In this document: positions 1-64,000 of the stretch, one piece after another
Position numbering within the stretch: the stretch's first letter is position 1
Layout: every line of letters begins with the position of its first letter
Translations under genes and position numbers: made by a program
Assembly: GCA_947476325.1 (NCBI GenBank)
Contig: CANJPZ010000004.1
Location: 62,001-126,000 of the forward strand
Length of the DNA stretch: 64,000 bases
Direction of reading: 5' to 3'
DNA from: Caulobacteraceae bacterium
GTDB lineage: Bacteria; Pseudomonadota; Alphaproteobacteria; Caulobacterales; Caulobacteraceae
Notes under the pieces: generated by a model
The model's database searches: none
Seen by the model: only the letters and a program-made list of their open reading frames with translations
What the model was told of the DNA's origin: nothing

Positions 1-55
1 TCCATGAGTCCTCTGGATCGCGGGTCTCGCGGATTATGTCAATGACATTTTGTGC

Positions 56-976
56 TTAGCCCACACCGAAGATCGCCAGCAACACCGGGATGGTGACCAG
101 GCTGGCGGCGGTGGTGAAGGCGACAATGCCGGCCATCAACTTCGCATCCCCGCCCATCTGGCGGGCCAGCACATAGGAGGCTGCCGCGCCCGGGGCCGAG
201 CCGCAGATCAGGGCGATGCCGCAGGCGGTGGCATCCCCGCCCAGCGCCCGGCACAGGCCGTACATGATAAGCGGCAGGACGATCAGCTTCACCGCGCTCA
301 CCGCGCCGATCAGCACCGGGCGGGACAGGGCGTAGATAAAGGACAGGCCGCCGCCGGCGACGATCAGGCCGACCGCCAGGGCCGCGTCGGAGAGCAGCTT
401 GAGCGCGCTCATGACGATTTCGGGCTTGGGGACGTGCAGCAGGTTGAGCGACAGGCCGATGACGCAGGACCAGATCACCGGATTGGCGGCCAGCCCCGCC
501 AGCGACTTCTTCACGCCGCCCCCCTGACCCTCGCCCCAGTGGGCCATGACCAGGACGCTGAGCACATTGATGGCCGGGATCAGGGCGCCCAGCACAATGG
601 CGGCCAGGCCCGAGCCCCTGGCGCCATAAAGGGCGACGGTGAGCGGCAGGAAGACAAAGCTGTTCCAGCGCAGGCAGCCCTGGAAGACGCTGGTAAAGGA
701 CGGGCCGGTTATGGTCAGGAACGGGCGCACGGCCATGACGCCGGCCGCGACGATGCAGACCCCGGCTATGGTCGACAGCCCCAGGGCGCCGGCCGATCCG
801 TTGGCGAAGTCGGCGCTCCAGGCGGCCGGGATCAGAAAGCCCGGATAGAAGACGAAATAGGCCAGCCGCTCGATCGGGCCCCAGGCGTTCTCCGGAATCA
901 CGTGGGAGACGCGAAGCCCCCAGCCGATGGCGATGATCGAAAAGACGGGCAGGACGCCCAGAAGAATGGTGTTCAT
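56..976 (-). CDS. AEC family (auxin efflux carrier/malonate-type) permease
   Basis: A 306-residue, strongly hydrophobic protein with about ten predicted membrane segments, the size and spacing of AEC-family secondary carriers. It opens with the typical helix containing 'PVFSIIAIGWGLR' and has glycine-rich helices in the C-terminal half ('GSAPGAAASYVLARQMGG'), which is where the family keeps its most conserved residues. AEC proteins export or import small organic anions across the inner membrane, but the substrate cannot be read from sequence. The ATG overlaps the end of ruvX by 4 bases (ATGA), so the two are translationally coupled. The family call is firm; the substrate is unknown. Confidence 0.88.
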   Translation of the reverse strand: MNTILLGVLPVFSIIAIGWGLRVSHVIPENAWGPIERLAYFVFYPGFLIPAAWSADFANGSAGALGLSTIAGVCIVAAGVMAVRPFLTITGPSFTSVFQGCLRWNSFVFLPLTVALYGARGSGLAAIVLGALIPAINVLSVLVMAHWGEGQGGGVKKSLAGLAANPVIWSCVIGLSLNLLHVPKPEIVMSALKLLSDAALAVGLIVAGGGLSFIYALSRPVLIGAVSAVKLIVLPLIMYGLCRALGGDATACGIALICGSAPGAAASYVLARQMGGDAKLMAGIVAFTTAASLVTIPVLLAIFGVG

Positions 977-1425
977 GGGCGCAGGCGGTCCAGGGCGCCC
1001 TGCAGGATGTAGGCGGCAGCCAGCTTGTCGACCAGCTGGGCGCGGCGGCCGCGCGTCAGGTCCATCTCATCGATCATCATCCGGTTCACGGCCGCTGACG
1101 ACAGCCGCTCGTCCCAGAAGGCGATGGGGATATCCTTGATGCGCAAAAGGTTGCGGCCAAAGGCGCGCGATGACTGGCAGCGCGGGCCTTCGGTTCCGTC
1201 CATGTTGACCGGCAGGCCGATGACCAGGCTTTGGGCGCCGCGCCCACCCATCAGACGGAAAAGGGCGGCGGCGTCGTCGGTGAACTTGCCCTTTGTCAGG
1301 GTCTCAATTGGCGAAGCGATCATCCACGAGACATCGCTGGCCGCCACGCCAATGGTCCTTGTGCCCAGATCGAGCCCGAACAGGGGCGCGCCGCGCGGCA
1401 GATCAGCAAGGTCGACAATGGCCAT
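973..1425 (-). CDS. ruvX: Holliday junction resolvase-like RuvX/YqgF
   Basis: A 150-residue RNase H-fold protein. The first catalytic aspartate lies in 'FGLDLGTRTIGVA' near the N-terminus. It is followed by the family signatures 'VIGLPVNMDGTEGPR' and 'WDERLSS', and a C-terminal 'DKLAAAYILQ' helix that carries the last acidic residue. Family role: pre-16S rRNA 5' maturation and/or Holliday junction processing in the cytoplasm. The ATG at 1425 was chosen because a GGGGGG Shine-Dalgarno stretch precedes it; a longer form starting at 1452 is possible. It is the first gene of a two-gene unit with the AEC permease. Confidence 0.9.
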   Translation of the reverse strand: MAIVDLADLPRGAPLFGLDLGTRTIGVAASDVSWMIASPIETLTKGKFTDDAAALFRLMGGRGAQSLVIGLPVNMDGTEGPRCQSSRAFGRNLLRIKDIPIAFWDERLSSAAVNRMMIDEMDLTRGRRAQLVDKLAAAYILQGALDRLRP

Positions 1426-1497
1426 GGCCCCCCATACGCGGGTTTGCGCCAAAGCGCAGCCAGGCTCTAAGCTTGAGCATCAAATGAGGAGCGCCCG

Positions 1498-1812
1498 ATG
1501 AGCCAGATCATCCTGACCTATTCTCTGAAGCCCGGAGTGGCCCGCGAGACCTTCGAGACCTGGACGCGGACGACGGACTATCCGGCCATGCGGGGACTCA
1601 AGCGGGTCTCGTCCTTTGTCACCCACCGGGTGACCGGCCTGCTGATCGGCGAGGGCGCGCCGTCCTGCGACTATGTCGAGGTCTTTGACGTGCCCGATCT
1701 GGCAGGGTTCCTGGCCGAGGACATGGGCGGGCCGGTGGTCCAGAAGATCATGGGCGAGTTCATGGGTCATGTGGACAATCCCCAGTTCCTGATCGCCGAA
1801 GCGGTGGTCTAG
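1498..1812 (+). CDS. REDY-like/HapK-type dimeric alpha-beta barrel protein
   Basis: A small 104-residue protein of the ferredoxin-like (Dabb-related) fold, resembling REDY/HapK proteins named after the prodigiosin cluster. Visible hallmarks are a first strand 'QIILTYSLKPG', a helix with 'FETWTRTTDYPAMRGL', and a mid-region 'YVEVFDVPDLAGF'. No catalytic motif is recognisable. It is preceded by a good ribosome site ('gaggagcgcccg' before the ATG) and stands alone between ruvX and gatC. Its function in the cell is unknown; relatives occur widely in Alphaproteobacteria outside pigment clusters. Confidence 0.72.
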   Translation: MSQIILTYSLKPGVARETFETWTRTTDYPAMRGLKRVSSFVTHRVTGLLIGEGAPSCDYVEVFDVPDLAGFLAEDMGGPVVQKIMGEFMGHVDNPQFLIAEAVV

Positions 1813-1890
1813 AGGTGCGCCAAGCCAACAGCGCCCTTGTCAAAGGCGGTGGCTCCCGGCTAACCCCATGGCGAATTCAGGAGCGCCCCC

Positions 1891-2178
1891 ATGGCCATCG
1901 ACGTCGCGACCGTGCGCAAGGTCGCCCGCCTTGCCCGCATCGCCGAGCCGGAAGACCGGCTGGAATCCCTCGCCAGTGAGCTGAACGGCATCATGGCGTG
2001 GATTGAACAGCTGTCCGAGGTCAATACCGATGGGGTTGAGCCGATGACCTCGGCGGTGGAGCAACCCTTGCCGATGCGCGACGACGTGGTCACCGAGGGC
2101 GGCGACCCGCGGCTGGTGCTGGCCAATGCGCCGAAGTCGAAGGACAATTTCTTCGTCGTGCCGAAGGTGGTGGAATAG
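1891..2178 (+). CDS. gatC: Asp-tRNA(Asn)/Glu-tRNA(Gln) amidotransferase subunit C
   Basis: At 95 residues it is the normal size for GatC. The N-terminal helix pair '[13 protein letters not shown]' and the '[21 protein letters not shown]' hinge are typical, as is the C-terminal '[15 protein letters not shown]' that wraps around GatA. It stabilises the GatCAB complex, which converts misacylated Glu-tRNA(Gln) and Asp-tRNA(Asn) to the amides. A GGAG-type ribosome site precedes the ATG. Its TAG stop shares a base with the GTG start of gatA (TAGTG), so the two subunits are coupled. Confidence 0.96.
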
Positions 2179-3650
2179 TGAGCGGCCTCACCGATCTGAC
2201 CCTGAAGGCCGCGCTGGACGGCCTGGCGTCGAAGGCTTTCTCGTCCGAGGAAATCACCCGCGCGCATATCGCGGCGATCGAGGCGGCGCGGGCGCTGAAC
2301 GCCTATGTGCTGGAAACCCCCGAAAAGGCCATCGAGATGGCCAGGGCCTCGGACGCGCGGCGCGCCTCTGGCGATGCCGGCGCGCTGGACGGCGCGCCGC
2401 TGGGGATCAAGGACCTGTTCTGCACCGAGGGCGTGCGCTCGACGGCCTGTTCCAACATCATCGGCAATTTCGTGCCGACCTATGAGTCCTCGGTCACCAC
2501 CAGGCTGTGGCGGGCCGGCGCGGTCATGCTGGGCAAGCTCAACATGGACGAGTTCGCCATGGGCTCGTCGAACGAGAGTTCAGCCTTCGGGCCGGTGACC
2601 AATCCCTGGCGCGCAAAAGGCTCCAACCGGCCGCTGACGCCGGGCGGCTCGTCGGGTGGTTCGGCCGCGGCGGTGGCGGCGGATCTGTGCCTGGGCGCCA
2701 CGGCGACTGACACCGGCGGCTCGATCCGCCAGCCGGCGGGCTTTACCGGCACGGTTGGGATCAAGCCGACCTACGGGCGCTGTTCGCGCTGGGGTATCGT
2801 GGCCTTTGCCTCGTCCCTGGACCAGGCAGGGCCGATCGCCAAGACGGTGGAAGACGCCGCTATCCTGCTGACCAGCATGGCCGGACACGATGTGAAAGAC
2901 TCTACGAGCTTGTCGGTGGATGTGCCTGATTTTGCATCGTTTGTGGGCAAGGATGTAAAGGGACTGCGGATCGGCATTCCGGGCGAATACCGGCTGGATG
3001 GCCTGCAGCCGGAAATCGCCGCCCTGTGGGACCAGGGCGTCGCGTGGCTGAAAGACGCCGGCTGCGAAATCGTCGACATCAGTCTGCCGCACACCAAATA
3101 CGCGCTGCCGGCCTACTACATTATTGCGCCCGCCGAGGCCTCGTCCAACCTGGCCCGTTACGACGGCATGCGGTTCGGCCGCCGCGAAGAGGGCACCAAT
3201 CTGACCGAAACCTATGAGAACACCCGCGCCTCCGGTTTCGGGGCGGAGGTCAAACGCCGCATCCTGATCGGCACCTATGTGCTGAGCGCCGGCTACTACG
3301 ACGCCTATTATCTGAAGGCGCTGAAAGTGCGCCGCCGCATCGCCGAAGATTTCACCGCCGCGTTCCACAAGGTCGATGCGATCCTGACGCCGACGGCGCC
3401 CTCGGCGGCCTTCCCGATCGGCGAGAAGTCGGACGATCCGGTGGCCATGTATTTGAACGACGTTTTCACGGTGACGACCAACCTGGCCGGCCTGCCGGGC
3501 CTGTCGCTTCCCGCGGGTCAATCGTCGGATGGGCTGCCATTGGGTCTGCAGCTGATTGGCCGGCCGCTGGACGAGGGGACACTGTTCTCGCTGGCGGGCG
3601 CCATGGAAAAGGCGCGCGGCGTGATGGCCAGACCTGATCGCTGGTGGTGA
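2178..3650 (+). CDS. gatA: Asp-tRNA(Asn)/Glu-tRNA(Gln) amidotransferase subunit A
   Basis: A 490-residue amidase-signature protein that releases ammonia from glutamine for tRNA-bound Glu/Asp amidation. The Lys-cisSer-Ser triad is present: K78 in 'LGIKDLF', S158 in '[12 protein letters not shown]' and S182 in '[13 protein letters not shown]', with the same 24-residue Ser-Ser spacing as known GatA enzymes. It starts with GTG overlapping the gatC stop. The usual third gene, gatB, is not downstream: a strong hairpin terminator follows and the next gene is convergent. Full length and intact. Confidence 0.97.
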
Positions 3651-3683
3651 CAACGGCGTCGATCGCCGGGGATTGAAACGAAA

Positions 3684-3725
3684 ACGGGGCGCGAGGGTCG
3701 GATGACCGTCGCGCCCCGTCTTGTT
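3684..3725 (+). terminator. Rho-independent terminator after gatA
   Basis: Perfect 11-base arms, ACGGGGCGCGA at 3684-3694 and TCGCGCCCCGT at 3709-3719, enclose a 14-base loop and are followed by 'cttgtt'. It lies between the convergent gatA and the DUF3617 gene and could serve both strands. Confidence 0.8.
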
Positions 3726-3743
3726 CAGTCGTGGGCGTTTGGC

Positions 3744-4670
3744 CTAGCCCCCAAAGCCGCCGCCGCCGCCGCGACGACCGCCGCCGCCCTGGGGCGCATC
3801 AAAGATGTTGCGGACCGTGCCGTCAGCGCTGGTCTGGTCTCCGCCCTTCTGGCCAGCCGGGCAGGCGCCGACATAGGAGGCCGTAACGCGGACCGTGGTT
3901 GAGGTGTCGCCGTTCTGGCCGCCCTTGGAGCTGGTTGTTCCGCTGATCGAGTAGCGGGTGTTCAGGTCGCCGGTCAGGGTCAGCTTGCTGGTGTTCTGGA
4001 CCGGATTGCCATTGCTGCTGGTCGTGCAGGCCGTGGCGGCCTGATAGCCGTTGTCGGTCTTGGTCAGCTTGGGCTCGCAACCCGCCGCCGCCGCCCCGCC
4101 GCGGCCTGTGAGACCGGAGAATACATTGCGGGTCTGTTCGGTTTCAGCCGTGACGCACAGCTTGACCGGTCCGGCAGGGGGACCGCCGCGACCGCCGCCG
4201 CCGGCAAAGCCGCCCGGTCCGCCGGGACCGCCGGGTCCGCGCTGACCGCCCCCGTTGGGTCCGCCTGCGGTGGGCGCGCCGCCGCCGGTCGGTGCTCCGC
4301 CTGCGTTGGGTCCGCGCTGGCCGCCGCCGTTCGGCGCGCCGCCGCCGGGCGCCCCGCCGGCGTTAGGGCCGCGCTGGCCTCCGCCGTTCGGTCCGCCACC
4401 GCGATTACCGCCGGTAAAGGTGCGTGTGGTGGTGATCTGCCACAGGCCGGCCTTGCGGACCGGCGCGCTGGCGGCGGTCACGGGCGTGCCATCAAGCTTG
4501 GGCGCCGGGGGCGGGGGAAGGGCGGGTGCGCCGGGCGTCGTGCCGGTGTCTTCACCTGCCAGGAGCGCGGGCGCATTTTTCCAGTTGGTCAGGCCCATCT
4601 GCTGACTTTCCTTCTTGCAGGCGGACAGACTAACGACGCACATCAGGGCGAGTGCGATGGACTTGCGCAT
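3744..4670 (-). CDS. DUF3617-type lipoprotein with Gly/Pro-rich repeat insertion
   Basis: 308 residues from the ATG at 4670. The lipobox 'VVSLSAC' gives a lipidated C18, so it is an envelope lipoprotein. The DUF3617 pattern is visible: 'VRKAGLWQITTT' near residue 71, then a C-terminal half with 'KLCVTAE', paired cysteines, 'GYQAATACTTSS' and 'GDLNTRYSISG'. Unlike the other family members here, residues 88-167 are replaced by a low-complexity Gly/Pro/Asn block with three near copies of 'PNGGGQRGPNAGGAP', then GGPGGP. The last residues are also Gly-rich. DUF3617 function is not established. It is one of four such genes within about 9 kb. Confidence 0.75.
   Translation of the reverse strand: MRKSIALALMCVVSLSACKKESQQMGLTNWKNAPALLAGEDTGTTPGAPALPPPPAPKLDGTPVTAASAPVRKAGLWQITTTRTFTGGNRGGGPNGGGQRGPNAGGAPGGGAPNGGGQRGPNAGGAPTGGGAPTAGGPNGGGQRGPGGPGGPGGFAGGGGRGGPPAGPVKLCVTAETEQTRNVFSGLTGRGGAAAAGCEPKLTKTDNGYQAATACTTSSNGNPVQNTSKLTLTGDLNTRYSISGTTSSKGGQNGDTSTTVRVTASYVGACPAGQKGGDQTSADGTVRNIFDAPQGGGGRRGGGGGFGG
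4170..4409 (-). repeat. In-frame Gly/Pro/Asn coding repeat
   Basis: A GC-rich imperfect tandem repeat inside the DUF3617 lipoprotein gene. Three copies of a roughly 45-base unit encode 'PNGGGQRGPNAGGAP' variants, followed by a GGP tract. It is slippage-prone and likely to vary in length between strains. Confidence 0.75.
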
Positions 4671-4782
4671 GAACCGGTCTCCGGATCGGGTGTTTAAGAC
4701 TTGCGGCCGGCGAAGAGCCGGCCGTTGGAACGACCGTCTAGCAGACTCTTGTTCGCTAACATGCCTGAATTGGGGCGGGATT

Positions 4783-5049
4783 GTGTTTGAAGACAACAAC
4801 CTGAAACATAGGTTCGAGTGGACCGAAAATGGCCTGACAGCTTTTGCAGCCTATGTGGAGCGAAACGGGGCCCTGGTTATTCCCCACGTGGAGGCGCCAG
4901 CCGCGCTACGGGGCACGGGCGCTGCGGGGCGACTTATGGAGGCCATCGCCATTCACGCCCGCAAGACAGCCGTCGGGATCGTGCCGACCTGCCCCTACGC
5001 CGTCGCGTGGTTCAAGCGACACCCCGACGCGCAGGACGTCCTGGCCTGA
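4783..5049 (+). CDS. GCN5-like N-acetyltransferase, small (YidJ/NATD1 type)
   Basis: Starting at the GTG at 4783, behind a GGGGCGGG stretch, this encodes 88 residues, the length of the single-domain Acetyltransf_CG family. The acetyl-CoA binding segment is seen as 'VPHVEAPAALRGTGAAGRL' (residues about 44-62), followed by 'IVPTCPYAVAWFKRHPDAQDVL', the conserved C-terminal 'P.C.Y...w...HPe' signature. The substrate is unknown. The open frame continues upstream to 4615, but that part runs antisense through the neighbouring lipoprotein gene and is unlikely to be coding. Confidence 0.8.
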   Translation: MFEDNNLKHRFEWTENGLTAFAAYVERNGALVIPHVEAPAALRGTGAAGRLMEAIAIHARKTAVGIVPTCPYAVAWFKRHPDAQDVLA

Positions 5050-5050
5050 C

Positions 5051-5368
5051 CTACTTCAGTCTGGGAAGCGGGATGCGGCCCAACAGCGAATTGAAGGTCT
5101 CCATCCTCGAATAGAGATCTTCGGACAGGCGCGACGACAGTTCGCGAATACCGGCGGGATAGGCATCGCCGCCGCTGGCGATCTCTTCTGACTGGAGGGC
5201 CAGCAGTTTGATCGCCTTGGTCAATTCCTCGATCTGTTCGCGTGCGAGCAACCGGGCCTCGTTCTGGAGGCGGCGGATGCGCTGGGTTGCGGTTTCAGGC
5301 TTGCGACCCAGTTGGTAAACTTCGTCGGAAACAACAGTAAGCGTCGTACTGGAACCTTTGGCGGCCAT
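5051..5368 (-). CDS. Conserved hypothetical cytoplasmic protein
   Basis: 105 residues with an ideal AGGAGG ribosome site upstream of the ATG at 5368. There is no signal peptide. The sequence is predicted mostly helical with heptad-like stretches ('QRIRRLQNEARLLAREQIEELTKAIKLLALQSEEIA'-type region, residues 28-65), suggesting a coiled coil. I do not recognise a family and no catalytic motif is visible. It ends next to the acetyltransferase gene (convergent, 1-base gap). Confidence 0.7.
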   Translation of the reverse strand: MAAKGSSTTLTVVSDEVYQLGRKPETATQRIRRLQNEARLLAREQIEELTKAIKLLALQSEEIASGGDAYPAGIRELSSRLSEDLYSRMETFNSLLGRIPLPRLK

Positions 5369-5468
5369 GACAGCTAACTCCTCCTCGAAGGAGCTAATGC
5401 ATCTAGGGCGATTCGTGTTCCCGCGGCGCCGCGCGATACAGATTCTTGACGCAAAAATATCACAGACC

Positions 5469-5487
5469 GGGCTGGGTTTTTCAGCCC
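5469..5487 (-). terminator. Possible weak terminator after DUF3617 gene
   Basis: GGGCTG at 5469-5474 pairs with CAGCCC at 5482-5487, overlapping the stop codon of the minus-strand gene. A TTTTT tract appears about 15 bases past the stem on that strand. The stem is short and the T tract is displaced, so this is tentative. Confidence 0.3.
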
Positions 5488-6011
5488 TTACCTTTCATCG
5501 CGGAGCTGTCGATAATGCCCTGGGGCGTTTCGATGGCGCCGGGTTTCAGGTCGGCCGGGCAGACGCCGGAGATCCATTTTGCGTTCAGCGACACGCTTTC
5601 CGAGGTGTTGAGCTGGGCGTTCGCGGCGCCGCTGATGGTGGTCTGCAGGGTGACCGTATAGGCCGTGTTCGGATCGCCGCGCATCTCGCCACTCATGTGA
5701 ACCACGCCGCTGGCGCCCCGGTCACAGGTGGCCTCGATCGCCCACGAGCCATCCGGGCGCAAGGTCCGGCGGGCGTCCGAGCACTGGGAGGCGCCCAAAA
5801 CCGGCGCGCTGTGAGCGTCGTCTGAGCAGGTGCGCAAGGTCTGGGCGGGACTGCCGGAAACGGCGATCGTCAATTCCCAAAGGCCGTTGCGGACATGAGG
5901 CTCGGCCGGTACGGGCGCGGCGTCGGTCTTGCTGCTCGCGCCCTTGTCTCCGCAGGCGCCCAGGGCAAGCATGGAAACGGCCAGCGTCAGGCCTGTCATT
6001 AAACGTTTCAT
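5481..6011 (-). CDS. DUF3617 domain lipoprotein
   Basis: 176 residues from the ATG at 6011, preceded by GGAGGAAAGG. The signal peptide ends in the lipobox 'MLALGAC'. The DUF3617 core follows: 'VRNGLWELTIAVSG' at about residue 40, 'LRTCSDDA', 'SQCSDARRTLRPDGSW', 'EATCDRGASGVVHMSGEMRGDPNTAYTV' and the terminal 'AKWISGVCPADLKPG'. The four family cysteines are present. The role is unknown; the family is common in Caulobacterales and sphingomonads as secreted or lipidated proteins. The 'G.w...C......G' layout matches the copies at 9917-10354 and 12406-12990. Confidence 0.85.
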   Translation of the reverse strand: MKRLMTGLTLAVSMLALGACGDKGASSKTDAAPVPAEPHVRNGLWELTIAVSGSPAQTLRTCSDDAHSAPVLGASQCSDARRTLRPDGSWAIEATCDRGASGVVHMSGEMRGDPNTAYTVTLQTTISGAANAQLNTSESVSLNAKWISGVCPADLKPGAIETPQGIIDSSAMKGKG

Positions 6012-6233
6012 GATGGATCCTTTCCTCCCGCCGCCAGCGTGACCGCCGGTTGCTGAGCGTCGTTGCCCAAAGAGGCCCGATTCCGGCATGCGTCGCTACA
6101 AAATCAGATGCTCATGCGACAGATTTGTCGCCTGCGATGTCCCCGGCGTTGCGCAAAGCGGGAATTGAGACGATGATTCCCCCCAGGGTCCCGGCGCGAC
6201 ATGCCCGGACGTGGGGGCCCAGGGACAGGATGC

Positions 6234-7355
6234 ATGAAGCTTTCCCTTTTGCCGCTTGTGGCTGTCTTTCTGGCGATCTCGGCCCATGCCGCGGCGGCGG
6301 GCGACATGTCGTTCCGGCTGGCGACCACGGGCCGGCCTTGCGCCGACTGCCGCTGGATCGCCGCCGACGGTGAGATCACCGACCAGTCGCCCATCAGGCT
6401 GGCCAAGTTCCTCAAGGGCAAGACGGCGACCGAAGGCCTAGCGGTGCGGTTCAACTCCACCGGCGGCGACCTGGCCGCGTCGATCGCGCTGGGCCGCCTG
6501 ATCCGTGAGCGGGGACTGCGCACCGCGGTTTCAAAGACCGAGTATCTTCCGATCTCCAGAAAGGATCGGACGACCGCCCGCTTCACGAAAGGCGCCTGCG
6601 CCTCGGCCTGCACCTACGCCTATCTGGGCGGCGTGGAGCGCATCATCGATGAGAACTCCCGTCTGGGCGTGCACCAGTTCTACGCCGAGGCCACCCGCGG
6701 GCGCGGCTCGATCGCGGTTGCGCAATCAGCGATCAACGACCTCGGGATCTACATGGCCGACATGGGGGTGAGCGGAAATCTCATCCTGGCGGCCGCGGCC
6801 ACCGCGCCGGTCAACATGCACTGGCTGACGCGCGAGGAGCTGGAAACCTATCACGCGGTCACCGACGTGCGCGCGCCCCAGGAAGCGGACTGGAATTTCG
6901 CCCAGGCCGAGGGCGGGCTTTATCTGGTGAGCCGCCAGCTGCAGAAAAACGGATCGATCACCGAATACCGGGTCACCTGTCCGACCGCGCGGCCCGGCGC
7001 GGCCGCACGCTCCGGCGGCGTCATACATCTGGTCGCCAGCAGCCAGATCAAGTCAGCGCCGGCGGGGCGCGCCGCCGATGTCGGAAAGTCGGTTCACGGC
7101 GCCAAACTTCACCCGAGCGGTCGCCGGGGCGAGATCGACCTGGGCGATGTGCAGGTCAGCCAGGACCGCCTGAATGTGGCCGGCGATCTGGACCGTTCGG
7201 CGTTCCAACGCATGCTCGGCGAGCGCGGCGGCGAACTCTACATCGACCTTGATGTCTCCGCCGAGGTGGCCAGTTATGTGGGCGGCGCGACGCACAGATT
7301 TCCGCTGAAGAACCTGGGCGAGGCCATGCCGGTTCTGTACCGGAACTGCGCCTGA
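6234..7355 (+). CDS. Exported ClpP/crotonase-fold-like protein (COG3904-like)
   Basis: 373 residues starting at 6234 (AGGGACAGG ribosome site), with signal peptide 'LSLLPLVAVFLAISAHAAAA'. Residues about 75-190 look like the ClpP-like fold of the predicted periplasmic COG3904 group: 'LAVRFNSTGGDLAASIALGRLIRERGLRTAV', then 'GACASACTYAYLGGVERII' with a serine at the nucleophile position, and 'SRLGVHQFY'. The His-containing strand 'GVHQF' completes the usual pattern. The remaining 180 residues form an unrecognised C-terminal domain. The stop overlaps the ATG of the next hydrolase by one base (TGATG), so the two genes are an operon. Confidence 0.75.
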   Translation: MKLSLLPLVAVFLAISAHAAAAGDMSFRLATTGRPCADCRWIAADGEITDQSPIRLAKFLKGKTATEGLAVRFNSTGGDLAASIALGRLIRERGLRTAVSKTEYLPISRKDRTTARFTKGACASACTYAYLGGVERIIDENSRLGVHQFYAEATRGRGSIAVAQSAINDLGIYMADMGVSGNLILAAAATAPVNMHWLTREELETYHAVTDVRAPQEADWNFAQAEGGLYLVSRQLQKNGSITEYRVTCPTARPGAAARSGGVIHLVASSQIKSAPAGRAADVGKSVHGAKLHPSGRRGEIDLGDVQVSQDRLNVAGDLDRSAFQRMLGERGGELYIDLDVSAEVASYVGGATHRFPLKNLGEAMPVLYRNCA

Positions 7356-8161
7356 TGCGTGCGGGTCTGAGGGGTGCAGCGACTGCGCTGGTGATGCTGA
7401 TCAGCGCATGTGCAACCACACCGGCGTCGTTGCAGGACTATTTCGTGCCTGGCCGGTACACGGTGGTGTCCCGCGCTGAGGGGCCAGACTGTACGGTCTT
7501 CCGGCCCGAGTCCCTGAGCGGCAAGCATCCGATCATCCTTTGGGGCAATGGCACGGTCTCCAAAGTCCCGGCCTACACACCCCTGCTAAGCCACTGGGCC
7601 AGCCAGGGTTTTGTGGTGGCGGCGGCCAACACCAACAGCGCCGGATCCGGCGCGCCGCTACTGGCCTGCCTCGATTACCTGACCCAACAAAACGCCGCAG
7701 CGGGGAGCGTTTTCAGGAACCATCTGGACCTGTCCAGGGTGGGCGCCAGCGGTCACAGCCAGGGTGGCGGCGGCACGATCATGGCCGCCCGCGATCCGCG
7801 CATTACGGCGACCGCGCCGATCGAGGCCTATACCCTGGGCCTGGGCTATGTGCGTGGCGCCGAGGCCGGCCAGCACGGAACCATGCTGCTGTTGTCGGGC
7901 GGGCTCGATACGACCGCCGTTCCGGCCCGCAACCAGAAGCCCGTGTTCGACGCCGCCAATACGCCGGTGTTCTGGGCGACGCTGAAGGCCGCCGATCATG
8001 CGGTTCCGGCCACAGGAACCTCGGGCGCCTTCCGCCCGGCCACGACGGCCTGGTTCCGCTGGAAGCTGATGGGCGACAAGCAGGCTGGCCGCTGGTTTGA
8101 AGGCCCTGAATGCCTTCTCTGCAAGTCCGCGGACTGGACGATACAAAGGCGCGGTGGGTAG
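7355..8161 (+). CDS. Cutinase/PET-hydrolase-like alpha/beta hydrolase, lipoprotein
   Basis: 268 residues. The lipobox 'LISAC' (C19) places it in the envelope. The order of motifs follows bacterial cutinases and PET hydrolases: 'ILWGNGT' oxyanion strand, nucleophile S135 in 'GHSQGGGG', acid D185 in 'SGGLDTTAVP', base H215 in 'AADHAVP', and a C-terminal Cys pair (C253, C256) in 'CLLC', like the terminal disulfide of those enzymes. Q replaces the usual Met after the serine. Paralogs lie at 10461-11378 and 11462-12352. It is coupled to the upstream ClpP-like gene. Esterase activity is likely; polyester as substrate is inference. Confidence 0.83.
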   Translation: MRAGLRGAATALVMLISACATTPASLQDYFVPGRYTVVSRAEGPDCTVFRPESLSGKHPIILWGNGTVSKVPAYTPLLSHWASQGFVVAAANTNSAGSGAPLLACLDYLTQQNAAAGSVFRNHLDLSRVGASGHSQGGGGTIMAARDPRITATAPIEAYTLGLGYVRGAEAGQHGTMLLLSGGLDTTAVPARNQKPVFDAANTPVFWATLKAADHAVPATGTSGAFRPATTAWFRWKLMGDKQAGRWFEGPECLLCKSADWTIQRRGG

Positions 8162-8186
8162 AAGGCCTCAGCCAGTGAGGAACGCC

Positions 8187-9236
8187 ATGACCGATATCGC
8201 CACCGTCCGGGAAACCATACTCGAGCCGGACCTGCCGATTGTCGATCCGCACCATCATCTGTGGGACTCAACCGCCGCCCAGCGCGCCGCCGCGCCGCCG
8301 CCGACCCACGGCTTCACCAAGGTCACCAGCCGGGCGCCGCGCTATCTGCTGGATGAGCTGCTGGCCGACTTGAACAGCGGCCACAGGATCGTCTCAACGG
8401 TCTATCTGCAATGCGGATCCTTCTACCGGTCTGATGGTCCCGCCCACATGCGACCGGTCGGCGAGACCGAGTTCGTCAACGGCGTGGCGGCCATGACCGC
8501 CAGTGGACTGTATGGGCCGGTGCGCGCCTGCGCCGGCATCATGGGCCACGCCGACCTGACGCTGGGCGATGCGGTGAGCGAAACGCTCGAAGGCCATCTG
8601 GCGGCGGCTCCGGCCCGGTTTCGCGGCATCCGCCACAGCGCCTCCTGGGACGCCGATCCGGAGGTGCTGGGGCCCCTGAATCGCAACAAGCAGGGTCTCT
8701 ACGTCGCCGATGCATTCCGAGAGGGGTTCTCGAAGCTGGCGCCGCTGGGTCTGTCGTTCGACGCCTGGCTGCTGGAGCCGCAGCTGCCGGACCTGATCGA
8801 CCTGGCGCGAGCCTTTCCCGACACGCCGATTACGCTTGACCACGTCGGCACGCCCCTGGGTCTGGCCAGCTATGCTGGAAGGCGGGACGAAAGGTTTGGC
8901 GTGTGGCGCGACAACATTCGCGAACTGGCCAGATCGCCCCTGGTCAGCGTCAAGCTGGGCGGCCTGGCCATGGTGTTCTGCAATTTTCCCTCATTCCTCA
9001 GCGATCCGGCCGCGCCTTCGACCCAGCTGGCAGCTGAATGGAAGCCCTATATCGAGGCCTGTATCGAGGCTTTCGGGGTCGAGCGCTGCATGTTCGAGAG
9101 CAACTTTCCGGTGGACCGGGGCGCCTGCGACTACGCCACCCTGTGGAATGCCTTCAAGCGGATCGCTGCCGGATATTCGGCGGATGAAAAGACCGCCCTG
9201 TTCAGTGGCACGGCGTCTCGCGTCTACCGCCTATAG
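8187..9236 (+). CDS. Amidohydrolase family 2 (2-pyrone-4,6-dicarboxylate hydrolase-like)
   Basis: 349 residues from the ATG at 8187. The TIM-barrel amidohydrolase-2 signature 'IVDPHHHLWD' is at residues about 16-25, 'GIRHS' and 'LDHVGTPLG' lie in later strands, and 'MFESNFPVDR' near the C-terminus carries the catalytic aspartate region. Family members hydrolyse lactones or decarboxylate aromatic acids. There is no signal peptide, so it is cytoplasmic. Its last 13 bases overlap the 3' end of the convergent methyltransferase gene. Specific substrate unknown. Confidence 0.87.
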   Translation: MTDIATVRETILEPDLPIVDPHHHLWDSTAAQRAAAPPPTHGFTKVTSRAPRYLLDELLADLNSGHRIVSTVYLQCGSFYRSDGPAHMRPVGETEFVNGVAAMTASGLYGPVRACAGIMGHADLTLGDAVSETLEGHLAAAPARFRGIRHSASWDADPEVLGPLNRNKQGLYVADAFREGFSKLAPLGLSFDAWLLEPQLPDLIDLARAFPDTPITLDHVGTPLGLASYAGRRDERFGVWRDNIRELARSPLVSVKLGGLAMVFCNFPSFLSDPAAPSTQLAAEWKPYIEACIEAFGVERCMFESNFPVDRGACDYATLWNAFKRIAAGYSADEKTALFSGTASRVYRL

Positions 9237-9856
9237 CGCTTGATATAGGCCTTGATGTCCCAGGCCTGGCCCTTTTCGTTGACCAGGCGGCTGGAGAAGT
9301 CGGGCTTGTGGTCGTTCTCGAACCGGCTCCAGTTGGCGCGGTTGCGGGCGTCGTAGTCGCAGATCGAGACAACGCAGACACCGCCCTGCGGCAGGCCCGC
9401 CCAGTATTTGCGGAACGTCACGCCCGGGTCTTTGGCGTAGGTCAGGGTCTCGTTGAAGATGATGACATTGTGGGGCTGGTCCGGCGTATAGGCGTCGAAG
9501 TCGGCGACGAGAAAGCGTGATTTCGGATAGCCATGCTCCGACGAGAGCCGCACCGCCTCCTTCGATATGTCCAGGCCCGTGTAGTCCTCAAGGTCGCCGT
9601 CGGCGAAAAAGGTGCGCATCACGCCCGTTCCCGAGCCGACATCCAGGACCGAGTAGGGACCAGATGCGCAACGGACGGCGTAGTTGTGGATCAGCGCGTA
9701 ACGGGCGGATTCAGAAACGTCGGCCAGGAAGGCCCAGCGGCCGGCGGCGAAATCACGATCCCAGACCTCGACCGGCGGCGGATTGCCAAACCCGCGCGGC
9801 GCGAGCCAGAGGCGGTCGTAAAGACGCGCCGCGATGTGCCGTGGGCTGAGTTTCAT
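9224..9856 (-). CDS. Class I SAM-dependent methyltransferase
   Basis: 210 residues with SAM-binding motif I 'VLDVGSGTGVMRTFF' at about residue 70, acidic motif 'YTGLDISKEAV', and a post-motif 'NVIIFNETLTYAKDPG'. Known to be a methyltransferase-11/25 type fold; the substrate cannot be assigned. Soluble, with no signal peptide. The N-terminal 'RHIAARLYDRLW' is basic and amphipathic. It is convergent with the amidohydrolase gene. Confidence 0.85.
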   Translation of the reverse strand: MKLSPRHIAARLYDRLWLAPRGFGNPPPVEVWDRDFAAGRWAFLADVSESARYALIHNYAVRCASGPYSVLDVGSGTGVMRTFFADGDLEDYTGLDISKEAVRLSSEHGYPKSRFLVADFDAYTPDQPHNVIIFNETLTYAKDPGVTFRKYWAGLPQGGVCVVSICDYDARNRANWSRFENDHKPDFSSRLVNEKGQAWDIKAYIKRYRR

Positions 9857-9916
9857 GAAACGGCGCGCCTCAGTTCCGGTGAGGGATGGTGGATAGCAGG
9901 CTGACCCGCGGGTTGG

Positions 9917-10354
9917 TCAAGGCTTTCCAGGCTTTGGGCAGGGCCCCTGATAAGCGCCGGTCACCGTCGCCACGATATCGGCCGTGGACGAACGGACCTC
10001 GCCCCGGACTCGAAAGGACCGGATGAAATCGCCCGAGACGTTGGCCGTTATGGTCATGTCGCCAAAACCGCGATTGTGACAAACCGTCCTCGAGGTCCAG
10101 TCTCCCCGCATGCCTCGCTCGTGTTCGTCGACGTAACAGTCGGGCCCGGCCTTTACCCGATAGTAGGGCAGGGTGATCCTCTGGGAACGATCGACACAGA
10201 TCAGGTTCGCGCGGTCCGGCAAGTCCAGCGGCGGGCTGGCAAGCTGACTGACACTCTCGATCGTCTCGAGCCAGAGCCCGGGCGTGGCTTGCGGATCGGG
10301 CGAGGACGTACAGGCGGCAAGGGCGAGCACCGGAACCAACCAGCCAGACCGCAT
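9917..10354 (-). CDS. DUF3617-like small lipoprotein
   Basis: 145 residues with lipobox 'ALAAC' at C15. It is shorter than the other DUF3617 copies but shares the 'PGLWLETIESV' opening, an early Cys ('ANLICVDRSQ'), 'GDWTSRTVCHNRGFGDMTITANVSGDF' and a last Cys in 'AYQGPCPKPGKP'. Envelope lipoprotein of unknown function. It is divergent from the polyesterase-like gene at 10461, with a 106-base spacer. Confidence 0.68.
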   Translation of the reverse strand: MRSGWLVPVLALAACTSSPDPQATPGLWLETIESVSQLASPPLDLPDRANLICVDRSQRITLPYYRVKAGPDCYVDEHERGMRGDWTSRTVCHNRGFGDMTITANVSGDFIRSFRVRGEVRSSTADIVATVTGAYQGPCPKPGKP

Positions 10355-10460
10355 TCAGACGCCCCCCTTTTGCCCTTGTGTCCAAGTTTGACGACAAGCG
10401 TGACCGCAAGCGATAGTCGGGCGGAAAAATAATGCAATTGCCGGATGGAGACTGTGTTCA

Positions 10461-11378
10461 ATGGCTCGAAAAACCATGTCCGGAGCGACAGTTGCCGTCG
10501 CGGCCCTGTCGATGGCGCTTGGCGTCGCGGCCGCCTGGGCCCAGCAGCCTTCTGCGGCGACAGCGCCCGCTGGCGCCCAGCCCGCAGCTGCGCCGGCCCG
10601 GGCCGCCCGCCCGCCCGAGCCGCCGGCCGGCATGTCGCCGGCGTTGGCGGAGTACGATCACGACGGGCCGCTAAAGACCATGGGCCATCTGGAGGGCCCG
10701 AACTGCACCATCTTCCGGCCCGATTCCCTGACCGGCAAGTCGCCGATCGTGCTGTGGGGCAATGGCACCGGCCAGACCCCGGTCCGGTACGCCGCCATGC
10801 TGAACCAGATGGCGACCTACGGCTTTGTCGTCGCCGCCGCCAACACGACCAACCCTGGCAACGCCACCGAGATGCTGGCCTGCCTCGACTATCTGACCGC
10901 CGAGAACGGCCGCGCGGGCAGCCCCTATGAAGGCAAGCTGGATCTGACAAGGGTAGGAGCCAGCGGTCACTCCCAGGGCGGTGGCGGCGCGATCATGGCC
11001 GGCCGGGATCCCCGTGTGAAAACGACTGCGCCGATCATGCCCTACACCCTGCGGCTGGGCTATATCGCCGGCGCCCAGACCCAGCAGCACGGACCGATGT
11101 TCATGACTTCGGGCGGCAATGACACCATCGCCCGTCCGTCTGAAAACCAGCAGCCGGTGTTTGAACAGGTCAATACGCCGATCGTCTGGGCGACCCTTGC
11201 GAACGCCAGCCACCTTGTGCCGATGCAGCCGGACTCCGGACCCTACCGGCCGGCGGTGATCGCCTGGTTCCGCTACCAGCTGATGGGCGACAAGGTCGCC
11301 GGCGCGCTGTTCACGTCGAATATCTGCGGGCTTTGCACGGCGCCGGACTGGACCATCCAGAAGAGGGGCCTGCAGTAG
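10461..11378 (+). CDS. Cutinase/PET-hydrolase-like secreted alpha/beta hydrolase
   Basis: 305 residues with a Sec signal peptide ending near 'AAAWAQQ', then an Ala/Pro linker to about residue 58. Core motifs: 'IVLWGNGTG' oxyanion region, S171 in 'GHSQGGGG', D221 in 'SGGNDTIARP', H251 in 'NASHLVP', and terminal Cys pair C289/C292 in 'CGLC'. These match the copies at 7355 and 11462 in order and spacing. Unlike the 7355 copy it is secreted rather than lipidated. It starts after a GGAG site. Extracellular or periplasmic ester hydrolysis is likely; the substrate is not proven. Confidence 0.85.
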   Translation: MARKTMSGATVAVAALSMALGVAAAWAQQPSAATAPAGAQPAAAPARAARPPEPPAGMSPALAEYDHDGPLKTMGHLEGPNCTIFRPDSLTGKSPIVLWGNGTGQTPVRYAAMLNQMATYGFVVAAANTTNPGNATEMLACLDYLTAENGRAGSPYEGKLDLTRVGASGHSQGGGGAIMAGRDPRVKTTAPIMPYTLRLGYIAGAQTQQHGPMFMTSGGNDTIARPSENQQPVFEQVNTPIVWATLANASHLVPMQPDSGPYRPAVIAWFRYQLMGDKVAGALFTSNICGLCTAPDWTIQKRGLQ

Positions 11379-11461
11379 TCCTGTCAGTCCCAAGACAAGC
11401 GTGGCCGATCGCGTTATGGTGCGGCCAATAACAAGAACCCCGCGGACGGAGGACCGCAATC

Positions 11462-12352
11462 ATGAACAGCAAGACCCTGAAGACGCTCGCCCTGACGGCC
11501 GCCGCCGCCGCCCTGATGATGGCCGCCGGCGCCGCCATCGCCCAACCGCCCGCCGCGCCTGCCGCCGCGCCCGCAGCGCCCCCTGCGCCGCCGCCGGCCC
11601 TGATGCCGATCTCGCCGGTGCTGGACGCCTACAACAAGGCCGGTCCGAACAAGACCGTCCACGCCGCCGAAGGCCCTGACTGCACGGTCTACCGTCCCGA
11701 AACACTCGCCGCCAGGACCCCCATTGTCCTGTGGTCCAACGGCCGCGGCCAGACCCCTGACAAGTACGGAACCATGCTCGACCAGCTGGCCAGCCAGGGC
11801 ATCGTCGTGGCGGCCGCCAATTCGGGCAACGCCGGCGCCGGCGTCGAGGTTCTGGCCTGCCTGGATTATCTGACCACCCAGAACACCACCGCGGGCAGCG
11901 CCTATATGGGCAAGCTTGACCTGACCAGGGTCGGAGCCGCCGGCCACAGCCAGGGCGGTGGCGGTACGATCATGGCCGGCAAGGACGCGCGCATCAAAAC
12001 CACCGCGCCGATCATGCCCTATACGGCGGCCGGTCTCGGCTTCGTGTCGGGTGCGCAAGCCGAGCAAAAGGGCCCGATGCTGCTGATCTCGGGCGGCGCC
12101 GACCGAACCGCCCCGCCGGCCACCCACCAGAAGCCGGTGTTTGACAGCGCCAATGTTCAGGTCTTCTGGGGCACGATCGCCAACGCGGTCCACGCCCTGC
12201 CGGCGACCGGCGATTCCGGCGAGGTTCGCCCGCTGGTCATAGCCTGGATGCGCGCCCAGTTGCTGGGCGACCGAACGGCCGCAGCCCTGTTCAATGGCCC
12301 GACCTGTGGCCTGTGTTCAGTTCCCGAGCTGGCGATCCAGCGCAAGAACTAG
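11462..12352 (+). CDS. Cutinase/PET-hydrolase-like secreted alpha/beta hydrolase
   Basis: 296 residues. The signal peptide ends at 'AAIAQ' and an Ala/Pro-rich linker follows. The triad positions are S163 in 'GHSQGGGG', D214 in 'SGGADRTAPP' and H244 in 'NAVHALP', with Cys pair C282/C285 in 'CGLC'. It lies only 83 bases behind its closest relative (10461-11378), in the same orientation, with its own GGAGG ribosome site, so it is a tandem duplicate. 'WSNGRG' replaces 'WGNGTG' in the oxyanion strand, a possible specificity difference. Confidence 0.85.
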   Translation: MNSKTLKTLALTAAAAALMMAAGAAIAQPPAAPAAAPAAPPAPPPALMPISPVLDAYNKAGPNKTVHAAEGPDCTVYRPETLAARTPIVLWSNGRGQTPDKYGTMLDQLASQGIVVAAANSGNAGAGVEVLACLDYLTTQNTTAGSAYMGKLDLTRVGAAGHSQGGGGTIMAGKDARIKTTAPIMPYTAAGLGFVSGAQAEQKGPMLLISGGADRTAPPATHQKPVFDSANVQVFWGTIANAVHALPATGDSGEVRPLVIAWMRAQLLGDRTAAALFNGPTCGLCSVPELAIQRKN

Positions 12353-12405
12353 ACCGGACCCGACCGGGGCCTCGCGCGGAAGCGAGGGGCGCCGGAAGCG
12401 TTCGC

Positions 12406-12990
12406 CTATTTCGGCGGTGGCGGCGCGCCTGTTCCCGTCGTCATGTTGATCTTCATCCCGCCCGGCATGACCATGTCGCCCGGCTTGACGTCCGGCGGAC
12501 ATTCGCCCGTCCATTTGGCGGTCATCGTCATGGTGGTGGCCCGGTTCATCTGAGGCACCGCCGCGCCGGTCGTCTCCGACTGGATGTTCATCGTGTATTC
12601 GGAATTGAAGTCGCCGGTGATCTCACCCGAGCTCTTGACGATGCCGCCGGTGCCCAGGTTGCAGGTCGAGTGGAAGGTCATCTTGCCATCAAGACCGCGC
12701 TGGAACGAGTTTTCCGAGCACTGGCTTGCGCTGGTCTGGCTGCCCATGGCCGACATTGTGGCCGCTGTCGCCGCGTCTAGGCACATGGACATGGTCACAG
12801 GTTTCGAACCCGCGGCGGTCATGGTCTGCTGCCAGTAGCCTGACTTTCGCAAAGGCATGGTCGTGGCCGAAGCCGCAGGCGCGGCGGCTTCGCTTCCGGT
12901 CTTGGTGTTGGCGGCTCCGTCCTTGCCGCCGCAGGCGACCAGGGTCAGGGCGGTGGCGGACAAGGCCAGGCTCATGGCGATGCGATTCAT
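12406..12990 (-). CDS. DUF3617 domain lipoprotein
   Basis: 194 residues with lipobox 'LTLVAC' (C20). The DUF3617 core: 'LRKSGYWQQTMTAAG' at about residue 47, 'MSMCLDAAT', 'SASQCSENSFQRGLDGKMTFHSTCNLG', 'SSGEITGDFNSEYTMN', and 'AKWTGECPPDVKPGDMVMPGG'. It ends in a Pro-rich tail. Convergent with the polyesterase-like gene at 11462. Function unknown, as for the rest of the family; the fourth of the cluster. Confidence 0.87.
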   Translation of the reverse strand: MNRIAMSLALSATALTLVACGGKDGAANTKTGSEAAAPAASATTMPLRKSGYWQQTMTAAGSKPVTMSMCLDAATAATMSAMGSQTSASQCSENSFQRGLDGKMTFHSTCNLGTGGIVKSSGEITGDFNSEYTMNIQSETTGAAVPQMNRATTMTMTAKWTGECPPDVKPGDMVMPGGMKINMTTGTGAPPPPK

Positions 12991-13070
12991 CTTGGCGGCC
13001 CTTCAGTGTGATGGCTGAAGAATAGGCCACGATCCGCCGGGCGGCCAGTACCGGTGTCGCGGGTTCATGC

Positions 13071-13111
13071 TGCACTGTCAAAGGCGCGCCGCGGCGGCCT
13101 TTGACAGTGCA
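13071..13111. repeat. Perfect 15-bp inverted repeat (hairpin)
   Basis: TGCACTGTCAAAGGC at 13071-13085 is matched exactly by its reverse complement at 13097-13111, with an 11-base GC loop. It sits between two minus-strand lipoprotein genes, downstream of the collagen-like one. No T tract follows on either strand, so it is not a standard intrinsic terminator. It could stabilise an mRNA end or bind a dimeric protein. Confidence 0.85.
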
Positions 13112-13124
13112 TCAGGCTTGAAGG

Positions 13125-14145
<1,021 letters not shown>

Positions 14146-14149
<4 letters not shown>

Positions 14150-14490
14150 TTGGAGGCCTTTCCGGAGGCTGGCGCTGCTGATCCAGGTCCTGTCACCGTC
14201 ATGCCCTGCGTGGTGATTTGGGGCGGCAGGTTGAAGGACTGCGGCGGCGAAGGCCCGAACTTTCCTGCGCCCTGACCTGTCACGGTCAAGCCCGGGGTCG
14301 AAATTTGAGCAGGCAGGGCAAACGCTTCGGGCGGCGATGGGCCGAACTTGCCCGGTCCCTGTCCGGTCACCGTCAGCGTCGGCGTACCGACCGCACCCGG
14401 CAGGTTAAAGTCCGCCGCCAGGGCCGGGCCGGCCAGTAATGTGGCGGCGATTGCAAGATGGCGATCAAAACGGCTCATGGCGATGAGCAT
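14146..14490 (-). CDS. Small secreted protein with 29-residue tandem repeats
   Basis: About 114 residues. Signal peptide ends at 'LLAGPALAA'. The mature protein is two full and one partial copy of a 29-residue unit with core 'LTVTGQGxGKFGPSPP' followed by 'xxFxLPxQI'. No known domain is recognised. The start is uncertain: ATG at 14490 has GGCGAGG just upstream, ATG at 14478 is also possible. It forms a two-gene operon with the next secreted protein (4-base overlap). Confidence 0.6.
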
Positions 14491-14523
14491 GCGCCCTCGC
14501 CGGCATTTCAACGTTGAGACAGA

Positions 14524-15138
14524 TCAAGCGACGGGCGGTCTGGCCGCGCTGCTCCCGATGAACTCGGCGGTGGAATTCTCTGACGGATAGGGCTCATCGG
14601 GGACCGGAACACCCAGGAATCTGCATAGCGGCTCCCAGCCTGATCCGACTTCGTAGACCAGCAACCGGTCCGCCGGAACGGTCTCGATCACCGCCTTTGA
14701 ATGGCGGCGAAAATGTTCCGTCATATAGGCGCGGTCATGCAGATTGGCGCGAAATCCGCCCATGAAGCTGTCGAAGAAAGGCCGCATCGGCCCGTCCTTA
14801 CTCGTGTGAAAATCAGGCGCGAAAATCGTCGCCTGGGTGGAAGCGAACCATTTGTCCGGATCGCGCACGGTGTGGAGCACCTTGGCGTCCGGATAGTAGG
14901 CCGCCAGCTCACGCCAGTAGTGGGCGCCGGGATAGTCGACCATGGCGCCGTATCCGGCGAAGATCGCTTCCCAGTCTGGTTTGCCGGCCGCCGCGTCCAT
15001 CCAGAGGGCGACGCTTTCAGGCTTTTTGAAAACCTCGACCATGTGGTGACAGGGGCCCACGCCGAGCATGTTGAGCGCCGTCTGCATGGACTTTGTGCCC
15101 GTACGGCCCAGTCCTGATCCAATAACCGACAGCGCCAT
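14524..15138 (-). CDS. Sulfotransferase family P-loop protein
   Basis: 204 residues from the ATG at 15138, which follows a GGGGGGAAG site. The PAPS-binding P-loop is 'GSGLGRTGTKSMQTAL' near the N-terminus, with 'VLHTVRDPDKWFAST' as the 3'-phosphate binding segment. It resembles the short Sulfotransfer_4 group. Predicted to transfer sulfate from PAPS to an unknown acceptor in the cytoplasm. It lies directly downstream of the GT69-like glycosyltransferase on the same strand (32-base spacing), so a glycan acceptor is possible. Confidence 0.82.
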   Translation of the reverse strand: MALSVIGSGLGRTGTKSMQTALNMLGVGPCHHMVEVFKKPESVALWMDAAAGKPDWEAIFAGYGAMVDYPGAHYWRELAAYYPDAKVLHTVRDPDKWFASTQATIFAPDFHTSKDGPMRPFFDSFMGGFRANLHDRAYMTEHFRRHSKAVIETVPADRLLVYEVGSGWEPLCRFLGVPVPDEPYPSENSTAEFIGSSAARPPVA

Positions 15139-15170
15139 GACTTCCCCCCCGATTTCCGCGCCGGAGACAA

Positions 15171-16100
15171 TCACGAATCCTGGCTTTGCGCATCCTTTTC
15201 GGCCGGGGCGGGCAGCTCAAAGATAAAGGTGCGGAACGCTCCATGCGGGATCCAGCCATTGAGCGCCGTAAACGGATCGGCCGTGATGCGATTGATCAGC
15301 CAGGGCAGGATGTGAAGGCTCTCGCCATTGCGCCCAAAGCCGGCGTTGAAGCTGACGTGCTCACAGACCTGCCAGCCCACCTCGCGTCGGCCTTTGCTGG
15401 TCAACAGCATCTTCCTCTTGAAACCCACGTGGCTGGCGGGATTCTTCAGGATGCTGGCGATCTTGTAGATGCAGAGGCCGCCGAACGCGGAGGACACGCT
15501 GATCGGCGCTTCGTTCGGCCTGATTGTCCTCATCCGTTTGCTGTAGACGGACTGGAACGCCTGGAGGTCCGTTCCGCCGCGGGCGAACTGGTCCAGCACC
15601 TCTTCCCAGATGTCCGCGGGACACCAGTCTGCGTGGCGCAGGGCCCAAAGGTCGAAATAGACGCCGTCCTGATTGGCGAACACCGCCGCGCGTCCTGGCT
15701 CTGCGGCCAGGAATTCGATCGCCCGCGTCACACCCGCAGTGTCGATCCTGAAATCATTGGAATTGTCGCAGTCGATGACGAACAGATAGTCGTGGTCACT
15801 GAACCGGGCGCGAACCTCCTCCACGTAGAGGTCGCGGATGTGGGCCAGGCGGATCGTGCGCTGGGGATATCTGGCAGACAGTCCGTCCAGCGTGATCAGT
15901 TCCGCATTCGCCCGGCGTGCACACCAGGCGGCAAGGTCTGACGCCGTCGAATCCGTCGAGTCATTTTCGTAGAACCGGAACGCGGCGCTTTTGAACAGGC
16001 CCGCCATCCGCTCGATATTGCCCAGCACCGCCGGCAACGAGGCGGCGCTGTCGCGGGCGAGGCCGACGAACACGGCCCTGGCGTCGATCGTTTCGGTCAT
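15171..16100 (-). CDS. GT69-like (CAP59/CMT1-type) glycosyltransferase
   Basis: 309 residues with no signal peptide. 'VFVGLARDSAASLPAVLGNI' opens a nucleotide-sugar binding fold; 'FYENDSTDSTASDL' is the conserved 'ENdS.D.T' segment, and 'LFVIDCDNSNDF' contains the acidic metal-binding motif (DCD). Together these are the signature of the cryptococcal mannosyltransferase-like family seen in bacteria. It probably modifies a polysaccharide or glycolipid with the sulfotransferase downstream; that link is inference. Confidence 0.72.
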   Translation of the reverse strand: MTETIDARAVFVGLARDSAASLPAVLGNIERMAGLFKSAAFRFYENDSTDSTASDLAAWCARRANAELITLDGLSARYPQRTIRLAHIRDLYVEEVRARFSDHDYLFVIDCDNSNDFRIDTAGVTRAIEFLAAEPGRAAVFANQDGVYFDLWALRHADWCPADIWEEVLDQFARGGTDLQAFQSVYSKRMRTIRPNEAPISVSSAFGGLCIYKIASILKNPASHVGFKRKMLLTSKGRREVGWQVCEHVSFNAGFGRNGESLHILPWLINRITADPFTALNGWIPHGAFRTFIFELPAPAEKDAQSQDS

Positions 16101-16284
16101 GACGTTTCCTTGCCGACGAGAGGTCTTGATCGCAAGGTTTTCGTGGTCGCTGCGCCCGTGGTTGCATCAGGCCGAGGACTGACGTTACGAAAAGCAAACA
16201 GCGACTTTCGCCGCTTGGAGATGCTTCGATGACCAACTTCCGCGCCCTGGCGACGCAGCCAGGCTCTGTTATGGCGGTGCGGCC

Positions 16285-16509
16285 GTGACCTTTCAGGCCT
16301 ATCTCGACAACATTCAGGCCAAGACTCGCAAGACCCCTGCCGACTTCAGGGCCATGGCGGATGACAAGGGTTTCACGGAAGGCAGTGGGATCAAGCCGGG
16401 CATCAAGGCCGGTCAGATTGTCCAGTGGCTCAAGGATGATTTCGGTCTGGGCCACGGCCACGCCATGGCGATTTTTACATTGCTCAAGGGCGGCCATCCC
16501 GGGCCCTAG
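16285..16509 (+). CDS. DUF4287 domain protein
   Basis: 74 residues starting with GTG. The full DUF4287 pattern is visible: 'FQAYLDNIQAKTRKTPADF', 'GIKAGQIVQWLKDDFGLGHGHAMAIF', and a basic-free end. It is a small helical protein widespread in bacteria, often near DUF5655 or transport proteins; function unknown. Its TAG stop is shared with the stop of the convergent haloalkane dehalogenase through the palindrome CTAG. Confidence 0.85.
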   Translation: MTFQAYLDNIQAKTRKTPADFRAMADDKGFTEGSGIKPGIKAGQIVQWLKDDFGLGHGHAMAIFTLLKGGHPGP

Positions 16510-17426
16510 GCAGCGGGCAGATCGCCCCAGGCCGCAAGCGCCGCCCGGGCCAGAGGCTCGCCATGTTCCTGGACAAAGTGTCCGACGCCTTCGAGCATCA
16601 AAGGCTCGGGGCATCCGTGGATGGACTGTCGAACCTGGGTCATGACCGGTGGGCCCAGCACGGGATCAGCGACGCCGACGCCCATGAAGCTCTGACCGCG
16701 GAACTCATTGCGCCACCAGGTCTGGGCCGCCTTGCCTATGGTCATGACCGCTTCGTCGGCGCCCTGGCCGCGGACGGGCACAAGCTGGGGGAAACGTCGC
16801 ACGCCGGCCTTGTACGAGGCGTCAGGGAAGGGCGCGTCATAGGCGGCCGCCTCGGCCTCGCTCATCGACGGATCGCTGCGCTGCATCAGGGCGCCCACCC
16901 CCATGTCCGGCGTGCGGGCCACATAGTCGCGCCAGGCCAGAAAGCCGGGCGTGGGCTCGGCGCCGGTCGGAAAGGCGGTGTTCATGATCAGAAGCCGCGC
17001 AAAGCGCCCGGGCTCGCTGACGGGCAGGGTCAGGCCCAGCAGGCCACCCCAGTCCTGAACCACCAGGGTGACGTTGGTCAGATCAAGGCGGCGTATCAGG
17101 GCCAGCAGGTAGTCGCGGTGAAAAGCAAAAGTGTAGGCGGCATCGTCCACGGGCTTGTCAGACCGGCCAAACCCGAAGAAGTCGGGCGCAATGACGCGGG
17201 CTCCACTTTGCAGGAACACAGGAATCATCTTGCGGAACAGATAGGCCCAGCTCGGTTCACCGTGCAGGCAAAGGAAAGTGTGCACCGCATCGCGCGGGCC
17301 TTCGTCGATAAAGTGGGCGCGCAGGCCCTCATAGCCCGGCAGATCATCGACATAGTGCGGCGCGTAGGGCCAGCCGGGCAGATCATTGAATCGCGTATCC
17401 GGCGTGCGCAGGGCCTTGAGAGTCAT
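16506..17426 (-). CDS. Haloalkane dehalogenase (HLD-I, DhlA-like)
   Basis: 306 residues, close to DhlA length. Catalytic residues are all recognisable: nucleophile D125 and halide-binding W126 in 'VVQDWGG', second halide tryptophan W165 in 'GFLAWRDYV', D254 in 'VGVADPV', and H283 in 'EGVGHFVQEHGEP'. The 'LCLHGEPSWAYLFR' oxyanion motif and 'APDFFGFGRSDKP' are diagnostic. D254 as the acid places it in subfamily I. It hydrolyses carbon-halogen bonds to alcohol plus halide in the cytoplasm. The ATG at 17426 gives the normal N-terminus; a longer open frame exists. Real substrate unknown. Confidence 0.93.
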   Translation of the reverse strand: MTLKALRTPDTRFNDLPGWPYAPHYVDDLPGYEGLRAHFIDEGPRDAVHTFLCLHGEPSWAYLFRKMIPVFLQSGARVIAPDFFGFGRSDKPVDDAAYTFAFHRDYLLALIRRLDLTNVTLVVQDWGGLLGLTLPVSEPGRFARLLIMNTAFPTGAEPTPGFLAWRDYVARTPDMGVGALMQRSDPSMSEAEAAAYDAPFPDASYKAGVRRFPQLVPVRGQGADEAVMTIGKAAQTWWRNEFRGQSFMGVGVADPVLGPPVMTQVRQSIHGCPEPLMLEGVGHFVQEHGEPLARAALAAWGDLPAA

Positions 17427-17548
17427 GGGTAGTCTCCGTTCGTGGGGCCAGTTTATCGGGCTCGAACCGGGTCGGACGCAAGCCTGACAAATTTGTGAGG
17501 ATCGGCCAGGCTGGCTGACAAGGCCGGAAGGCATGGTGCCCGATATGG

Positions 17549-18130
17549 ATGGTCCGCCGCCTGCCTCAGACCCTTCAATCCGCGCGCCTGGCGCCCGGGC
17601 GGCAGTGCGGCGACTGCGCGGTCTGCTGTATCGTCACCAAAATCGACGATCCTGAACTGCAAAAGCCGGCCGGTGCGCCCTGCGCCCATCTCATCCCGAG
17701 GGGCGGTTGCGCCATCCACGCCCTCCGGCCTGATACCTGTCGCGCCTGGTTCTGCGGCTGGCGCCATCTGGCGCAACTGGGCGACGAATGGAGGTCTGAC
17801 CGGGCCGGGGTGATGATCAGTTTTATCCCCTGTATTCATCAGGGCTATTCGCAGACCGCTTTCAAGCTGACCACCTGGCACAGGGACGCGGTGCTTCAGC
17901 CCTTTGTGCTCGATTTCGTCGAACGTATCCTGGCAAAGGGTCTGCCGGTCTATTTCGCCTACACGCCCGGCGAAGGCGCGGGCTTCAAGACCTTTCTGAA
18001 CGCCCGGGTCGGCGCCGGGCGAGGGACGCTGACCACAACACTTGGGCAAATCATGTCCGAACAGTTGGCGCGGTGGTCACAGATCGGGACGCCATGCGGT
18101 TTGGAGGCGTCCGGCCGATCCGGTATGTGA
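17549..18130 (+). CDS. YkgJ-family cysteine cluster protein
   Basis: 193 residues. The N-terminal Cys cluster is 'CGDCAVCC' (residues about 20-27), then 'PCAHL', 'GGCAIHALRPDTCRAWFCGW', the layout of YkgJ/PF03692 proteins thought to coordinate zinc or an iron-sulfur cluster. No signal peptide. Function not established. It ends 5 bases before the start of a cytochrome c gene on the same strand, so the two are probably one transcript. Confidence 0.8.
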   Translation: MVRRLPQTLQSARLAPGRQCGDCAVCCIVTKIDDPELQKPAGAPCAHLIPRGGCAIHALRPDTCRAWFCGWRHLAQLGDEWRSDRAGVMISFIPCIHQGYSQTAFKLTTWHRDAVLQPFVLDFVERILAKGLPVYFAYTPGEGAGFKTFLNARVGAGRGTLTTTLGQIMSEQLARWSQIGTPCGLEASGRSGM

Positions 18131-18135
18131 GGCGG

Positions 18136-18525
18136 ATGAAACCAACCGCATTTATCAGCGTCGCAGCGCTGCTGGCCGTCGGGGCGCCGGCGGCGGCCCA
18201 GCAGGTGGCCGCAGGAACGCCAGCCGTCAGCCAGCTGGTCCGTGGCGAGGATCTTTTCGCCCACCGCTGCATGGACTGTCACGATCCGCCGGCCGGAGAG
18301 GCGACGCCGGCCCGCGCCGAAATCGCGTCCTACCCGGCGGCCGATCTGGTGGCGATCATGGAGACCGGCCGGATGGTTCCCTATTCCGAAGGCCTGACCC
18401 ACGCCGACACCACGGCGATCGCCGCCTGGCTGACCCAGCCGCCGCCGCAACCTCCAAAGGCCGAGGCAGAGACGCCGCCGCCGCCCGCCCCGAAAGGCAA
18501 GGGGCGGGGACGCCAGAGCCCCTAG
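18136..18525 (+). CDS. Periplasmic cytochrome c, class I-like
   Basis: 129 residues; signal peptide ends at 'APAAAQQ'. The heme site is 'CMDCH' in 'LFAHRCMDCHDPP', with a likely axial Met in 'METGRMVPYS'. A Pro/Lys-rich tail follows the domain. It probably shuttles electrons in the periplasm; the partner could be a dehydrogenase not in the window. The start at 18136 sits just behind the YkgJ gene. The stop is shared through CTAG with the convergent gene at 18522. Confidence 0.83.
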   Translation: MKPTAFISVAALLAVGAPAAAQQVAAGTPAVSQLVRGEDLFAHRCMDCHDPPAGEATPARAEIASYPAADLVAIMETGRMVPYSEGLTHADTTAIAAWLTQPPPQPPKAEAETPPPPAPKGKGRGRQSP

Positions 18526-19631
18526 GCGCCGACGGTAACCGGGGTTCCGCGCACGCCGCTCATCGGCTCGTTCAGCACCGCGTCCCAGGCGATCTGCTGC
18601 AGCATTTTTTCGCGGGCGGCCGAGGTCGGATCATTCTTGTCGACTAGCACCTTCAGGCCGACAGGGCTCTGGCGGTACATGGCCGCGAACCAGACATAGG
18701 CCACCAAGTGCGCCACCGGCGGCTTGGGGTGACCGATCGGGTCAAGGTGCATGTCCGACTGTTTGGTCAGACCGGGGACCTTGCCCTGGATGACCAGGGC
18801 CCGCAGCGTATAGACCGCCTGGCCTGAGGGCACGACATAGGCGATCTGGTGGCCGGCCCGCTTGTTGATGCCGTCGAGCTGGGTGCGCAGGCGTTCCAGA
18901 TAGCCGCCGGGCGCTGCAAGGCTTGCGATCCAGCCGGCGACGTCGCCGATGGTCGCCTTGTCGCGGTCGGCGTTGGTGAACGAGCCGCCGCCCGTGCCGC
19001 CCACGGCCGGCGTCGTGCCGTGGCCGTCATACGAGCCCCACGAATTCTGGACCATGATCCGGGCGTTCTTGTTGTGGGCGATGATGTAGTTGCCGAAGTT
19101 GTCGATGCCCGGCTCGGGCATGATGGCGTTGGGCGACATGGTGAAGACGTCGACCTTGTCGCCGTTGGCCGAAAGGGCGGCCTTGGCGCGGTTTTTGGAA
19201 TCGTCGCCATTGCCTTCATTCCAGTGCTGCATCGGCGTCGAGCCGCCGATCATCTGCACCGCCAGGAACTTCTGGCCGGTGATGCCGCGTTCATTGGTCA
19301 GCTGGGTCAGCAGGGGTACGCCGGTGGCCGCGGGCGCCGCGGCGGTGGTCGCCGCTGCGGCGGGAGCGGCTGCGCCGCCGGGCGTGACGGCCTGGGTGCG
19401 GGTCGGCGCGGCCCGGTTCGGGTCGGTCGAGATGAACACGTTAAAGCTGTGGGTGGCCATGACGATCTGCTGGCCCCTGGTGATCGGCCGGGTCGGCGCC
19501 ATCGAGGCGGTAGCCGCGGCGCGCGCAGCCTGACCCATCGCCGGGACAGTGGCGAACAGGCCGATGGCGATTGCGCCGGCGGCCGCCGTCATGACGCCAA
19601 GTTTCATCAGGCGGCGGGTGGTGATGGACAT
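18522..19631 (-). CDS. Secreted SGNH-like protein (divergent)
   Basis: 369 residues. The leader 'RRLMKLGVMTAAAGAIAIGLFATVPAMG' is a signal peptide, possibly Tat. Block I-like 'QQIVMATHSFNVFI' places a Ser where SGNH esterases have their nucleophile, a weak match to 'ILFVGNSFTYG' in the gene at 29173. Later segments 'IAYVVPSGQAVYTLRAL' and 'DMHLDPIGHP' resemble the last SGNH block with Asp and His. An Ala-rich, low-complexity stretch occurs around residues 85-105. Carbohydrate esterase or lipase activity is possible but not proven; the His/Asp spacing is not standard. Confidence 0.55.
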   Translation of the reverse strand: MSITTRRLMKLGVMTAAAGAIAIGLFATVPAMGQAARAAATASMAPTRPITRGQQIVMATHSFNVFISTDPNRAAPTRTQAVTPGGAAAPAAAATTAAAPAATGVPLLTQLTNERGITGQKFLAVQMIGGSTPMQHWNEGNGDDSKNRAKAALSANGDKVDVFTMSPNAIMPEPGIDNFGNYIIAHNKNARIMVQNSWGSYDGHGTTPAVGGTGGGSFTNADRDKATIGDVAGWIASLAAPGGYLERLRTQLDGINKRAGHQIAYVVPSGQAVYTLRALVIQGKVPGLTKQSDMHLDPIGHPKPPVAHLVAYVWFAAMYRQSPVGLKVLVDKNDPTSAAREKMLQQIAWDAVLNEPMSGVRGTPVTVGA

Positions 19632-19712
19632 GGGGTTTTCCTGGGACGTTGTTGTTGTGATTGGCCGCGATCCTACGCCCGGTTGGCGTAACCTCGCAAT
19701 GTGCTTGCCCTG

Positions 19713-20822
19713 TCAGCCGATCGCTGCTGCGATCTCGCGGTGCAGCCGGGTCAGCGCGCCTTCGAACAGGCCGAAGGTCAGAACCGCATTGGCCCCCGAG
19801 GTCAGGCCCTTTTGCACGGCTGAGACCACCATGCGGTCCTCGGCCGCGCCGGCGGCGACGAAGGCGCGGCTGATGTCGACCCGCTTCTGGTCCTCGGCGC
19901 TGTCCTTCGCATTGGTCAGAATGAAGGTCTCCATGCGCGAGCGGCCGGGCGAGAGGGGCTCGACGATGGTGATCTTGTGGGTCTTGGGAAAGGTCGAGAT
20001 GACCACATTGGGAAACAGGTGCCAGACGCTGGTCAGCACGCCAGGCGCCCGCCACGTCTCGCGCGGCGCATCGCGCAGCCGCTCGATGGACTGGTAGGGG
20101 AAGGTCACGCGATTGCCCCGCCCGAAGGCCTCGATGACATTCAGGTTGTCGTACTGCCTGGGATAGAAGGTCTCGGCGTGGGTCGAGCGGATGTGATAGC
20201 CCTCGAGAAACCCCTCGCAGATCAGTTTCCAGTTGGCCTCCATCTCGATGACGTCATGGGCGATCAGGCGGTGGTCCGGGCTGATCAACCCCTCCATCTG
20301 GGTCAGCGCCGGGTCCGGTTCGGCCTCGCCGTCCTGGGTGACAAAGATCAGGCCGTAACGCTCAATGCATCCCACCGGGACCAGACCGTGGGCGTCCTTG
20401 TCCAGGCCGGGAAAGCCGTACTCGTCAGGCACGCCGCGCAGTGTTCCGTCGAGATTGTAGGTCCAGGCATGATAGCGGCAGGTCAGCACCTTCCTGCAGC
20501 CGGCGCCCTCGGCCACCTGCATCCCGCGATGACGGCACGCGTTTCGGAAGCCCCGGACCACCCCGTCGTTTCCTCGCACGGCGACGATCGGTGCGCCACC
20601 GGCCTCGCGCGCCAGATAGGCGCCGGGTTCACTCAGCGCCGCCGCCGGGCAGAACGGCGTGGCGGTGCGGCGAAAAACGCAGGCCAGTTCTGCATCGAGG
20701 CGTTCAGGCGAGAAATAATGCTCCACCGGCTCATGCCAGACGCTGTCGGCCAGATCGGTGGTCTTGCCGTCGATATGCGCCAGCACGCGGTCAATCAGGG
20801 CCTGTTCGTCGAGCAGCGGCAT
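19713..20822 (-). CDS. Rieske-type aromatic ring-hydroxylating oxygenase, alpha subunit
   Basis: 369 residues. Rieske [2Fe-2S] ligands: C96 and H98 in 'NACRHRGM', C115 and H118 in 'LTCRYHAW'. The catalytic mononuclear iron motif is 'EGFLEGYHIRSTH' (His-x4-His), with a downstream acidic ligand expected. The substrate could be an aromatic acid, a quaternary amine or a sterol-like compound; the short alpha-only arrangement without a beta subunit nearby fits several groups. Reductase and ferredoxin genes are not adjacent. Cytoplasmic, with no signal peptide. Confidence 0.9.
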   Translation of the reverse strand: MPLLDEQALIDRVLAHIDGKTTDLADSVWHEPVEHYFSPERLDAELACVFRRTATPFCPAAALSEPGAYLAREAGGAPIVAVRGNDGVVRGFRNACRHRGMQVAEGAGCRKVLTCRYHAWTYNLDGTLRGVPDEYGFPGLDKDAHGLVPVGCIERYGLIFVTQDGEAEPDPALTQMEGLISPDHRLIAHDVIEMEANWKLICEGFLEGYHIRSTHAETFYPRQYDNLNVIEAFGRGNRVTFPYQSIERLRDAPRETWRAPGVLTSVWHLFPNVVISTFPKTHKITIVEPLSPGRSRMETFILTNAKDSAEDQKRVDISRAFVAAGAAEDRMVVSAVQKGLTSGANAVLTFGLFEGALTRLHREIAAAIG

Positions 20823-20894
20823 GGGCGTCCTCTTTGGCCGCCCAACCTGCCGGAAATTTCCCGCCGGCTCAATCGGCGGGCGCGGGCTCGGCCC

Positions 20895-21443
20895 CTATTT
20901 CCGCACCCACAGCATGCGCTGCACCGTGCGGTCCCGATCGATGACCAGATGCTTCAGCGCACCGGCCACATGCAGGATGACCAGCGGCCAGAACAGCTTG
21001 CCCGCCAGTTCGTGCGCCTCGCCCGCCAGCTCGTGCAGCCATTCCATCCGGGCAGGGAACGGGCTCGGGATCGAAAACCAGCCGAAAAGGTTCAACGGAC
21101 GTGGCGCCGACCATTCCGCAAGCGGTCCCGTGACGATCAGCACGGCGATCATCAGCAGGAACAGGCCCTGCACGACAAAGGCCACGATCTGCAGCCATCG
21201 CCGCCGTTCGAGCGGCCGCGGGTGGGTCTGCGACAGACTCCACAGCAGCCGCGCCAAAAGGAAGGTGAAAAACAACATCCCGACCGCCACATGGGTGTCA
21301 CGCGCGGCGGCCTTGGCGATGCGGTCGGGGGCCTCTTCCATGGCGTCGCCCAGGAAGTAGAGGGTCGTGACCCCCGCCGCCGAGATCCAGTGCAGGGCGA
21401 TGGCGGCCCAGCCATAGGCCTCTGAAGAATTGCGAAGGTGCAT
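20895..21443 (-). CDS. Cytochrome b561 family protein
   Basis: 182 residues from the ATG at 21443. Four predicted membrane helices carry the heme-ligand histidines: 'AAIALHWISA', 'DTHVAVGMLFF', 'HELAGEAHELAGK' and 'ILHVAGALKHLV'. This is the pattern of bacterial cytochrome b561 (YceJ-like), a membrane di-heme quinol-linked electron carrier. It follows the Rieske oxygenase in gene order on the minus strand (72-base spacing), so a shared transcript is possible; functional coupling is inference. Confidence 0.88.
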   Translation of the reverse strand: MHLRNSSEAYGWAAIALHWISAAGVTTLYFLGDAMEEAPDRIAKAAARDTHVAVGMLFFTFLLARLLWSLSQTHPRPLERRRWLQIVAFVVQGLFLLMIAVLIVTGPLAEWSAPRPLNLFGWFSIPSPFPARMEWLHELAGEAHELAGKLFWPLVILHVAGALKHLVIDRDRTVQRMLWVRK

Positions 21444-21999
21444 GGGCGGTAAACTCCGTCTTGCGAACCCCATCTTGGCATTGATGGAGCTGCAAGTCCT
21501 TGATCTGCATCAGGCCGCGCGCTTGCGTATTCAGGCGTCGAGCCTCTTCGCAAACGCAGCTCTGGCCAGTTTGGCTCGATCAGGCGAAATCGGCCTCACC
21601 GCCAGTAGAGCAAGAATCGCATCGCCGGGATCAGCGCGAACGCGATCTGGCCTGCCATACCCAGGGCTCCGGCGCCGGAGACGGCAAGCAAGGTCGGTTC
21701 ATGACCGGGAAGCCTGCCAGAATATCAGGCCGGCGGGGTGATCCAGCCGCCGGGTTCAACCGTAGGGACTGTTGACCCGCAACGGGTCTCTTCCGAGTGA
21801 TGCCGAAGCACGCGCCCCCCAGCCCCTTCGCGCATCACAGGGGGCTGGGTGTTCCGCGCCCGGCCCCCGCCCCGGGGAGATGCCGCGTCCTGGTCGGTCG
21901 GCCGTCGCAAAAGCCATCCGGTGACAGATTCGGAGAGCCCGGCTAAGTTTCGGTCCGGTCGGCAGGAAAGCCGTCGTGAAAACCCGCAGGGGAAACACC
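21444..21999. other. Gene-poor region with possible membrane-protein relict
   Basis: About 550 bases with no convincing gene. On the minus strand, 21605-21715 reads as a short hydrophobic tail ('GALGMAGQIAFALIPAMRF' then 'LLYWR', stop) without a start and with an in-frame stop upstream, possibly the remnant of a membrane protein. A 9-base perfect inverted repeat, CCCAGCCCC (21818-21826) and GGGGCTGGG (21841-21849), lies in the second half. The promoter and ribosome site (AGGGGAAACACC) of the next gene occupy the right end. Confidence 0.45.
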
Positions 22000-22749
22000 A
22001 TGAACAGACGCTTCGCCACCGCCGCCATCGCCCTATCTCTTGTGCTGGCAGGCTCCAGCGTCACGCCGGTTCTGGCCCAGCGGCCGGTGATCACCGCCCC
22101 GACCGACGAGAGCCGTGGCGATGCGCTGAACAACCCCGCCCTCAAGGGTCCCGATGTGATCAAGTTCATCGGCTTGCGCAGCGGCCAGAAGATCGCCGAC
22201 CTGTTCCCTGGCCGGTTCGCCACCGCCTTTGCCAAAACCGTGGGGCCGCGCGGCAAGGTCTACGGCGTGATGCCGACCGAGATCATCAAGATCCATCCCG
22301 AGATCACCGAACAGATGGCGCGTCATGCGACCGAGCCGGCCTATGCCCGGGTGGAGTTTTCGACGCCGGCGATCAACGACATGAACCTGCCCGCAGGGCT
22401 GGATGCGGTCTTCATACGTGAGAATTACCACGACCTGCATGTCACCTTCATGGGCCCGGCCGACGTGCCGGCCTTCAACCGCAAGGTTTTCGCCGCGCTG
22501 AAGCCCGGTGGCGTGTTCGTGGTGCTGGACCACGTGGCCCTGGCCGGTTCAGGCATGAACGGACCCAACCGGCTGCATCGCATTGATCCGGCCATCGTCA
22601 TTGCCGAGGTCACGGCGGCCGGCTTCAAGCTCGACGGCGAGAGCAAGGTGCTTTCAAACACCACGGACGACCACACCAAGATGGTCCTGGACCCAACGAT
22701 TCTGGGAAACACCGACCAGTTTCTGCTGCGGTTCCGCAAGCCCCGATAG
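22000..22749 (+). CDS. Exported class I methyltransferase (COG4798-like)
   Basis: 249 residues. A Sec signal peptide ('RRFATAAIALSLVLAGSSVTPVLAQ') is followed by a methyltransferase fold: 'GLRSGQKIADLFPGRFATAFAKTVGPRGKVYGV' with a modified motif I, 'AVFIRENYHDLHVTF', and 'PGGVFVVLDHVA'. Predicted exported methyltransferases of this kind are known only by sequence, and a SAM source outside the cytoplasm is unclear, so it may have lost methyl transfer. It is just upstream of the large fusion oxidoreductase in the same direction. Confidence 0.72.
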   Translation: MNRRFATAAIALSLVLAGSSVTPVLAQRPVITAPTDESRGDALNNPALKGPDVIKFIGLRSGQKIADLFPGRFATAFAKTVGPRGKVYGVMPTEIIKIHPEITEQMARHATEPAYARVEFSTPAINDMNLPAGLDAVFIRENYHDLHVTFMGPADVPAFNRKVFAALKPGGVFVVLDHVALAGSGMNGPNRLHRIDPAIVIAEVTAAGFKLDGESKVLSNTTDDHTKMVLDPTILGNTDQFLLRFRKPR

Positions 22750-22917
22750 GGGACCGGCGCGCGCTATCGTCGAAACCATAAGGCGTCGCGGCAAACGACA
22801 GACGTGTGTTTGTTCTGTCAATGAATTCTGATATGGTCGTCACAATTGACTTGCCGGGCCGCCGAGTGGGGGCCGATCGGAAGTGGAACGGGCAAAGTCT
22901 TGCGAGGGAGATTTGAA

Positions 22918-24945
22918 ATGCGGGCTGTTTGGAAATCGACGGCGGCGGCGGTCGCACTTATGGCGCTAGTCGGGGGCGGCGCTGTCGTTACCAGCGCTGT
23001 GGCCGTGGATGGCTCCGCCATCGTTTCGGATCACGTCAGCGACTTCCAGCTGACCGATACAAGCCGTATGGCCCACCAGCTCTACTATTTCGACTATGCG
23101 CCGGCGATCGTGCTGATGTCGCAAACCAACGGCTCGCCCCTGTCGCGCGCCGCCGCGGCCGAACTGGCCCGGCTGCAGGACGCCTACAAGGACAAGGGCG
23201 TCCTCTTCTACATGATCAACTCCAACACTGCTGACACCCGCGAGGCCACTGCGACCGAAGCGGCGGCGAACCACTTCATGGTTCCGGTGCTGATGGACGA
23301 CCTGCAGCTGGTCGGCGAACAGCTGAACATCCAGCGCGACGGCGAAGTCTTCGTCATCGACCCCAAGGACCATTTCAAGCTGGCCTATCACGGCCCGCTG
23401 GATGACCGTTTCGCTTCGGCCCGTCTGGACACCAGCGCCCGGGTCAAGACCGCCTATGCGGCCTCGGCGATCGACTCGGTTCTGGCGCACCGCCCGGTGG
23501 CCAACCCGCGGGTTGAAGCCAAAGGCGGCCGTCTGGTCGCCCTGTCCGAGCGTGGAAAGAACAACGAACACGCCGCCATCTCCTACGCCAGCACGGTCGC
23601 GCCGATCATTCAGGCCAAGTGCGTCACCTGCCACCAGGACGGCGGCATCGGCCCGTTCAAGATGGACAGCTATGACGTGATCAAGGGTCAGGCCCCGATG
23701 ATCCGCGAGACCCTGTTGACCAAGCGCATGCCGCCGTTCTTCGCCGACCCGCATGTCGGCCACTGGTCGAACGACACCTCGCTGACCGCGGACGAAACCA
23801 AGACCCTGGTCCACTGGATCGAAGCCGGCGCGCCGCGCGGCACGGGCGAAGACATTCTGAAAACCCACGCGAGTTCGGCTCCGGAATGGCCCGCCGCCCT
23901 CGGCAAGCCGGACGTCATCGTCACCCTGCCGTCGTTCAGCGTCCCGGCCAGCGGCACTATCGAGTACCAGAATATGGTGGTCGACAACCCGTTCAAGACC
24001 GACGCCTGGCTGCGCGCCGTCGCCTTCAAGCCGAGCGCCCGCCCGGTCCTGCACCACATCACGTCCAGCTACTCGGCTGACCGTTCGCTGCCGCCGGCCT
24101 CGATCCCGGGCAGCTCGGTGGGCTCGTACGTGCCCGGCGCCGGCATCCAGACCTACAACCCGGGCACCGGCGCGCCGGTGCCCGTCGGCGGCAAGCTGCG
24201 CTTCTCCATGCACTACACCTCCGTCGGCCGCGCCATGACCGACACCACCCAGATCGGCTACTATCTGCTGAAGACCCCGCCGGAAATCATCCGTCGCGCG
24301 GCGATCATTTCCGATCCGGGCTTGATGATTCCGGCTGGCGACGCCCGTCACCGGGAAGTCTCCTACCTCGAATTCCCGGCTGACGCCGTGCTCTACAGCG
24401 TTCACCCGCACGCCCACTATCGTGGCTATGCTGTTGAGCTGACCCAGATCACGCCGGACGGCAAGGAAACGCCGATCCTGTCGGTGCCGAAATACGACTT
24501 CAACTGGCAGCTGGACTACGACCTGGCCCAGCCTCTGACCATCAAGGCTGGCACCAAGCTGCGCGTCTCGTGGGTCTATGACAACTCGACGCACAACCAC
24601 AGCAACCCGGACCCCAAGCTGAACATCACCTGGGGCGAGCAGACCTGGAACGAAATGATGTACTTCCGGGTCAACTATCGCTGGGTGGACGAAACCAGCA
24701 CCCACGTCCGCAACGACCTGCAGGCCAAGCTGACGGAATCCCGCACCGTGGGTTCGTTGGATGACAATGCCGACGGCAAGGTTCAGCTGAGCGAACTGGT
24801 CGGCTCGTCCGGCGCCGCCCTGAGGGCCCGTTTCACGGCCCTCGACGTCAACCACGACGGCGGTCTTGATGCGAACGAGATCAAGGCCTCCAGCGCGGGC
24901 GCCGCGACCAACCGTCGTATCGTGGAAGCCGACGCCGACCTGTAG
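22918..24945 (+). CDS. Redoxin-cytochrome c-copper monooxygenase-EF hand fusion, exported
   Basis: 675 residues from the ATG at 22918 (GAGGGAG site), with an N-terminal signal or anchor. Domains in order: redoxin/thioredoxin-like (about 38-190) in which the active-site cysteines are replaced ('TNGSPLS'); cytochrome c with C235-x2-C238-H239; copper type II ascorbate-dependent monooxygenase-like region (about 340-595) with H379/H380, H432, 'HPHAH' at 496-500 and M580/M581 as candidate copper ligands; two EF hands (D614-x-N-x-D and D643-x-N-x-D). The only cysteines are the heme pair. It may be a self-sufficient periplasmic copper hydroxylase fed by its own heme. A terminator follows. Substrate unknown. 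Confidence 0.8.
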   Translation: MRAVWKSTAAAVALMALVGGGAVVTSAVAVDGSAIVSDHVSDFQLTDTSRMAHQLYYFDYAPAIVLMSQTNGSPLSRAAAAELARLQDAYKDKGVLFYMINSNTADTREATATEAAANHFMVPVLMDDLQLVGEQLNIQRDGEVFVIDPKDHFKLAYHGPLDDRFASARLDTSARVKTAYAASAIDSVLAHRPVANPRVEAKGGRLVALSERGKNNEHAAISYASTVAPIIQAKCVTCHQDGGIGPFKMDSYDVIKGQAPMIRETLLTKRMPPFFADPHVGHWSNDTSLTADETKTLVHWIEAGAPRGTGEDILKTHASSAPEWPAALGKPDVIVTLPSFSVPASGTIEYQNMVVDNPFKTDAWLRAVAFKPSARPVLHHITSSYSADRSLPPASIPGSSVGSYVPGAGIQTYNPGTGAPVPVGGKLRFSMHYTSVGRAMTDTTQIGYYLLKTPPEIIRRAAIISDPGLMIPAGDARHREVSYLEFPADAVLYSVHPHAHYRGYAVELTQITPDGKETPILSVPKYDFNWQLDYDLAQPLTIKAGTKLRVSWVYDNSTHNHSNPDPKLNITWGEQTWNEMMYFRVNYRWVDETSTHVRNDLQAKLTESRTVGSLDDNADGKVQLSELVGSSGAALRARFTALDVNHDGGLDANEIKASSAGAATNRRIVEADADL

Positions 24946-24973
24946 TTCGGTCTGAAGTTTCACTGGAACCAAG

Positions 24974-25001
24974 AACAAGGCAGGGGAAACCCTGCCTTGT
25001 T
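24974..25001 (+). terminator. Rho-independent terminator (bidirectional)
   Basis: AACAAGGCAGGG at 24974-24985 pairs perfectly with CCCTGCCTTGTT at 24990-25001 around a GAAA tetraloop. It lies 28 bases past the fusion oxidoreductase gene and just before the stop of the convergent glycerate kinase gene. Confidence 0.85.
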
Positions 25002-25006
25002 TGACT

Positions 25007-25885
25007 CTAGCGCTCCGTTACACCGCATAGGGTGCGGTCCGGGTCCAGCGCGAGGACCAGATCTGCGCGCGCGGGAACCTCGTCCAGCATCCAGCGGGTC
25101 AGACGCTCGTAGTGCTGGATGAAGTTCTCGATCTCGCCGGCGTCCATGCCCCGGCCGCCACGGCTGCCGGCCAGGGTTTGCGCCTCCTGCTCGAGTCGCC
25201 AGCCCGCCACCACCTCAAAGCCCGGCGCGCGCAGCATGACCAGCCGGTCGATCCCGGCGAAGATGGCAGGGTAGTCTTTTACCAGGGCGCGATTGACGTA
25301 TGCGCGCCAGGCGCCATCGGCGTCGCGTTCACGCTCCAGCGCATTGATCGGATCGCCCAGCAGCGCCTGGGGCTGCGGTCGTGCACCGACGCACCAGCCT
25401 TCGAACAGCACCACATCGGCTGAGCCTGAGATCTGACGCCAAGCCTGCGGCGGGGCGCGATCGTCGGCCAGCTTGTCGAACACCGGCAGGACCACGTCCT
25501 GGCCTGCCTTGAGGCTCGCCAGCAATGCGACGCCCAGGGCCACATCATGTGTTCCCGGCGGCCCGCGCGTGGCCAGCAAGGGATGCACGTCCCGTGCCAG
25601 GGCCGTTCGCTGGGCCCTGGTCAGATATAGGTCGTCAAGGGACAAGATCACGGTGCGCAGCCCCCGCGCCTCAAGGGCGTCCCGGGCGGTCTTGGCGACG
25701 GTGGACTTGCCCGCCCCTTGCGCGCCGCATAGCCCGACGACCAGCGCTCCGGCGTCCGGGCGGGCCTGCCGGGCGACATAGTCGGTGATGACGTCTCCGG
25801 CGGTGGGGGTGTTGTTGCGGGGCAGGTCAGTGACTTCCAGCAGGGCGGCAGATCGACACTTTAGGATGTTGCCGGATTTGCGCAC
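25007..25885 (-). CDS. D-glycerate 3-kinase-like P-loop kinase
   Basis: About 292 residues if the GTG at 25885 is used. Walker A 'GLCGAQGAGKST' is at about residues 51-62, 'VILSLDDLYLTRAQR' is the conserved acidic/Tyr segment, and 'VVLFEGWCVGARP' the Walker B-like strand. This is the GLYK/YggC-like branch of the PRK superfamily, phosphorylating D-glycerate to 3-phosphoglycerate. It is cytoplasmic. No ATG fits well; the frame stays open to 26029, overlapping the divergent gene, so the start is uncertain. Confidence 0.83.
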   Translation of the reverse strand: MRKSGNILKCRSAALLEVTDLPRNNTPTAGDVITDYVARQARPDAGALVVGLCGAQGAGKSTVAKTARDALEARGLRTVILSLDDLYLTRAQRTALARDVHPLLATRGPPGTHDVALGVALLASLKAGQDVVLPVFDKLADDRAPPQAWRQISGSADVVLFEGWCVGARPQPQALLGDPINALERERDADGAWRAYVNRALVKDYPAIFAGIDRLVMLRAPGFEVVAGWRLEQEAQTLAGSRGGRGMDAGEIENFIQHYERLTRWMLDEVPARADLVLALDPDRTLCGVTER

Positions 25886-25944
25886 CGAAAAATCGGTCTG
25901 TTCCCTTTGGCGGGCGCATGACACTCTTCCTGACGCAAATCCGG
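25872..25944. repeat. 11-bp inverted repeat in divergent promoter region
   Basis: CCGGATTTGCG at 25872-25882 is matched exactly by CGCAAATCCGG at 25934-25944, 51 bases apart. A smaller hairpin, CCGA-AAAA-TCGG (25885-25896), lies in between. The pair spans the region between the glycerate kinase and the beta-propeller gene and may mark a regulator binding site or a cruciform. Confidence 0.6.
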
Positions 25945-25953
25945 GGGGGCGCC

Positions 25954-27027
25954 ATGAAGCTACCAGTTCTGCTCGCTGCCGCGGCCTTCGCCCTGCTTGC
26001 CGCCGCCCAGCCCAGTCCCGGTCAGACACCGGTCCCGCCCGCCGCCCGCGCGTCCGCGCCGTGCATCGCCAACGGCCCGGTGGGTTTCGTGTGCGGGGTG
26101 CGTAATCCCGAGGATCTGATTCTTATCCCCGGGACCGACTGGATCGTCGGCTCGGAATGGGTGTCGACGGCGCAGGTGGGGCAAGGAGGCCTGTTTCTCA
26201 TCGACGCCAGGGCCCATGCCGCCACCCTGCTGCCTGCCCCGCAGGGCAGGGCGCGCAAGCCCTTCACCGATTGCGCGGGTCCGCCGGATCTGGCGACCCT
26301 GTCGACCCACGGCCTGAACCTCAGCCCCGCCGGGCGCGGCAAGTTCACCCTCTACGTCGTGGGTCATGGCGGGCGTGAAGCGATCGAGGTGTTCGATATC
26401 GTCACCCGGCGTGCCGCCCCCCCCACGGTGACCTGGGCTGGCTGCGTCATGTCGCCCACCGGCGCGACGATGAACGCCGTGGCGCCATTGTCGGGCGGCC
26501 GGCTGATCGCCACCAACTTCTACCAGGTGCCGCTGACGCTGAACGACGCCCAGCGGGGCGTGATCACGGGCGCGGTCTATCTGTGGCGGCCGGGCGGTGC
26601 GTTCGAAAAGCTTCCGGGCACAGAACTGGCCGGCGCCAATGGCCTGGAGGTCACCCGCGACGGGAAATATGTCTTCGCCGCCGAGTGGGGCAAGAGTACC
26701 ATAAAGCGCTTTGAGATCGCGGACAGCAGCAAGACGCCCTGGTCGCTGGCCCTGCCGTTCCGCATCGACAATGTCCGCTGGGCGCCGGACGGACGGCTGC
26801 TGATGGCTGGACCGGGCGCAGCCACCGGGTGCGCCCCGGGCGCCCGTTGTCCGATGATCCCGATGGTCGGCGCGCTTGATCCGTCGACGCTCACCCTGAC
26901 CCTGCTGAAACAAGGGCCTGCTGAGCCGACCATGGGCGCGATCAGCGCCGCCATGATCGCCAGCGGCGAGATGTGGATGGGCTCATACACCGGCGATCGC
27001 GTGGGCTATCAACCGGCGCCGCGGTGA
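25954..27027 (+). CDS. Secreted six-bladed beta-propeller (SMP-30/strictosidine synthase-like)
   Basis: 357 residues; signal peptide ends near 'ALLAAAQP'. Repeating strand pairs such as 'NPEDLILIPGTDWIVGSEW', 'GLFLIDARAHAATLLPAP', 'HGLNLSPAG', 'NGLEVTRDGKYVFAAEWG' and 'VRWAPDGRLLMAGPG' are typical for gluconolactonase/paraoxonase-type propellers, including the 'N..R/W.pDG' calcium-site signatures. Four or more Cys probably pair in the periplasm. A close paralog is at 47949-49019. Lactonase or esterase activity is possible. Confidence 0.72.
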   Translation: MKLPVLLAAAAFALLAAAQPSPGQTPVPPAARASAPCIANGPVGFVCGVRNPEDLILIPGTDWIVGSEWVSTAQVGQGGLFLIDARAHAATLLPAPQGRARKPFTDCAGPPDLATLSTHGLNLSPAGRGKFTLYVVGHGGREAIEVFDIVTRRAAPPTVTWAGCVMSPTGATMNAVAPLSGGRLIATNFYQVPLTLNDAQRGVITGAVYLWRPGGAFEKLPGTELAGANGLEVTRDGKYVFAAEWGKSTIKRFEIADSSKTPWSLALPFRIDNVRWAPDGRLLMAGPGAATGCAPGARCPMIPMVGALDPSTLTLTLLKQGPAEPTMGAISAAMIASGEMWMGSYTGDRVGYQPAPR

Positions 27028-27105
27028 GGACGCCCTGACTCGCCTTGTGACGGCGAATGAAGTTGCTAACCTTCGTCTAGGCAACAGCTCAGGAGGCAGC
27101 GCGCC

Positions 27106-28017
27106 ATGGACCAGGACCGCAGGAAAATCCCCGCCGAGGCGGTGGATCTCTACACCCGCTTCATCCACGGCGAGATCAGCCGGCGCGCCTTTATCAATGG
27201 TGCAAAGCGGTTTGCCGTCGCCGGCCTGACCGGTGGGGCGATCGTGGAGGCCCTTATGCCCAACTATGCCCTGGGCCAGCAGGTGCGCGGGGACGATGAG
27301 CGCATCAAGGCGACCTGGGAGACCGTGCCCTCGCCGGACGGCAACGGTACGATCAAGGGCTACCTGGTCCGCCCGTTCAGCGCCAACACCCGCAGCGCGA
27401 CGGCCGCCAAGCTGCCTGGCGTCATCGTTATCCACGAGAACCGCGGCCTTAACCCGCACACCATGGACGTCGCCCGGCGTTTTGCGCTGGAAAACTTCAT
27501 GGCCTTCGCGCCCGACGCCCTGACCTCGGTCGGCGGCTATCCGGGGGACGACTACAAGGGCGGCCAAATGTTCAACACCGTGGACAAGCCCAAGATGGCC
27601 AACGACTTCATCGCCGCCGCGCGCTGGCTGAAGGCGAGACCGGACTGCAGCGGCAAGATCGCCGCGACAGGGTTCTGCTTCGGCGGCGGCGTAGCCAACA
27701 GTCTGGCGGCGTCCCTGGGCGAGGACCTGGCGGCCGCCGCGCCCTTCTACGGGACCCCGACCCCTGCAGCCGACGCGCCGAAGATCAAGGCGGCCATCCT
27801 GATCAACCACGGCGCTCTCGATGCCGGGTTGGCCAACGGCTACCCCGCTCAGGAAGACGAGCTGAAAAAGAACAATATCCGCTACGAGGGCCATCTTTGG
27901 CCAAACTCGGTCCACGGCTTCTTCAACGATGCGACGCCTGAGCGGTACAACAAGACCACGGCCCCCCAGGCTTGGACCCGCATGATCGAGTGGTTCAACC
28001 AGTACGCCCGGGCCTAG
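27106..28017 (+). CDS. Dienelactone hydrolase family protein, exported
   Basis: 303 residues. Residues 25-58 look like an internal Tat-type leader ('SRRAFINGAKRFAVAGLTGG'). The DLH triad is complete: C191 in 'GFCFGGG', D239 in 'HGALDAG', H270 in 'NSVHGFF', with oxyanion/activating E111 in 'IHENRGL'. Members hydrolyse enol lactones or act as general carboxylesterases. The ATG follows 'CAGGAGGCAG'. It is 78 bases behind the beta-propeller gene on the same strand and may share its transcript. Confidence 0.88.
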   Translation: MDQDRRKIPAEAVDLYTRFIHGEISRRAFINGAKRFAVAGLTGGAIVEALMPNYALGQQVRGDDERIKATWETVPSPDGNGTIKGYLVRPFSANTRSATAAKLPGVIVIHENRGLNPHTMDVARRFALENFMAFAPDALTSVGGYPGDDYKGGQMFNTVDKPKMANDFIAAARWLKARPDCSGKIAATGFCFGGGVANSLAASLGEDLAAAAPFYGTPTPAADAPKIKAAILINHGALDAGLANGYPAQEDELKKNNIRYEGHLWPNSVHGFFNDATPERYNKTTAPQAWTRMIEWFNQYARA

Positions 28018-28102
28018 GGCGCCCTAGCGTCAACATAGGCGACAGGCCTACCGAAAATCGGCATGAATCGCCCCCTAACAATGCAAGGGGGTGGAAGTTC
28101 CC

Positions 28103-29194
28103 GTGACCAGCCGACGTATGGCCGCCCGTGGCCTGATGCTCTGTTTCGCCGCCACCGTGGCCGCCGCTCCCCTGGCCCTGGCCCAGATCGCTCGCCCCGC
28201 CGCCGCAAAGGCCGCCCCCAAGGCCTGGAAGGCCCCGCGCAACAGCTTCGGCCAGCCGGATCTTGGCGGCGCGTGGAGCAACGCCACCATCACTCCCACC
28301 GCGCGGGCGGCCAGTTTCGGGACCCGGTCGACCTACACCCCTGACGAGGTCCGCCAGCAGGAAGGCGCCCAGGCCGCCAGTGTGGTGGCCGGCAACCAGC
28401 CCATCGACAACTCAAAGCCCCTGACCGATGGGGTCATCTTGGCCCGCGGCGGGATCGGCATCACCGGCAACTACGACCGCGGCTGGTTCGAGCCCGGCTC
28501 GCTGGTCATGCGAGTGCATGGCGAGCCGCGCAACTCGCTGCTCACGACGCTGAACGGCCAGGTCCCGGCCCGCAAGGGCGCGGTCGCCGCCGCGCCGGGC
28601 CGCGCAGCAGCCCCTGCGGCTGGCCGCGCCGGAGCCGCCCCGGCCCGCGCCGCCGCCACCGACAATCCCGAGACCATGGCCATCGGCGACCGCTGCATCA
28701 TCAGCTTTGGCCGCAACGCCGGCCCGCCCATGCTGCCTAACGGCTTCTACAACAACAACTACCAGATCCAGCAGGGCCGCGACTCCGTCGCCATCATGAG
28801 CGAGATGGTGCACGACACCCGCATCGTGCGACTGGGCGGCAAGCACCGCACCGACGGCATCCGCCCCTATTTCGGCGACTCCGTCGGCCACTAAGAGGGC
28901 GATACCCTAGTGGTTGAGACCACCAATATCCCGCAGACCCAAGCCTACAACGGCAGCTGGCAGACCCTGACCGTGACCGAGACGTTCACCCGCGTCGCCC
29001 GTGACCGGCTGCTCTATCAGTTCACCATCCACGACCCGGCCCTGTGGGACGCCGACTGGGGCGGCGAGTACGAGTTCGCCACGACCAGCGGGGTCTATGA
29101 GTACGCCTGCCACGAGGGCAACTACGCCATGGAAGACATGCTGGCCGGCGCCCGCGCCCAGGACGCCGCCGTTCAGCCCGTGCCCTTGCCGTGA
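28103..29194 (+). pseudogene. PDLxGxW secreted protein, interrupted by in-frame TAA
   Basis: A signal peptide ('LMLCFAATVAAAPLALAQ') and a 'GQPDLGGAWSNA' motif identify the same family as 33583-34809. The frame is open over 364 codons except for TAA at 28892-28894. The intact relative reads 'GDSIGHYEGNTLVVETTN' where this one reads 'GDSVGH-stop-EGDTLVVETTN', so a Tyr codon (TAC or TAT) has become TAA. The C-terminal 99 codons remain well conserved ('DRLLYQF', 'DWGGEYEF', 'YEYACHEGNYA'), pointing to a recent lesion or a base-call error. Start taken as GTG 28103 behind GGAAG. Function unknown. Confidence 0.85.
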
Positions 29195-30072
29195 TAGGCC
29201 GCCAGTTCGTCGTGGGCGACCTGTTGCAGGGCGGTGGCCTGGGCCGGCGAGATGCCAAGCTCGGCGGCGGCGGTCTCGCGCCCGCCCAGCGACAGCGGGT
29301 CCTTGCCGGTCAGGCGGCCGAACACCATCAGCGCCTCCAGGTAATAGCCGTAGGCGGAGGCGTGGTAATTGTCCCAGGTCCACAGGTCGACCTGGCCGGC
29401 GGCTATGCCGTCATAGGGGTTGGGGTCGGCCACGCCGGTGGTGGTGGCGCGCATGAAGGCATCGCCCACCGGGATCACGTCGCGGATATAGGGCGAGCCG
29501 GCGGCGGCCAGGTCGTAGGCGGTGCGCACATCGGTGTTCATGGCGGTGATCGGCTTGCCGGTCCACGGCTTGCCGGCCGGATAGGTCTGGTCGGGACGGG
29601 CCCAGGTTGCGGTCAGGTGGATGTCGACGCGCGGGTTGTGGGCCTGGAACATGGCCGCCGCCTGCGCCGCCGTTGAGACCAGCAGCTCCGGCTTGCCGGG
29701 GTTGTTGGCGTCGAGGGTGGAATAGCCGTGCATGACCACATGGTCCCAGGCCTTGTCGAGCACCGGCTTCTTGTTGGCCAAGTGATAGTCCAGCCCCTGG
29801 CCGCCCACCGTCTCCAGGCTGACGTCGTAGTCGAGGCCGGCCTCCAGCGCGAAGGCCTTGAACAGCGCCGGCACCCCGCCGACGCCGCCGTTGTTGAGGT
29901 CGGTGACCGTATTGGCATGCCACTTCCACACCGCCGAATTGGCGCCGTAGGTAAAGCTGTTGCCGACGAACAGGATGCTCTCGGCAGCGGATGCGGCCGA
30001 GGCGGCGGCGGCCAGGGCCAGGGCGGCCAGGGCGGTCATCGCCTGGCGGGCAAAGGGTCTGCGGGCTGTCAT
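29173..30072 (-). CDS. SGNH/GDSL-like hydrolase (DUF4886-like), secreted
   Basis: 299 residues from the ATG at 30072. Signal peptide 'ALAALALAAAASAASA'. Block I is 'ILFVGNSFTYGANS' with the nucleophile Ser, block III-like 'VVMHGYSTLD', and block V 'DNYHASAYGYYLEAL' with Asp-x2-His. Probably an extracytoplasmic esterase acting on glycans or lipids. Its 3' end overlaps the tail of the interrupted gene at 28103 by 22 bases. The divergent SGNH-like protein at 18522 may be a distant relative. Confidence 0.78.
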   Translation of the reverse strand: MTARRPFARQAMTALAALALAAAASAASAAESILFVGNSFTYGANSAVWKWHANTVTDLNNGGVGGVPALFKAFALEAGLDYDVSLETVGGQGLDYHLANKKPVLDKAWDHVVMHGYSTLDANNPGKPELLVSTAAQAAAMFQAHNPRVDIHLTATWARPDQTYPAGKPWTGKPITAMNTDVRTAYDLAAAGSPYIRDVIPVGDAFMRATTTGVADPNPYDGIAAGQVDLWTWDNYHASAYGYYLEALMVFGRLTGKDPLSLGGRETAAAELGISPAQATALQQVAHDELAAYHGKGTG

Positions 30073-30257
30073 GGGGTTTCCGTTCCTTGAGCGTCTGTGG
30101 GCGCGCTTTGGGGCGAGAGTAGAGGGGCGGGCGGGGCGGGGCAATGGGGCTCGCGATCGCCCGGGCAAGCGGATTTGCGTCATACGGCGGGTTCGGTCCG
30201 GCTGGCGCAAGCTGAGCCGTTGACCTAGGCTTGCCGGGCACAAACAGGAGCACATCC

Positions 30258-30908
30258 ATGATGTCCGTTCGCACCGCTCTCCTCGCGCTTGTCCTCGCCA
30301 CCCTGGCGCCGGTCGCCGTTACGGCCCAGCAGCCGGTCATTCGCGTGGCGCCCCGGTTGTCCGCGCCGCCACGGCCGGTCCTGCCCACCATCGCTCCGCC
30401 TCCGGCCGCGCTAACCCCGCAAGTCAGGACCCAGATACTGACGACCATGATGGGCTCGGCCCCGCCGCCGCTGGGCGCATCCTTTACCCTGTCGGTGCGC
30501 AACCCCCTGGCCCCGGGGCAGGGGCGGCTGATGTTCCAGAATGTGGTCAATAGCGCGCCCGGCGCACTGGACGGCGGCGGCGGCGACCTGTCGCTCGGTT
30601 ATGCCTCGGTGCGTTACCGCAACAATGGCGGCAGCCCGTTCGGCAACGTCGACCTTGAACTGAAGGCCACCCCCGGCAAGGGCGTAATCATCGACTGCAA
30701 GCTGGGCGTCCTGGTCAATCCGCTCGTCTATTCGGTTTACACGCCCGAGGGCGGCGCCACGGACAGCTCGACCAAGATGACCTCAACGGGTCATCTGATC
30801 ATTCCGCTTCCCAGGGCAACCGTTGCAGGCTCGTACAGGGCGATCATGCGTCCGTCGGTGGAAAACGAAGACCTGTCCTTCTACAGCTGCGAGATATCGT
30901 CCTACTGA
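30258..30908 (+). CDS. Secreted protein of unknown function
   Basis: 216 residues starting with ATGATG after 'CAGGAG'. Signal peptide ends at 'AVTAQQ'; a Pro-rich linker leads to a beta-rich domain ('GASFTLSVRNPLAPGQGRLMF', 'SLGYASVRYRNNGG', 'VDLELKATPGKGVIIDC'). Two cysteines, one near the middle and one at the end ('YSCEISSY'), could pair. I do not recognise the family. Divergent from the SGNH gene. Confidence 0.62.
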   Translation: MMSVRTALLALVLATLAPVAVTAQQPVIRVAPRLSAPPRPVLPTIAPPPAALTPQVRTQILTTMMGSAPPPLGASFTLSVRNPLAPGQGRLMFQNVVNSAPGALDGGGGDLSLGYASVRYRNNGGSPFGNVDLELKATPGKGVIIDCKLGVLVNPLVYSVYTPEGGATDSSTKMTSTGHLIIPLPRATVAGSYRAIMRPSVENEDLSFYSCEISSY

Positions 30909-30929
30909 TCAGGCGGCTTCGCCCGCCGC

Positions 30930-31010
30930 CTATAGATGGTGCGTGCAAAACGCCAGCAGCAGGATGAGGGGGATCGGCACGCCGAGCACGACGAGAAGGA
31001 GGGAGCGCAT
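30930..31010 (-). CDS. 26-residue single-span membrane peptide
   Basis: Short open frame: 'MRSLLLVVLGVPIPLILLLA' then 'FCTHHL' and a TAG stop. One hydrophobic helix with a central 'GVPIPLI' motif, resembling very small inner-membrane peptides of Proteobacteria that are often missed in annotation. The ribosome site (AGG) is weak. Predicted from composition only. Confidence 0.45.
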   Translation of the reverse strand: MRSLLLVVLGVPIPLILLLAFCTHHL

Positions 31011-31164
31011 GGGAAGACCTGTGGGTTGATTGACCGTTACCTTGCCAATGCGCGAGGGCCGCGGTTGGTTGCGATGCGCCGGATTCCCCGGGCGCCGATG
31101 CATTAAGCCAGTGTCGCGGGGCGGCTGAACCCGGTATCCTGCGGCGGGTTTGGGAGAATATCCG

Positions 31165-31641
31165 ATGAAGACGATCAGAAGCATCGCGGCGGCCATGGCC
31201 TTTGCCGCCGTCTTGGGCGGCGCGGCCCCGGCCCAGAGCACCGGTGGGGTGGCCGAGATCGAGGCCAAGATGACCGAGTACATCTCGGTCTGGAACACCC
31301 ATGACGCGTCCCAGGTGCTGGCCAAAATCTACCGCATGCCTGACACCGCCATGGGCACCCTGACCGGCCTGCAGGCCAATTTCGACCAGCTGAAGAAGGA
31401 CGGCTATGACCACTCGGTCCTGCACGGCGTGCGCGGCTGCCTGATCACGCCAGACACCGGCCTGGGCGAGATGCGCTTTACCCGCCTCAAGACCGACGGC
31501 GGCTTCATGCCGCCGGAAAATCGCACCAGTATCTACCAGCTGAAGAAATTCCCCGACGGCTGGCGTGTGACCTCTTTCGGCGCGGGACCGGTCAACTGCT
31601 TTACCACGGTCGCGGCAACGCCACCGGCCAAGGCCAACTGA
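31165..31641 (+). CDS. Secreted NTF2/SnoaL-like protein
   Basis: 158 residues; signal peptide ends 'GAAPAQ'. 'VAEIEAKMTEYISVWNTHDASQVLAKIYRMP' is the first helix pair of an NTF2-like fold, the 'W...D...la..y' pattern common to SnoaL-like proteins. Two cysteines ('GCLIT' and 'NCFTT') may form a disulfide. The start at 31165 follows GGGAGAA. Function unknown. Confidence 0.6.
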   Translation: MKTIRSIAAAMAFAAVLGGAAPAQSTGGVAEIEAKMTEYISVWNTHDASQVLAKIYRMPDTAMGTLTGLQANFDQLKKDGYDHSVLHGVRGCLITPDTGLGEMRFTRLKTDGGFMPPENRTSIYQLKKFPDGWRVTSFGAGPVNCFTTVAATPPAKAN

Positions 31642-31677
31642 CCGCCAACATTTAACCGCCCGTCCCCGCGAGGGCCG

Positions 31678-31914
31678 CTACTTGGTGGCGGCGCCGACGG
31701 CTTCCTTGGCGTCCTGCACGGTTTCCTTCACCCCGCCGATGACTTCGTCCTTCTTGCCCTCGCGCTGCAGCTTTTCATTGCCGGTCAGGTCGCCGGCCAC
31801 GCCCCCGATCTTGCCGACCGTCTTCTGGCTGGCGCCGTCGTCGGTCTTGCCACAGGCCTGCAGGCTCAGGCCCGCCGCGCACAGGGCGGCGGCGAGGACG
31901 ATACGGGTGGTCAT
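31678..31914 (-). CDS. CsbD-like small lipoprotein
   Basis: 78 residues. Lipobox 'LSLQAC' (C21). The mature part 'VGKIGGVAGDLTGNEKLQREGKKDEVIGGVKETVQDA' follows the CsbD pattern (K.G...G..tGd..L...G..d...G..k). CsbD proteins are stress-induced in many bacteria; a lipidated version is less usual. GGAGAG site upstream of the ATG. Confidence 0.75.
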   Translation of the reverse strand: MTTRIVLAAALCAAGLSLQACGKTDDGASQKTVGKIGGVAGDLTGNEKLQREGKKDEVIGGVKETVQDAKEAVGAATK

Positions 31915-32053
31915 GGGAAGCTCTCCTGATCAGCATGATGTTGCCAAGCTTGAACGGGCAGGGGGCAAATCGGTTGCGCGGGTTGCTGCAGATCAAGGTC
32001 CCTGGCCCACGCGCCGCCTAACGTCCACGCTGCGATGGTTTTTGAGGGTCTTG

Positions 32054-33538
32054 ATGCGGTTCCCGATCGTCAGGCGCGCGCTGCTGCTGCTGGCCCTGGC
32101 GGTTCCCCTGGTTGCGACCGGTCCGGCGGCGTCGCGCTCAAGCCAGCCGCAGGGCTGGGACAGCGACCTAGCCCTGCCCGTCGCCGCCGATCTCAATCCC
32201 GACCCGCACATTCTGGAGATCAATCTCGAGGCCCGCATCCAGGATATCGAGATACTCCCCGGCAAACGCACGGCGGTCTGGAGCTATAACGGCGGCCTGC
32301 CGGGTCCGCTGATCCGGCTGGTGGTCGGCGACAGGTTGATCGTCCATTTCACCAATAACCTGCCGGAGGAAACCACAATTCACTGGCACGGGCTGCGCCT
32401 GCCCAACGCCATGGACGGCGCGCCCGGGGTCACCCAGCCGGCCGTAGCGGCCAACGGCGGGGTCTTTACCTACGACTTCGTGGTCCCCGACGCCGGAACC
32501 TTCTGGTACCACCCGCACAGCAATTCCGGGGCCCAGCTGAGCCGCGGCCTCTACGGCCCGATGCTGGTCACCGATCCACATGATCCGCCCGCCTTCGGCG
32601 AGGATCTCGTCCTCATGCTCTCGGACATCAGCCTCAACAGCGAGGGCCAGATCAATCCCGCCAATGAAGGCACCTACCTCGGCGACCTGTTCGGCCGTGA
32701 AGGCAATATCCTGCTCGTCAACGGCAAGGTCCGGCCGGCCCTGAAGGTCCGCCAGGGCCAGCCCCAGCGCTGGCGCATCATCAACGCCGCGCGCGCGCGC
32801 TTTTTCACCCTCGACTACGGTCAGGCCCCCTTCGTCAAACTCGGCGGCGATGATGGCCTGGCCGCGGCCGCCCGGCGCGTCACCGCCGTCAGGATCGTGC
32901 CGGGCGAGCGGGCCGACGTGGTCTTCATCCCGCAGGACCGCCCCGGCGCGCGCGGCGTGCTGCGCTGGCTACCCACCGAACGCGGCCCCGGCTCGACCTT
33001 CAACCGCCTGACGGAGGATCTGATGACCATCGAGACCGTCCGTGAACGCGCCGTGCGCGCGCCGCGCATCCGGAGCGCCCTGCGCACGATCGCGCCCATC
33101 GACACCGCCGGCGCCCGCCAGCGCGACATCGCCCTGACCATCAGGCAGCGCCCGGACGGCTCAATGGAAATGGGTATCAACGGCGTGCCCCACGACAAGG
33201 CCCCACCCCTTGTCGCCCATGTCGGCGACACCGAGGTCTGGACCGTGCGCAACGACACCAGCTTCGCTCACCCCTTCCACCTGCACGGCTTCTTCTTCCA
33301 GGTTCTCGATCCGGCCCGCGTCCCGGAATGGAAGGACACCGCCGAAGTCCCCGCCAAAACCACCCTGCGCCTGGCCGTCCACTTTGACCGGCCCGGCCTG
33401 TGGATGTTCCACTGCCACATCCTCGACCACGCCGACGCCGGCATGATGGGACAGATCCGGGTTCTGGCGGCCGGAGAGGCGCCCGGGGGCGGGGCGGTCG
33501 CCCACCAGGGCATGCGGGGCGCGGCGACCACGCCCTGA
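32054..33538 (+). CDS. Multicopper oxidase (laccase-like), exported
   Basis: 494 residues from the ATG at 32054, with a Sec-type leader. All four copper-binding elements are present: 'HWHG' (110-113), 'WYHPHS' (151-156), 'HPFHLHG' in the C-terminal domain and 'HCHILDHADAGM' with the type 1 Cys, His and Met. Three-cupredoxin architecture. Oxidises phenols or metal ions with oxygen in the periplasm. The region between the first and second domains is of normal length and the gene looks intact. The 'GMM' end and lack of a Met-rich insert argue against CueO. Confidence 0.9.
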   Translation: MRFPIVRRALLLLALAVPLVATGPAASRSSQPQGWDSDLALPVAADLNPDPHILEINLEARIQDIEILPGKRTAVWSYNGGLPGPLIRLVVGDRLIVHFTNNLPEETTIHWHGLRLPNAMDGAPGVTQPAVAANGGVFTYDFVVPDAGTFWYHPHSNSGAQLSRGLYGPMLVTDPHDPPAFGEDLVLMLSDISLNSEGQINPANEGTYLGDLFGREGNILLVNGKVRPALKVRQGQPQRWRIINAARARFFTLDYGQAPFVKLGGDDGLAAAARRVTAVRIVPGERADVVFIPQDRPGARGVLRWLPTERGPGSTFNRLTEDLMTIETVRERAVRAPRIRSALRTIAPIDTAGARQRDIALTIRQRPDGSMEMGINGVPHDKAPPLVAHVGDTEVWTVRNDTSFAHPFHLHGFFFQVLDPARVPEWKDTAEVPAKTTLRLAVHFDRPGLWMFHCHILDHADAGMMGQIRVLAAGEAPGGGAVAHQGMRGAATTP

Positions 33539-33582
33539 CCCACGGCTTCAATCGCCGGAATGTGCCCCGACGGCCGGGCGGC

Positions 33583-34809
33583 TCAGCGCGCCGCCGCCGC
33601 GGCCGGGGCCTTGCTGTCGGCGTCGCGGAAGCCCTGCATGATGTCGGCCAGGGCGTAGTTGCCCTCATGGCAGGCGTATTCATAGATCCCCGGCGAGGCC
33701 GAAAACTCGTATTCGCCGCCCCAGTCAGTGTCCCACTGCGCCGGCGAGTGGACGTTGAACTGATAGAGCAGCCGGTCCTTCGCCACTCGCGTGAACCGCT
33801 CGGTCATCACCAGGTCGGCGGTCGAATAGCGGCCCTCCAGGCGGATCTGCGGATTGTAGTTGGTGGTCTCGACCACCAGGGTATTGCCCTCATAGTGGCC
33901 GATGGAATCGCCGTACCAGGGCCGCACCCCGTCGGTGCGGTGCGTCCCCCCGATGCGCACGATGCGCACGTCGTGGACCATCTCGACCCAGATGGCGACC
34001 GAGTCCTTACCCTGCACGATGCTATAGTCGTTGTTGTAGAGCTGGTGGCCCATGATCGGCCCGGCGCTCTGCCCGAACGAGGTGATGCAGCGCTCAGCCA
34101 GGGCCTCGTCCTCCGGATTGGCCCCGCGGTTGGCGCCGCGCCCTGCGCCGCCGCCGCCGCCCGCGCCACGCCCCGCCGCCGCCGGAGCCGTCTCGCCCTC
34201 GCCGGCGGCCTGGGCGGCCAGCACCGGCGCGCTGGTCCTGACCGGCGGAATGACGCCGCTGGCCGGATAGGTCACGAACGAGGTCCTGGGCTCGCCATGC
34301 ACGCGCATGACGGTGTTGCCGGGATCGACAAACCCGGAGTCATAGCCGCAATTGGCCGCATTGGCCCCGGTATAGACCGTCGTGGTCGTCGCCCCGCCCG
34401 GCTGCACGTCCGATCCCTGCTGCGCGGCGTAACAGGGCACGTCCTTCAGATCGATGTTGAGCGGGATCGACTGGTTGCCCAGCCGGACCAGATCGGCGCG
34501 GGTCCCCTCGCTCGCCGCGACCTCGGCCGGCGTCATCACCAGCCGCCCGTTATACTGCGCCGGGCGGCCCACAGGCGTCAGGCTGGCGTTGCTCCAGGTC
34601 CCCGACAGGTCCGGCTGGCCATAGAAGTTCCGGGTCGGGCGAAAGCCGGGATAGAGCACCGGCGTCTCCTTGCCGGGGACCTGGCTTGCCCCGGCGGCGG
34701 GTCGCGGCGGCGCCGGCCGGGCGGCCGCCTGGGCCGACACCGCGGCGGGCATAAGGGCGGCGGACAGGACGCCCGCCAGCAGACACGGAACCAGAGTCCT
34801 GGACGTCAC
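33583..34809 (-). CDS. PDLxGxW family secreted protein (intact paralog)
   Basis: 408 residues from a GTG start at 34809 (GGGGAG site). Signal peptide 'VPCLLAGVLSAALMPAAVSAQ'. 'NFYGQPDLSGTWSNASLTPVGRP' is the family opening; a Gly/Ala-rich insertion lies around residues 225-250, and the C-terminal part contains 'GGTHRTDGVRPWYGDSIGHYEGNTLVVETTN', 'DRLLYQFNVHSPAQWDTDWGGEYEF' type conserved segments and 'YEYACHEGNYA'. Such proteins are very common in Acidobacteria, Sphingomonas and Caulobacter relatives, but no function is known. The stop is 44 bases past that of the multicopper oxidase (convergent). Confidence 0.75.
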   Translation of the reverse strand: MTSRTLVPCLLAGVLSAALMPAAVSAQAAARPAPPRPAAGASQVPGKETPVLYPGFRPTRNFYGQPDLSGTWSNASLTPVGRPAQYNGRLVMTPAEVAASEGTRADLVRLGNQSIPLNIDLKDVPCYAAQQGSDVQPGGATTTTVYTGANAANCGYDSGFVDPGNTVMRVHGEPRTSFVTYPASGVIPPVRTSAPVLAAQAAGEGETAPAAAGRGAGGGGGAGRGANRGANPEDEALAERCITSFGQSAGPIMGHQLYNNDYSIVQGKDSVAIWVEMVHDVRIVRIGGTHRTDGVRPWYGDSIGHYEGNTLVVETTNYNPQIRLEGRYSTADLVMTERFTRVAKDRLLYQFNVHSPAQWDTDWGGEYEFSASPGIYEYACHEGNYALADIMQGFRDADSKAPAAAAAR

Positions 34810-34953
34810 GGCGCGCTCCCCGGGTTTTGTTATTTTGCGCAGCCTACCATGCGGGGCGGCGGGTTTGTAGGGCGGGGGAAGTTCGAAGGCAGTTGCTCCA
34901 GTGACCGAAATCCGCAATTCAAGGCTTAGGGCGCCAGAGGAGGGGGCAATGCC

Positions 34954-35475
34954 ATGATCAAGACCGCCGCCGCCGTGCTCGCCCTTATGCTCATGGGCCT
35001 TGCCGCGCCTGCGCACGCCAGCGACATCAGCTGCGCGTGGACCAGCCTGCCGGCCGGGGTGCGCGCGAACTTCGAACGGCTCGCCCGCAGCCCCCGGCCC
35101 GAGAGCGCCCTGGACCTCATCGACGACCCCGCCAGGGTGGACGCCATCAAAGCCTGCAAGTTTACTACGGTGAACGGGCCTCGGTATGTCATGGCCATGG
35201 GCGGCCTGTTGAATCAGCGCTTGGCCGAAGTCCTTTTTCAGGGGCGCTTCACGCCCGAGCAGCTAAACGCGGCCTGGAGGCGTGTCGATCCGGCGCTGGT
35301 GTCCGCCGCCGTAACCACGCGGGCCAAGGGGTTTGACCAGGCGGCGGGAACCGCCTCAATCGAGGCCCTTGCCCGGCAGTTGAACGTGCCGGCCAGCGAC
35401 GCGCGAGGACGTGCGCTGGTCCTTGTCTACGCGAACGGGCGCATCACCCGAGCCTACGGAGAAGCGGGTTTCTGA
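34954..35475 (+). CDS. Secreted protein of unknown function
   Basis: 173 residues; GGAGGGGG site; signal peptide ends at 'AAPAHA'. Two cysteines near the N-terminus ('ISCAWTS', 'IKACKFT'). Mostly helical: 'LAEVLFQGRFTPEQLNAAWRRVDPALVSAAVTT'. No recognised domain. Stands alone before the repeat-rich region. Confidence 0.6.
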   Translation: MIKTAAAVLALMLMGLAAPAHASDISCAWTSLPAGVRANFERLARSPRPESALDLIDDPARVDAIKACKFTTVNGPRYVMAMGGLLNQRLAEVLFQGRFTPEQLNAAWRRVDPALVSAAVTTRAKGFDQAAGTASIEALARQLNVPASDARGRALVLVYANGRITRAYGEAGF

Positions 35476-35483
35476 GCACGAAA

Positions 35484-35564
35484 GGGGGACAGGTTACGAG
35501 GGTCCGCCTTTCAGTACGTCCGGCCAAATGGGGCGCACATAACCTGTCCCTGAAATCTGTCCCC
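35484..35564. repeat. Short palindromic element (REP/MITE-like)
   Basis: GGGACAGGTT at 35486-35495 is repeated inverted as AACCTGTCCC at 35541-35550, and a further 'CTGTCCCC' closes the element. The 'ggggacag(a/g)tt' ends are those often seen at REP and REP-transposase (RAYT)-linked repeats. No transposase is present here. Confidence 0.6.
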
Positions 35565-35668
35565 AACCCTGAGCGCGCTCCCTTGGCTCCCCCGTATGAC
35601 ACACCTTTCCTTGCTCGCCGCCGCCCACCGGCGCACCTTCGGCCATGCGCCTCCCCCTCTACATCCCG

Positions 35669-35745
35669 TTTGACGTCCCTCTGACGCCCCTTCGCGGTGC
35701 GTCTGACGTCTGTCTGGCGCCCTTTGCCGTCCAATTGACGTCCAT
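35669..35745. repeat. Seven degenerate 11-bp units in exact phase
   Basis: Reading from 35669 in 11-base steps gives TTTGACGTCCC, TCTGACGCCCC, TTCGCGGTGCG, TCTGACGTCTG, TCTGGCGCCCT, TTGCCGTCCAA, TTGACGTCCAT. Six of seven match a TYTGACGYCCN-like pattern. The period is not a multiple of 3, so it is not a coding repeat. It is close to one helical turn, which would put protein sites on one face of the DNA. The surrounding 35476-35848 holds no gene. Confidence 0.55.
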
Positions 35746-35848
35746 TTTCACCCCTTCCGCGGCGCGCGCTTCGCGCAACCCCTTGGCGCGCAAGGGATCG
35801 CCTTCGCGCCTTCGCGCGAAAATCATGCTTTTGCAGTGTGTGCGGCGC

Positions 35849-38095
<2,247 letters not shown>

Positions 38096-38152
38096 GAACG
38101 GGAAGGTAGGGGGTCCCGCAGCCTTGGGCAAGAAAGGAAGAGGCGGGGGCGC

Positions 38153-39286
38153 TTACTGGTTGTTGATCGCGTTCCGCGGACTGGTGATGAAGGCCGAGGC
38201 GGAGGGCAGGGCGCGGAAGCTGCTGCCGCTGGCCCGGGGGTCGAGGGCCTGGATGTCGCTGGGAACCTCGTTCTGGGCGTAGGGGCTCTGCGGGCTGTAC
38301 TGACAGACCGGGTCGGTCTCGACCGGATCCAGGTGCGAGGGACGCTTTAGCCCCGCGAAGGTGACAACGACGCGGGCGGCGTTCCGGGGACTGGGACGCA
38401 GGGTGTAGGTGAAGGGCTGATCCTTGCCCGCATCGATGCGGCCGCGCGCCTCGCCGGCCTCGTTGAGCAGGGGATAGCCGAACTGGTCGACGGCGGTGAA
38501 CGACAGTGGCGGCACGGCGATGCGGGTCTTGCGGGTGTTGCGGATGGCACCGGTGACGAACAGATAGGCCTGGCCCTTGTCGTCGGTGCGCTCGACGGCC
38601 TTCACGTCCTTGAGCTGCAGGTCCTCGAACTGTTTGGGCACCAGGGCGTTCTTGCGGTCGGCGCGCTCGGCGGCGTTGGCGTATATCATCCCGTTCCAGC
38701 CGGCGATATCGGTGCGGTCCTTGACCAGCTCCTGGATGTCGATGGCTTTTTGCAGGGCTTCGTCGAGATCGAGCTCGGCCTTGGTCACCTCGATGACGGT
38801 GCGCTGGCGCTCGCGCTCGGCGGCCTCGACATCGGCAGGCGTCGCCTCGCCGCCGGCGGCGGCGGCGCGCACGCGCTGGGCGTTGACGGTGGCCTCCTCG
38901 GCCAGGCGCGACCAGTTGGACAGTTTGCGCCCGGCGTCGGTGCCCTCTTCGTAGCCGATGGTGCGCTCAGGATTGGGCGGGGTGCCGAACACGGCGGTGT
39001 AACAGTTGTACAGGGTGGCGCGGCCGTCCTCGAAGGTGCTGCGCAGGTCGCGCGCGCGGGTGCCCTTGTCGTGAATTTCGGTCGGGGACAGCAGGGCCGC
39101 GCCCTCGCCAACCCGGGGCACGGCCACGCCGCCGTGGATGATCAGGGGCGCGACGGTGGTGATCTCGTCGGCGGTCGCGGCAGGCGGGGGTGGGGCAGGC
39201 GCGCGCGCCGGCGTCTGGGCCGACACCGCGCCGGCCAGCGCGACGGGCAGGATCGCCAGCGGCCAGGATCTGATGATGTGACGCAA
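38153..39286 (-). CDS. Secreted protein with helical N-domain and FxLYD-like C-domain
   Basis: 377 residues if the TTG at 39286 is used (GGAGG 10 bases upstream); ATG 39316 is an alternative. Signal peptide 'LAILPVALAGAVSA'. Residues about 95-185 are helical and charged ('AAERERQRTVIEVTKAELDLDEALQ', coiled coil). 'LQLKDVKAVERTDDKGQAYLFVTGAIRNTRKTRIAVPPL' is an FxLYD-like beta-sandwich strand set. Conserved in Caulobacter-type genomes by impression only; role unknown. It lies just upstream of uvrB on the same strand (57-base spacing). Confidence 0.62.
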   Translation of the reverse strand: MRHIIRSWPLAILPVALAGAVSAQTPARAPAPPPPAATADEITTVAPLIIHGGVAVPRVGEGAALLSPTEIHDKGTRARDLRSTFEDGRATLYNCYTAVFGTPPNPERTIGYEEGTDAGRKLSNWSRLAEEATVNAQRVRAAAAGGEATPADVEAAERERQRTVIEVTKAELDLDEALQKAIDIQELVKDRTDIAGWNGMIYANAAERADRKNALVPKQFEDLQLKDVKAVERTDDKGQAYLFVTGAIRNTRKTRIAVPPLSFTAVDQFGYPLLNEAGEARGRIDAGKDQPFTYTLRPSPRNAARVVVTFAGLKRPSHLDPVETDPVCQYSPQSPYAQNEVPSDIQALDPRASGSSFRALPSASAFITSPRNAINNQ

Positions 39287-39382
39287 GACGGAGCCCCCTC
39301 CACAACGGCGCTGCATCCTAGCGCCAACTTTGCGGCGACGACAGGGCGGCCCCTTGGCGCATCTGCAATCAACCACCCTCAA

Positions 39383-39487
39383 CCGTCTGTCCCCGCGAAG
39401 GCGGGGACCCATAGGCAATCCGCCGTTTCAGCCCAGATGCCCGGCTTGAACTCCGGTTGGGTCCCCGCCTTCGCGGGGGCGGACGGA
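39383..39487. repeat. 105-bp palindromic repeat (REP-like)
   Basis: Arms of 29 bases (39383-39411 and 39459-39487) are inverted copies of each other at 27 of 29 positions. Each arm also folds on itself (CCCCGC-GAAG-GCGGGG). This 'CCCCGCGAAGGCGGGG' core is a familiar dispersed palindrome in Caulobacterales and Sphingomonadales genomes. The spacer contains no gene. Confidence 0.75.
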
Positions 39488-39508
39488 AAATCGCGGGTGA
39501 ATGTCTGT

Positions 39509-40285
39509 TCACCCCAACGCGCGCCAGCCGACATAGGCGGCGACCGCCAGGATCATCAGGGCGAACAGCCGCCGGGTCAGGACGGCGTGGTCTGCAAGCC
39601 GGCGGGCGAGGGGAACGCCCGCTATGGCGCCCACCGCGCCGCCGGCCACCATGGCGGCGAACAGCGGCCAGTTCACGAGGCCGGACGATGCGTAGCTGAG
39701 GCTGGTGGCGGCGCCGAACAGGCTGACCGAAACCAGGGAGGAAGCCGCCGCATTGGCCAGGGTCATGCCGGTCGCCGCCATCAGGCCGGGCGCGATCAGG
39801 AACCCGCCGCCGATGCCGAAGAAGCCGGCGGCCAGGCCGGTGACGAAACCGGCGGGCGTCAGCCTGGCCACCAGGGCCGGGGTGATGTGCACGCCGGGAT
39901 CGCCCTCGCTTCTGCGGGGCAGCAACATGGAGACGGCCACCGCGCCCATGGCCAGGGCGAACCAGCCCAGCAGGTGCACGCCGTCCACCTGCTTGGCGAA
40001 ATGGGCGCCGATCAGGGCGCCGGACAGTCCGGCGATGGCGAACACCGTGGCGCACGGCCATTTGACCTTGCCGGCCCGCGCCTGGAAGGCAAGACCCGTG
40101 GCGGCGTTGATCGAGACCGCTGCGGCCGAGGTGCCGATGGCGATGTGGGGGTCGGTGACGCCGACGATGTAGAGCAGGAACGGCGCGGCCATCACCGATC
40201 CGCCGCCGCCGAACACCGACAGCAGCAGCCCGATCAGGCCGCCGCCGAGGGCGCCGAGCGCCAGCTGGATCAGGTCGGTCGTCAT
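39509..40285 (-). CDS. TauE/SafE family sulfite/sulfur-anion exporter
   Basis: 258 residues with about eight membrane helices and the two TauE repeats: 'GALGGGLIGLLLSVFGGGGSV' at the N-terminus and 'FVTGLAAGFFGIGGGFLIAPGL' in the middle. Last gene of a minus-strand set with rhodanese and the ArsR repressor, the standard bigR operon content. It probably exports sulfite or thiosulfate made from persulfide. Confidence 0.92.
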   Translation of the reverse strand: MTTDLIQLALGALGGGLIGLLLSVFGGGGSVMAAPFLLYIVGVTDPHIAIGTSAAAVSINAATGLAFQARAGKVKWPCATVFAIAGLSGALIGAHFAKQVDGVHLLGWFALAMGAVAVSMLLPRRSEGDPGVHITPALVARLTPAGFVTGLAAGFFGIGGGFLIAPGLMAATGMTLANAAASSLVSVSLFGAATSLSYASSGLVNWPLFAAMVAGGAVGAIAGVPLARRLADHAVLTRRLFALMILAVAAYVGWRALG

Positions 40286-40290
40286 GGCGC

Positions 40291-40839
40291 TCAGGTCGTC
40301 GCCCGGTTCCAGGGCGCGAGCGCCAGGATCCGGGTCATCAGGCAGATGCCGCTGGCGCCGGCGAAGGTCAGACCGGCGCCGACTATGGCGGTCAGGACGA
40401 AGAAGCCCGGGTGGACCAGCCAGCCCAGCGCCCCGCCGCTGAGAACAAGAAGGCCCGCGACCAGCAGGACCTGGCGCATAACCCCTTCAGGCCGGGTGTC
40501 CTGGCGCGGCGCGGTGGCCTGGCCCGCCTGCACGGGCAGGCCGGCCTGTTTCCAGGCGTTGAGGCCGCCGCGCAGCACGAAGGCCTCGCCGTCTACCGCG
40601 GCGGTCAGCCGGGCGCAGGCTGCGCCGGTGCGCATGCCCGAGCCGCAGGTGAAGATGACGTCGCGGCCCGGTTCGATCTTGAGATGGGCCGCTTCAAACG
40701 AGGACAGGGGGCGCAACAGCGCGCCGGCGATATGGGCCTGGGCGAACTCGTTTGGCTCGCGGATGTCGACAAGCACCGCGCCGGCCTTCAGCCGGTCAGC
40801 AACGGCGCGGGGGTCAAGTTCGGTCAAGACTGCGGTCAT
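40291..40839 (-). CDS. Rhodanese with C-terminal DUF2892 membrane domain
   Basis: 182 residues. Rhodanese domain residues 1-105 with 'GAVLVDIREPNEFAQAHI' and the active loop Cys in 'FTCGSGMRTG'; the C-terminal 120-182 has two membrane helices (DUF2892, 'VLLVAGLLVLSGGALGWLV'). Transfers sulfane sulfur, for example persulfide to sulfite, at the inner membrane. It starts 4 bases after the stop of the repressor gene. Confidence 0.93.
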   Translation of the reverse strand: MTAVLTELDPRAVADRLKAGAVLVDIREPNEFAQAHIAGALLRPLSSFEAAHLKIEPGRDVIFTCGSGMRTGAACARLTAAVDGEAFVLRGGLNAWKQAGLPVQAGQATAPRQDTRPEGVMRQVLLVAGLLVLSGGALGWLVHPGFFVLTAIVGAGLTFAGASGICLMTRILALAPWNRATT

Positions 40840-40843
40840 GGAA

Positions 40844-41167
40844 CTACGCTTTCGAAGGAGGACAAAAAATCGCCGCCAGGGCGGACATGACCTGGAGGGC
40901 GGCAGGGTCGGCGATGCTGTAGTATATGGTCTGGGCCTCGCGGCGGGCGGCGACGACGCCTTCCTCGCGCAGCACCGCAAGGTGCTGGGACAGGGCCGAT
41001 TGCGACAGGCCGACGAAGGGCTGGATGGCGCCCACCGAGCGCTCGCCCTCGGTCAGCTGGCACAGGATCATCAACCGCCGCTCGTTGGCCAGGGCCTTGA
41101 GCAGGGCCGCGGCCTTGCCGGCGCTGGCCTGGAACGTCGAGAGGTCAATCTGGGCGAGGTCGATCAT
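40844..41167 (-). CDS. ArsR-family persulfide-sensing repressor (BigR/SqrR type)
   Basis: 107 residues with a winged-helix HTH ('FVGLSQSALSQHLAVLREEGVV'). Two cysteines, C36 ('MILCQL') and C102 ('IFCPP'), are 66 residues apart, the same spacing as the redox pair in BigR (42/108) and SqrR (41/107). In those proteins a tetrasulfide bridge between them releases DNA. First gene of the minus-strand operon; it faces the divergent persulfide dioxygenase across a short AT-rich operator. Confidence 0.92.
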   Translation of the reverse strand: MIDLAQIDLSTFQASAGKAAALLKALANERRLMILCQLTEGERSVGAIQPFVGLSQSALSQHLAVLREEGVVAARREAQTIYYSIADPAALQVMSALAAIFCPPSKA

Positions 41168-41238
41168 GACCCCAATATATAAGTTGAAACTAAATTAGCA
41201 AGAGCTTATGTAATGGCCATCGAGCAACGAGGCGCGCC
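41168..41238. promoter_or_regulatory. BigR-type operator/divergent promoter
   Basis: A strikingly AT-rich stretch in GC-rich DNA between the repressor gene and the persulfide dioxygenase gene. TATATAAG at 41176-41183 faces CTTATGTA at 41205-41212, an inverted pair with one mismatch. Autoregulation and control of both directions is likely. Confidence 0.65.
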
Positions 41239-42105
41239 ATGAACCCTGACATCAAGGCCTTCTACGATCCGGCCACCCACACCATCACCTATCTGGTCAG
41301 CGATCCGGCCACCAAGCGCGCCGCGATCATCGATCCAGTCCTGGACTATGATTCCAGTTCGGCGCGGATCACGACCCAGGGAGTCGATGACATCCTGGCC
41401 CTGGCGGCAGTCGAGGGTCTGACCATCGGCTACGTGCTGGAAACCCACGCCCACGCCGATCACCTGACCGCCGCGCATCACATTCGCGAGGCGACCGGCG
41501 CGCATATCGTCATCGGGGCGCACATTGTCGCGGTGCAACAGATCTTTGGACCGCTATTCAATCCCGATGGCGGCGCGCCCGACGCCACAGTGTTCGACCG
41601 GCTGGTGGCGGAGGGCGATGTTCTGGCCCTGGGACACCTCGACATGCACGTCATGCATACGCCCGGCCATACGCCCGCCTGCGTCACCTACCTGATCGGC
41701 GACGCCGCCTTCGTCGGCGACACCGTTTTCATGCCCGACTACGGAACCGCCCGCACCGACTTCCCCGGCGGCGATGCGACGAGCCTGTATCGCTCAATCC
41801 GGCGCATTCTCGATCTGCCCCCGGAAACGCGAATCTTTACCGGCCACGATTACATGCCCGAGGGGCGGACCAGGGCCGCCTGGGAATCGACGGTGGCCGA
41901 GCAACGGGCCAAAAACATTCACGTCCACGACGGCGTCAGCGAGGCCGAGTTCGTGGCGATGCGCCGCGAGCGGGACTCAACGCTTGCCCCGCCCGTGCTG
42001 ATCCTGCCCTCGTTGCAGGTCAACATCCGCGCCGGCGAACTGCCGCCCGCGTCAGCGAACGGCAAGATCTATCTGCGGCTGCCGGTGAATGTTCTCGGCG
42101 GTTAG
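41239..42105 (+). CDS. Metallo-beta-lactamase fold persulfide dioxygenase (Blh/ETHE1-like)
   Basis: 288 residues. MBL ligands: 'THAHADHLTAA' (H-x-H-x-D-H) and 'HTPGHTPACVTYLIGD', 'FVGDTVF', 'FTGHDY'. The long C-terminal part ('WESTVAEQRAKNIHV', 'LPSLQVNIRAGELPP') is typical for Blh, the partner of BigR. Oxidises glutathione persulfide to sulfite with oxygen using one iron. Divergent from bigR, so it forms the bigR-blh-rhodanese-tauE regulon. Confidence 0.92.
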   Translation: MNPDIKAFYDPATHTITYLVSDPATKRAAIIDPVLDYDSSSARITTQGVDDILALAAVEGLTIGYVLETHAHADHLTAAHHIREATGAHIVIGAHIVAVQQIFGPLFNPDGGAPDATVFDRLVAEGDVLALGHLDMHVMHTPGHTPACVTYLIGDAAFVGDTVFMPDYGTARTDFPGGDATSLYRSIRRILDLPPETRIFTGHDYMPEGRTRAAWESTVAEQRAKNIHVHDGVSEAEFVAMRRERDSTLAPPVLILPSLQVNIRAGELPPASANGKIYLRLPVNVLGG

Positions 42106-42270
42106 CCTGGGCGCAGAGCGAGGCTGCTGGCTGCGCGGATTGCCCTGTTCCCGGGCACAATCGCGGCTGAACAGCGCGGGCGCCGTTTTGCTCATGCGTG
42201 GTTAACAAACGCGGGCGCAGCCTCACGTTCAGCTGGAAACGGCTGAGTCGCGCTGAGAAGGAGGCATCTG

Positions 42271-42602
42271 ATGTCTATTCGCGACGTTGACGTTGTCGAC
42301 TACGCCTACCTCGAAGACGACACCGGCATGCCGGTGCTGGTGGTGTCTGATCCGCTCACCTGGAAACCGCCCGAGGACGAGGATCACCTCGAACTGCTGC
42401 GGGAAAAGCTCAACAGCCAGATCGCCTTCGTAGAAACCGGCCAGCTGGGCGCGCTTTATCCGCCCTACCGCGGTGGCCTCGTCAGGGTCGAGGTGGTCGC
42501 TCGCCACGCCCTGAACCTGGATGCGCGGGAGTTTACGGCATCGCCGGCAAGATCATGCGCAAATCGAACCTGGATCTGCAGTTCAGGCTTTGTGACGCCT
42601 GA
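42271..42602 (+). pseudogene. DUF6572-like small protein with a 1-nt frameshift
   Basis: The ATG follows AAGGAGG. The first 88 codons look native ('DVDVVDYAYLEDDTGMPVLV', 'HLELLREKLNSQIAFVETG'), in the style of DUF6572. Near 42532 the frame changes: in the annotated frame the sequence becomes Arg/Trp/Ser-rich and runs antisense through the next gene, while the neighbouring frame continues sensibly from the same Phe codon ('FYGIAGKIMRKSNLDLQ', then 'FRLCDA', stop at 42600-42602). One T is missing in a TTT run. Restored length would be 111 residues. Function unknown; family call tentative. Confidence 0.7.
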
Positions 42603-42614
42603 AAACGCCGGGCT

Positions 42615-42644
42615 GACAGCCCCGGCCTGGCGGCCGGAGCTGTC
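42615..42644. terminator. Strong hairpin between convergent genes
   Basis: Arms of 13 bases (42615-42627 and 42632-42644) pair at 12 positions around a TGGC loop. It lies between the frameshifted small gene and the epoxide hydrolase gene. No T tract is present, so Rho-independent termination is only suggested. Confidence 0.45.
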
Positions 42645-42658
42645 GAGGTTGAGGCGGC

Positions 42659-43663
42659 CTATTTTTCGCTGGCGGCGGTTACCGGCCGGGCGGTCAGCCA
42701 GCCATGGATGGCGGTATTGGCCAAGGGACCGGCTTCCTGTTCGATCCAGTGACCGACGCCGGGCAGCCACATGACCGTGGTGTCTTTTTCGCTGCGAAGA
42801 TAGCTGTTGTTGTGGCCTGCCGGCAGCAAGGCGCTGTCATTGACGCCGCTGAGAATCAGCACCGGCACCTTCAACTTGGGGACTTCAGCGATGGGCGTTC
42901 CCGGAGCCGCAAGCGGCGGATAGTTGGCGCGGTAATAGTTCATCATGCCGGCGAAGCTGGACCGCTTGAACGCCTCGACATACTTGGGCTTGGCCTCCGG
43001 ATCGCGAACCCAGCCGGCCAGGCTCTCGGCGGTGAGTGTGGCTTCGGAGTTCGGCTCCTGGAAGCGCCGGGCGTAGGCGCTGTTGCGCTGCTGAGCGGGG
43101 TCATCACGCAGGGCGATCTGCATATTGGTCGGGTGCGGCACAGACAGGATCACCAGACGGTCGACCATATCGCCCTTGGTGAGCGCAAAGTTCCAGGCGA
43201 TCGAGGCTCCCCAGTCATGGCCGACCACGGTGGCCTTCTTGCGCCCCTCGGCGGCGATGACGGCGGCGACGTCAGCGGCCAGATGAACCTGGGAGTAGTT
43301 TTCGACACCGACCGGCTTGTCCGACAGGTTGTAGCCGCGGGTGTCCATGGCCACGACACGGTAGTCAGGGGCCAGCTCGGCCATCAGATTGCGCCAAGTG
43401 TACCAGTAGTCCGGATAGCCGTGGATCAGGACGACCAGCGGCTTTGAAGCCACTCCCGCCGAGACATAGTGGATCTTGACCCCGTCATTGGTGGCGTAGT
43501 GGTCCTGGAAGGCGGGCAGGGGACGGGTCGCCGGCAGAGGCGCAGCGGTCTTGGGCGCGGCGGCCGGCGCCGCGGCCGGGATCTGGGCGACAGCGGCGAC
43601 GGTCGCCATGGCGGCCAGGGAGGCGGCCCAGAGGCCGATCGTCAGTTTGCGGGTAGGGGTCAT
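42659..43663 (-). CDS. Exported epoxide hydrolase-like alpha/beta hydrolase
   Basis: 334 residues. Signal peptide 'GLWAASLAAMATVAAVAQ', then a Pro/Ala linker. Nucleophile D150 in 'VVGHDWGAS', 'LIHGYPDYWYTWRNLM' oxyanion segment, acid D276 in 'SGVNDSAL', base H305 in 'PGVGHWIEQE'. The cap contains 'GMMNYYRANYP' (candidate ring-opening Tyr) and a His in 'LSVPHPTNMQ'. Secretion plus this set recalls the Pseudomonas Cif epoxide hydrolase group. Opens epoxides to diols; substrate unknown. Confidence 0.85.
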   Translation of the reverse strand: MTPTRKLTIGLWAASLAAMATVAAVAQIPAAAPAAAPKTAAPLPATRPLPAFQDHYATNDGVKIHYVSAGVASKPLVVLIHGYPDYWYTWRNLMAELAPDYRVVAMDTRGYNLSDKPVGVENYSQVHLAADVAAVIAAEGRKKATVVGHDWGASIAWNFALTKGDMVDRLVILSVPHPTNMQIALRDDPAQQRNSAYARRFQEPNSEATLTAESLAGWVRDPEAKPKYVEAFKRSSFAGMMNYYRANYPPLAAPGTPIAEVPKLKVPVLILSGVNDSALLPAGHNNSYLRSEKDTTVMWLPGVGHWIEQEAGPLANTAIHGWLTARPVTAASEK

Positions 43664-43733
43664 CTCAGGGTCTCCTAAGGGTGTTTGGCAATACTATCCG
43701 GCAGGTGGCCCAGATTGACCACCACCTAATAGG

Positions 43734-44237
43734 CTAGTGACCGAAGAAGACCTGATACATGATCCGGCCGGGCAGGAAGGTGAAGGCGCCGGCGACCACG
43801 ACAGCGCCGTAAAACAGGCTGGTCATCCGCTGCCGGTGGGCCTTCACATTGTGCTTGCGCGCGGCCAGGACGCCAAGCGGCGCCATCACCAGAGTCATTC
43901 CGCTGAAGATGTGAATGAAGGACCAGTAGTTGCCGTTGAGACCGACGATGAACAGCGACGAGAGGGCGACGGTCATCATGAAAACGACCCAGACCCAGCC
44001 GGCGATGCGGTGGAAGGTGCGGCCCTTCCGACTGTTGAGCAGGACAACGCCCAGGCCGAAGCCGGCGACTGCGGCAAGCAGATGGATCTGAATGACTAAG
44101 GGTTGCTTGAGAATCAGGCTGAAGTCTGGACGCAGCAGGATGATCGCGACGGCGACGGCAAGGCCGACGACGACAGGGATTGTCCAGCGGCCAACGGAAG
44201 GGGGCAAGGCGGTCAGTTTGAAAGATTGGTCAGTCAT
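43734..44237 (-). CDS. DUF2306 membrane protein
   Basis: 167 residues with four predicted membrane helices; 'IQIHLLAAVAGFGLGVVLL', 'GRTFHRIAGWVWVVFM', 'SFIHIFSGMTLV' and 'HRQRMTSLFYGAVVVAG' carry conserved histidines that might bind heme or metal. DUF2306 function is unknown. Divergent from a TetR gene with a large symmetric operator between them, so it is probably the target of that regulator. Confidence 0.82.
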   Translation of the reverse strand: MTDQSFKLTALPPSVGRWTIPVVVGLAVAVAIILLRPDFSLILKQPLVIQIHLLAAVAGFGLGVVLLNSRKGRTFHRIAGWVWVVFMMTVALSSLFIVGLNGNYWSFIHIFSGMTLVMAPLGVLAARKHNVKAHRQRMTSLFYGAVVVAGAFTFLPGRIMYQVFFGH

Positions 44238-44262
44238 GGTTGCCTCAATGCGAGAAAGGAAG

Positions 44263-44292
44263 CATACTGTAAAGTACGTACCCGCTAGTATG
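44263..44292. promoter_or_regulatory. TetR operator, 30-bp symmetric dyad
   Basis: CATACT-N5-GTACGTAC-N5-AGTATG, fully symmetric in its fixed parts, centred between 44277 and 44278. It lies in the 66-base gap between the DUF2306 and TetR genes and would control both. Confidence 0.75.
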
Positions 44293-44303
44293 TAAAATTG
44301 AAG

Positions 44304-44891
44304 ATGTCGAGACCCAAATCAAAACCTGTCAGCCCCCGACGCGCGAAAACCCGTGAACGGCTGATCGAGGCCGCCGCCGCCGCCGTCATGGACAAGGGGT
44401 TCCGAGACACCACTTTGGATGCAATCGCCGCCCGGGCGGGGATGACCAAGGGGGCGATCTATGACAACTTCGACAGCAAGGAGGCCTTGTTCGTCGCCGT
44501 CATGACGTCAAGGCCGGGTCATCTTCCCGTCCCGGCGTCGGCTGACGGAACGCCGGCCGAGCGGTTGGCGGCCATGGCTGCACAGGTCACCTCAGATTCC
44601 GAGGAGAGCCGCCTGCAAATTCCGCTGCGGGCCGAGTTCCTGCTCTATTCGCTCACCCACCCCGAACTGCGCGAGGCTATGGACGGCTGGTTGAAGGAGG
44701 GATTTGCCGCCGAGGAGCGTGCGGTGGCGCGGGCGTTTTCGGAAAGGGATCTGCCCATGTCGCGTGAGGCCTTCGTGGTCATGCTGGAGGCGATGATCCC
44801 CGGGCTCATGTACCTGCGCAGCCAGTCCCCCGACCTGGTCAGCGAGGCGATTGTGGCGGAGATCTTCGCGGCCCTTGCCCCGAATCGATGA
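44304..44891 (+). CDS. TetR/AcrR family repressor
   Basis: 195 residues from the ATG at 44304. N-terminal HTH is clear: 'RLIEAAAAAVMDKGFRDTTLDAIAARAGMTKGAIYDNFDSKEALF'-type pattern (residues 18-62). The C-terminal ligand domain is not assignable. An in-frame TTG two codons upstream is an alternative start. Probably autoregulated and controlling the DUF2306 gene. Confidence 0.9.
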   Translation: MSRPKSKPVSPRRAKTRERLIEAAAAAVMDKGFRDTTLDAIAARAGMTKGAIYDNFDSKEALFVAVMTSRPGHLPVPASADGTPAERLAAMAAQVTSDSEESRLQIPLRAEFLLYSLTHPELREAMDGWLKEGFAAEERAVARAFSERDLPMSREAFVVMLEAMIPGLMYLRSQSPDLVSEAIVAEIFAALAPNR

Positions 44892-45084
44892 ATTCTTGGA
44901 CCTGATTCGCCCTCAAAACAGGCGCTCAGCGACCTTCAGGCCTGATCATGAAATTTATCCACAAGAATTATGTCATAAAAATCAACGAGCTGACACGATT
45001 TATGCTGCATTGCAGCAAAGACTTGAACTAAAGCCCCATTTGGGCCATAATAAGCCTTAGAAGAACTCTGTCTCTGGCCACATC
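44892..45084. promoter_or_regulatory. AT-rich intergenic region upstream of SleB-like gene
   Basis: Bases about 44945-45060 are far more AT-rich than the surroundings, fitting a promoter or regulator site for the cell wall hydrolase. No sure -35/-10 pair and no small gene were found. Confidence 0.4.
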
Positions 45085-46209
45085 GTGAACCGGCCGGGCC
45101 ACGTTTTCGGAACTGCGCAATGCTTCCGGAGACGTTCCAAACGGGGGGCCTTTGCCCTCGCCGAACAGGACACGAATGCATTGACTGTTAGACCAAAAGC
45201 CCGCGCACGGCTTCGCGCGTTGTTGGCCGCTACCCCTCTGGGCGCCAGCGCCGGCGCGATTCTCGGCCTCGCCCTTGGCGGCGCCTTCCTTGCGGGCGGC
45301 ATGGCCAAGGACGCCGTAATCCATTCGCGCGTCACCAAAATTGCAGCAACGCTCGACCAAGGCCTGAGTGATCGCTCGCTCGAGGCCATGATTCAAAACG
45401 ACCCAAGCGCCCTTTCGGTTGCCTTGCGTTATGATCGTCTCTATCCGGCGCCGGAAAGTGGTATGGCCCATCAGGAGGCCGCACTGGCCGCGAGCCTGGA
45501 GGCCCGCGCCCAGTCCCGAATGCTGCATCAGGCGAGCGCTCCGATGAGCCGCCCGGTGGCCGCCAGGCCCTGGACCGCCAGTCCGCTGGATCAGGCGCGT
45601 CAGCTCGATTGCCTGGCCGAGGCCGTCTATTACGAAGCCCGCGGCGAGACGCCGGCCGGACAGGCCGCTGTGGCGCAGGTCGTGCTCAATCGCGTGCGCC
45701 ACCCGGCATTCCCGAAATCCATCTGCGCCGTGGTCTATCAGGGTGCGGAATCGCACCACTGCCAGTTCAGCTTCGCCTGCAACGGCGCCGCCCGCGCGAA
45801 TCGCGAGCCGGGCGCCTGGATCCGCGCCCGCCGCGTGGCCGAGCGTTCGCTTGGCGGCTATGTTATGGTTGACGTCGGCAACGCGACCCACTTCCATCTG
45901 CTCAGCATCCGCACCGCCTGGAAGAACATGTCGCTGGTCTCACAAATCGGTTCGCACATGTTCTACAAGTTCGGCGGCCGCAATGGCGCACCCGATGCCT
46001 TTACCGCAGAGCCTCAGGCAGAACCTGCGCCTTATCTGGTACTGGCCAGCAGCGCTTCTGAACCGGCCGCTGTTGAGCCGCAGACCGTCGCGCCTGCCAC
46101 ACCGGCCAAGACAGGGACCAGCGCAAGACCGTCAAGCGCAGCGCCGCAAAACGGCGCCAGCGCGCCGGCTGCTACTACGCCGCCTGTGACAGGCGCGCCG
46201 AACGTCTGA
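45085..46209 (+). CDS. SleB-type cell wall hydrolase, membrane-anchored
   Basis: 374 residues from a GTG start. One membrane helix at about 48-72 ('LGASAGAILGLALGGAFLAGG'), then a linker, then the SleB/hydrolase_2 domain from about 170: 'DCLAEAVYYEARGETPAGQAAVAQVVLNRVRHPAFP' with catalytic-type E184, 'CAVVYQG', 'CQFSFACNG', and 'ATHFH'. A Pro/Ala-rich tail follows. Lytic transglycosylase-like peptidoglycan cleavage in the periplasm. A paralog is at 54218-55594. The start may also lie downstream. Confidence 0.85.
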   Translation: MNRPGHVFGTAQCFRRRSKRGAFALAEQDTNALTVRPKARARLRALLAATPLGASAGAILGLALGGAFLAGGMAKDAVIHSRVTKIAATLDQGLSDRSLEAMIQNDPSALSVALRYDRLYPAPESGMAHQEAALAASLEARAQSRMLHQASAPMSRPVAARPWTASPLDQARQLDCLAEAVYYEARGETPAGQAAVAQVVLNRVRHPAFPKSICAVVYQGAESHHCQFSFACNGAARANREPGAWIRARRVAERSLGGYVMVDVGNATHFHLLSIRTAWKNMSLVSQIGSHMFYKFGGRNGAPDAFTAEPQAEPAPYLVLASSASEPAAVEPQTVAPATPAKTGTSARPSSAAPQNGASAPAATTPPVTGAPNV

Positions 46210-47131
46210 TCGCCTGGGGCGGCTGGGCGAAAGCCCGCAGGAACGCCCGGCGCATGCGCTCCGGGTCCTGGAATCCCGTGGTCATCGCGATCTGGTCGAG
46301 CGGTTCCGAAGTCGACTCTATCCGCCCGCGTGCGACCTCTAGGCGTAATTGCTCGATCGCCTTGGCCGGGGTAACGCCGGTTTCGGCGCGGAAGGCCCTG
46401 GCGAAGTTGCGGGCGCTCATGGCCGCCTGTTCGGCCAGACGCTCCACGCCCAAAGGCTCGCCCAGATGGGCCCGCGCCCAGTCCAGCAGACCGGCGAACC
46501 TGCCGTTCGGCCGTTCGATATCCAGCAAGGCCGAGAACTGCGACTGACCACCGGGCCGGCGATGATAGACCACCAGCATCTGGGCCGTGCGCCGCGCGAC
46601 CTCTTCGCCCAGATCCTCGGCGATCAGGGCCAGGGCCAGATCGATACCAGCGGTGATGCCCGCCGAAGTCCAGTAAGGGCCATCGCGGACATAGATGCGG
46701 TCGGGCTCCAGGATCACCCTGGGGAATTCGCTCTGGAACCGCCGCGTCCGCCGCCAGTGAGTTGTGGCCCGCCGTCCGTCCAGGAGACCCGCCGCCGCCA
46801 GAAGGACCGCTCCTGAACACACGCTGCACACCCTGCGCGCGCTGAGCGCAGCCGCCTTCACGAAGGCAAGGGTCCCGGCGCTGGCGCATTCCGCATCGAC
46901 ACCCGAACCTCCGGATATGATCAGGGTGTCGATCGGCCCGGCGTGCGCGAATGACTCCGCCGGCAGGGCAATGCCCGATGACGAACGGATCATGCTGGCT
47001 TCCCGAGCAATGATTTTGAGCTGGTAGGGGGTGGGCGAGACGCCGCGCATCGGCATTTCGAACGCCCCGACGGGCCCGGCTACGTCAAGCAGCTGGAACT
47101 CCGAGAAGATCAGAAGGGCAATGGTCTTCAT
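46175..47131 (-). CDS. GlxA family transcriptional regulator (DJ-1/PfpI + AraC)
   Basis: 318 residues. N-terminal DJ-1/PfpI domain ('IALLIFSEFQLLDVAGPVGAFEM', 'RVCSVCSGAVLLAAAGLLDGRRATTHW') followed by a C-terminal AraC HTH pair ('LGVERLAEQAAMSARNFARAFRAETGVTPAKAIEQLRLE', 'DQIAMTTGFQDPERMRRAFLRAF'). Such regulators control divergent or adjacent genes; here the isonitrile hydratase-like gene starts 79 bases away in the opposite direction. The ligand is unknown. Confidence 0.93.
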   Translation of the reverse strand: MKTIALLIFSEFQLLDVAGPVGAFEMPMRGVSPTPYQLKIIAREASMIRSSSGIALPAESFAHAGPIDTLIISGGSGVDAECASAGTLAFVKAAALSARRVCSVCSGAVLLAAAGLLDGRRATTHWRRTRRFQSEFPRVILEPDRIYVRDGPYWTSAGITAGIDLALALIAEDLGEEVARRTAQMLVVYHRRPGGQSQFSALLDIERPNGRFAGLLDWARAHLGEPLGVERLAEQAAMSARNFARAFRAETGVTPAKAIEQLRLEVARGRIESTSEPLDQIAMTTGFQDPERMRRAFLRAFAQPPQAIRRSARLSQAA

Positions 47132-47210
47132 GGCGTAAAACGAGGTAAATATGTCATTTCAGCCAAACGCTATATCGACGACAAGATCACGTCAATTCGG
47201 AGAGCCTGCC

Positions 47211-47912
47211 ATGACCGACCAGCCGTTTCACATCGTCTTCGCCATCTATCCGGGGATGACACACCTGGATTTCACTGGCCCTCACCAGTTCCTCAGCCGT
47301 ACGCCCAATTCGATTGTGACGGTCGCCAGTCCCGCCGGCGGCGACGTCGCGGCCGACGGCCTGACGTTCGCCGGCACGACCCGTCTGGCCGATGTCGAGC
47401 GGTGCGATCTGATCTGCGTGCCGGGTGGCGTGGTGGCGACCAAGGTCGCCCAGGACCCGGCCTTTATCGAACCGCTGCGCCGGCTGGCGGGCGGCGCGCG
47501 CTATGTCACGTCGGTGTGCACCGGCTCGCTGATCCTGGGCGCGGCGGGTCTGTTGCAGGGCAAGCGGGCCGCTTGCCACTGGGCCTGGCGCGAATTGCTG
47601 CCGCTGTTCGGGGCCATTCCGGACGAAGGCCGTGTGGTGCGCGACGGCAACCTGATCACCGGCGGCGGCGTCACCGCCGGCATCGATTTTGCCCTGGTCG
47701 TGCTGGAAGAGATCGCCGGACGCGAAGTCGCCCAGACCATTCAGTTGGGTCTGGAGTACGCACCCGCGCCGCCGTTCGAGGCGGGACGCCCGGAACTGGC
47801 GCCGACGGCGGTGCTGGAACGCTACAACGCAATCTTCAGCAAGATGATGCCGGGCAGGCTGGCTGAGGCGAAAGCCGCCGCCCTTGGACTGGCCGCGTTC
47901 GCCCAGGCGTGA
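47211..47912 (+). CDS. DJ-1/PfpI family protein (isonitrile hydratase-like)
   Basis: 233 residues from the ATG at 47211. The nucleophile elbow Cys is in 'VTSVCTGSLILGAAGLLQGKRAACHW', 'HIVFAIYPGMTHLDFTGPHQFL' is the opening typical of InhA-like isonitrile hydratases, and 'TGGGVTAGIDFAL' is the conserved C-terminal motif. Could hydrate isonitriles to N-substituted formamides. Likely under control of the divergent GlxA-type regulator. Confidence 0.88.
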   Translation: MTDQPFHIVFAIYPGMTHLDFTGPHQFLSRTPNSIVTVASPAGGDVAADGLTFAGTTRLADVERCDLICVPGGVVATKVAQDPAFIEPLRRLAGGARYVTSVCTGSLILGAAGLLQGKRAACHWAWRELLPLFGAIPDEGRVVRDGNLITGGGVTAGIDFALVVLEEIAGREVAQTIQLGLEYAPAPPFEAGRPELAPTAVLERYNAIFSKMMPGRLAEAKAAALGLAAFAQA

Positions 47913-47948
47913 CAAGCTCGCCCGGACAAACAGGGGCGGGAATCAGAC

Positions 47949-49019
47949 ATGAACCAATTGAAGATCGCCATCGCGGCCGGCGTTGCCAGCCTGATCGGCG
48001 CCACAATACCGGCCTCGGCTCCGGCCCAGCCGGCAACAGCGACGGCGGCCTGCGCCCCGGGCGCGGCGGTGCAGTTCATCTGCGGACAACGCAATGTGGA
48101 AGACCTGGTGCAGGTCCCGGGCACGGACTGGATCATCGGCAGCGGCCTGGCGGTGACGAACCAGGCCGGCTCGGGCGGCATGATCATGATTGACCGCAAG
48201 GCGCACACGGCGGTCCGGTTGCCGGCCCCGCAGGGAAAGGCGCGCGCGCCGTTCACGGCCTGCTCGAGTCCGCCGCCCGTCGCCAATTTTTCGGCGCACG
48301 GCATGAATATCCGGCCAAACGGACGGGGCAAGGCGGTGCTCTATGTGGTCAGTCACGGCGACCGTGAGGCTATCGAGGTATTCGACGTGGCAAATACCCG
48401 GGGCGCGCCGTCGGTGACGTGGGCGGGATGCGTGATGGCCCCTGCCGGCGCCCAGCTGAATTCGGTGGCCGCTCTTGCGGATGGCCGTCTGATCGCCAGT
48501 GACTACAGCCACACGGTCCTGCCGGGACAGCCGCCCCTGGTCGCCCCCAACACCGGCGCGGTCTATCTGTGGAAGCCCGGCGGCACCTTTGAAAAGCTGC
48601 CTGGCACCGATCTGCCGCGCGCCAACGGCATTGAGGTCACGCCTGACGGCAAGTATTTCTTCGTCGCGGTCACCGGCACCAGCGCGATTATGCGTTACGA
48701 GCTGGCCGACACCACCAAGACGCCCTGGTCCAAGGTTCTGCCCTGGCGAACCGACAATGTGCGGTGGGGACCGGACGGCAAGCTGCTGCTGGCGGGACCC
48801 GGCGCCGATCCGGGCTGTACGCCAACCCCTCAGGCCCGATGTCCGATGGTCATTGGTGTCGGCGCACTGGATCCGGCAACCCTGACCGTGACCGACGTCA
48901 AGCGCGGACCGGCCGAGCCGGCGTTTCAGGGGCTGAGTTCAGCGCTGATCGTCGGCAACGAGCTGTGGCTGGGCTCATACATGTCCGACAAGGTAGCCTA
49001 TGCGACCTTGGGTCGCTGA
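47949..49019 (+). CDS. Secreted beta-propeller (paralog of 25954-27027)
   Basis: 356 residues. Signal peptide ends at 'ASAPAQ'. Nearly every segment matches the 25954 copy: 'VEDLVQVPGTDWIIGSG', 'HGMNIRPNGRGKAVLYVVSHGDREAIEVFDV', 'VYLWKPGGTFEKLPGTDLPRANGIEV', 'DNVRWGPDGKLLLAGPGADPGC'. Predicted six-bladed SMP-30-like fold. Role unknown. It follows the DJ-1 gene after 36 bases and may be co-transcribed. Confidence 0.75.
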   Translation: MNQLKIAIAAGVASLIGATIPASAPAQPATATAACAPGAAVQFICGQRNVEDLVQVPGTDWIIGSGLAVTNQAGSGGMIMIDRKAHTAVRLPAPQGKARAPFTACSSPPPVANFSAHGMNIRPNGRGKAVLYVVSHGDREAIEVFDVANTRGAPSVTWAGCVMAPAGAQLNSVAALADGRLIASDYSHTVLPGQPPLVAPNTGAVYLWKPGGTFEKLPGTDLPRANGIEVTPDGKYFFVAVTGTSAIMRYELADTTKTPWSKVLPWRTDNVRWGPDGKLLLAGPGADPGCTPTPQARCPMVIGVGALDPATLTVTDVKRGPAEPAFQGLSSALIVGNELWLGSYMSDKVAYATLGR

Positions 49020-50228
49020 GGCCGGTGACAGCCTAACTTCACCATAGGAACACTTTTTAACAGACAGACAGTAATCCTTGGCCGAACCGGGCGTGATCTT
49101 GGGCCCTTTCTTGCAGGCGGGCTCAGGTGAAAACCCAAACTGAGCCATCGATGTCGAACTTGTCCCGAGTTGAAACGAAACCTGGCCGCGGCGGCACGCT
49201 GGACGTGTTGCGCTTTGCGGCTGCGTTCTTTGTTGTGCTGTTTCATTACGGCGGCGAGTCGCCCGTGCCGCTCGATCAACTGCATCCGATCTTTCTGCGC
49301 GGATACCTCGCCACCGATTTCTTCCTGATGCTGTCGGGTTATGTGCTGGCGCGCGCCTATGGCCGGTCGGTTGCCGACGGGCGCATCGGCCCGTTTGAAT
49401 TTTTGGTGCGCCGGATCGCCCGCATCTGGCCCGCACACCTCATCGTCCTGTCGGCCATGGTCGTTCTGCTGCTAGCGACCAACATCGCCGGGCTGGAGCC
49501 GCACCATGCCGGTCGCTTCAACTGGGCTGACCTGGCGCCGCAAGTCTTTCTGGTTCAGGCCTGGGGCAATGTTGGCGGTTGGGGCTGGAACATTCCCACC
49601 TGGTCGTTGTCGGCTCTGCTGTTCTGCTACGCGGTGTTTCCGGGTCTGTGGAAGGTATTGGGCCGCTTCAGTTTGCCAGCCGCAATACTGACCGCTCTGG
49701 CCCTTGTGGGTTTGGTCGATGCCGCCGCTCACCTGGTTCTGGGACGCGGCCTCTATGATCTGCCTTTCAATCTGGGTGTTGTGCGAGCCTTGCCGCTGTT
49801 TCTGGGTGGCATGGTCATCGCCCGCTGGACAGAACAGGCGCCGCTCTCAAGAGCGATCGCCGTCCCTTGCGGACTGATCGCCGGCGTGGCGCTTGTCGCC
49901 CTGCAGTTCGCCGGCCGCCACGATGCCGGTAGCGTCGCCCTGATTGCCATGATCATGCTGTGCGCCGGATCGGTCCCGGTTGTGCGACCGATTCCGCTGG
50001 CCGAGGCCGCAGGCAAGCTGTCGTTCTCGCTGTTCATCACTCACCTGCTGGTCTCCATCGTCTGGTTCGGCGTGCTGCACCAGGCTAACGAAGGCGTCAT
50101 CCCGGTGTGGATGCGGTGGGGTTTGTGGGCAGGCGCGCTGCCGGCCGCTCTGATCGTGGCCCTGGTATTTGATCGTTTTATCGACCAGCCCGTTCAGGCG
50201 CGCGTTGCGCCACTGCTGAAGAGCTGGT

Positions 50229-51070
<842 letters not shown>

Positions 51071-51074
<4 letters not shown>

Positions 51075-52585
51075 GCGGCGACCCCCGCGGATTGTTGGAC
51101 CAGATTGATAAGGGTCCGGCGAGAAGGGGACGACAGGTTCGGAAAGTCGGCGCGATAGTGCCCGCCGCGGCTCTCCTGCCGGGCCAGGGCGGCCGAGGCG
51201 ATCAGGCGGGCGGCGACCAGCGGCAGGGCGCGGCTATGTTCAGCTTCGAGGTCGTCAATTACCACGATCAGGCGAGACAGGCCTTCGGCGTCACGGATGA
51301 CGCCGGCGTCCCGGCTCAAGGCTTCGCGCAGGGTCGCCATGGCCGCCGGAGGCAAGGTCGAGACGGGGGCCGCGGGCAGGGGAGCCGTGCCGGGGTCGGC
51401 GACCTCGCGGGCGGCTTCACCGGCCAACTGACCGCAGACGGCGGCTTCGAGCAGCGAGTTGGACGCCAGCCGGTTGGCGCCGTGAAGACCGGTTGAGGCG
51501 CACTCTCCCGCCGCGAACAGACCGGGCAGGGAGGTCCTGCCGTGCACGTCGGCGGCAATCCCGCCCATGTGGTAGTGGACGGCCGGCGCCACCGGAATGG
51601 GTTGCTTGCGCGGGTCGATAGCGGCGGCCATGCAGGCGGCGAACACTGCGGGGAAGCGTTGCGGAAAGTCCTTGCCTACAGCCTCACGAGCATCGAGAAA
51701 GGCGCCCAGGCCATCAATCCGCTGGCGGTGGATGGCTCTGGCGACGATATCACGAGGCGCCAGCTCGGTCTTGGCGTGGTAGGCGGACATGAAGGCGTGG
51801 CCGGTCTTGTCGATCAGTTTGGCACCAACGCCCCGCAAGGTCTCTGTAGCCAGAGGCGCGGGATCGGCCCCGACATCGATGGCGGTCGGATGGAACTGGA
51901 CGAACTCGGGATCGGCGATATCCGCGCCGGCCAGGGCGGCGGCGGCCAGACCCTCGCCGCGCAACTCGCGCGGATTGGTCGTGACGGCATAGAGCCCTCC
52001 CAGACCGCCGGTCGCCAGGATCGTCGCCGGCGCGACGAATTCGGTCAGGCCCGCAGCCGTTTCGGCCAATACGCCGCGAACCCGGCCCGAGGCGTCCTTG
52101 AGCAGGGCCTTGAGGGAAACACCGGTGCGAATCTCGATCAGGGGATCAGCCATAGCGGCGGCGACCATGGCCTCCATGATCGCCTGGCCGGCACCATCGC
52201 CCTGGACGCGGGCCACGCGAGGAAAGGTGTGGGCGGCTTCAAGATTAAGCGCGTAATGGCCCTTGTTGTCGCGATCGAAGGGCGCTCCAAAGGCGGCAAG
52301 GCGGTCGACGGCGGCGACGCCCCGGCGGGTGATGTCGTCAGCGACGGACGCCGTAACCAAACCCGCGCCAGCCGAGACGGTGTCGGCGGCGTGGATCGAG
52401 GCGTGATCGTTCGGCGCCAGAGCCGCGGCCACCCCGCCCTGGGCCCAGGCCGAGCTGGAGCCCTTGAACAGCGGTTGAGCGGCGAGGACCAGCGCCTTTC
52501 GCGGCGCGCAGGCCAGAGCCGCCGACAGACCGGCAAGCCCGGCCCCGACGATCAGGACGCCGTCGTGGTTGATCCGCTGGATCAT
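51071..52585 (-). CDS. nadB: L-aspartate oxidase
   Basis: 504 residues from the ATG at 52585. FAD-binding 'GVLIVGAGLAGLSAALAC', the succinate dehydrogenase-type 'GSSSAWAQGGVAAAL', active-site 'HYHMGGIAADVHGRTSLPGLFAAGECASTGLHGANRLASNSLLE'-type region. Makes iminoaspartate for NadA. Starts 5 bases after the nadA stop. FAD-dependent, cytoplasmic. Confidence 0.95.
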
Positions 52586-52590
52586 GGTCG

Positions 52591-53676
52591 TCAGATCAGT
52601 TCGACATCGACGTGATGGCGGGCCTTGACCAGATCGTAGCGCGCGGGCGTGACGGGCGGCGGCATATCGATCATGCGCTGTACAGCGGCGCGAGCGCGGC
52701 TGGCGATGACGGGGTCGACTGTTACCTCGAACTGCTCGTTGACCAGGGCGTCGCGGATGTTTTCCAGGCTGATCCGCTTCATGTGCGGGCACAGGTTGCA
52801 CGGGCGCACGAACTCGGTGTCCGGCGCGTCAGCTGCGACGTTGTCGGCCATGGAGCACTCGGTGATCATCACCACGCGCCTGGGTTTGCGGGTCATGACG
52901 TAGTTGGACATGGCCGCTGTCGAGCCGGCGAAATCGACGGCTTCCAGCACCTCGGGCGGGCACTCGGGGTGGGCCAGGATCTCGGCGTCGGGCCAGGCTT
53001 CACGCAGGTCGGCTATGTCGGCGACAGTGAAGCGCTCATGGACCTCGCAGCGGCCCTTCCAGCTGATGATCTTCACCGCAGTCTGGCGTGCGACGTTGCG
53101 AGCTAGGAACTCGTCCGGCAGCATGATGACGCGATCAACGCCCCAGGTTTTCGCCGCCCATTCCACCACCTGAACAGCGTTTGCGCTGGTGCAGCAGATA
53201 TCGCTTTCGGCCTTCACGTCTGCCGAGGTGTTGACATAGGTGACGACCGGCAGACCCGGGTAGCGCTGCTTGATCAGGCGCACGTCGGGGCCCGTGATCG
53301 AGGCGGCCAGCGAGCAGCCGGCGCGCAGGTCAGGGATCAGCACCTTTTTGTCAGGGCACAGGATTTTCGAGGTCTCGGCCATGAAGTGCACGCCGGCCTG
53401 AACGATAATTTTCGCATCCGAACGCGCAGCCTCGCGGGCCAGGCCCAGGCTGTCGCCCACGAAGTCACCGACACCGTGGAAGATTTCCGGAGTCATGTAG
53501 TTGTGCGCCAGGACGACGGCGTTCTTTTCGGCCTTAAGGGCGTTGATCTCAGCGATCAGTGGGGCCTGAAGCCGCCATTCGATGGGCGTCACGCTGCCTT
53601 TCAGCTTTTCCCAAAGGCCGGCCATGGCGCTGTCGCGCTCGATGATCGATCCCTGCGGGGCAAATCCGTCCGCCAT
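52591..53676 (-). CDS. nadA: Quinolinate synthase A
   Basis: 361 residues with the three cluster cysteines expected for NadA: '[10 protein letters not shown]', '[11 protein letters not shown]' and 'RPCNLCPHM' segments, and the '[12 protein letters not shown]' opening. Binds a [4Fe-4S] cluster and condenses iminoaspartate with DHAP to quinolinate. The ATG follows GGAGGGCGG. First gene of the operon; palindromes just upstream suggest a dedicated repressor. Confidence 0.95.
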
Positions 53677-53690
53677 GTCCGCCCTCCATT

Positions 53691-53707
53691 ATGCTCATAA
53701 TGAGCAT
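53691..53707 (-). promoter_or_regulatory. nadA operator 1 (perfect palindrome)
   Basis: ATGCTCATAATGAGCAT, a perfect 8-1-8 palindrome, 15 bases upstream of the nadA start codon. Position and form fit an NAD-synthesis repressor such as NadQ, but this assignment is inference. Confidence 0.65.
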
Positions 53708-53756
53708 TTAGGGGTTTCAGAAAAACTCCGGACCTATAAGCGGTGCCGGCGCCCAC

Positions 53757-53777
53757 TTATGCTGAAACTGAGCATAA
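53757..53777 (-). promoter_or_regulatory. nadA operator 2
   Basis: TTATGCT-N7-AGCATAA, with the same half-site (ATGCT/AGCAT) as operator 1, centred about 68 bases away, so roughly on one face of the helix. Two such sites support repression by a cooperative dimer. Confidence 0.6.
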
Positions 53778-53850
53778 CCTGGAAGGTTATATACGCCTTC
53801 ATGGCAGAAAAATAAAGAGAGGTGTTGGGCAGCAACTCCGAGCGAAGGCT

Positions 53851-54045
53851 TTGCGCCTGAAAATCGCGAGGATCGTCTGTTATATCCTTGATGCGCTGAT
53901 CTTTGTCGGCGTTGCCTTTGGCGTGGTTGGAACCATGTTTTCCAGCCGACCAGTTCTTTGGGAAAACACTTACGGCCTGCCCGTCAGGACCTATGAGGCT
54001 CTTGGCGGTTCCATTGGAATTGCGGTGGCCGGTTTCATCTGGTGA
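53851..54045 (+). CDS. Small two-helix membrane protein (start uncertain)
   Basis: If translation begins at TTG 53851 (GAGCGAAGG upstream) it is 64 residues: helix 1 'IVCYILDALIFVGVAFGVVGTMF', a short polar loop, and helix 2 'ALGGSIGIAVAGFIW' at the C-terminus. The frame is open back to 53743 but that part overlaps operator 2. No family recognised; it could be chance, though codon use and hydrophobicity look real. Confidence 0.4.
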   Translation: MRLKIARIVCYILDALIFVGVAFGVVGTMFSSRPVLWENTYGLPVRTYEALGGSIGIAVAGFIW

Positions 54046-54217
54046 TGGGCTGCGACTGCGGAACGCTGTCAAGAAATTCAGATCTTCGCGCTGACTGGTG
54101 TCATGATTTCGCCGAAGATTTGAAATGGGCTAACAGCGTATCGAGAAGCGTCGCCGGACTGCCTGTAAGGACTTGGCCCGGCGCGATTGAACGCCTAGAG
54201 GACAAACGCGGCGCGGA

Positions 54218-55594
54218 ATGACCCCATTTCTGCCCTCGCGGGAACGGCGCAGCCGCCGCGACGTTCAAGCAAACGGTGAGGTCGAGTTTCTGTTCCAGGT
54301 GCTGCGCGACATGCTTGCGACCTTGTTCGCCCGCCGGGAGTCCGGGGCGGGCGGAGCGGTCTTGCGTATGTCGCGCCCTGGCGCCTACCCCGCTCTGGCG
54401 ATTGTCGAGAGCGTTCTTGTCCTGGCGCTGGCGCTTTCCACCCTTTCGCTGTCGGGCGTTGCGCCAGGCGGTGCGATTCCCGTCCCGCGTGAACCCAAAC
54501 GTGCCGAACTCGCCCGTCATTTTTCGCCGCTGGAGCTGACTCGGATTTCGATGGGGATGAGCCGCTACGCCGCCCTCACTGCCGATCGCATCGGCCGTGG
54601 CGCGCAAGGCTGGACACCGACCGGCGTAATCGGTTGGGGTGTCTATGATCTGACACCCCCAGCGCTGGTCCGTCATCAGCTGACCTACGACGAGGCGCGG
54701 GCGTTCAATGCGCTCATTCCCGTTTCGCCGGCGAAGATCGCCCCAATGACCGCATTTTCGTTGAAAGTCGGCACAGACGACTACACGCGGGCGCTCGAAT
54801 GCCTGACCCAGGCGATTTACTACGAAGCGGGCTATGAAAGCGGCGAAGGTGAAGAGGCTGTCGCCCAGGTCATTCTGAACCGGCTGAAACATCCCGCCTA
54901 TCCAAAGACCGTTTGTGGCGTGGTCTATCAGGGCTCGTCCCTGACCACGGGCTGCCAGTTCTCGTTTACATGCGATGGTTCACTCGCTCGCGCACCAAAC
55001 GAGGCGGCCTGGCTCAGATGTCGCCAGGTGGCGGCGCAGGCGTTGAGCGGCTTTGTCTACGCGCCTGTCGGCACCGCGACCCACTATCACGCCGACTATG
55101 TCTTTCCGTACTGGGCCATCACCCTGGTCAAGCTGAAGCAAATCGGCGCCCACATCTTTTATCGCATGACAGGGCCGCCGGGCTCGCTGTCGGGCTTTAC
55201 AGGCCAATATGCGGGCAATGAGGCAATCCTGTCGTCGGCCATTCTGACCGGGGGCGACGCACGTACGCCAGATGCGCCATCGGCAATCGTGTCGGCTCCC
55301 GAAGCAAGGCCGCCCGAGCCCAAGCTGGTGACCCTGACCATTGGCGGAGAGACACGAACCTACGCCATCTCGCCGACCGCTGCACCGCCGCCCTTGCCGG
55401 ACACGGTCGCCGTCGATCTTGGTGATCGGGGCAGGGTCACTCCGCCGGTGGGCGCTGTGGTGACCGGTACGATCATGCCGTCGCGGCGCATGCCGACACC
55501 GGAGGAGATTCGGGACATCAACGAGAAGATTCGTCAGCGTCAAATGCAGCAAGCCGGCGTGGTTACGGCCCCACCAACGACAACGGCGCCCTGA
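54218..55594 (+). CDS. SleB-type cell wall hydrolase, membrane-anchored (paralog)
   Basis: 458 residues. Membrane helix at about 58-80, helical linker, then SleB-type core from about 190: 'ECLTQAIYYEAGYESGEGEEAVAQVILNRLKHPAYPKTVCGVVYQG' with E203 in the catalytic position, 'CQFSFTCDG' and 'ATHYH'. A long Pro/Thr-rich tail ends with a charged helix ('DINEKIRQRQMQQAG'). Same fold and anchor as 45085-46209 but longer at both ends. Peptidoglycan remodelling. The ATG at 54368 is an alternative start. Confidence 0.82.
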   Translation: MTPFLPSRERRSRRDVQANGEVEFLFQVLRDMLATLFARRESGAGGAVLRMSRPGAYPALAIVESVLVLALALSTLSLSGVAPGGAIPVPREPKRAELARHFSPLELTRISMGMSRYAALTADRIGRGAQGWTPTGVIGWGVYDLTPPALVRHQLTYDEARAFNALIPVSPAKIAPMTAFSLKVGTDDYTRALECLTQAIYYEAGYESGEGEEAVAQVILNRLKHPAYPKTVCGVVYQGSSLTTGCQFSFTCDGSLARAPNEAAWLRCRQVAAQALSGFVYAPVGTATHYHADYVFPYWAITLVKLKQIGAHIFYRMTGPPGSLSGFTGQYAGNEAILSSAILTGGDARTPDAPSAIVSAPEARPPEPKLVTLTIGGETRTYAISPTAAPPPLPDTVAVDLGDRGRVTPPVGAVVTGTIMPSRRMPTPEEIRDINEKIRQRQMQQAGVVTAPPTTTAP

Positions 55595-56602
55595 CTACCA
55601 GACGCCGATCTTTTCGGCCTGGGCGTGTGAGAGCGTTTGACCGGCTTTTGCGTGGTCCTGATCTGCCAGGAACCGGACGGCTTCAAGAGCTGCCATGCAG
55701 CCCATTCCCGCCGCGGTGACGGCCTGGCGATAGACGTCGTCGGTAACGTCGCCCGCCGCAAAGACGCCGGGCACGGCTGTGCCAGTCGTTCCGGGGGTGA
55801 CTTTCAGATAGCCGCTTTCGCTCATCTCCAGTTGACCGCGGAACAGCTCTGAGGCCGGCGCATGGCCGATGGCGATAAACACCCCGTCAGCTGAGATGTG
55901 ATCAGTCTCGCCGGTGACAAGATTTTTCAGGCGCGCGCCCGTGACGCCGGGCGGGGCTTGATCGCCGGTGATCTCTTCGATGGCGGTGTTCCAGATGACC
56001 TGGATTTTGGGGTGGGCGAACAGGCGCTCCTGCAGGATGCGCTCGGCCCGCAATTCGTCGCGACGATGGATCAGTGTAACCTTGGTCGCGTGGTTGGTCA
56101 GATAGAGCGCCTCTTCGATCGCGGTATTGCCGCCGCCGATGACCAGCACTTCCTTGCCCCGATAGAAAAAACCGTCGCAGGTGGCACAGGCCGAGACGCC
56201 GAAACCCTGGAGCGCCTGTTCCGACGGCAGGCCCAGCCACTTGGCCTGGGCGCCGGTGGCGATGATCACGGTCTCGGCGTCCAACACGCCGCCGCTGTCC
56301 AGAGTCAGACGGAAGGGGCGGACGGACAGATCAACTGCGGTGACGATGTCTTCGACGATTTCGGTCCCGACTTGTTCGGCCTGGGCGCGCATCTGTTCCA
56401 TCAGCCAGGGCCCCTGAATGACGTCGGCAAAGCCGGGGTAGTTTTCGACGTCGGTGGTGATCATCAACTGGCCGCCGGGCTGGATGCCGGCGATCATCAC
56501 CGGGGCCAGCATGGCGCGGGCGGCATAGATGGCGGCGGTGTAACCGGCGGGACCAGCGCCGACGATGGCGCAACGAACGAGACGTGGGGCGGATGCGGAC
56601 AT
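55595..56602 (-). CDS. trxB: Thioredoxin reductase
   Basis: 335 residues. FAD motif 'CAIVGAGPAGYTAAIYAARA', redox-active C139-A-T-C142 in 'SACATCDGFFY', NADPH motif 'VLVIGGGNTAIEEALYL', and 'GVFAAGDVTDDVYRQAVTAAGMGCMAALEA'. The ATG at 56602 gives the standard N-terminus. Reduces thioredoxin in the cytoplasm. Divergent from the rRNA methyltransferase gene. Confidence 0.96.
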   Translation of the reverse strand: MSASAPRLVRCAIVGAGPAGYTAAIYAARAMLAPVMIAGIQPGGQLMITTDVENYPGFADVIQGPWLMEQMRAQAEQVGTEIVEDIVTAVDLSVRPFRLTLDSGGVLDAETVIIATGAQAKWLGLPSEQALQGFGVSACATCDGFFYRGKEVLVIGGGNTAIEEALYLTNHATKVTLIHRRDELRAERILQERLFAHPKIQVIWNTAIEEITGDQAPPGVTGARLKNLVTGETDHISADGVFIAIGHAPASELFRGQLEMSESGYLKVTPGTTGTAVPGVFAAGDVTDDVYRQAVTAAGMGCMAALEAVRFLADQDHAKAGQTLSHAQAEKIGVW

Positions 56603-56686
56603 GCCTGCTATGTAGGCGAGATTCCCGGCAAAGCGAAGATTACCCGTCGCCTCATCCCCAGGGATTTCTCTAACGGCCTCATCAGC

Positions 56687-57481
56687 ATGACTGTTCGCAT
56701 CGACGACCCTGACGATCCGCGCATCGCCGCTTACCGGCAGGTGCGCGAGCGCGATCTTGTGGGCCGGGACGGATTCTTTATCGCCGAGGGTGAAGTGGTG
56801 CTGACCAAGCTCCTGGGATCGCGCCTGTGCCGTACGGTCTCGATCCTCATCGCGGATGATCGCGTCGAGCGGCTGGCGCCGTTGCTGGCGAGGGCGCCGC
56901 ACGATACGCCGGTCTATATTGCCGGCCAGCCGGTGATCGACGCCATAGCCGGCTTTCACCTGCATCGCGGCATTCTGGCTCTCGGCGAAGCGGTAAGCCG
57001 GCCGACGGTGGATGATCTGCTGGCGGGCATGCCCGAGCGGGCGCTGATCGTCGGTCTGCAGGGTATTGGCAATCACGACAACATGGGTGGGTTGTTCCGC
57101 AATGCCACGGCATTCGGGGCGAATGGCGTGATCCTTTTTTCGGACTGCTGTGATCCATTCTACCGCAAGGCTATCAGGGTATCGGTCGGAGCCAGCCTGC
57201 TGACCCCGTTCGCCAAGGCCCAGGCGGGTGAGGATGTTGTCGGCCGTCTGACGAGCGCGGGTTTCGAGGTGTTCGCCCTGTCGCCATCGGGAAGCATCAC
57301 GCTTGATGAACTGGCCCGGCCAGCGCGAGTGGCGGTGCTGTTCGGATCCGAGGGGCCAGGATTGCCAGCCTCGGTGCTGGACCGCGTGACCAGCGTGCGC
57401 ATTCCCATGGCCGGCGATTTCGACAGCCTGAACGTCGCCACCTCCAGCGGCATCATCCTGCAGCGCCTGGCGAACGCCTAG
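56687..57481 (+). CDS. TrmH/SpoU family RNA 2'-O-methyltransferase
   Basis: 264 residues. N-terminal substrate-binding domain ('FIAEGEVVLTKLL') and a C-terminal SPOUT knot: 'ALIVGLQGIGNHDNMGGLFRNATAFGANGVIL', 'VAVLFGSEGPGLP' and 'VRIPMAGDFDSLNVATSSGIILQRL', the three SpoU motifs. Methylates a ribose in rRNA or tRNA; target unknown. The stop shares CTAG with the convergent phosphatase gene. Confidence 0.92.
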   Translation: MTVRIDDPDDPRIAAYRQVRERDLVGRDGFFIAEGEVVLTKLLGSRLCRTVSILIADDRVERLAPLLARAPHDTPVYIAGQPVIDAIAGFHLHRGILALGEAVSRPTVDDLLAGMPERALIVGLQGIGNHDNMGGLFRNATAFGANGVILFSDCCDPFYRKAIRVSVGASLLTPFAKAQAGEDVVGRLTSAGFEVFALSPSGSITLDELARPARVAVLFGSEGPGLPASVLDRVTSVRIPMAGDFDSLNVATSSGIILQRLANA

Positions 57482-57987
57482 TCGAGGAGCAGGTCGAAGG
57501 GCGCGCCCTCTTCGGCGCTTTCACCGCGACCGATGTGAGCGATGGCCCGGCTCATGGCCCCATCGCGCCGCAGAGCAGCATCGGCCAACTCGATCATCAG
57601 CCGGTTGGGCGTCGCGGTCGGCGAAGCGGCGCGCAATCGCTTGGCCAGCAGGCCTTCCCGGCCTGGACCGAAGCGGTCGCAGGCCAGGATATAGGCTGCT
57701 GCCGTCGAGCGGCTGATCCCTGCCCAGCAGTGAATCAGCATGGGGGCGTCGCGGTCCCAGCCGCGCCCGAAAGCCAGCAATTCATCGATGTGCGTCGCCT
57801 CGGGAAGCAGCAGCCCATCGGCGGGCTCAATGATGTCGTTGAAGATCAGATGCAGGCGCCGGGGCGCTGCGGGGCCTTCGAAGAGGGGCGGGTCCAGAGT
57901 GGGGCCCAGCAGAGAGAGAACATGCGAGGGCGAACGCTCGGCCGCGAGGGTGACGACGTGGGGCAGGGGGCAGACGATGACGGTCAT
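57478..57987 (-). CDS. Dual-specificity/tyrosine phosphatase-like protein
   Basis: 169 residues from the ATG at 57987. The P-loop is 'HCWAGISRS' with C87 and R93 (C-x5-R), preceded by a general-acid region 'LIFNDIIEPADG'. Small cytoplasmic phosphatase; substrate unknown. Ends on the CTAG shared with the methyltransferase gene. Confidence 0.83.
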   Translation of the reverse strand: MTVIVCPLPHVVTLAAERSPSHVLSLLGPTLDPPLFEGPAAPRRLHLIFNDIIEPADGLLLPEATHIDELLAFGRGWDRDAPMLIHCWAGISRSTAAAYILACDRFGPGREGLLAKRLRAASPTATPNRLMIELADAALRRDGAMSRAIAHIGRGESAEEGAPFDLLLD

Positions 57988-58097
57988 GAGCTTTCGACAG
58001 TGGCCGCCAATTCCTACATAAGAAAGGCGAGGCTTGTAAGTTTCGCCCAAATTTTGCTGAACTGCGGCCCTACAAGAAGTCCATCAGGAGGCAGACA

Positions 58098-58802
58098 ATG
58101 TTTCGCAAGGCCACATCCATAGACCGGCGCTCGCTGTTGACGGCGGCCGCCGCCATTGCGCTGCCCATCGCCGCGGGATGTTCGCCGGCCAACGCACGCC
58201 GGTTGCCGGCCCCATCGCCAGCAGGCTTCACCGGGCCTGGTGCACCGCAAGTGGCCGTGCTTGCCGGCGGTTGTTTCTGGGGGGTCCAGGGTGTGTTCGC
58301 CCACGTAAAGGGCGTGACGAAATCGATGTCTGGATATGCAGGCGGCCGAGTCGCAAACCCGTCATACGAGCAGGTCAGCACCGGAACCACCGGCCATGCT
58401 GAGTCGGTTCAAATCACGTTCGATCCGAACCAGATTACCTACGGCCAGATTCTGCAAATCTTCTTCTCGGTGGCCACTGACCCCACGGAACTCAATCGCC
58501 AAGGGCCGGATGTCGGCACGCAGTATCGCAATGAAATTTTCTATACGACGCCCGAGCAGAAGCGCATCGCCGAGGCCTATATCGCCCAATTGGGGCAGGC
58601 CAAATTGTTCTCGCGGCCTATCGTCACCAAGGTCAGCCCGCTCGTCGTCTTCTACCCCGCGGAGGGCTATCACCAGGACTATCTCTTCCTCAATCCTGGA
58701 CAGCCCTACATCGTCATCAATGACTTGCCAAAGGTCGAAGACCTGAAACTGTCCTACCCCAATGTATGGCGGGACCAGCCGATCCGGTGGGCTTCGCGCT
58801 AG
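58098..58802 (+). CDS. msrA: Exported peptide-methionine (S)-S-oxide reductase
   Basis: 234 residues. Twin-Arg leader 'SIDRRSLLTAAAAIALPIAAGC' with a lipobox, so it is exported, probably Tat plus lipidation at C28. Catalytic C59 is in 'VAVLAGGCFWGVQGVF'; 'YAGGRVANPSYEQVSTGTTGHAESVQ' and 'GTQYRN' are the standard MsrA signatures. No further Cys is present, so there is no resolving Cys in the chain and an external reductant is needed. Repairs methionine sulfoxide in envelope proteins. Followed by cytochrome c. Confidence 0.92.
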   Translation: MFRKATSIDRRSLLTAAAAIALPIAAGCSPANARRLPAPSPAGFTGPGAPQVAVLAGGCFWGVQGVFAHVKGVTKSMSGYAGGRVANPSYEQVSTGTTGHAESVQITFDPNQITYGQILQIFFSVATDPTELNRQGPDVGTQYRNEIFYTTPEQKRIAEAYIAQLGQAKLFSRPIVTKVSPLVVFYPAEGYHQDYLFLNPGQPYIVINDLPKVEDLKLSYPNVWRDQPIRWASR

Positions 58803-58909
58803 GCGCAACGACTCAGACAGTTCAACCACCGGCGCCCTTTTGACCTGTCTCAATGCGGGGTCGGATTGACTGTCCCAATGTCTCCCAAGCTTCGGCAAAG
58901 GAGACTTCA

Positions 58910-59278
58910 ATGAGTCGGACCGGGATGCAGATTTTTCTGGATGTAGCGCTGGCGATCGCCATTCTCCTCCTTGTTCTGATTGGCTTGAATGCGCGTGCGT
59001 TCGCCGCTGGGGGCGGACCTGTGGATGCCGGGCGGGTGATCGTGAGCGAGCATTGCAGCAGCTGTCACGCAATCGGCCCGGCTGGACAAAGCCCGAATGC
59101 CGCAGCCCCGCCCTTAAGAAAACTCGCCGAGCGATATCCCGACGCGGCCTTGACCGATGCTCTGGAGAAGGGCCTTCTGGACAACCATCCGGCGATGCCG
59201 ACTTTTCGTTTCAGCCATGACGAGCTGACGGCAATCCTGGCCTATCTTCACTCCATTCAGGAAGTTCGGGGCGCGTGA
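58910..59278 (+). CDS. Small anchored cytochrome c
   Basis: 122 residues. N-terminal membrane helix 'IFLDVALAIAILLLVLIGL' (signal or anchor), heme site 'CSSCH' in 'IVSEHCSSCHAIG', candidate axial Met in 'NHPAMPTFRFS'. AAAGGAG ribosome site upstream of the ATG at 58910. Single-heme electron carrier. Its stop overlaps a possible GTG of the next gene. Confidence 0.85.
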   Translation: MSRTGMQIFLDVALAIAILLLVLIGLNARAFAAGGGPVDAGRVIVSEHCSSCHAIGPAGQSPNAAAPPLRKLAERYPDAALTDALEKGLLDNHPAMPTFRFSHDELTAILAYLHSIQEVRGA

Positions 59279-59280
59279 TC

Positions 59281-59793
59281 ATGAAAACGCGCTTCCGTTC
59301 GGTTCCGTCGGGCGTGCTGACTGCGGTCATGATTGGGCTTGCGGGTTGTGCGACAAATTCACCGGATTCGTCTCAGGCCCCGAACCCCGTCGGCGGCGCG
59401 GTCGAGCAGCCCTTCCGGGATCTCAACATGGTGCATGATCAGGTCCCACCCATCCTGTGGCGGGCCGTTCTGTCGCCCTATGATCGTAGCGGCCTGGACG
59501 GTTGCCCCGCCCTGCTGGCCGAGATCGCGGCGCTGGACGTCGTTTTGGGAGCAGATATCGATGCCAAGTCCCCCCAGGAAAATTCCGGTGGGGAAGAAAT
59601 CATTTCCGATGCGCTCCAGGGCGTGATCGGCCTGCCATTTCGCGGGATCGTCCGCCGCCTGTCCGGCGCCAACGACCGTGAAGACGCCAGACTTCGGGCG
59701 ATCCTGGCGGGGATGGTCCGACGCGGTCACCTCAAGGGACTGGCCGCTGAGCGGGGGTGCGCGCTTCCCGCGCCCGTGAACAGCGCCGGCTGA
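59281..59793 (+). CDS. Lipoprotein of unknown function
   Basis: 170 residues. Lipobox 'MIGLAGC'. Contains 'VPPILWRAVLSPYDRSGLDGCPALLAEIAALD' and 'EEIISDALQGVIGLPFRGIVRRLSGA', mainly helical. No family recognised. ATG at 59281; GTG 59275 (GTGA overlap with the cytochrome stop) is an alternative, so the pair is co-translated. Confidence 0.65.
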   Translation: MKTRFRSVPSGVLTAVMIGLAGCATNSPDSSQAPNPVGGAVEQPFRDLNMVHDQVPPILWRAVLSPYDRSGLDGCPALLAEIAALDVVLGADIDAKSPQENSGGEEIISDALQGVIGLPFRGIVRRLSGANDREDARLRAILAGMVRRGHLKGLAAERGCALPAPVNSAG

Positions 59794-59802
59794 GGCCGAA
59801 GG

Positions 59803-60750
59803 CTATCGCCAGAACCGGCCCGCTGCCTTTAACCGGTCGAACGCTTTTTTGGCGGCCTTGACGGAGGGCCGGATTTCGCCTTGGCGCTCGGCGATGATCT
59901 GTCGTGCTGCGATCGCGATATCCAACGGCTGACCCCAAACCAGATCAAACGCCATCTGTTCGGCGACAGTTATGTCATTCAACTGTCCCAAATAGTCCTG
60001 AATGTCAGTGACTGACGAAAGCAGGCGGCGCTGTCGCCCTGCATGTCGCCCGCCGAACAGCGGTGTGAAGAATTCGGCGGCATAGCGCAACTTTTTCGCC
60101 CGGATCCGCAGCTTGTGCAGATCTTCAGCATCAAGCGAAGCCATGTGCCGCCCTGTCTTGAGCACGCGAGCCCGAAGTCTGTCCAATTGCATTGCGGCAA
60201 AGTGAGTGGCGGATGGCTGCCGAAGCGTCACCACCTGACCGCCGTGGACCCAGGCGCCCGCATCAAGCCACGCCTCCGTTCCTGACATCAGGGTGCGGAA
60301 GCGATGTGATCTCACGGTTCTGCGAACCTTGGCATAGGCATCAGCCCGGGCGGCCAGCAGGCGTGCGCCCAGTCTGGCGCAGGCGTCCTGGTCCGGGCAT
60401 GCGGCGTGCGCGACGTAGAAGGTGTCCCTGATGAATATGTCCAGGTCGCGGGCCGTATCCAGCGCCTGCGCCAGCCAGCGGGTTTCAACGCTGATGGCCT
60501 CAAGATCAGCGTCCTGCGCGAGGGGCCTGAACAGGATCAGCGCCGCGCGTAGGCGACGAAGTCCGACACGGGTCTGGTGCAGCGCCCGCATGCTGTCACG
60601 GGTGCGGAGGAGTTCGGCGTTGGCGATGATCTGTTCAAGACAGGCCTTGCCGATTTTCTGGAAGGCCCGGGCGGCGGTATCGCCCGGACTCAGATCCGTC
60701 GGGCAGGCCGCGATCGCTCGAATTTGGCGTTCAGCGTCAGGCGCGTCCAT
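59803..60750 (-). CDS. CHAD domain protein
   Basis: 315 residues from the ATG at 60750. The CHAD helix bundle with conserved His and basic residues: 'MRALHQTRVGLRRLRAAL', 'LDTARDLDIFI', 'DLHKLRIRAKKLRYAAEFF'. The fold binds polyphosphate and other polyanions through the Arg/Lys/His lining. No CYTH partner domain is attached. Convergent with the lipoprotein gene. Confidence 0.86.
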   Translation of the reverse strand: MDAPDAERQIRAIAACPTDLSPGDTAARAFQKIGKACLEQIIANAELLRTRDSMRALHQTRVGLRRLRAALILFRPLAQDADLEAISVETRWLAQALDTARDLDIFIRDTFYVAHAACPDQDACARLGARLLAARADAYAKVRRTVRSHRFRTLMSGTEAWLDAGAWVHGGQVVTLRQPSATHFAAMQLDRLRARVLKTGRHMASLDAEDLHKLRIRAKKLRYAAEFFTPLFGGRHAGRQRRLLSSVTDIQDYLGQLNDITVAEQMAFDLVWGQPLDIAIAARQIIAERQGEIRPSVKAAKKAFDRLKAAGRFWR

Positions 60751-60846
60751 GTTTGTCACCTGCCAGGATCGCCAAGCGGTAGCGCGCAAGTTGTCGCGCG
60801 GTCAAGGCGCGCGCCGCGGACCAGGATCCTCTGTTCGGATGACAGC

Positions 60847-62517
60847 CTACCAGTAGCGGGCCAATGAGACGCGGCTTTCCGTGACGTCTGAGCCCGAAAG
60901 GCGCTGGTAGTCCAGACCGGCGCGAACATCCCAGCCCGGTGATGCGCCAAACCGCACCTGTACGCGCGCCCAGGTTCTGGAATCTTCCGCCTTGTCCATC
61001 TCTTTCCAGACGCCGCCTTCGACACTCGCTCGCCACGTGCGGCTTGATCCGAACAGGACGCCGGCCGAAGGGCCCGCCTGCAGATTGCTGCCCGTATAGT
61101 TCGCACCATCGACCCGGCCGTTGAGATAAGCATAGGCCGCAGCGTTCGGCCCCAGGGACGCCGCCTTGCCCCACCCGCCTTCTGCAAACAGTTCCAGACA
61201 GCGTAGGCAGGACAGGTCTCGTTGCTCGGCGCCCATGCGCCGCCGCCAGGCCGAACCTGGCGCTCCGGCATTCAGGTTGGTGGCGCGGAAGACTTCGAAC
61301 GTATCAAGGCTCAGCCGGTTCTGGGCGTAGTCCAGGCGGATATCAAACAGGCTGACCTCGGAGCCGGGCGCAGCGCCGGGCGCAAAGGTCAGCAAGTCAT
61401 TCTGGGCGGGCCGAAACCGGATCTCCCATCGTTCCCCCATCGCCGAACTCGATCGCCAGGACGTCTGGATCATGGAGGGTCTTTGTCCCTCGTGCGGCTG
61501 GGCGACGGGCTCAACCGGCCCGCCCGCGCCGGTTGCAACGCGGCTGATATGGCGGACCAGGGACGGCTGGCCCGCCCGCTCGCGCGTCAGCTGGTTGAAC
61601 AGGTCGATTGGCGCGACCCAGACTTTCGACGGGGGGGAGAGCGGCCGATCGACGACCAGGTTTAGAAGCTCGATGATCCCGGCCGCACAGTTCTCGGTCA
61701 TGAAGTAATAGCGACTGTGGGTCCGCAGGACTTCCCAGGTGTGTGCAACCAGATAGGCGGTCTGTACGGGCGAGAGATCAAGCTCGCATTCCCAGATGTT
61801 CCGGTTCTGTTCGCCGGCGTACCTCTGTTCCTGCGCCAGGAGGGTGGCGTAGGACGACTGGTAGCCCCCGACCAGACCGAGAAACACGACCTTGACGCCC
61901 ATGTCGCCTGATGGCGCATCGGCGATGAAGCTGAAGGTCCGGTCTGACATCGAACGCGCTTCGGCCGTATCACCCGCTGTGTTCAGCTTGAGCAGCACAT
62001 GGCCGTAGTTGGACGCGGCGTTGTCCATGGATGCCGAAGCATAGCCAAGACTGGCCCCGGTGATCGATGCCGGGCCTCGCCATGCGTCATAGGATGGGCA
62101 TGCGATCGGCTGCACGTCGGTATCAGTCCAGCCAAGACGCTCGCGTAGCTAGGCCAGGCGAGCCGGAAAGCGGCAGCGCGCATCCTGGTCGGGATTTCCC
62201 GCCGCCGGCGCACGAAATGCGGCGATTGTCGCCGCCAGCTCGGCCTTCGGATCCTGTGCGCCCTGGGGTGACAGGAAGAATTCCGGGGTGAGGATTTCGC
62301 TGCGCGCTGCGCCCGGCAGAAAATGCGGGTCGTGATAGTGCAGCAGCTTAAGCCAGAAGGGATCGGCCGCGAGCTGGTCGATCCAGGGCGGGATGGTTTG
62401 GCCATGCGCGCCGGTTGCCACGAGAAGCCAGATCGCAGACATGGCCGCAAAGCAGCGGACTGCGCGCCGGGCGAAGTCAATTTTCCGGGCTTCCCATCGA
62501 TGCCACGCATGGACCAT
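60847..62517 (-). pseudogene. DUF4105 (Lnb N-terminal periplasmic) protein with internal TAG
   Basis: A signal peptide in 'MSAIWLLVATGAHG' and a DUF4105 start ('DPFWLKLLHYH', 'FFLSPQGAQDPKAELAATI', 'CRFPARLA') are followed by TAG at 62149-62151, then the frame continues with 'LRERLGW', 'CPSYDAWRG', 'NYGHVLLKLN', 'YYFMTENCAAGIIELLN' and a beta-rich C-terminal part with 'SLARYW'. DUF4105 proteins usually have Trp after 'FPAR..', so TGG to TAG is the simplest change. Everything else is intact, so this is a recent lesion or a base error. Function of the family unknown. Confidence 0.85.
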
Positions 62518-62620
62518 CAATCTCGCCCCCACCCCTCAAGCGGACGGGGAACTATGTGGTTGAAAATTGAAAGATACAACGGTCAGGCTTGGAGACCCGG
62601 ACCGCGAGGCGATCAAAGCC

Positions 62621-62998
62621 TCACTGGTGGGCGATCCGCCAGTTCTCGTTTGCGCCGCCCACTGGCGGTTTGCCGGGCAGATCGCGCGAGAAATAGTAGA
62701 GGGGCTTGTTCTTGTAGACCCACTGACGCTTTCCATCTTCGCGGACGATGATGGTCCAGTCGCCGCCGGGCTGGGCGTCAGAGCCGGCGACCATGGGCGG
62801 CCAGGCCCGCGCGCATTGCCCGACGCAGTGGCTCATCCCGCGCATGGTGTCCATGTCGTAGGTGTAGAGCGCCCGGCCGGTTGGGTCGGTCAGAACACCG
62901 TCGGTGATCTTGATGTCCGAGGGCACATTCTGGGCGCTGGCCATGGTGGCCGTCATCGCCAAGGCGAAGAAAGCGGCGACAAAAGCAGAATTGCGCAT
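62621..62998 (-). CDS. Secreted YxxxD-repeat protein (COG4315-like)
   Basis: 125 residues from the ATG at 62998 (GAAAGG site). Signal peptide ends at 'MASAQ'. Two copies of the motif seen in COG4315 proteins: 'LTDPTGRALYTYDMD' and 'WVYKNKPLYYFSRD', with 'CVGQCARAWPPM' between them. Family function unknown; in other bacteria the domain is found in secreted or membrane-linked proteins. Confidence 0.83.
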   Translation of the reverse strand: MRNSAFVAAFFALAMTATMASAQNVPSDIKITDGVLTDPTGRALYTYDMDTMRGMSHCVGQCARAWPPMVAGSDAQPGGDWTIIVREDGKRQWVYKNKPLYYFSRDLPGKPPVGGANENWRIAHQ

Positions 62999-63081
62999 AA
63001 AAAGCCTTTCGAAGGTCTGGCGTCCAGGAAACCTAGGTAAGCCCCCATCAAGCCAATTCAAAGGCCTTTTGCGGCGGCGCT

Positions 63082-63777
63082 TCAGGCGGCGATCCCGAAC
63101 AGGGCGCCGATTCCCGCTGTAACGGCCAGCGCAACAGAGCCCCAGAAGACCACGCGCACGACGGGTCTGAAGATCGCGGCACCGCCCGTTTTGGCCCCAA
63201 CTGCGCCGAGGGCGGCAAGGGAGAACAACGATGCGATGGACACTGCAGGGATCAGCGCCGTCGCCGGAGCCAGGAAGACCACCAGCAGGGGAAGGGCGGC
63301 GCCGACGGTAAAGGTGGCGGCCGACGTCAGGGCAGCCTGGGTCGGTCGGGCGGTGGTGATTTCTGAAATACCGAGCTCGTCGCGTGCGTGGGTTCCCAGC
63401 GCATCCCTGGCCGTCATCTGAACCGCGACCTGACGGGCCAGGTCAGGCTCAAGGCCACGAGCAACATAGATCGCCGTCAGTTCGTTTTCCTCTGAGGCCG
63501 GGTCGGTTTCCAGCTCACGCGTCTCGCGGGCAAGATCGGCTTTCTCGGTATCGGATTGCGAACTGACCGAGACATACTCCCCGGCCGCCATCGACATGGC
63601 GCCGGCGACAAGGCCCGCCACACCGGCGACCATTATGGCCTGCTTTCCGGTTCCGGCCGCAGTCACCCCGACCAGAAGGCTCGCGGTCGAGACGATCCCG
63701 TCATTGGCGCCCATGACCCCGGCCCGCATCCAGCCGATGCGGGAGACCTGGTGGCGTTCGAGGTGCCTGGGAGCCAT
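63082..63777 (-). CDS. VIT1/CCC1 family iron/manganese transporter
   Basis: 231 residues. Hallmarks 'GWMRAGVMGANDGIVSTASLLVGV' and 'GAMSMAAGEYVSVSSQSDTEKADL' with the cytoplasmic acidic helix 'EENELTAIYVARG', then 'GISEITTARPTQAALTSAATFTVGAALPLL'. About five membrane helices. Moves Fe2+ or Mn2+ out of the cytoplasm. Starts 2 bases after the stop of the acyl-CoA ligase gene. Confidence 0.91.
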   Translation of the reverse strand: MAPRHLERHQVSRIGWMRAGVMGANDGIVSTASLLVGVTAAGTGKQAIMVAGVAGLVAGAMSMAAGEYVSVSSQSDTEKADLARETRELETDPASEENELTAIYVARGLEPDLARQVAVQMTARDALGTHARDELGISEITTARPTQAALTSAATFTVGAALPLLVVFLAPATALIPAVSIASLFSLAALGAVGAKTGGAAIFRPVVRVVFWGSVALAVTAGIGALFGIAA

Positions 63778-63779
63778 CG

Positions 63780-64000
63780 TCAGTTCACGCCCCGGCCAAC
63801 GCCGGCCCAATAGGGCTCGCGCAGCACGCGTTTGAGGATCTTGCCTGTGGGATTGCGGGGCAGGGCGTCCATGAAGTCCACCGTCTTGGGACACTTGTAG
63901 TGGGCCATACGCTCGCGCATCCAGGCTATGATCTGGGCCGGCTCGCCCTCAACGCCCGGCTTTCTGACCACACAGGCCTTGACCGCTTCGCCCCACTTTT
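63780..64000 (-). CDS. Acyl-CoA synthetase/AMP-dependent ligase, C-terminal part
   Basis: Partial: the gene runs off the right edge. The visible end has 'WGEAVKACVVRKPG', 'MAHYKCPKTVDFMDALPRNPTGKILKRVLREPYW', the typical A10 motif with the catalytic Lys ('PTGKILKR'). Activates a carboxylate as acyl-AMP/CoA; substrate not visible. Confidence 0.9.
   Translation of the reverse strand, partial: KWGEAVKACVVRKPGVEGEPAQIIAWMRERMAHYKCPKTVDFMDALPRNPTGKILKRVLREPYWAGVGRGVN

Follow-up and report, generated by a model that had tools for sequence, protein, structure and literature searches.

Gene organisation and predicted export signals

The window, that is, the whole stretch of 64,000 nucleotides of Caulobacteraceae DNA that was analysed, contains three genes for cutinase-like hydrolases, here called P1, P2 and P3. 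Together with their neighbours they are arranged as follows, L011 denoting the related locus of a second Caulobacteraceae genome, a MAG.

6201..7355, + strand: putatively exported protein, weakly similar to ClpP at a score under the cut-off; the stop codon of this gene overlaps the start codon of P1 (TGATG)
7355..8161, + strand: P1, 268 aa, cutinase-like alpha/beta hydrolase, predicted lipoprotein
8187..9236, + strand: amidohydrolase family 2 protein (PF04909), 25 nt downstream of P1; the L011 cluster retains a homolog with 83% identity
9224..9856, - strand: methyltransferase, in the interval separating P1 from P2; the fetched L011 locus contains nothing that matches it at E 1e-8
9917..10354, - strand: small putative lipoprotein (LAAC, by eye); matched by no Pfam or NCBIfam model at E 0.1 and, at E 1e-8, by nothing in the L011 locus as fetched
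10461..11378, + strand: P2, 305 aa, cutinase-like hydrolase, probably secreted
11462..12352, + strand: P3, 296 aa, cutinase-like hydrolase, probably secreted

The three open reading frames are intact, encode complete catalytic triads and share 54–57% pairwise identity. P2 and P3 lie in tandem, 83 nt apart. The motif GGNCAYNNNCARGGNGGNGG, coding for GHSQGGGG, occurs in frame on the + strand at 7751, 10965 and 11942, far above the chance level given by shuffled sequences (mean 0.01 matches). The one other match, the fourth, is on the - strand at 11505, where it runs antisense to P3, and looks accidental. Elsewhere in the same genome there is a fourth, more distant paralog (G000:C2:211601-212377). 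A fifth PF12740 match, on contig 34, is barely above the cut-off (29.2 vs 28 bits), and two further ones fall below it.

P1 carries the lipobox ISAC with Cys19 (motif only), and the N-termini of P2 and P3 are signal-peptide-like as judged by eye. P1 is thus probably membrane-anchored by lipid, while P2 and P3 are probably released. Of 118 hits scanned for the motif, a number that counts repeat fetches, only P1 and L087 have a lipobox. Since the L011 ortholog of P1 also has no lipobox Cys, the anchor of P1 looks like a local trait. An earlier note on this DNA had described three cutinase/PET-hydrolase-like paralogs in 5 kb, one a lipoprotein and two secreted and in tandem, sharing GHSQGGGG, an Asp and a His at matching places and a terminal Cys pair. 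This description, coordinates included, agrees with the sequences throughout, lipidation and secretion being predicted.

Family assignment and predicted structure

P1, P2 and P3 match Pfam PF12740 ‘PETase’ with 53.2, 59.6 and 62.8 bits, all above the curated cut-off of 28 bits, although this is a broad family whose cut-off was also passed in four out of 14 control genomes. The best solved relatives are 2fx5 (the Pseudomonas mendocina lipase/cutinase PmC), 9hl5 (HaloPETase1), 9w68 (‘PETase’) and 9k0h (dsPETase05), with E-values against these four of 6.9e-80 to 1.4e-73 for P2, 2.3e-75 to 3.0e-75 for P1 and 6.1e-67 to 9.4e-67 for P3. For P2, the next solved chain is an LCC variant at 6.7e-18.

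AlphaFold2 models were obtained for P3 (mean pLDDT 90.9; 46 sequences) and P1 (mean pLDDT 90.8; 35 sequences). Superimposed on 2fx5, 9k0h and 9hl5 they gave Z-scores of 40.8–41.7 and an rmsd of 0.9–1.5 Å over 240–246 residues. The same models gave Z-scores of about 30–31 and an rmsd of 2.1–2.5 Å against entries for LCC, PHL7 and IsPETase. A Foldseek search with the P3 model agreed with this ranking. The superposition on LCC/IsPETase proposed in the earlier note was thereby carried out for P1 and P3, at about 30 there and about 41 on PmC, HaloPETase1 and dsPETase05; both models keep the PETase-type architecture whose absence would have spoken against the proposal.

PmC is one of the closest known relatives (fold Z 41.7 with P3, 41.3 with P1; 48–52% identity) and has GHSQGGGG, the NG strand, the triad, both Cys pairs and the loop 3 region in common with P1–P3. 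It differs in having Phe after the catalytic His, where P1–P3 have Ala, Leu and Ala, and Thr after GNG, where P3 has Arg. HaloPETase1 is 47–49% identical to P1–P3, in which its subsite II Phe is replaced. As far as they are described, HaloPETase1 and dsPETase05, both marine, resemble P1–P3 in the GHSQG box, the Cys at both disulfide sites, the subsite I Tyr, a position 88 without an aromatic clamp residue and an extended loop 3. A Stutzerimonas homolog (L058) is 44–48% identical to P1–P3 and the fourth paralog. LCC, IsPETase and PE-H (type I/II; PE-H found by Foldseek) have the alpha/beta-hydrolase polyesterase fold in common with P1–P3 at an identity of about 20–27%.

From Z-scores and identity, P1–P3 are placed with the type III PETases and not apart from them. 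They are thus, as far as sequences and models can tell, members of the PmC/‘type III PETase’ sequence family and not a new kind of enzyme.

Site-by-site comparison with type III PETases

Type III PETases were proposed to comprise HaloPETase1–4, PmC and dsPETase05 (Turak et al., 2025; PMC12442448). According to the description given there, they are marked by a GHSQG box, the disulfides C64–C126 and C273–C276 and a loop 3 lengthened by an insertion of five residues; they have no aromatic clamp (Thr88, Tyr180), and the oxyanion amides come from Thr88 and Gln157. The same source describes PET degradation by HaloPETase1 and, for type I/II PETases, a GHSMG or GWSMG box with Met after the Ser, an aromatic clamp of Tyr/Phe and Trp, and other disulfides. 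R75estA of Stutzerimonas sp. R75 is reported to add a member with the same type III markers (Ruginescu et al., 2026; PMC13396203), markers that P1–P3, going by that description, share. Its listed substrates are p-nitrophenyl esters, olive oil, PCL, BHET and PET microparticles (PMC13396203).

In HaloPETase1 numbering, the triad columns S156/D206/H236 are matched by all three proteins, as are GHSQG and all four Cys; disulfide formation is putative. The corresponding residues are listed below. The terminal Cys pair is given second; the first pair, also conserved, had been missed by the earlier note.

P1: triad S135/D185/H215; Cys46–Cys105 and Cys253–Cys256; subsite I Thr67, Gln136, Tyr159; Ala216 after the catalytic His
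P2: triad S171/D221/H251; Cys82–Cys141 and Cys289–Cys292; subsite I Thr103, Gln172, Tyr195; Leu252 after the catalytic His
P3: triad S163/D214/H244; Cys74–Cys133 and Cys282–Cys285; Arg95 where the conserved oxyanion/subsite I Thr is expected; Ala245 after the catalytic His; GLGF of loop 3 preceded by one additional residue

These positions were counted in a family alignment of 101 rows. Repeat fetches (L001–L004, L006–L008, L010, L090, L092–L094) and the window ORFs, which are represented by other rows, had been dropped from it, and three exact duplicates removed. Asp206, His236, Cys273 and Cys276 are present in all 101 rows, the catalytic Ser and Gln157 in 100, Cys126 in 95 and Cys64 in 92. 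One of the scan patterns behind the row set contained GHSQG, and the conservation of Gln157 is therefore partly by construction.

Subsite I (Thr88, Gln157, Tyr180), strictly conserved in Halopseudomonas homologs, is complete in P1 and P2 and broken in P3 by Arg for Thr. Thr88 is found in 96 of the 101 rows; the P3 ortholog L011_4879 has Asn. In subsite II, His155 is present in all three proteins and Phe237 in none of them. This Phe, found in 85 of 101 rows and retained in the fourth paralog, is replaced by Ala, Leu and Ala in P1, P2 and P3 and by Ser, Leu and Ala in the respective L011 orthologs. Because it is substituted in both sets, its loss is a trait of the triplet lineage. The columns of the loop 3 insertion (GLGHN in HaloPETase1) are filled by GLGYV, RLGYI and GLGFV, with His in none. 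The features of type I/II are absent, since Gln follows the Ser, in contrast to the Met of GHSMG or GWSMG (PMC12442448), and the clamp positions are occupied by Thr or Arg, and Tyr.

Given the departures at Phe (all three) and Thr (P3), we do not file P1–P3 as strict type III PETases, only in the same sequence family. Since these are conserved subsite positions, transfer of substrates by homology from the characterised enzymes is uncertain. In dsPETase05, exchange of the Phe after His for Lys, Ile or Leu is reported to raise activity (PMC13396203, citing Zhang et al., 2025), and the Leu in P2 is therefore no sign of lost function.

Orthologs in a second species

The L011 genes lie on one strand in the order putative exported protein, P1, an extra gene of 465 aa, amidohydrolase, P3, P2, the first being a homolog of the 6201..7355 protein. 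The window has P2 ahead of P3, and this pair is set off from P1 and the amidohydrolase by two genes on the minus strand. Both trees described below join each of P1, P2 and P3 to a single gene of L011 with an ultrafast bootstrap of 100%, so the duplications are most likely older than the split of the two species. Nei-Gojobori estimates of dN/dS for the three ortholog pairs are 0.235/0.93, 0.259/0.82 and 0.279/0.82 (about 0.25–0.34; about 0.34 for the P3 pair), with pN 0.20–0.23 vs pS 0.50–0.53. The triplet is under purifying selection.

Phylogeny and distribution

Of 266 stretches confirmed in genome_contigs, the best 80 supplied the homologs; they correspond to 79 loci with flanks of up to 6 kb. 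These best 80 come mainly from Pseudomonas, Halopseudomonas and Stutzerimonas, and also from Alcanivorax, Marinobacter, Ectothiorhodospiraceae, Hyphomonadaceae, Caulobacteraceae, Myxococcota, Spirochaetota and Actinomycetota. The triplet is not unique: ten of the 79 loci hold at least two family ORFs and seven of these hold three (one copy in L042 being partial). Eight of the ten are from Pseudomonas or Halopseudomonas, and outside L011 the copies in multi-copy loci do not group with P1–P3 in either tree.

In the 101-row tree, P1–P3 fall into a branch of 10 rows whose other members are likewise alphaproteobacterial (support 95/81); the tool warned of long branches here, and the branching is partly unsure. 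L041 (Caulobacteraceae) and L009 (host genus) stand outside this branch and have their own join at 96/72. In a 67-row tree, from which 11 long-branched or far rows (among them L041, L009 and the fourth paralog) and 23 close or partial copies had been dropped, the branch comprises nine rows at 99/92.

Distribution was scored at a cut-off of 1e-40, with up to eight (order sample) or six (class sample) first-look candidates per genome. The family was found in all three host-genus genomes, the window's own included. The family-level sample gave 3/149 positive genomes, all of the host genus, and the order sample 3/299, including L091 (3e-41), which is only distantly related and lacks GHSQG. The only positive genome among 385 in the class sample was the window's own. 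Hence the family is rare in the class as sampled. The named characterised members, as far as the two papers describe them, derive from Pseudomonas, Halopseudomonas, Stutzerimonas or marine metagenomes (PMC12442448, PMC13396203), and our literature search found no report of a Caulobacteraceae member of the PmC/type III PETase family.

Candidate genes for downstream metabolism

A Rieske oxygenase is encoded at 19713-20822. Its best match is carnitine monooxygenase (1e-28), with terephthalate dioxygenase at 1.4e-16, and it passes no NCBIfam cut-off. It is the only match to PF00848 in the genome at E 1e-5. Terephthalate catabolism near P1–P3 by way of this oxygenase is unsupported, as the enzyme resembles carnitine monooxygenase more closely than terephthalate dioxygenase.

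For the amidohydrolase next to P1, a role in the protocatechuate pathway as a lactonase similar to LigI was considered. The protein was left unassigned; the sole PDB match at E 0.001 is 4dlf, an Amidohydrolase 2 protein (9e-13), and the NCBIfam L-fuconolactonase model scores 68 bits, far under its cut-off of 400. The genome also has one match to PHA synthase (PF07167), which says nothing about the substrate of P1–P3.

Discussion

The catalytic triad and the acyl-enzyme mechanism are established for this fold. By homology, the Ser in GHSQG, activated by the His–Asp pair, would attack the ester carbonyl. The oxyanion hole would be formed by two backbone amides, one from the Gln following this Ser and one from the residue next to GNG, which is Thr in P1 and P2 but Arg in P3. 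An acyl-enzyme would be formed and then hydrolysed by water. The two putative disulfides, distant from the active site, may lend stability to the fold after export. The groove, presumably open, probably takes insoluble or bulky esters such as cutin- or suberin-like polyesters, lipids or aliphatic polyesters.

P1–P3 are, with good confidence from their sequences, intact, exported serine ester hydrolases of the PmC/type III PETase sequence family. They are most likely exported, broad-specificity cutinase-like esterases, with plant polyesters, lipids or aliphatic polyesters likelier as native substrates than PET. Activity on PET is possible, though not likely to be the natural role; PET is an unlikely natural food since the genome's sole PF00848 oxygenase is not terephthalate-dioxygenase-like.

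P1–P3 might instead be ordinary lipases or carboxylesterases for small esters with the same fold that do not cut polymers at a useful rate, and we give this a lesser but appreciable probability. It would suit the deposition of 2fx5 as a lipase, the reported cleavage of olive oil and p-nitrophenyl esters by R75estA (PMC13396203), the missing Phe (in P3 also Thr) and, again, the character of the oxygenase. However, PmC, HaloPETase1–4, dsPETase05 and R75estA are all reported to be polyester-active (PMC12442448, PMC13396203), and loss of the Phe need not do harm in view of the dsPETase05 exchanges, one of which, Leu, occurs in P2 (PMC13396203).

More doubtful is a specialisation of P3, in which Arg95 would give the enzyme a substrate other than that of its sisters. 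This substrate might be anionic, for example acid-ended oligomers released by P1 and P2. The rarity of any residue but Thr at this position, with Arg in P3 and Asn in its ortholog, and the maintenance of the P3 pair as a separate lineage under purifying selection may point in this direction. The Arg, though, is not common to the ortholog, and its side chain may matter little because it is probably the backbone amide that serves in the oxyanion hole.

An extended version would see a division of labour between an anchored polyesterase P1, a released P2 with Leu in subsite II and a P3 whose Arg95 serves acid-ended oligomers, with the products passing to the amidohydrolase. The Leu of P2 would then match a change reported to improve dsPETase05 (PMC13396203), yet we consider the scheme as a whole improbable.

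The earlier note had seen in P1–P3 a possible new group of polyesterases, set apart from known PET hydrolases by Gln after the Ser and by GN/SNG strands. The separate alphaproteobacterial branch and the 47–52% identity to PmC and HaloPETase1 could be read in this way. But the argument fails because 2fx5 and 9hl5 have all three features, namely Gln after the Ser, a GNG strand and two Cys near the C-terminus, and GHSQG and the disulfides are among the published type III markers (PMC12442448, PMC13396203). The comparison with 2fx5, 9hl5 and 9k0h thus largely refutes a group apart from all known PET hydrolases, which has become very improbable, and P1–P3 fall with the known type III family. That they are decaying or redundant duplicates without function, as their close packing in one genome might suggest, is hardly credible against intact reading frames, complete triads and the low pN relative to pS between orthologs.

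For P1–P3 as members of the known family, what is new is modest, namely the alphaproteobacterial branch, the natural subsite substitutions and a triplet whose members each have their own ortholog in another species. The branch adds no new kind of enzyme. The natural changes at positions studied by mutagenesis (Phe237, Thr88) widen the sequence space of polyesterases and provide ready test cases.

Gene order and genomic neighbourhood of the cluster

The order of the two downstream cutinase-like hydrolase paralogs, P2 and P3 (window 10461-12352), is reversed relative to their orthologs in a second Caulobacteraceae genome, a MAG (L011:4912-6759), although the orthology of the P2 pair and of the P3 pair is still clear despite the swap. 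The following genes lie near the cluster or elsewhere in the window:

3744-4799, minus strand, DUF3617 (PF12276) protein, near the cluster
5481-6089, minus strand, DUF3617 (PF12276) protein, near the cluster
12406-12990, minus strand, DUF3617 (PF12276) protein, near the cluster
13125-13427, minus strand, putative small lipoprotein with collagen-like triplet repeats
16506-17534, minus strand, haloalkane-dehalogenase-family alpha/beta hydrolase (NF002043, above cut-off)
19713-20822, minus strand, Rieske oxygenase alpha subunit (PF00848)

Relatives of the DUF3617 proteins flank the L011 cluster on both sides, and at a locus in the host genus (L009) relatives adjoin the gene of the Pseudomonas mendocina cutinase (PmC) family. 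L011 also holds a close homolog of the haloalkane-dehalogenase-family hydrolase. The Rieske oxygenase is the sole PF00848 match in the genome at E 1e-5, and its nearest PDB relative is carnitine monooxygenase.

Other members of the family

The host genome encodes a fourth paralog (G000:C2:211601-212377, equivalent to L004:1492-2331, minus strand) with the motif GHSQGANG, which lacks the usual Tyr-Thr and the usual loop 3 residues and has Phe directly after the catalytic His.

Three-gene arrays of the PmC family were also seen in Pseudomonas and Halopseudomonas (L013, L014, L015, L016, L023 and L029, among the best 80 of 266 confirmed stretches); these separate from the Caulobacteraceae triplet in trees.

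A Myxococcales member (L087:3441-4487) carries a lipobox and the motif GHDQGANG, with Asp at the expected position of the catalytic Ser. Val replaces Thr88 and Arg replaces Phe237 (HaloPETase1 numbering); Asp206 and His236 are retained. It is possible either that Asp serves as the nucleophile or that the enzyme is dead.
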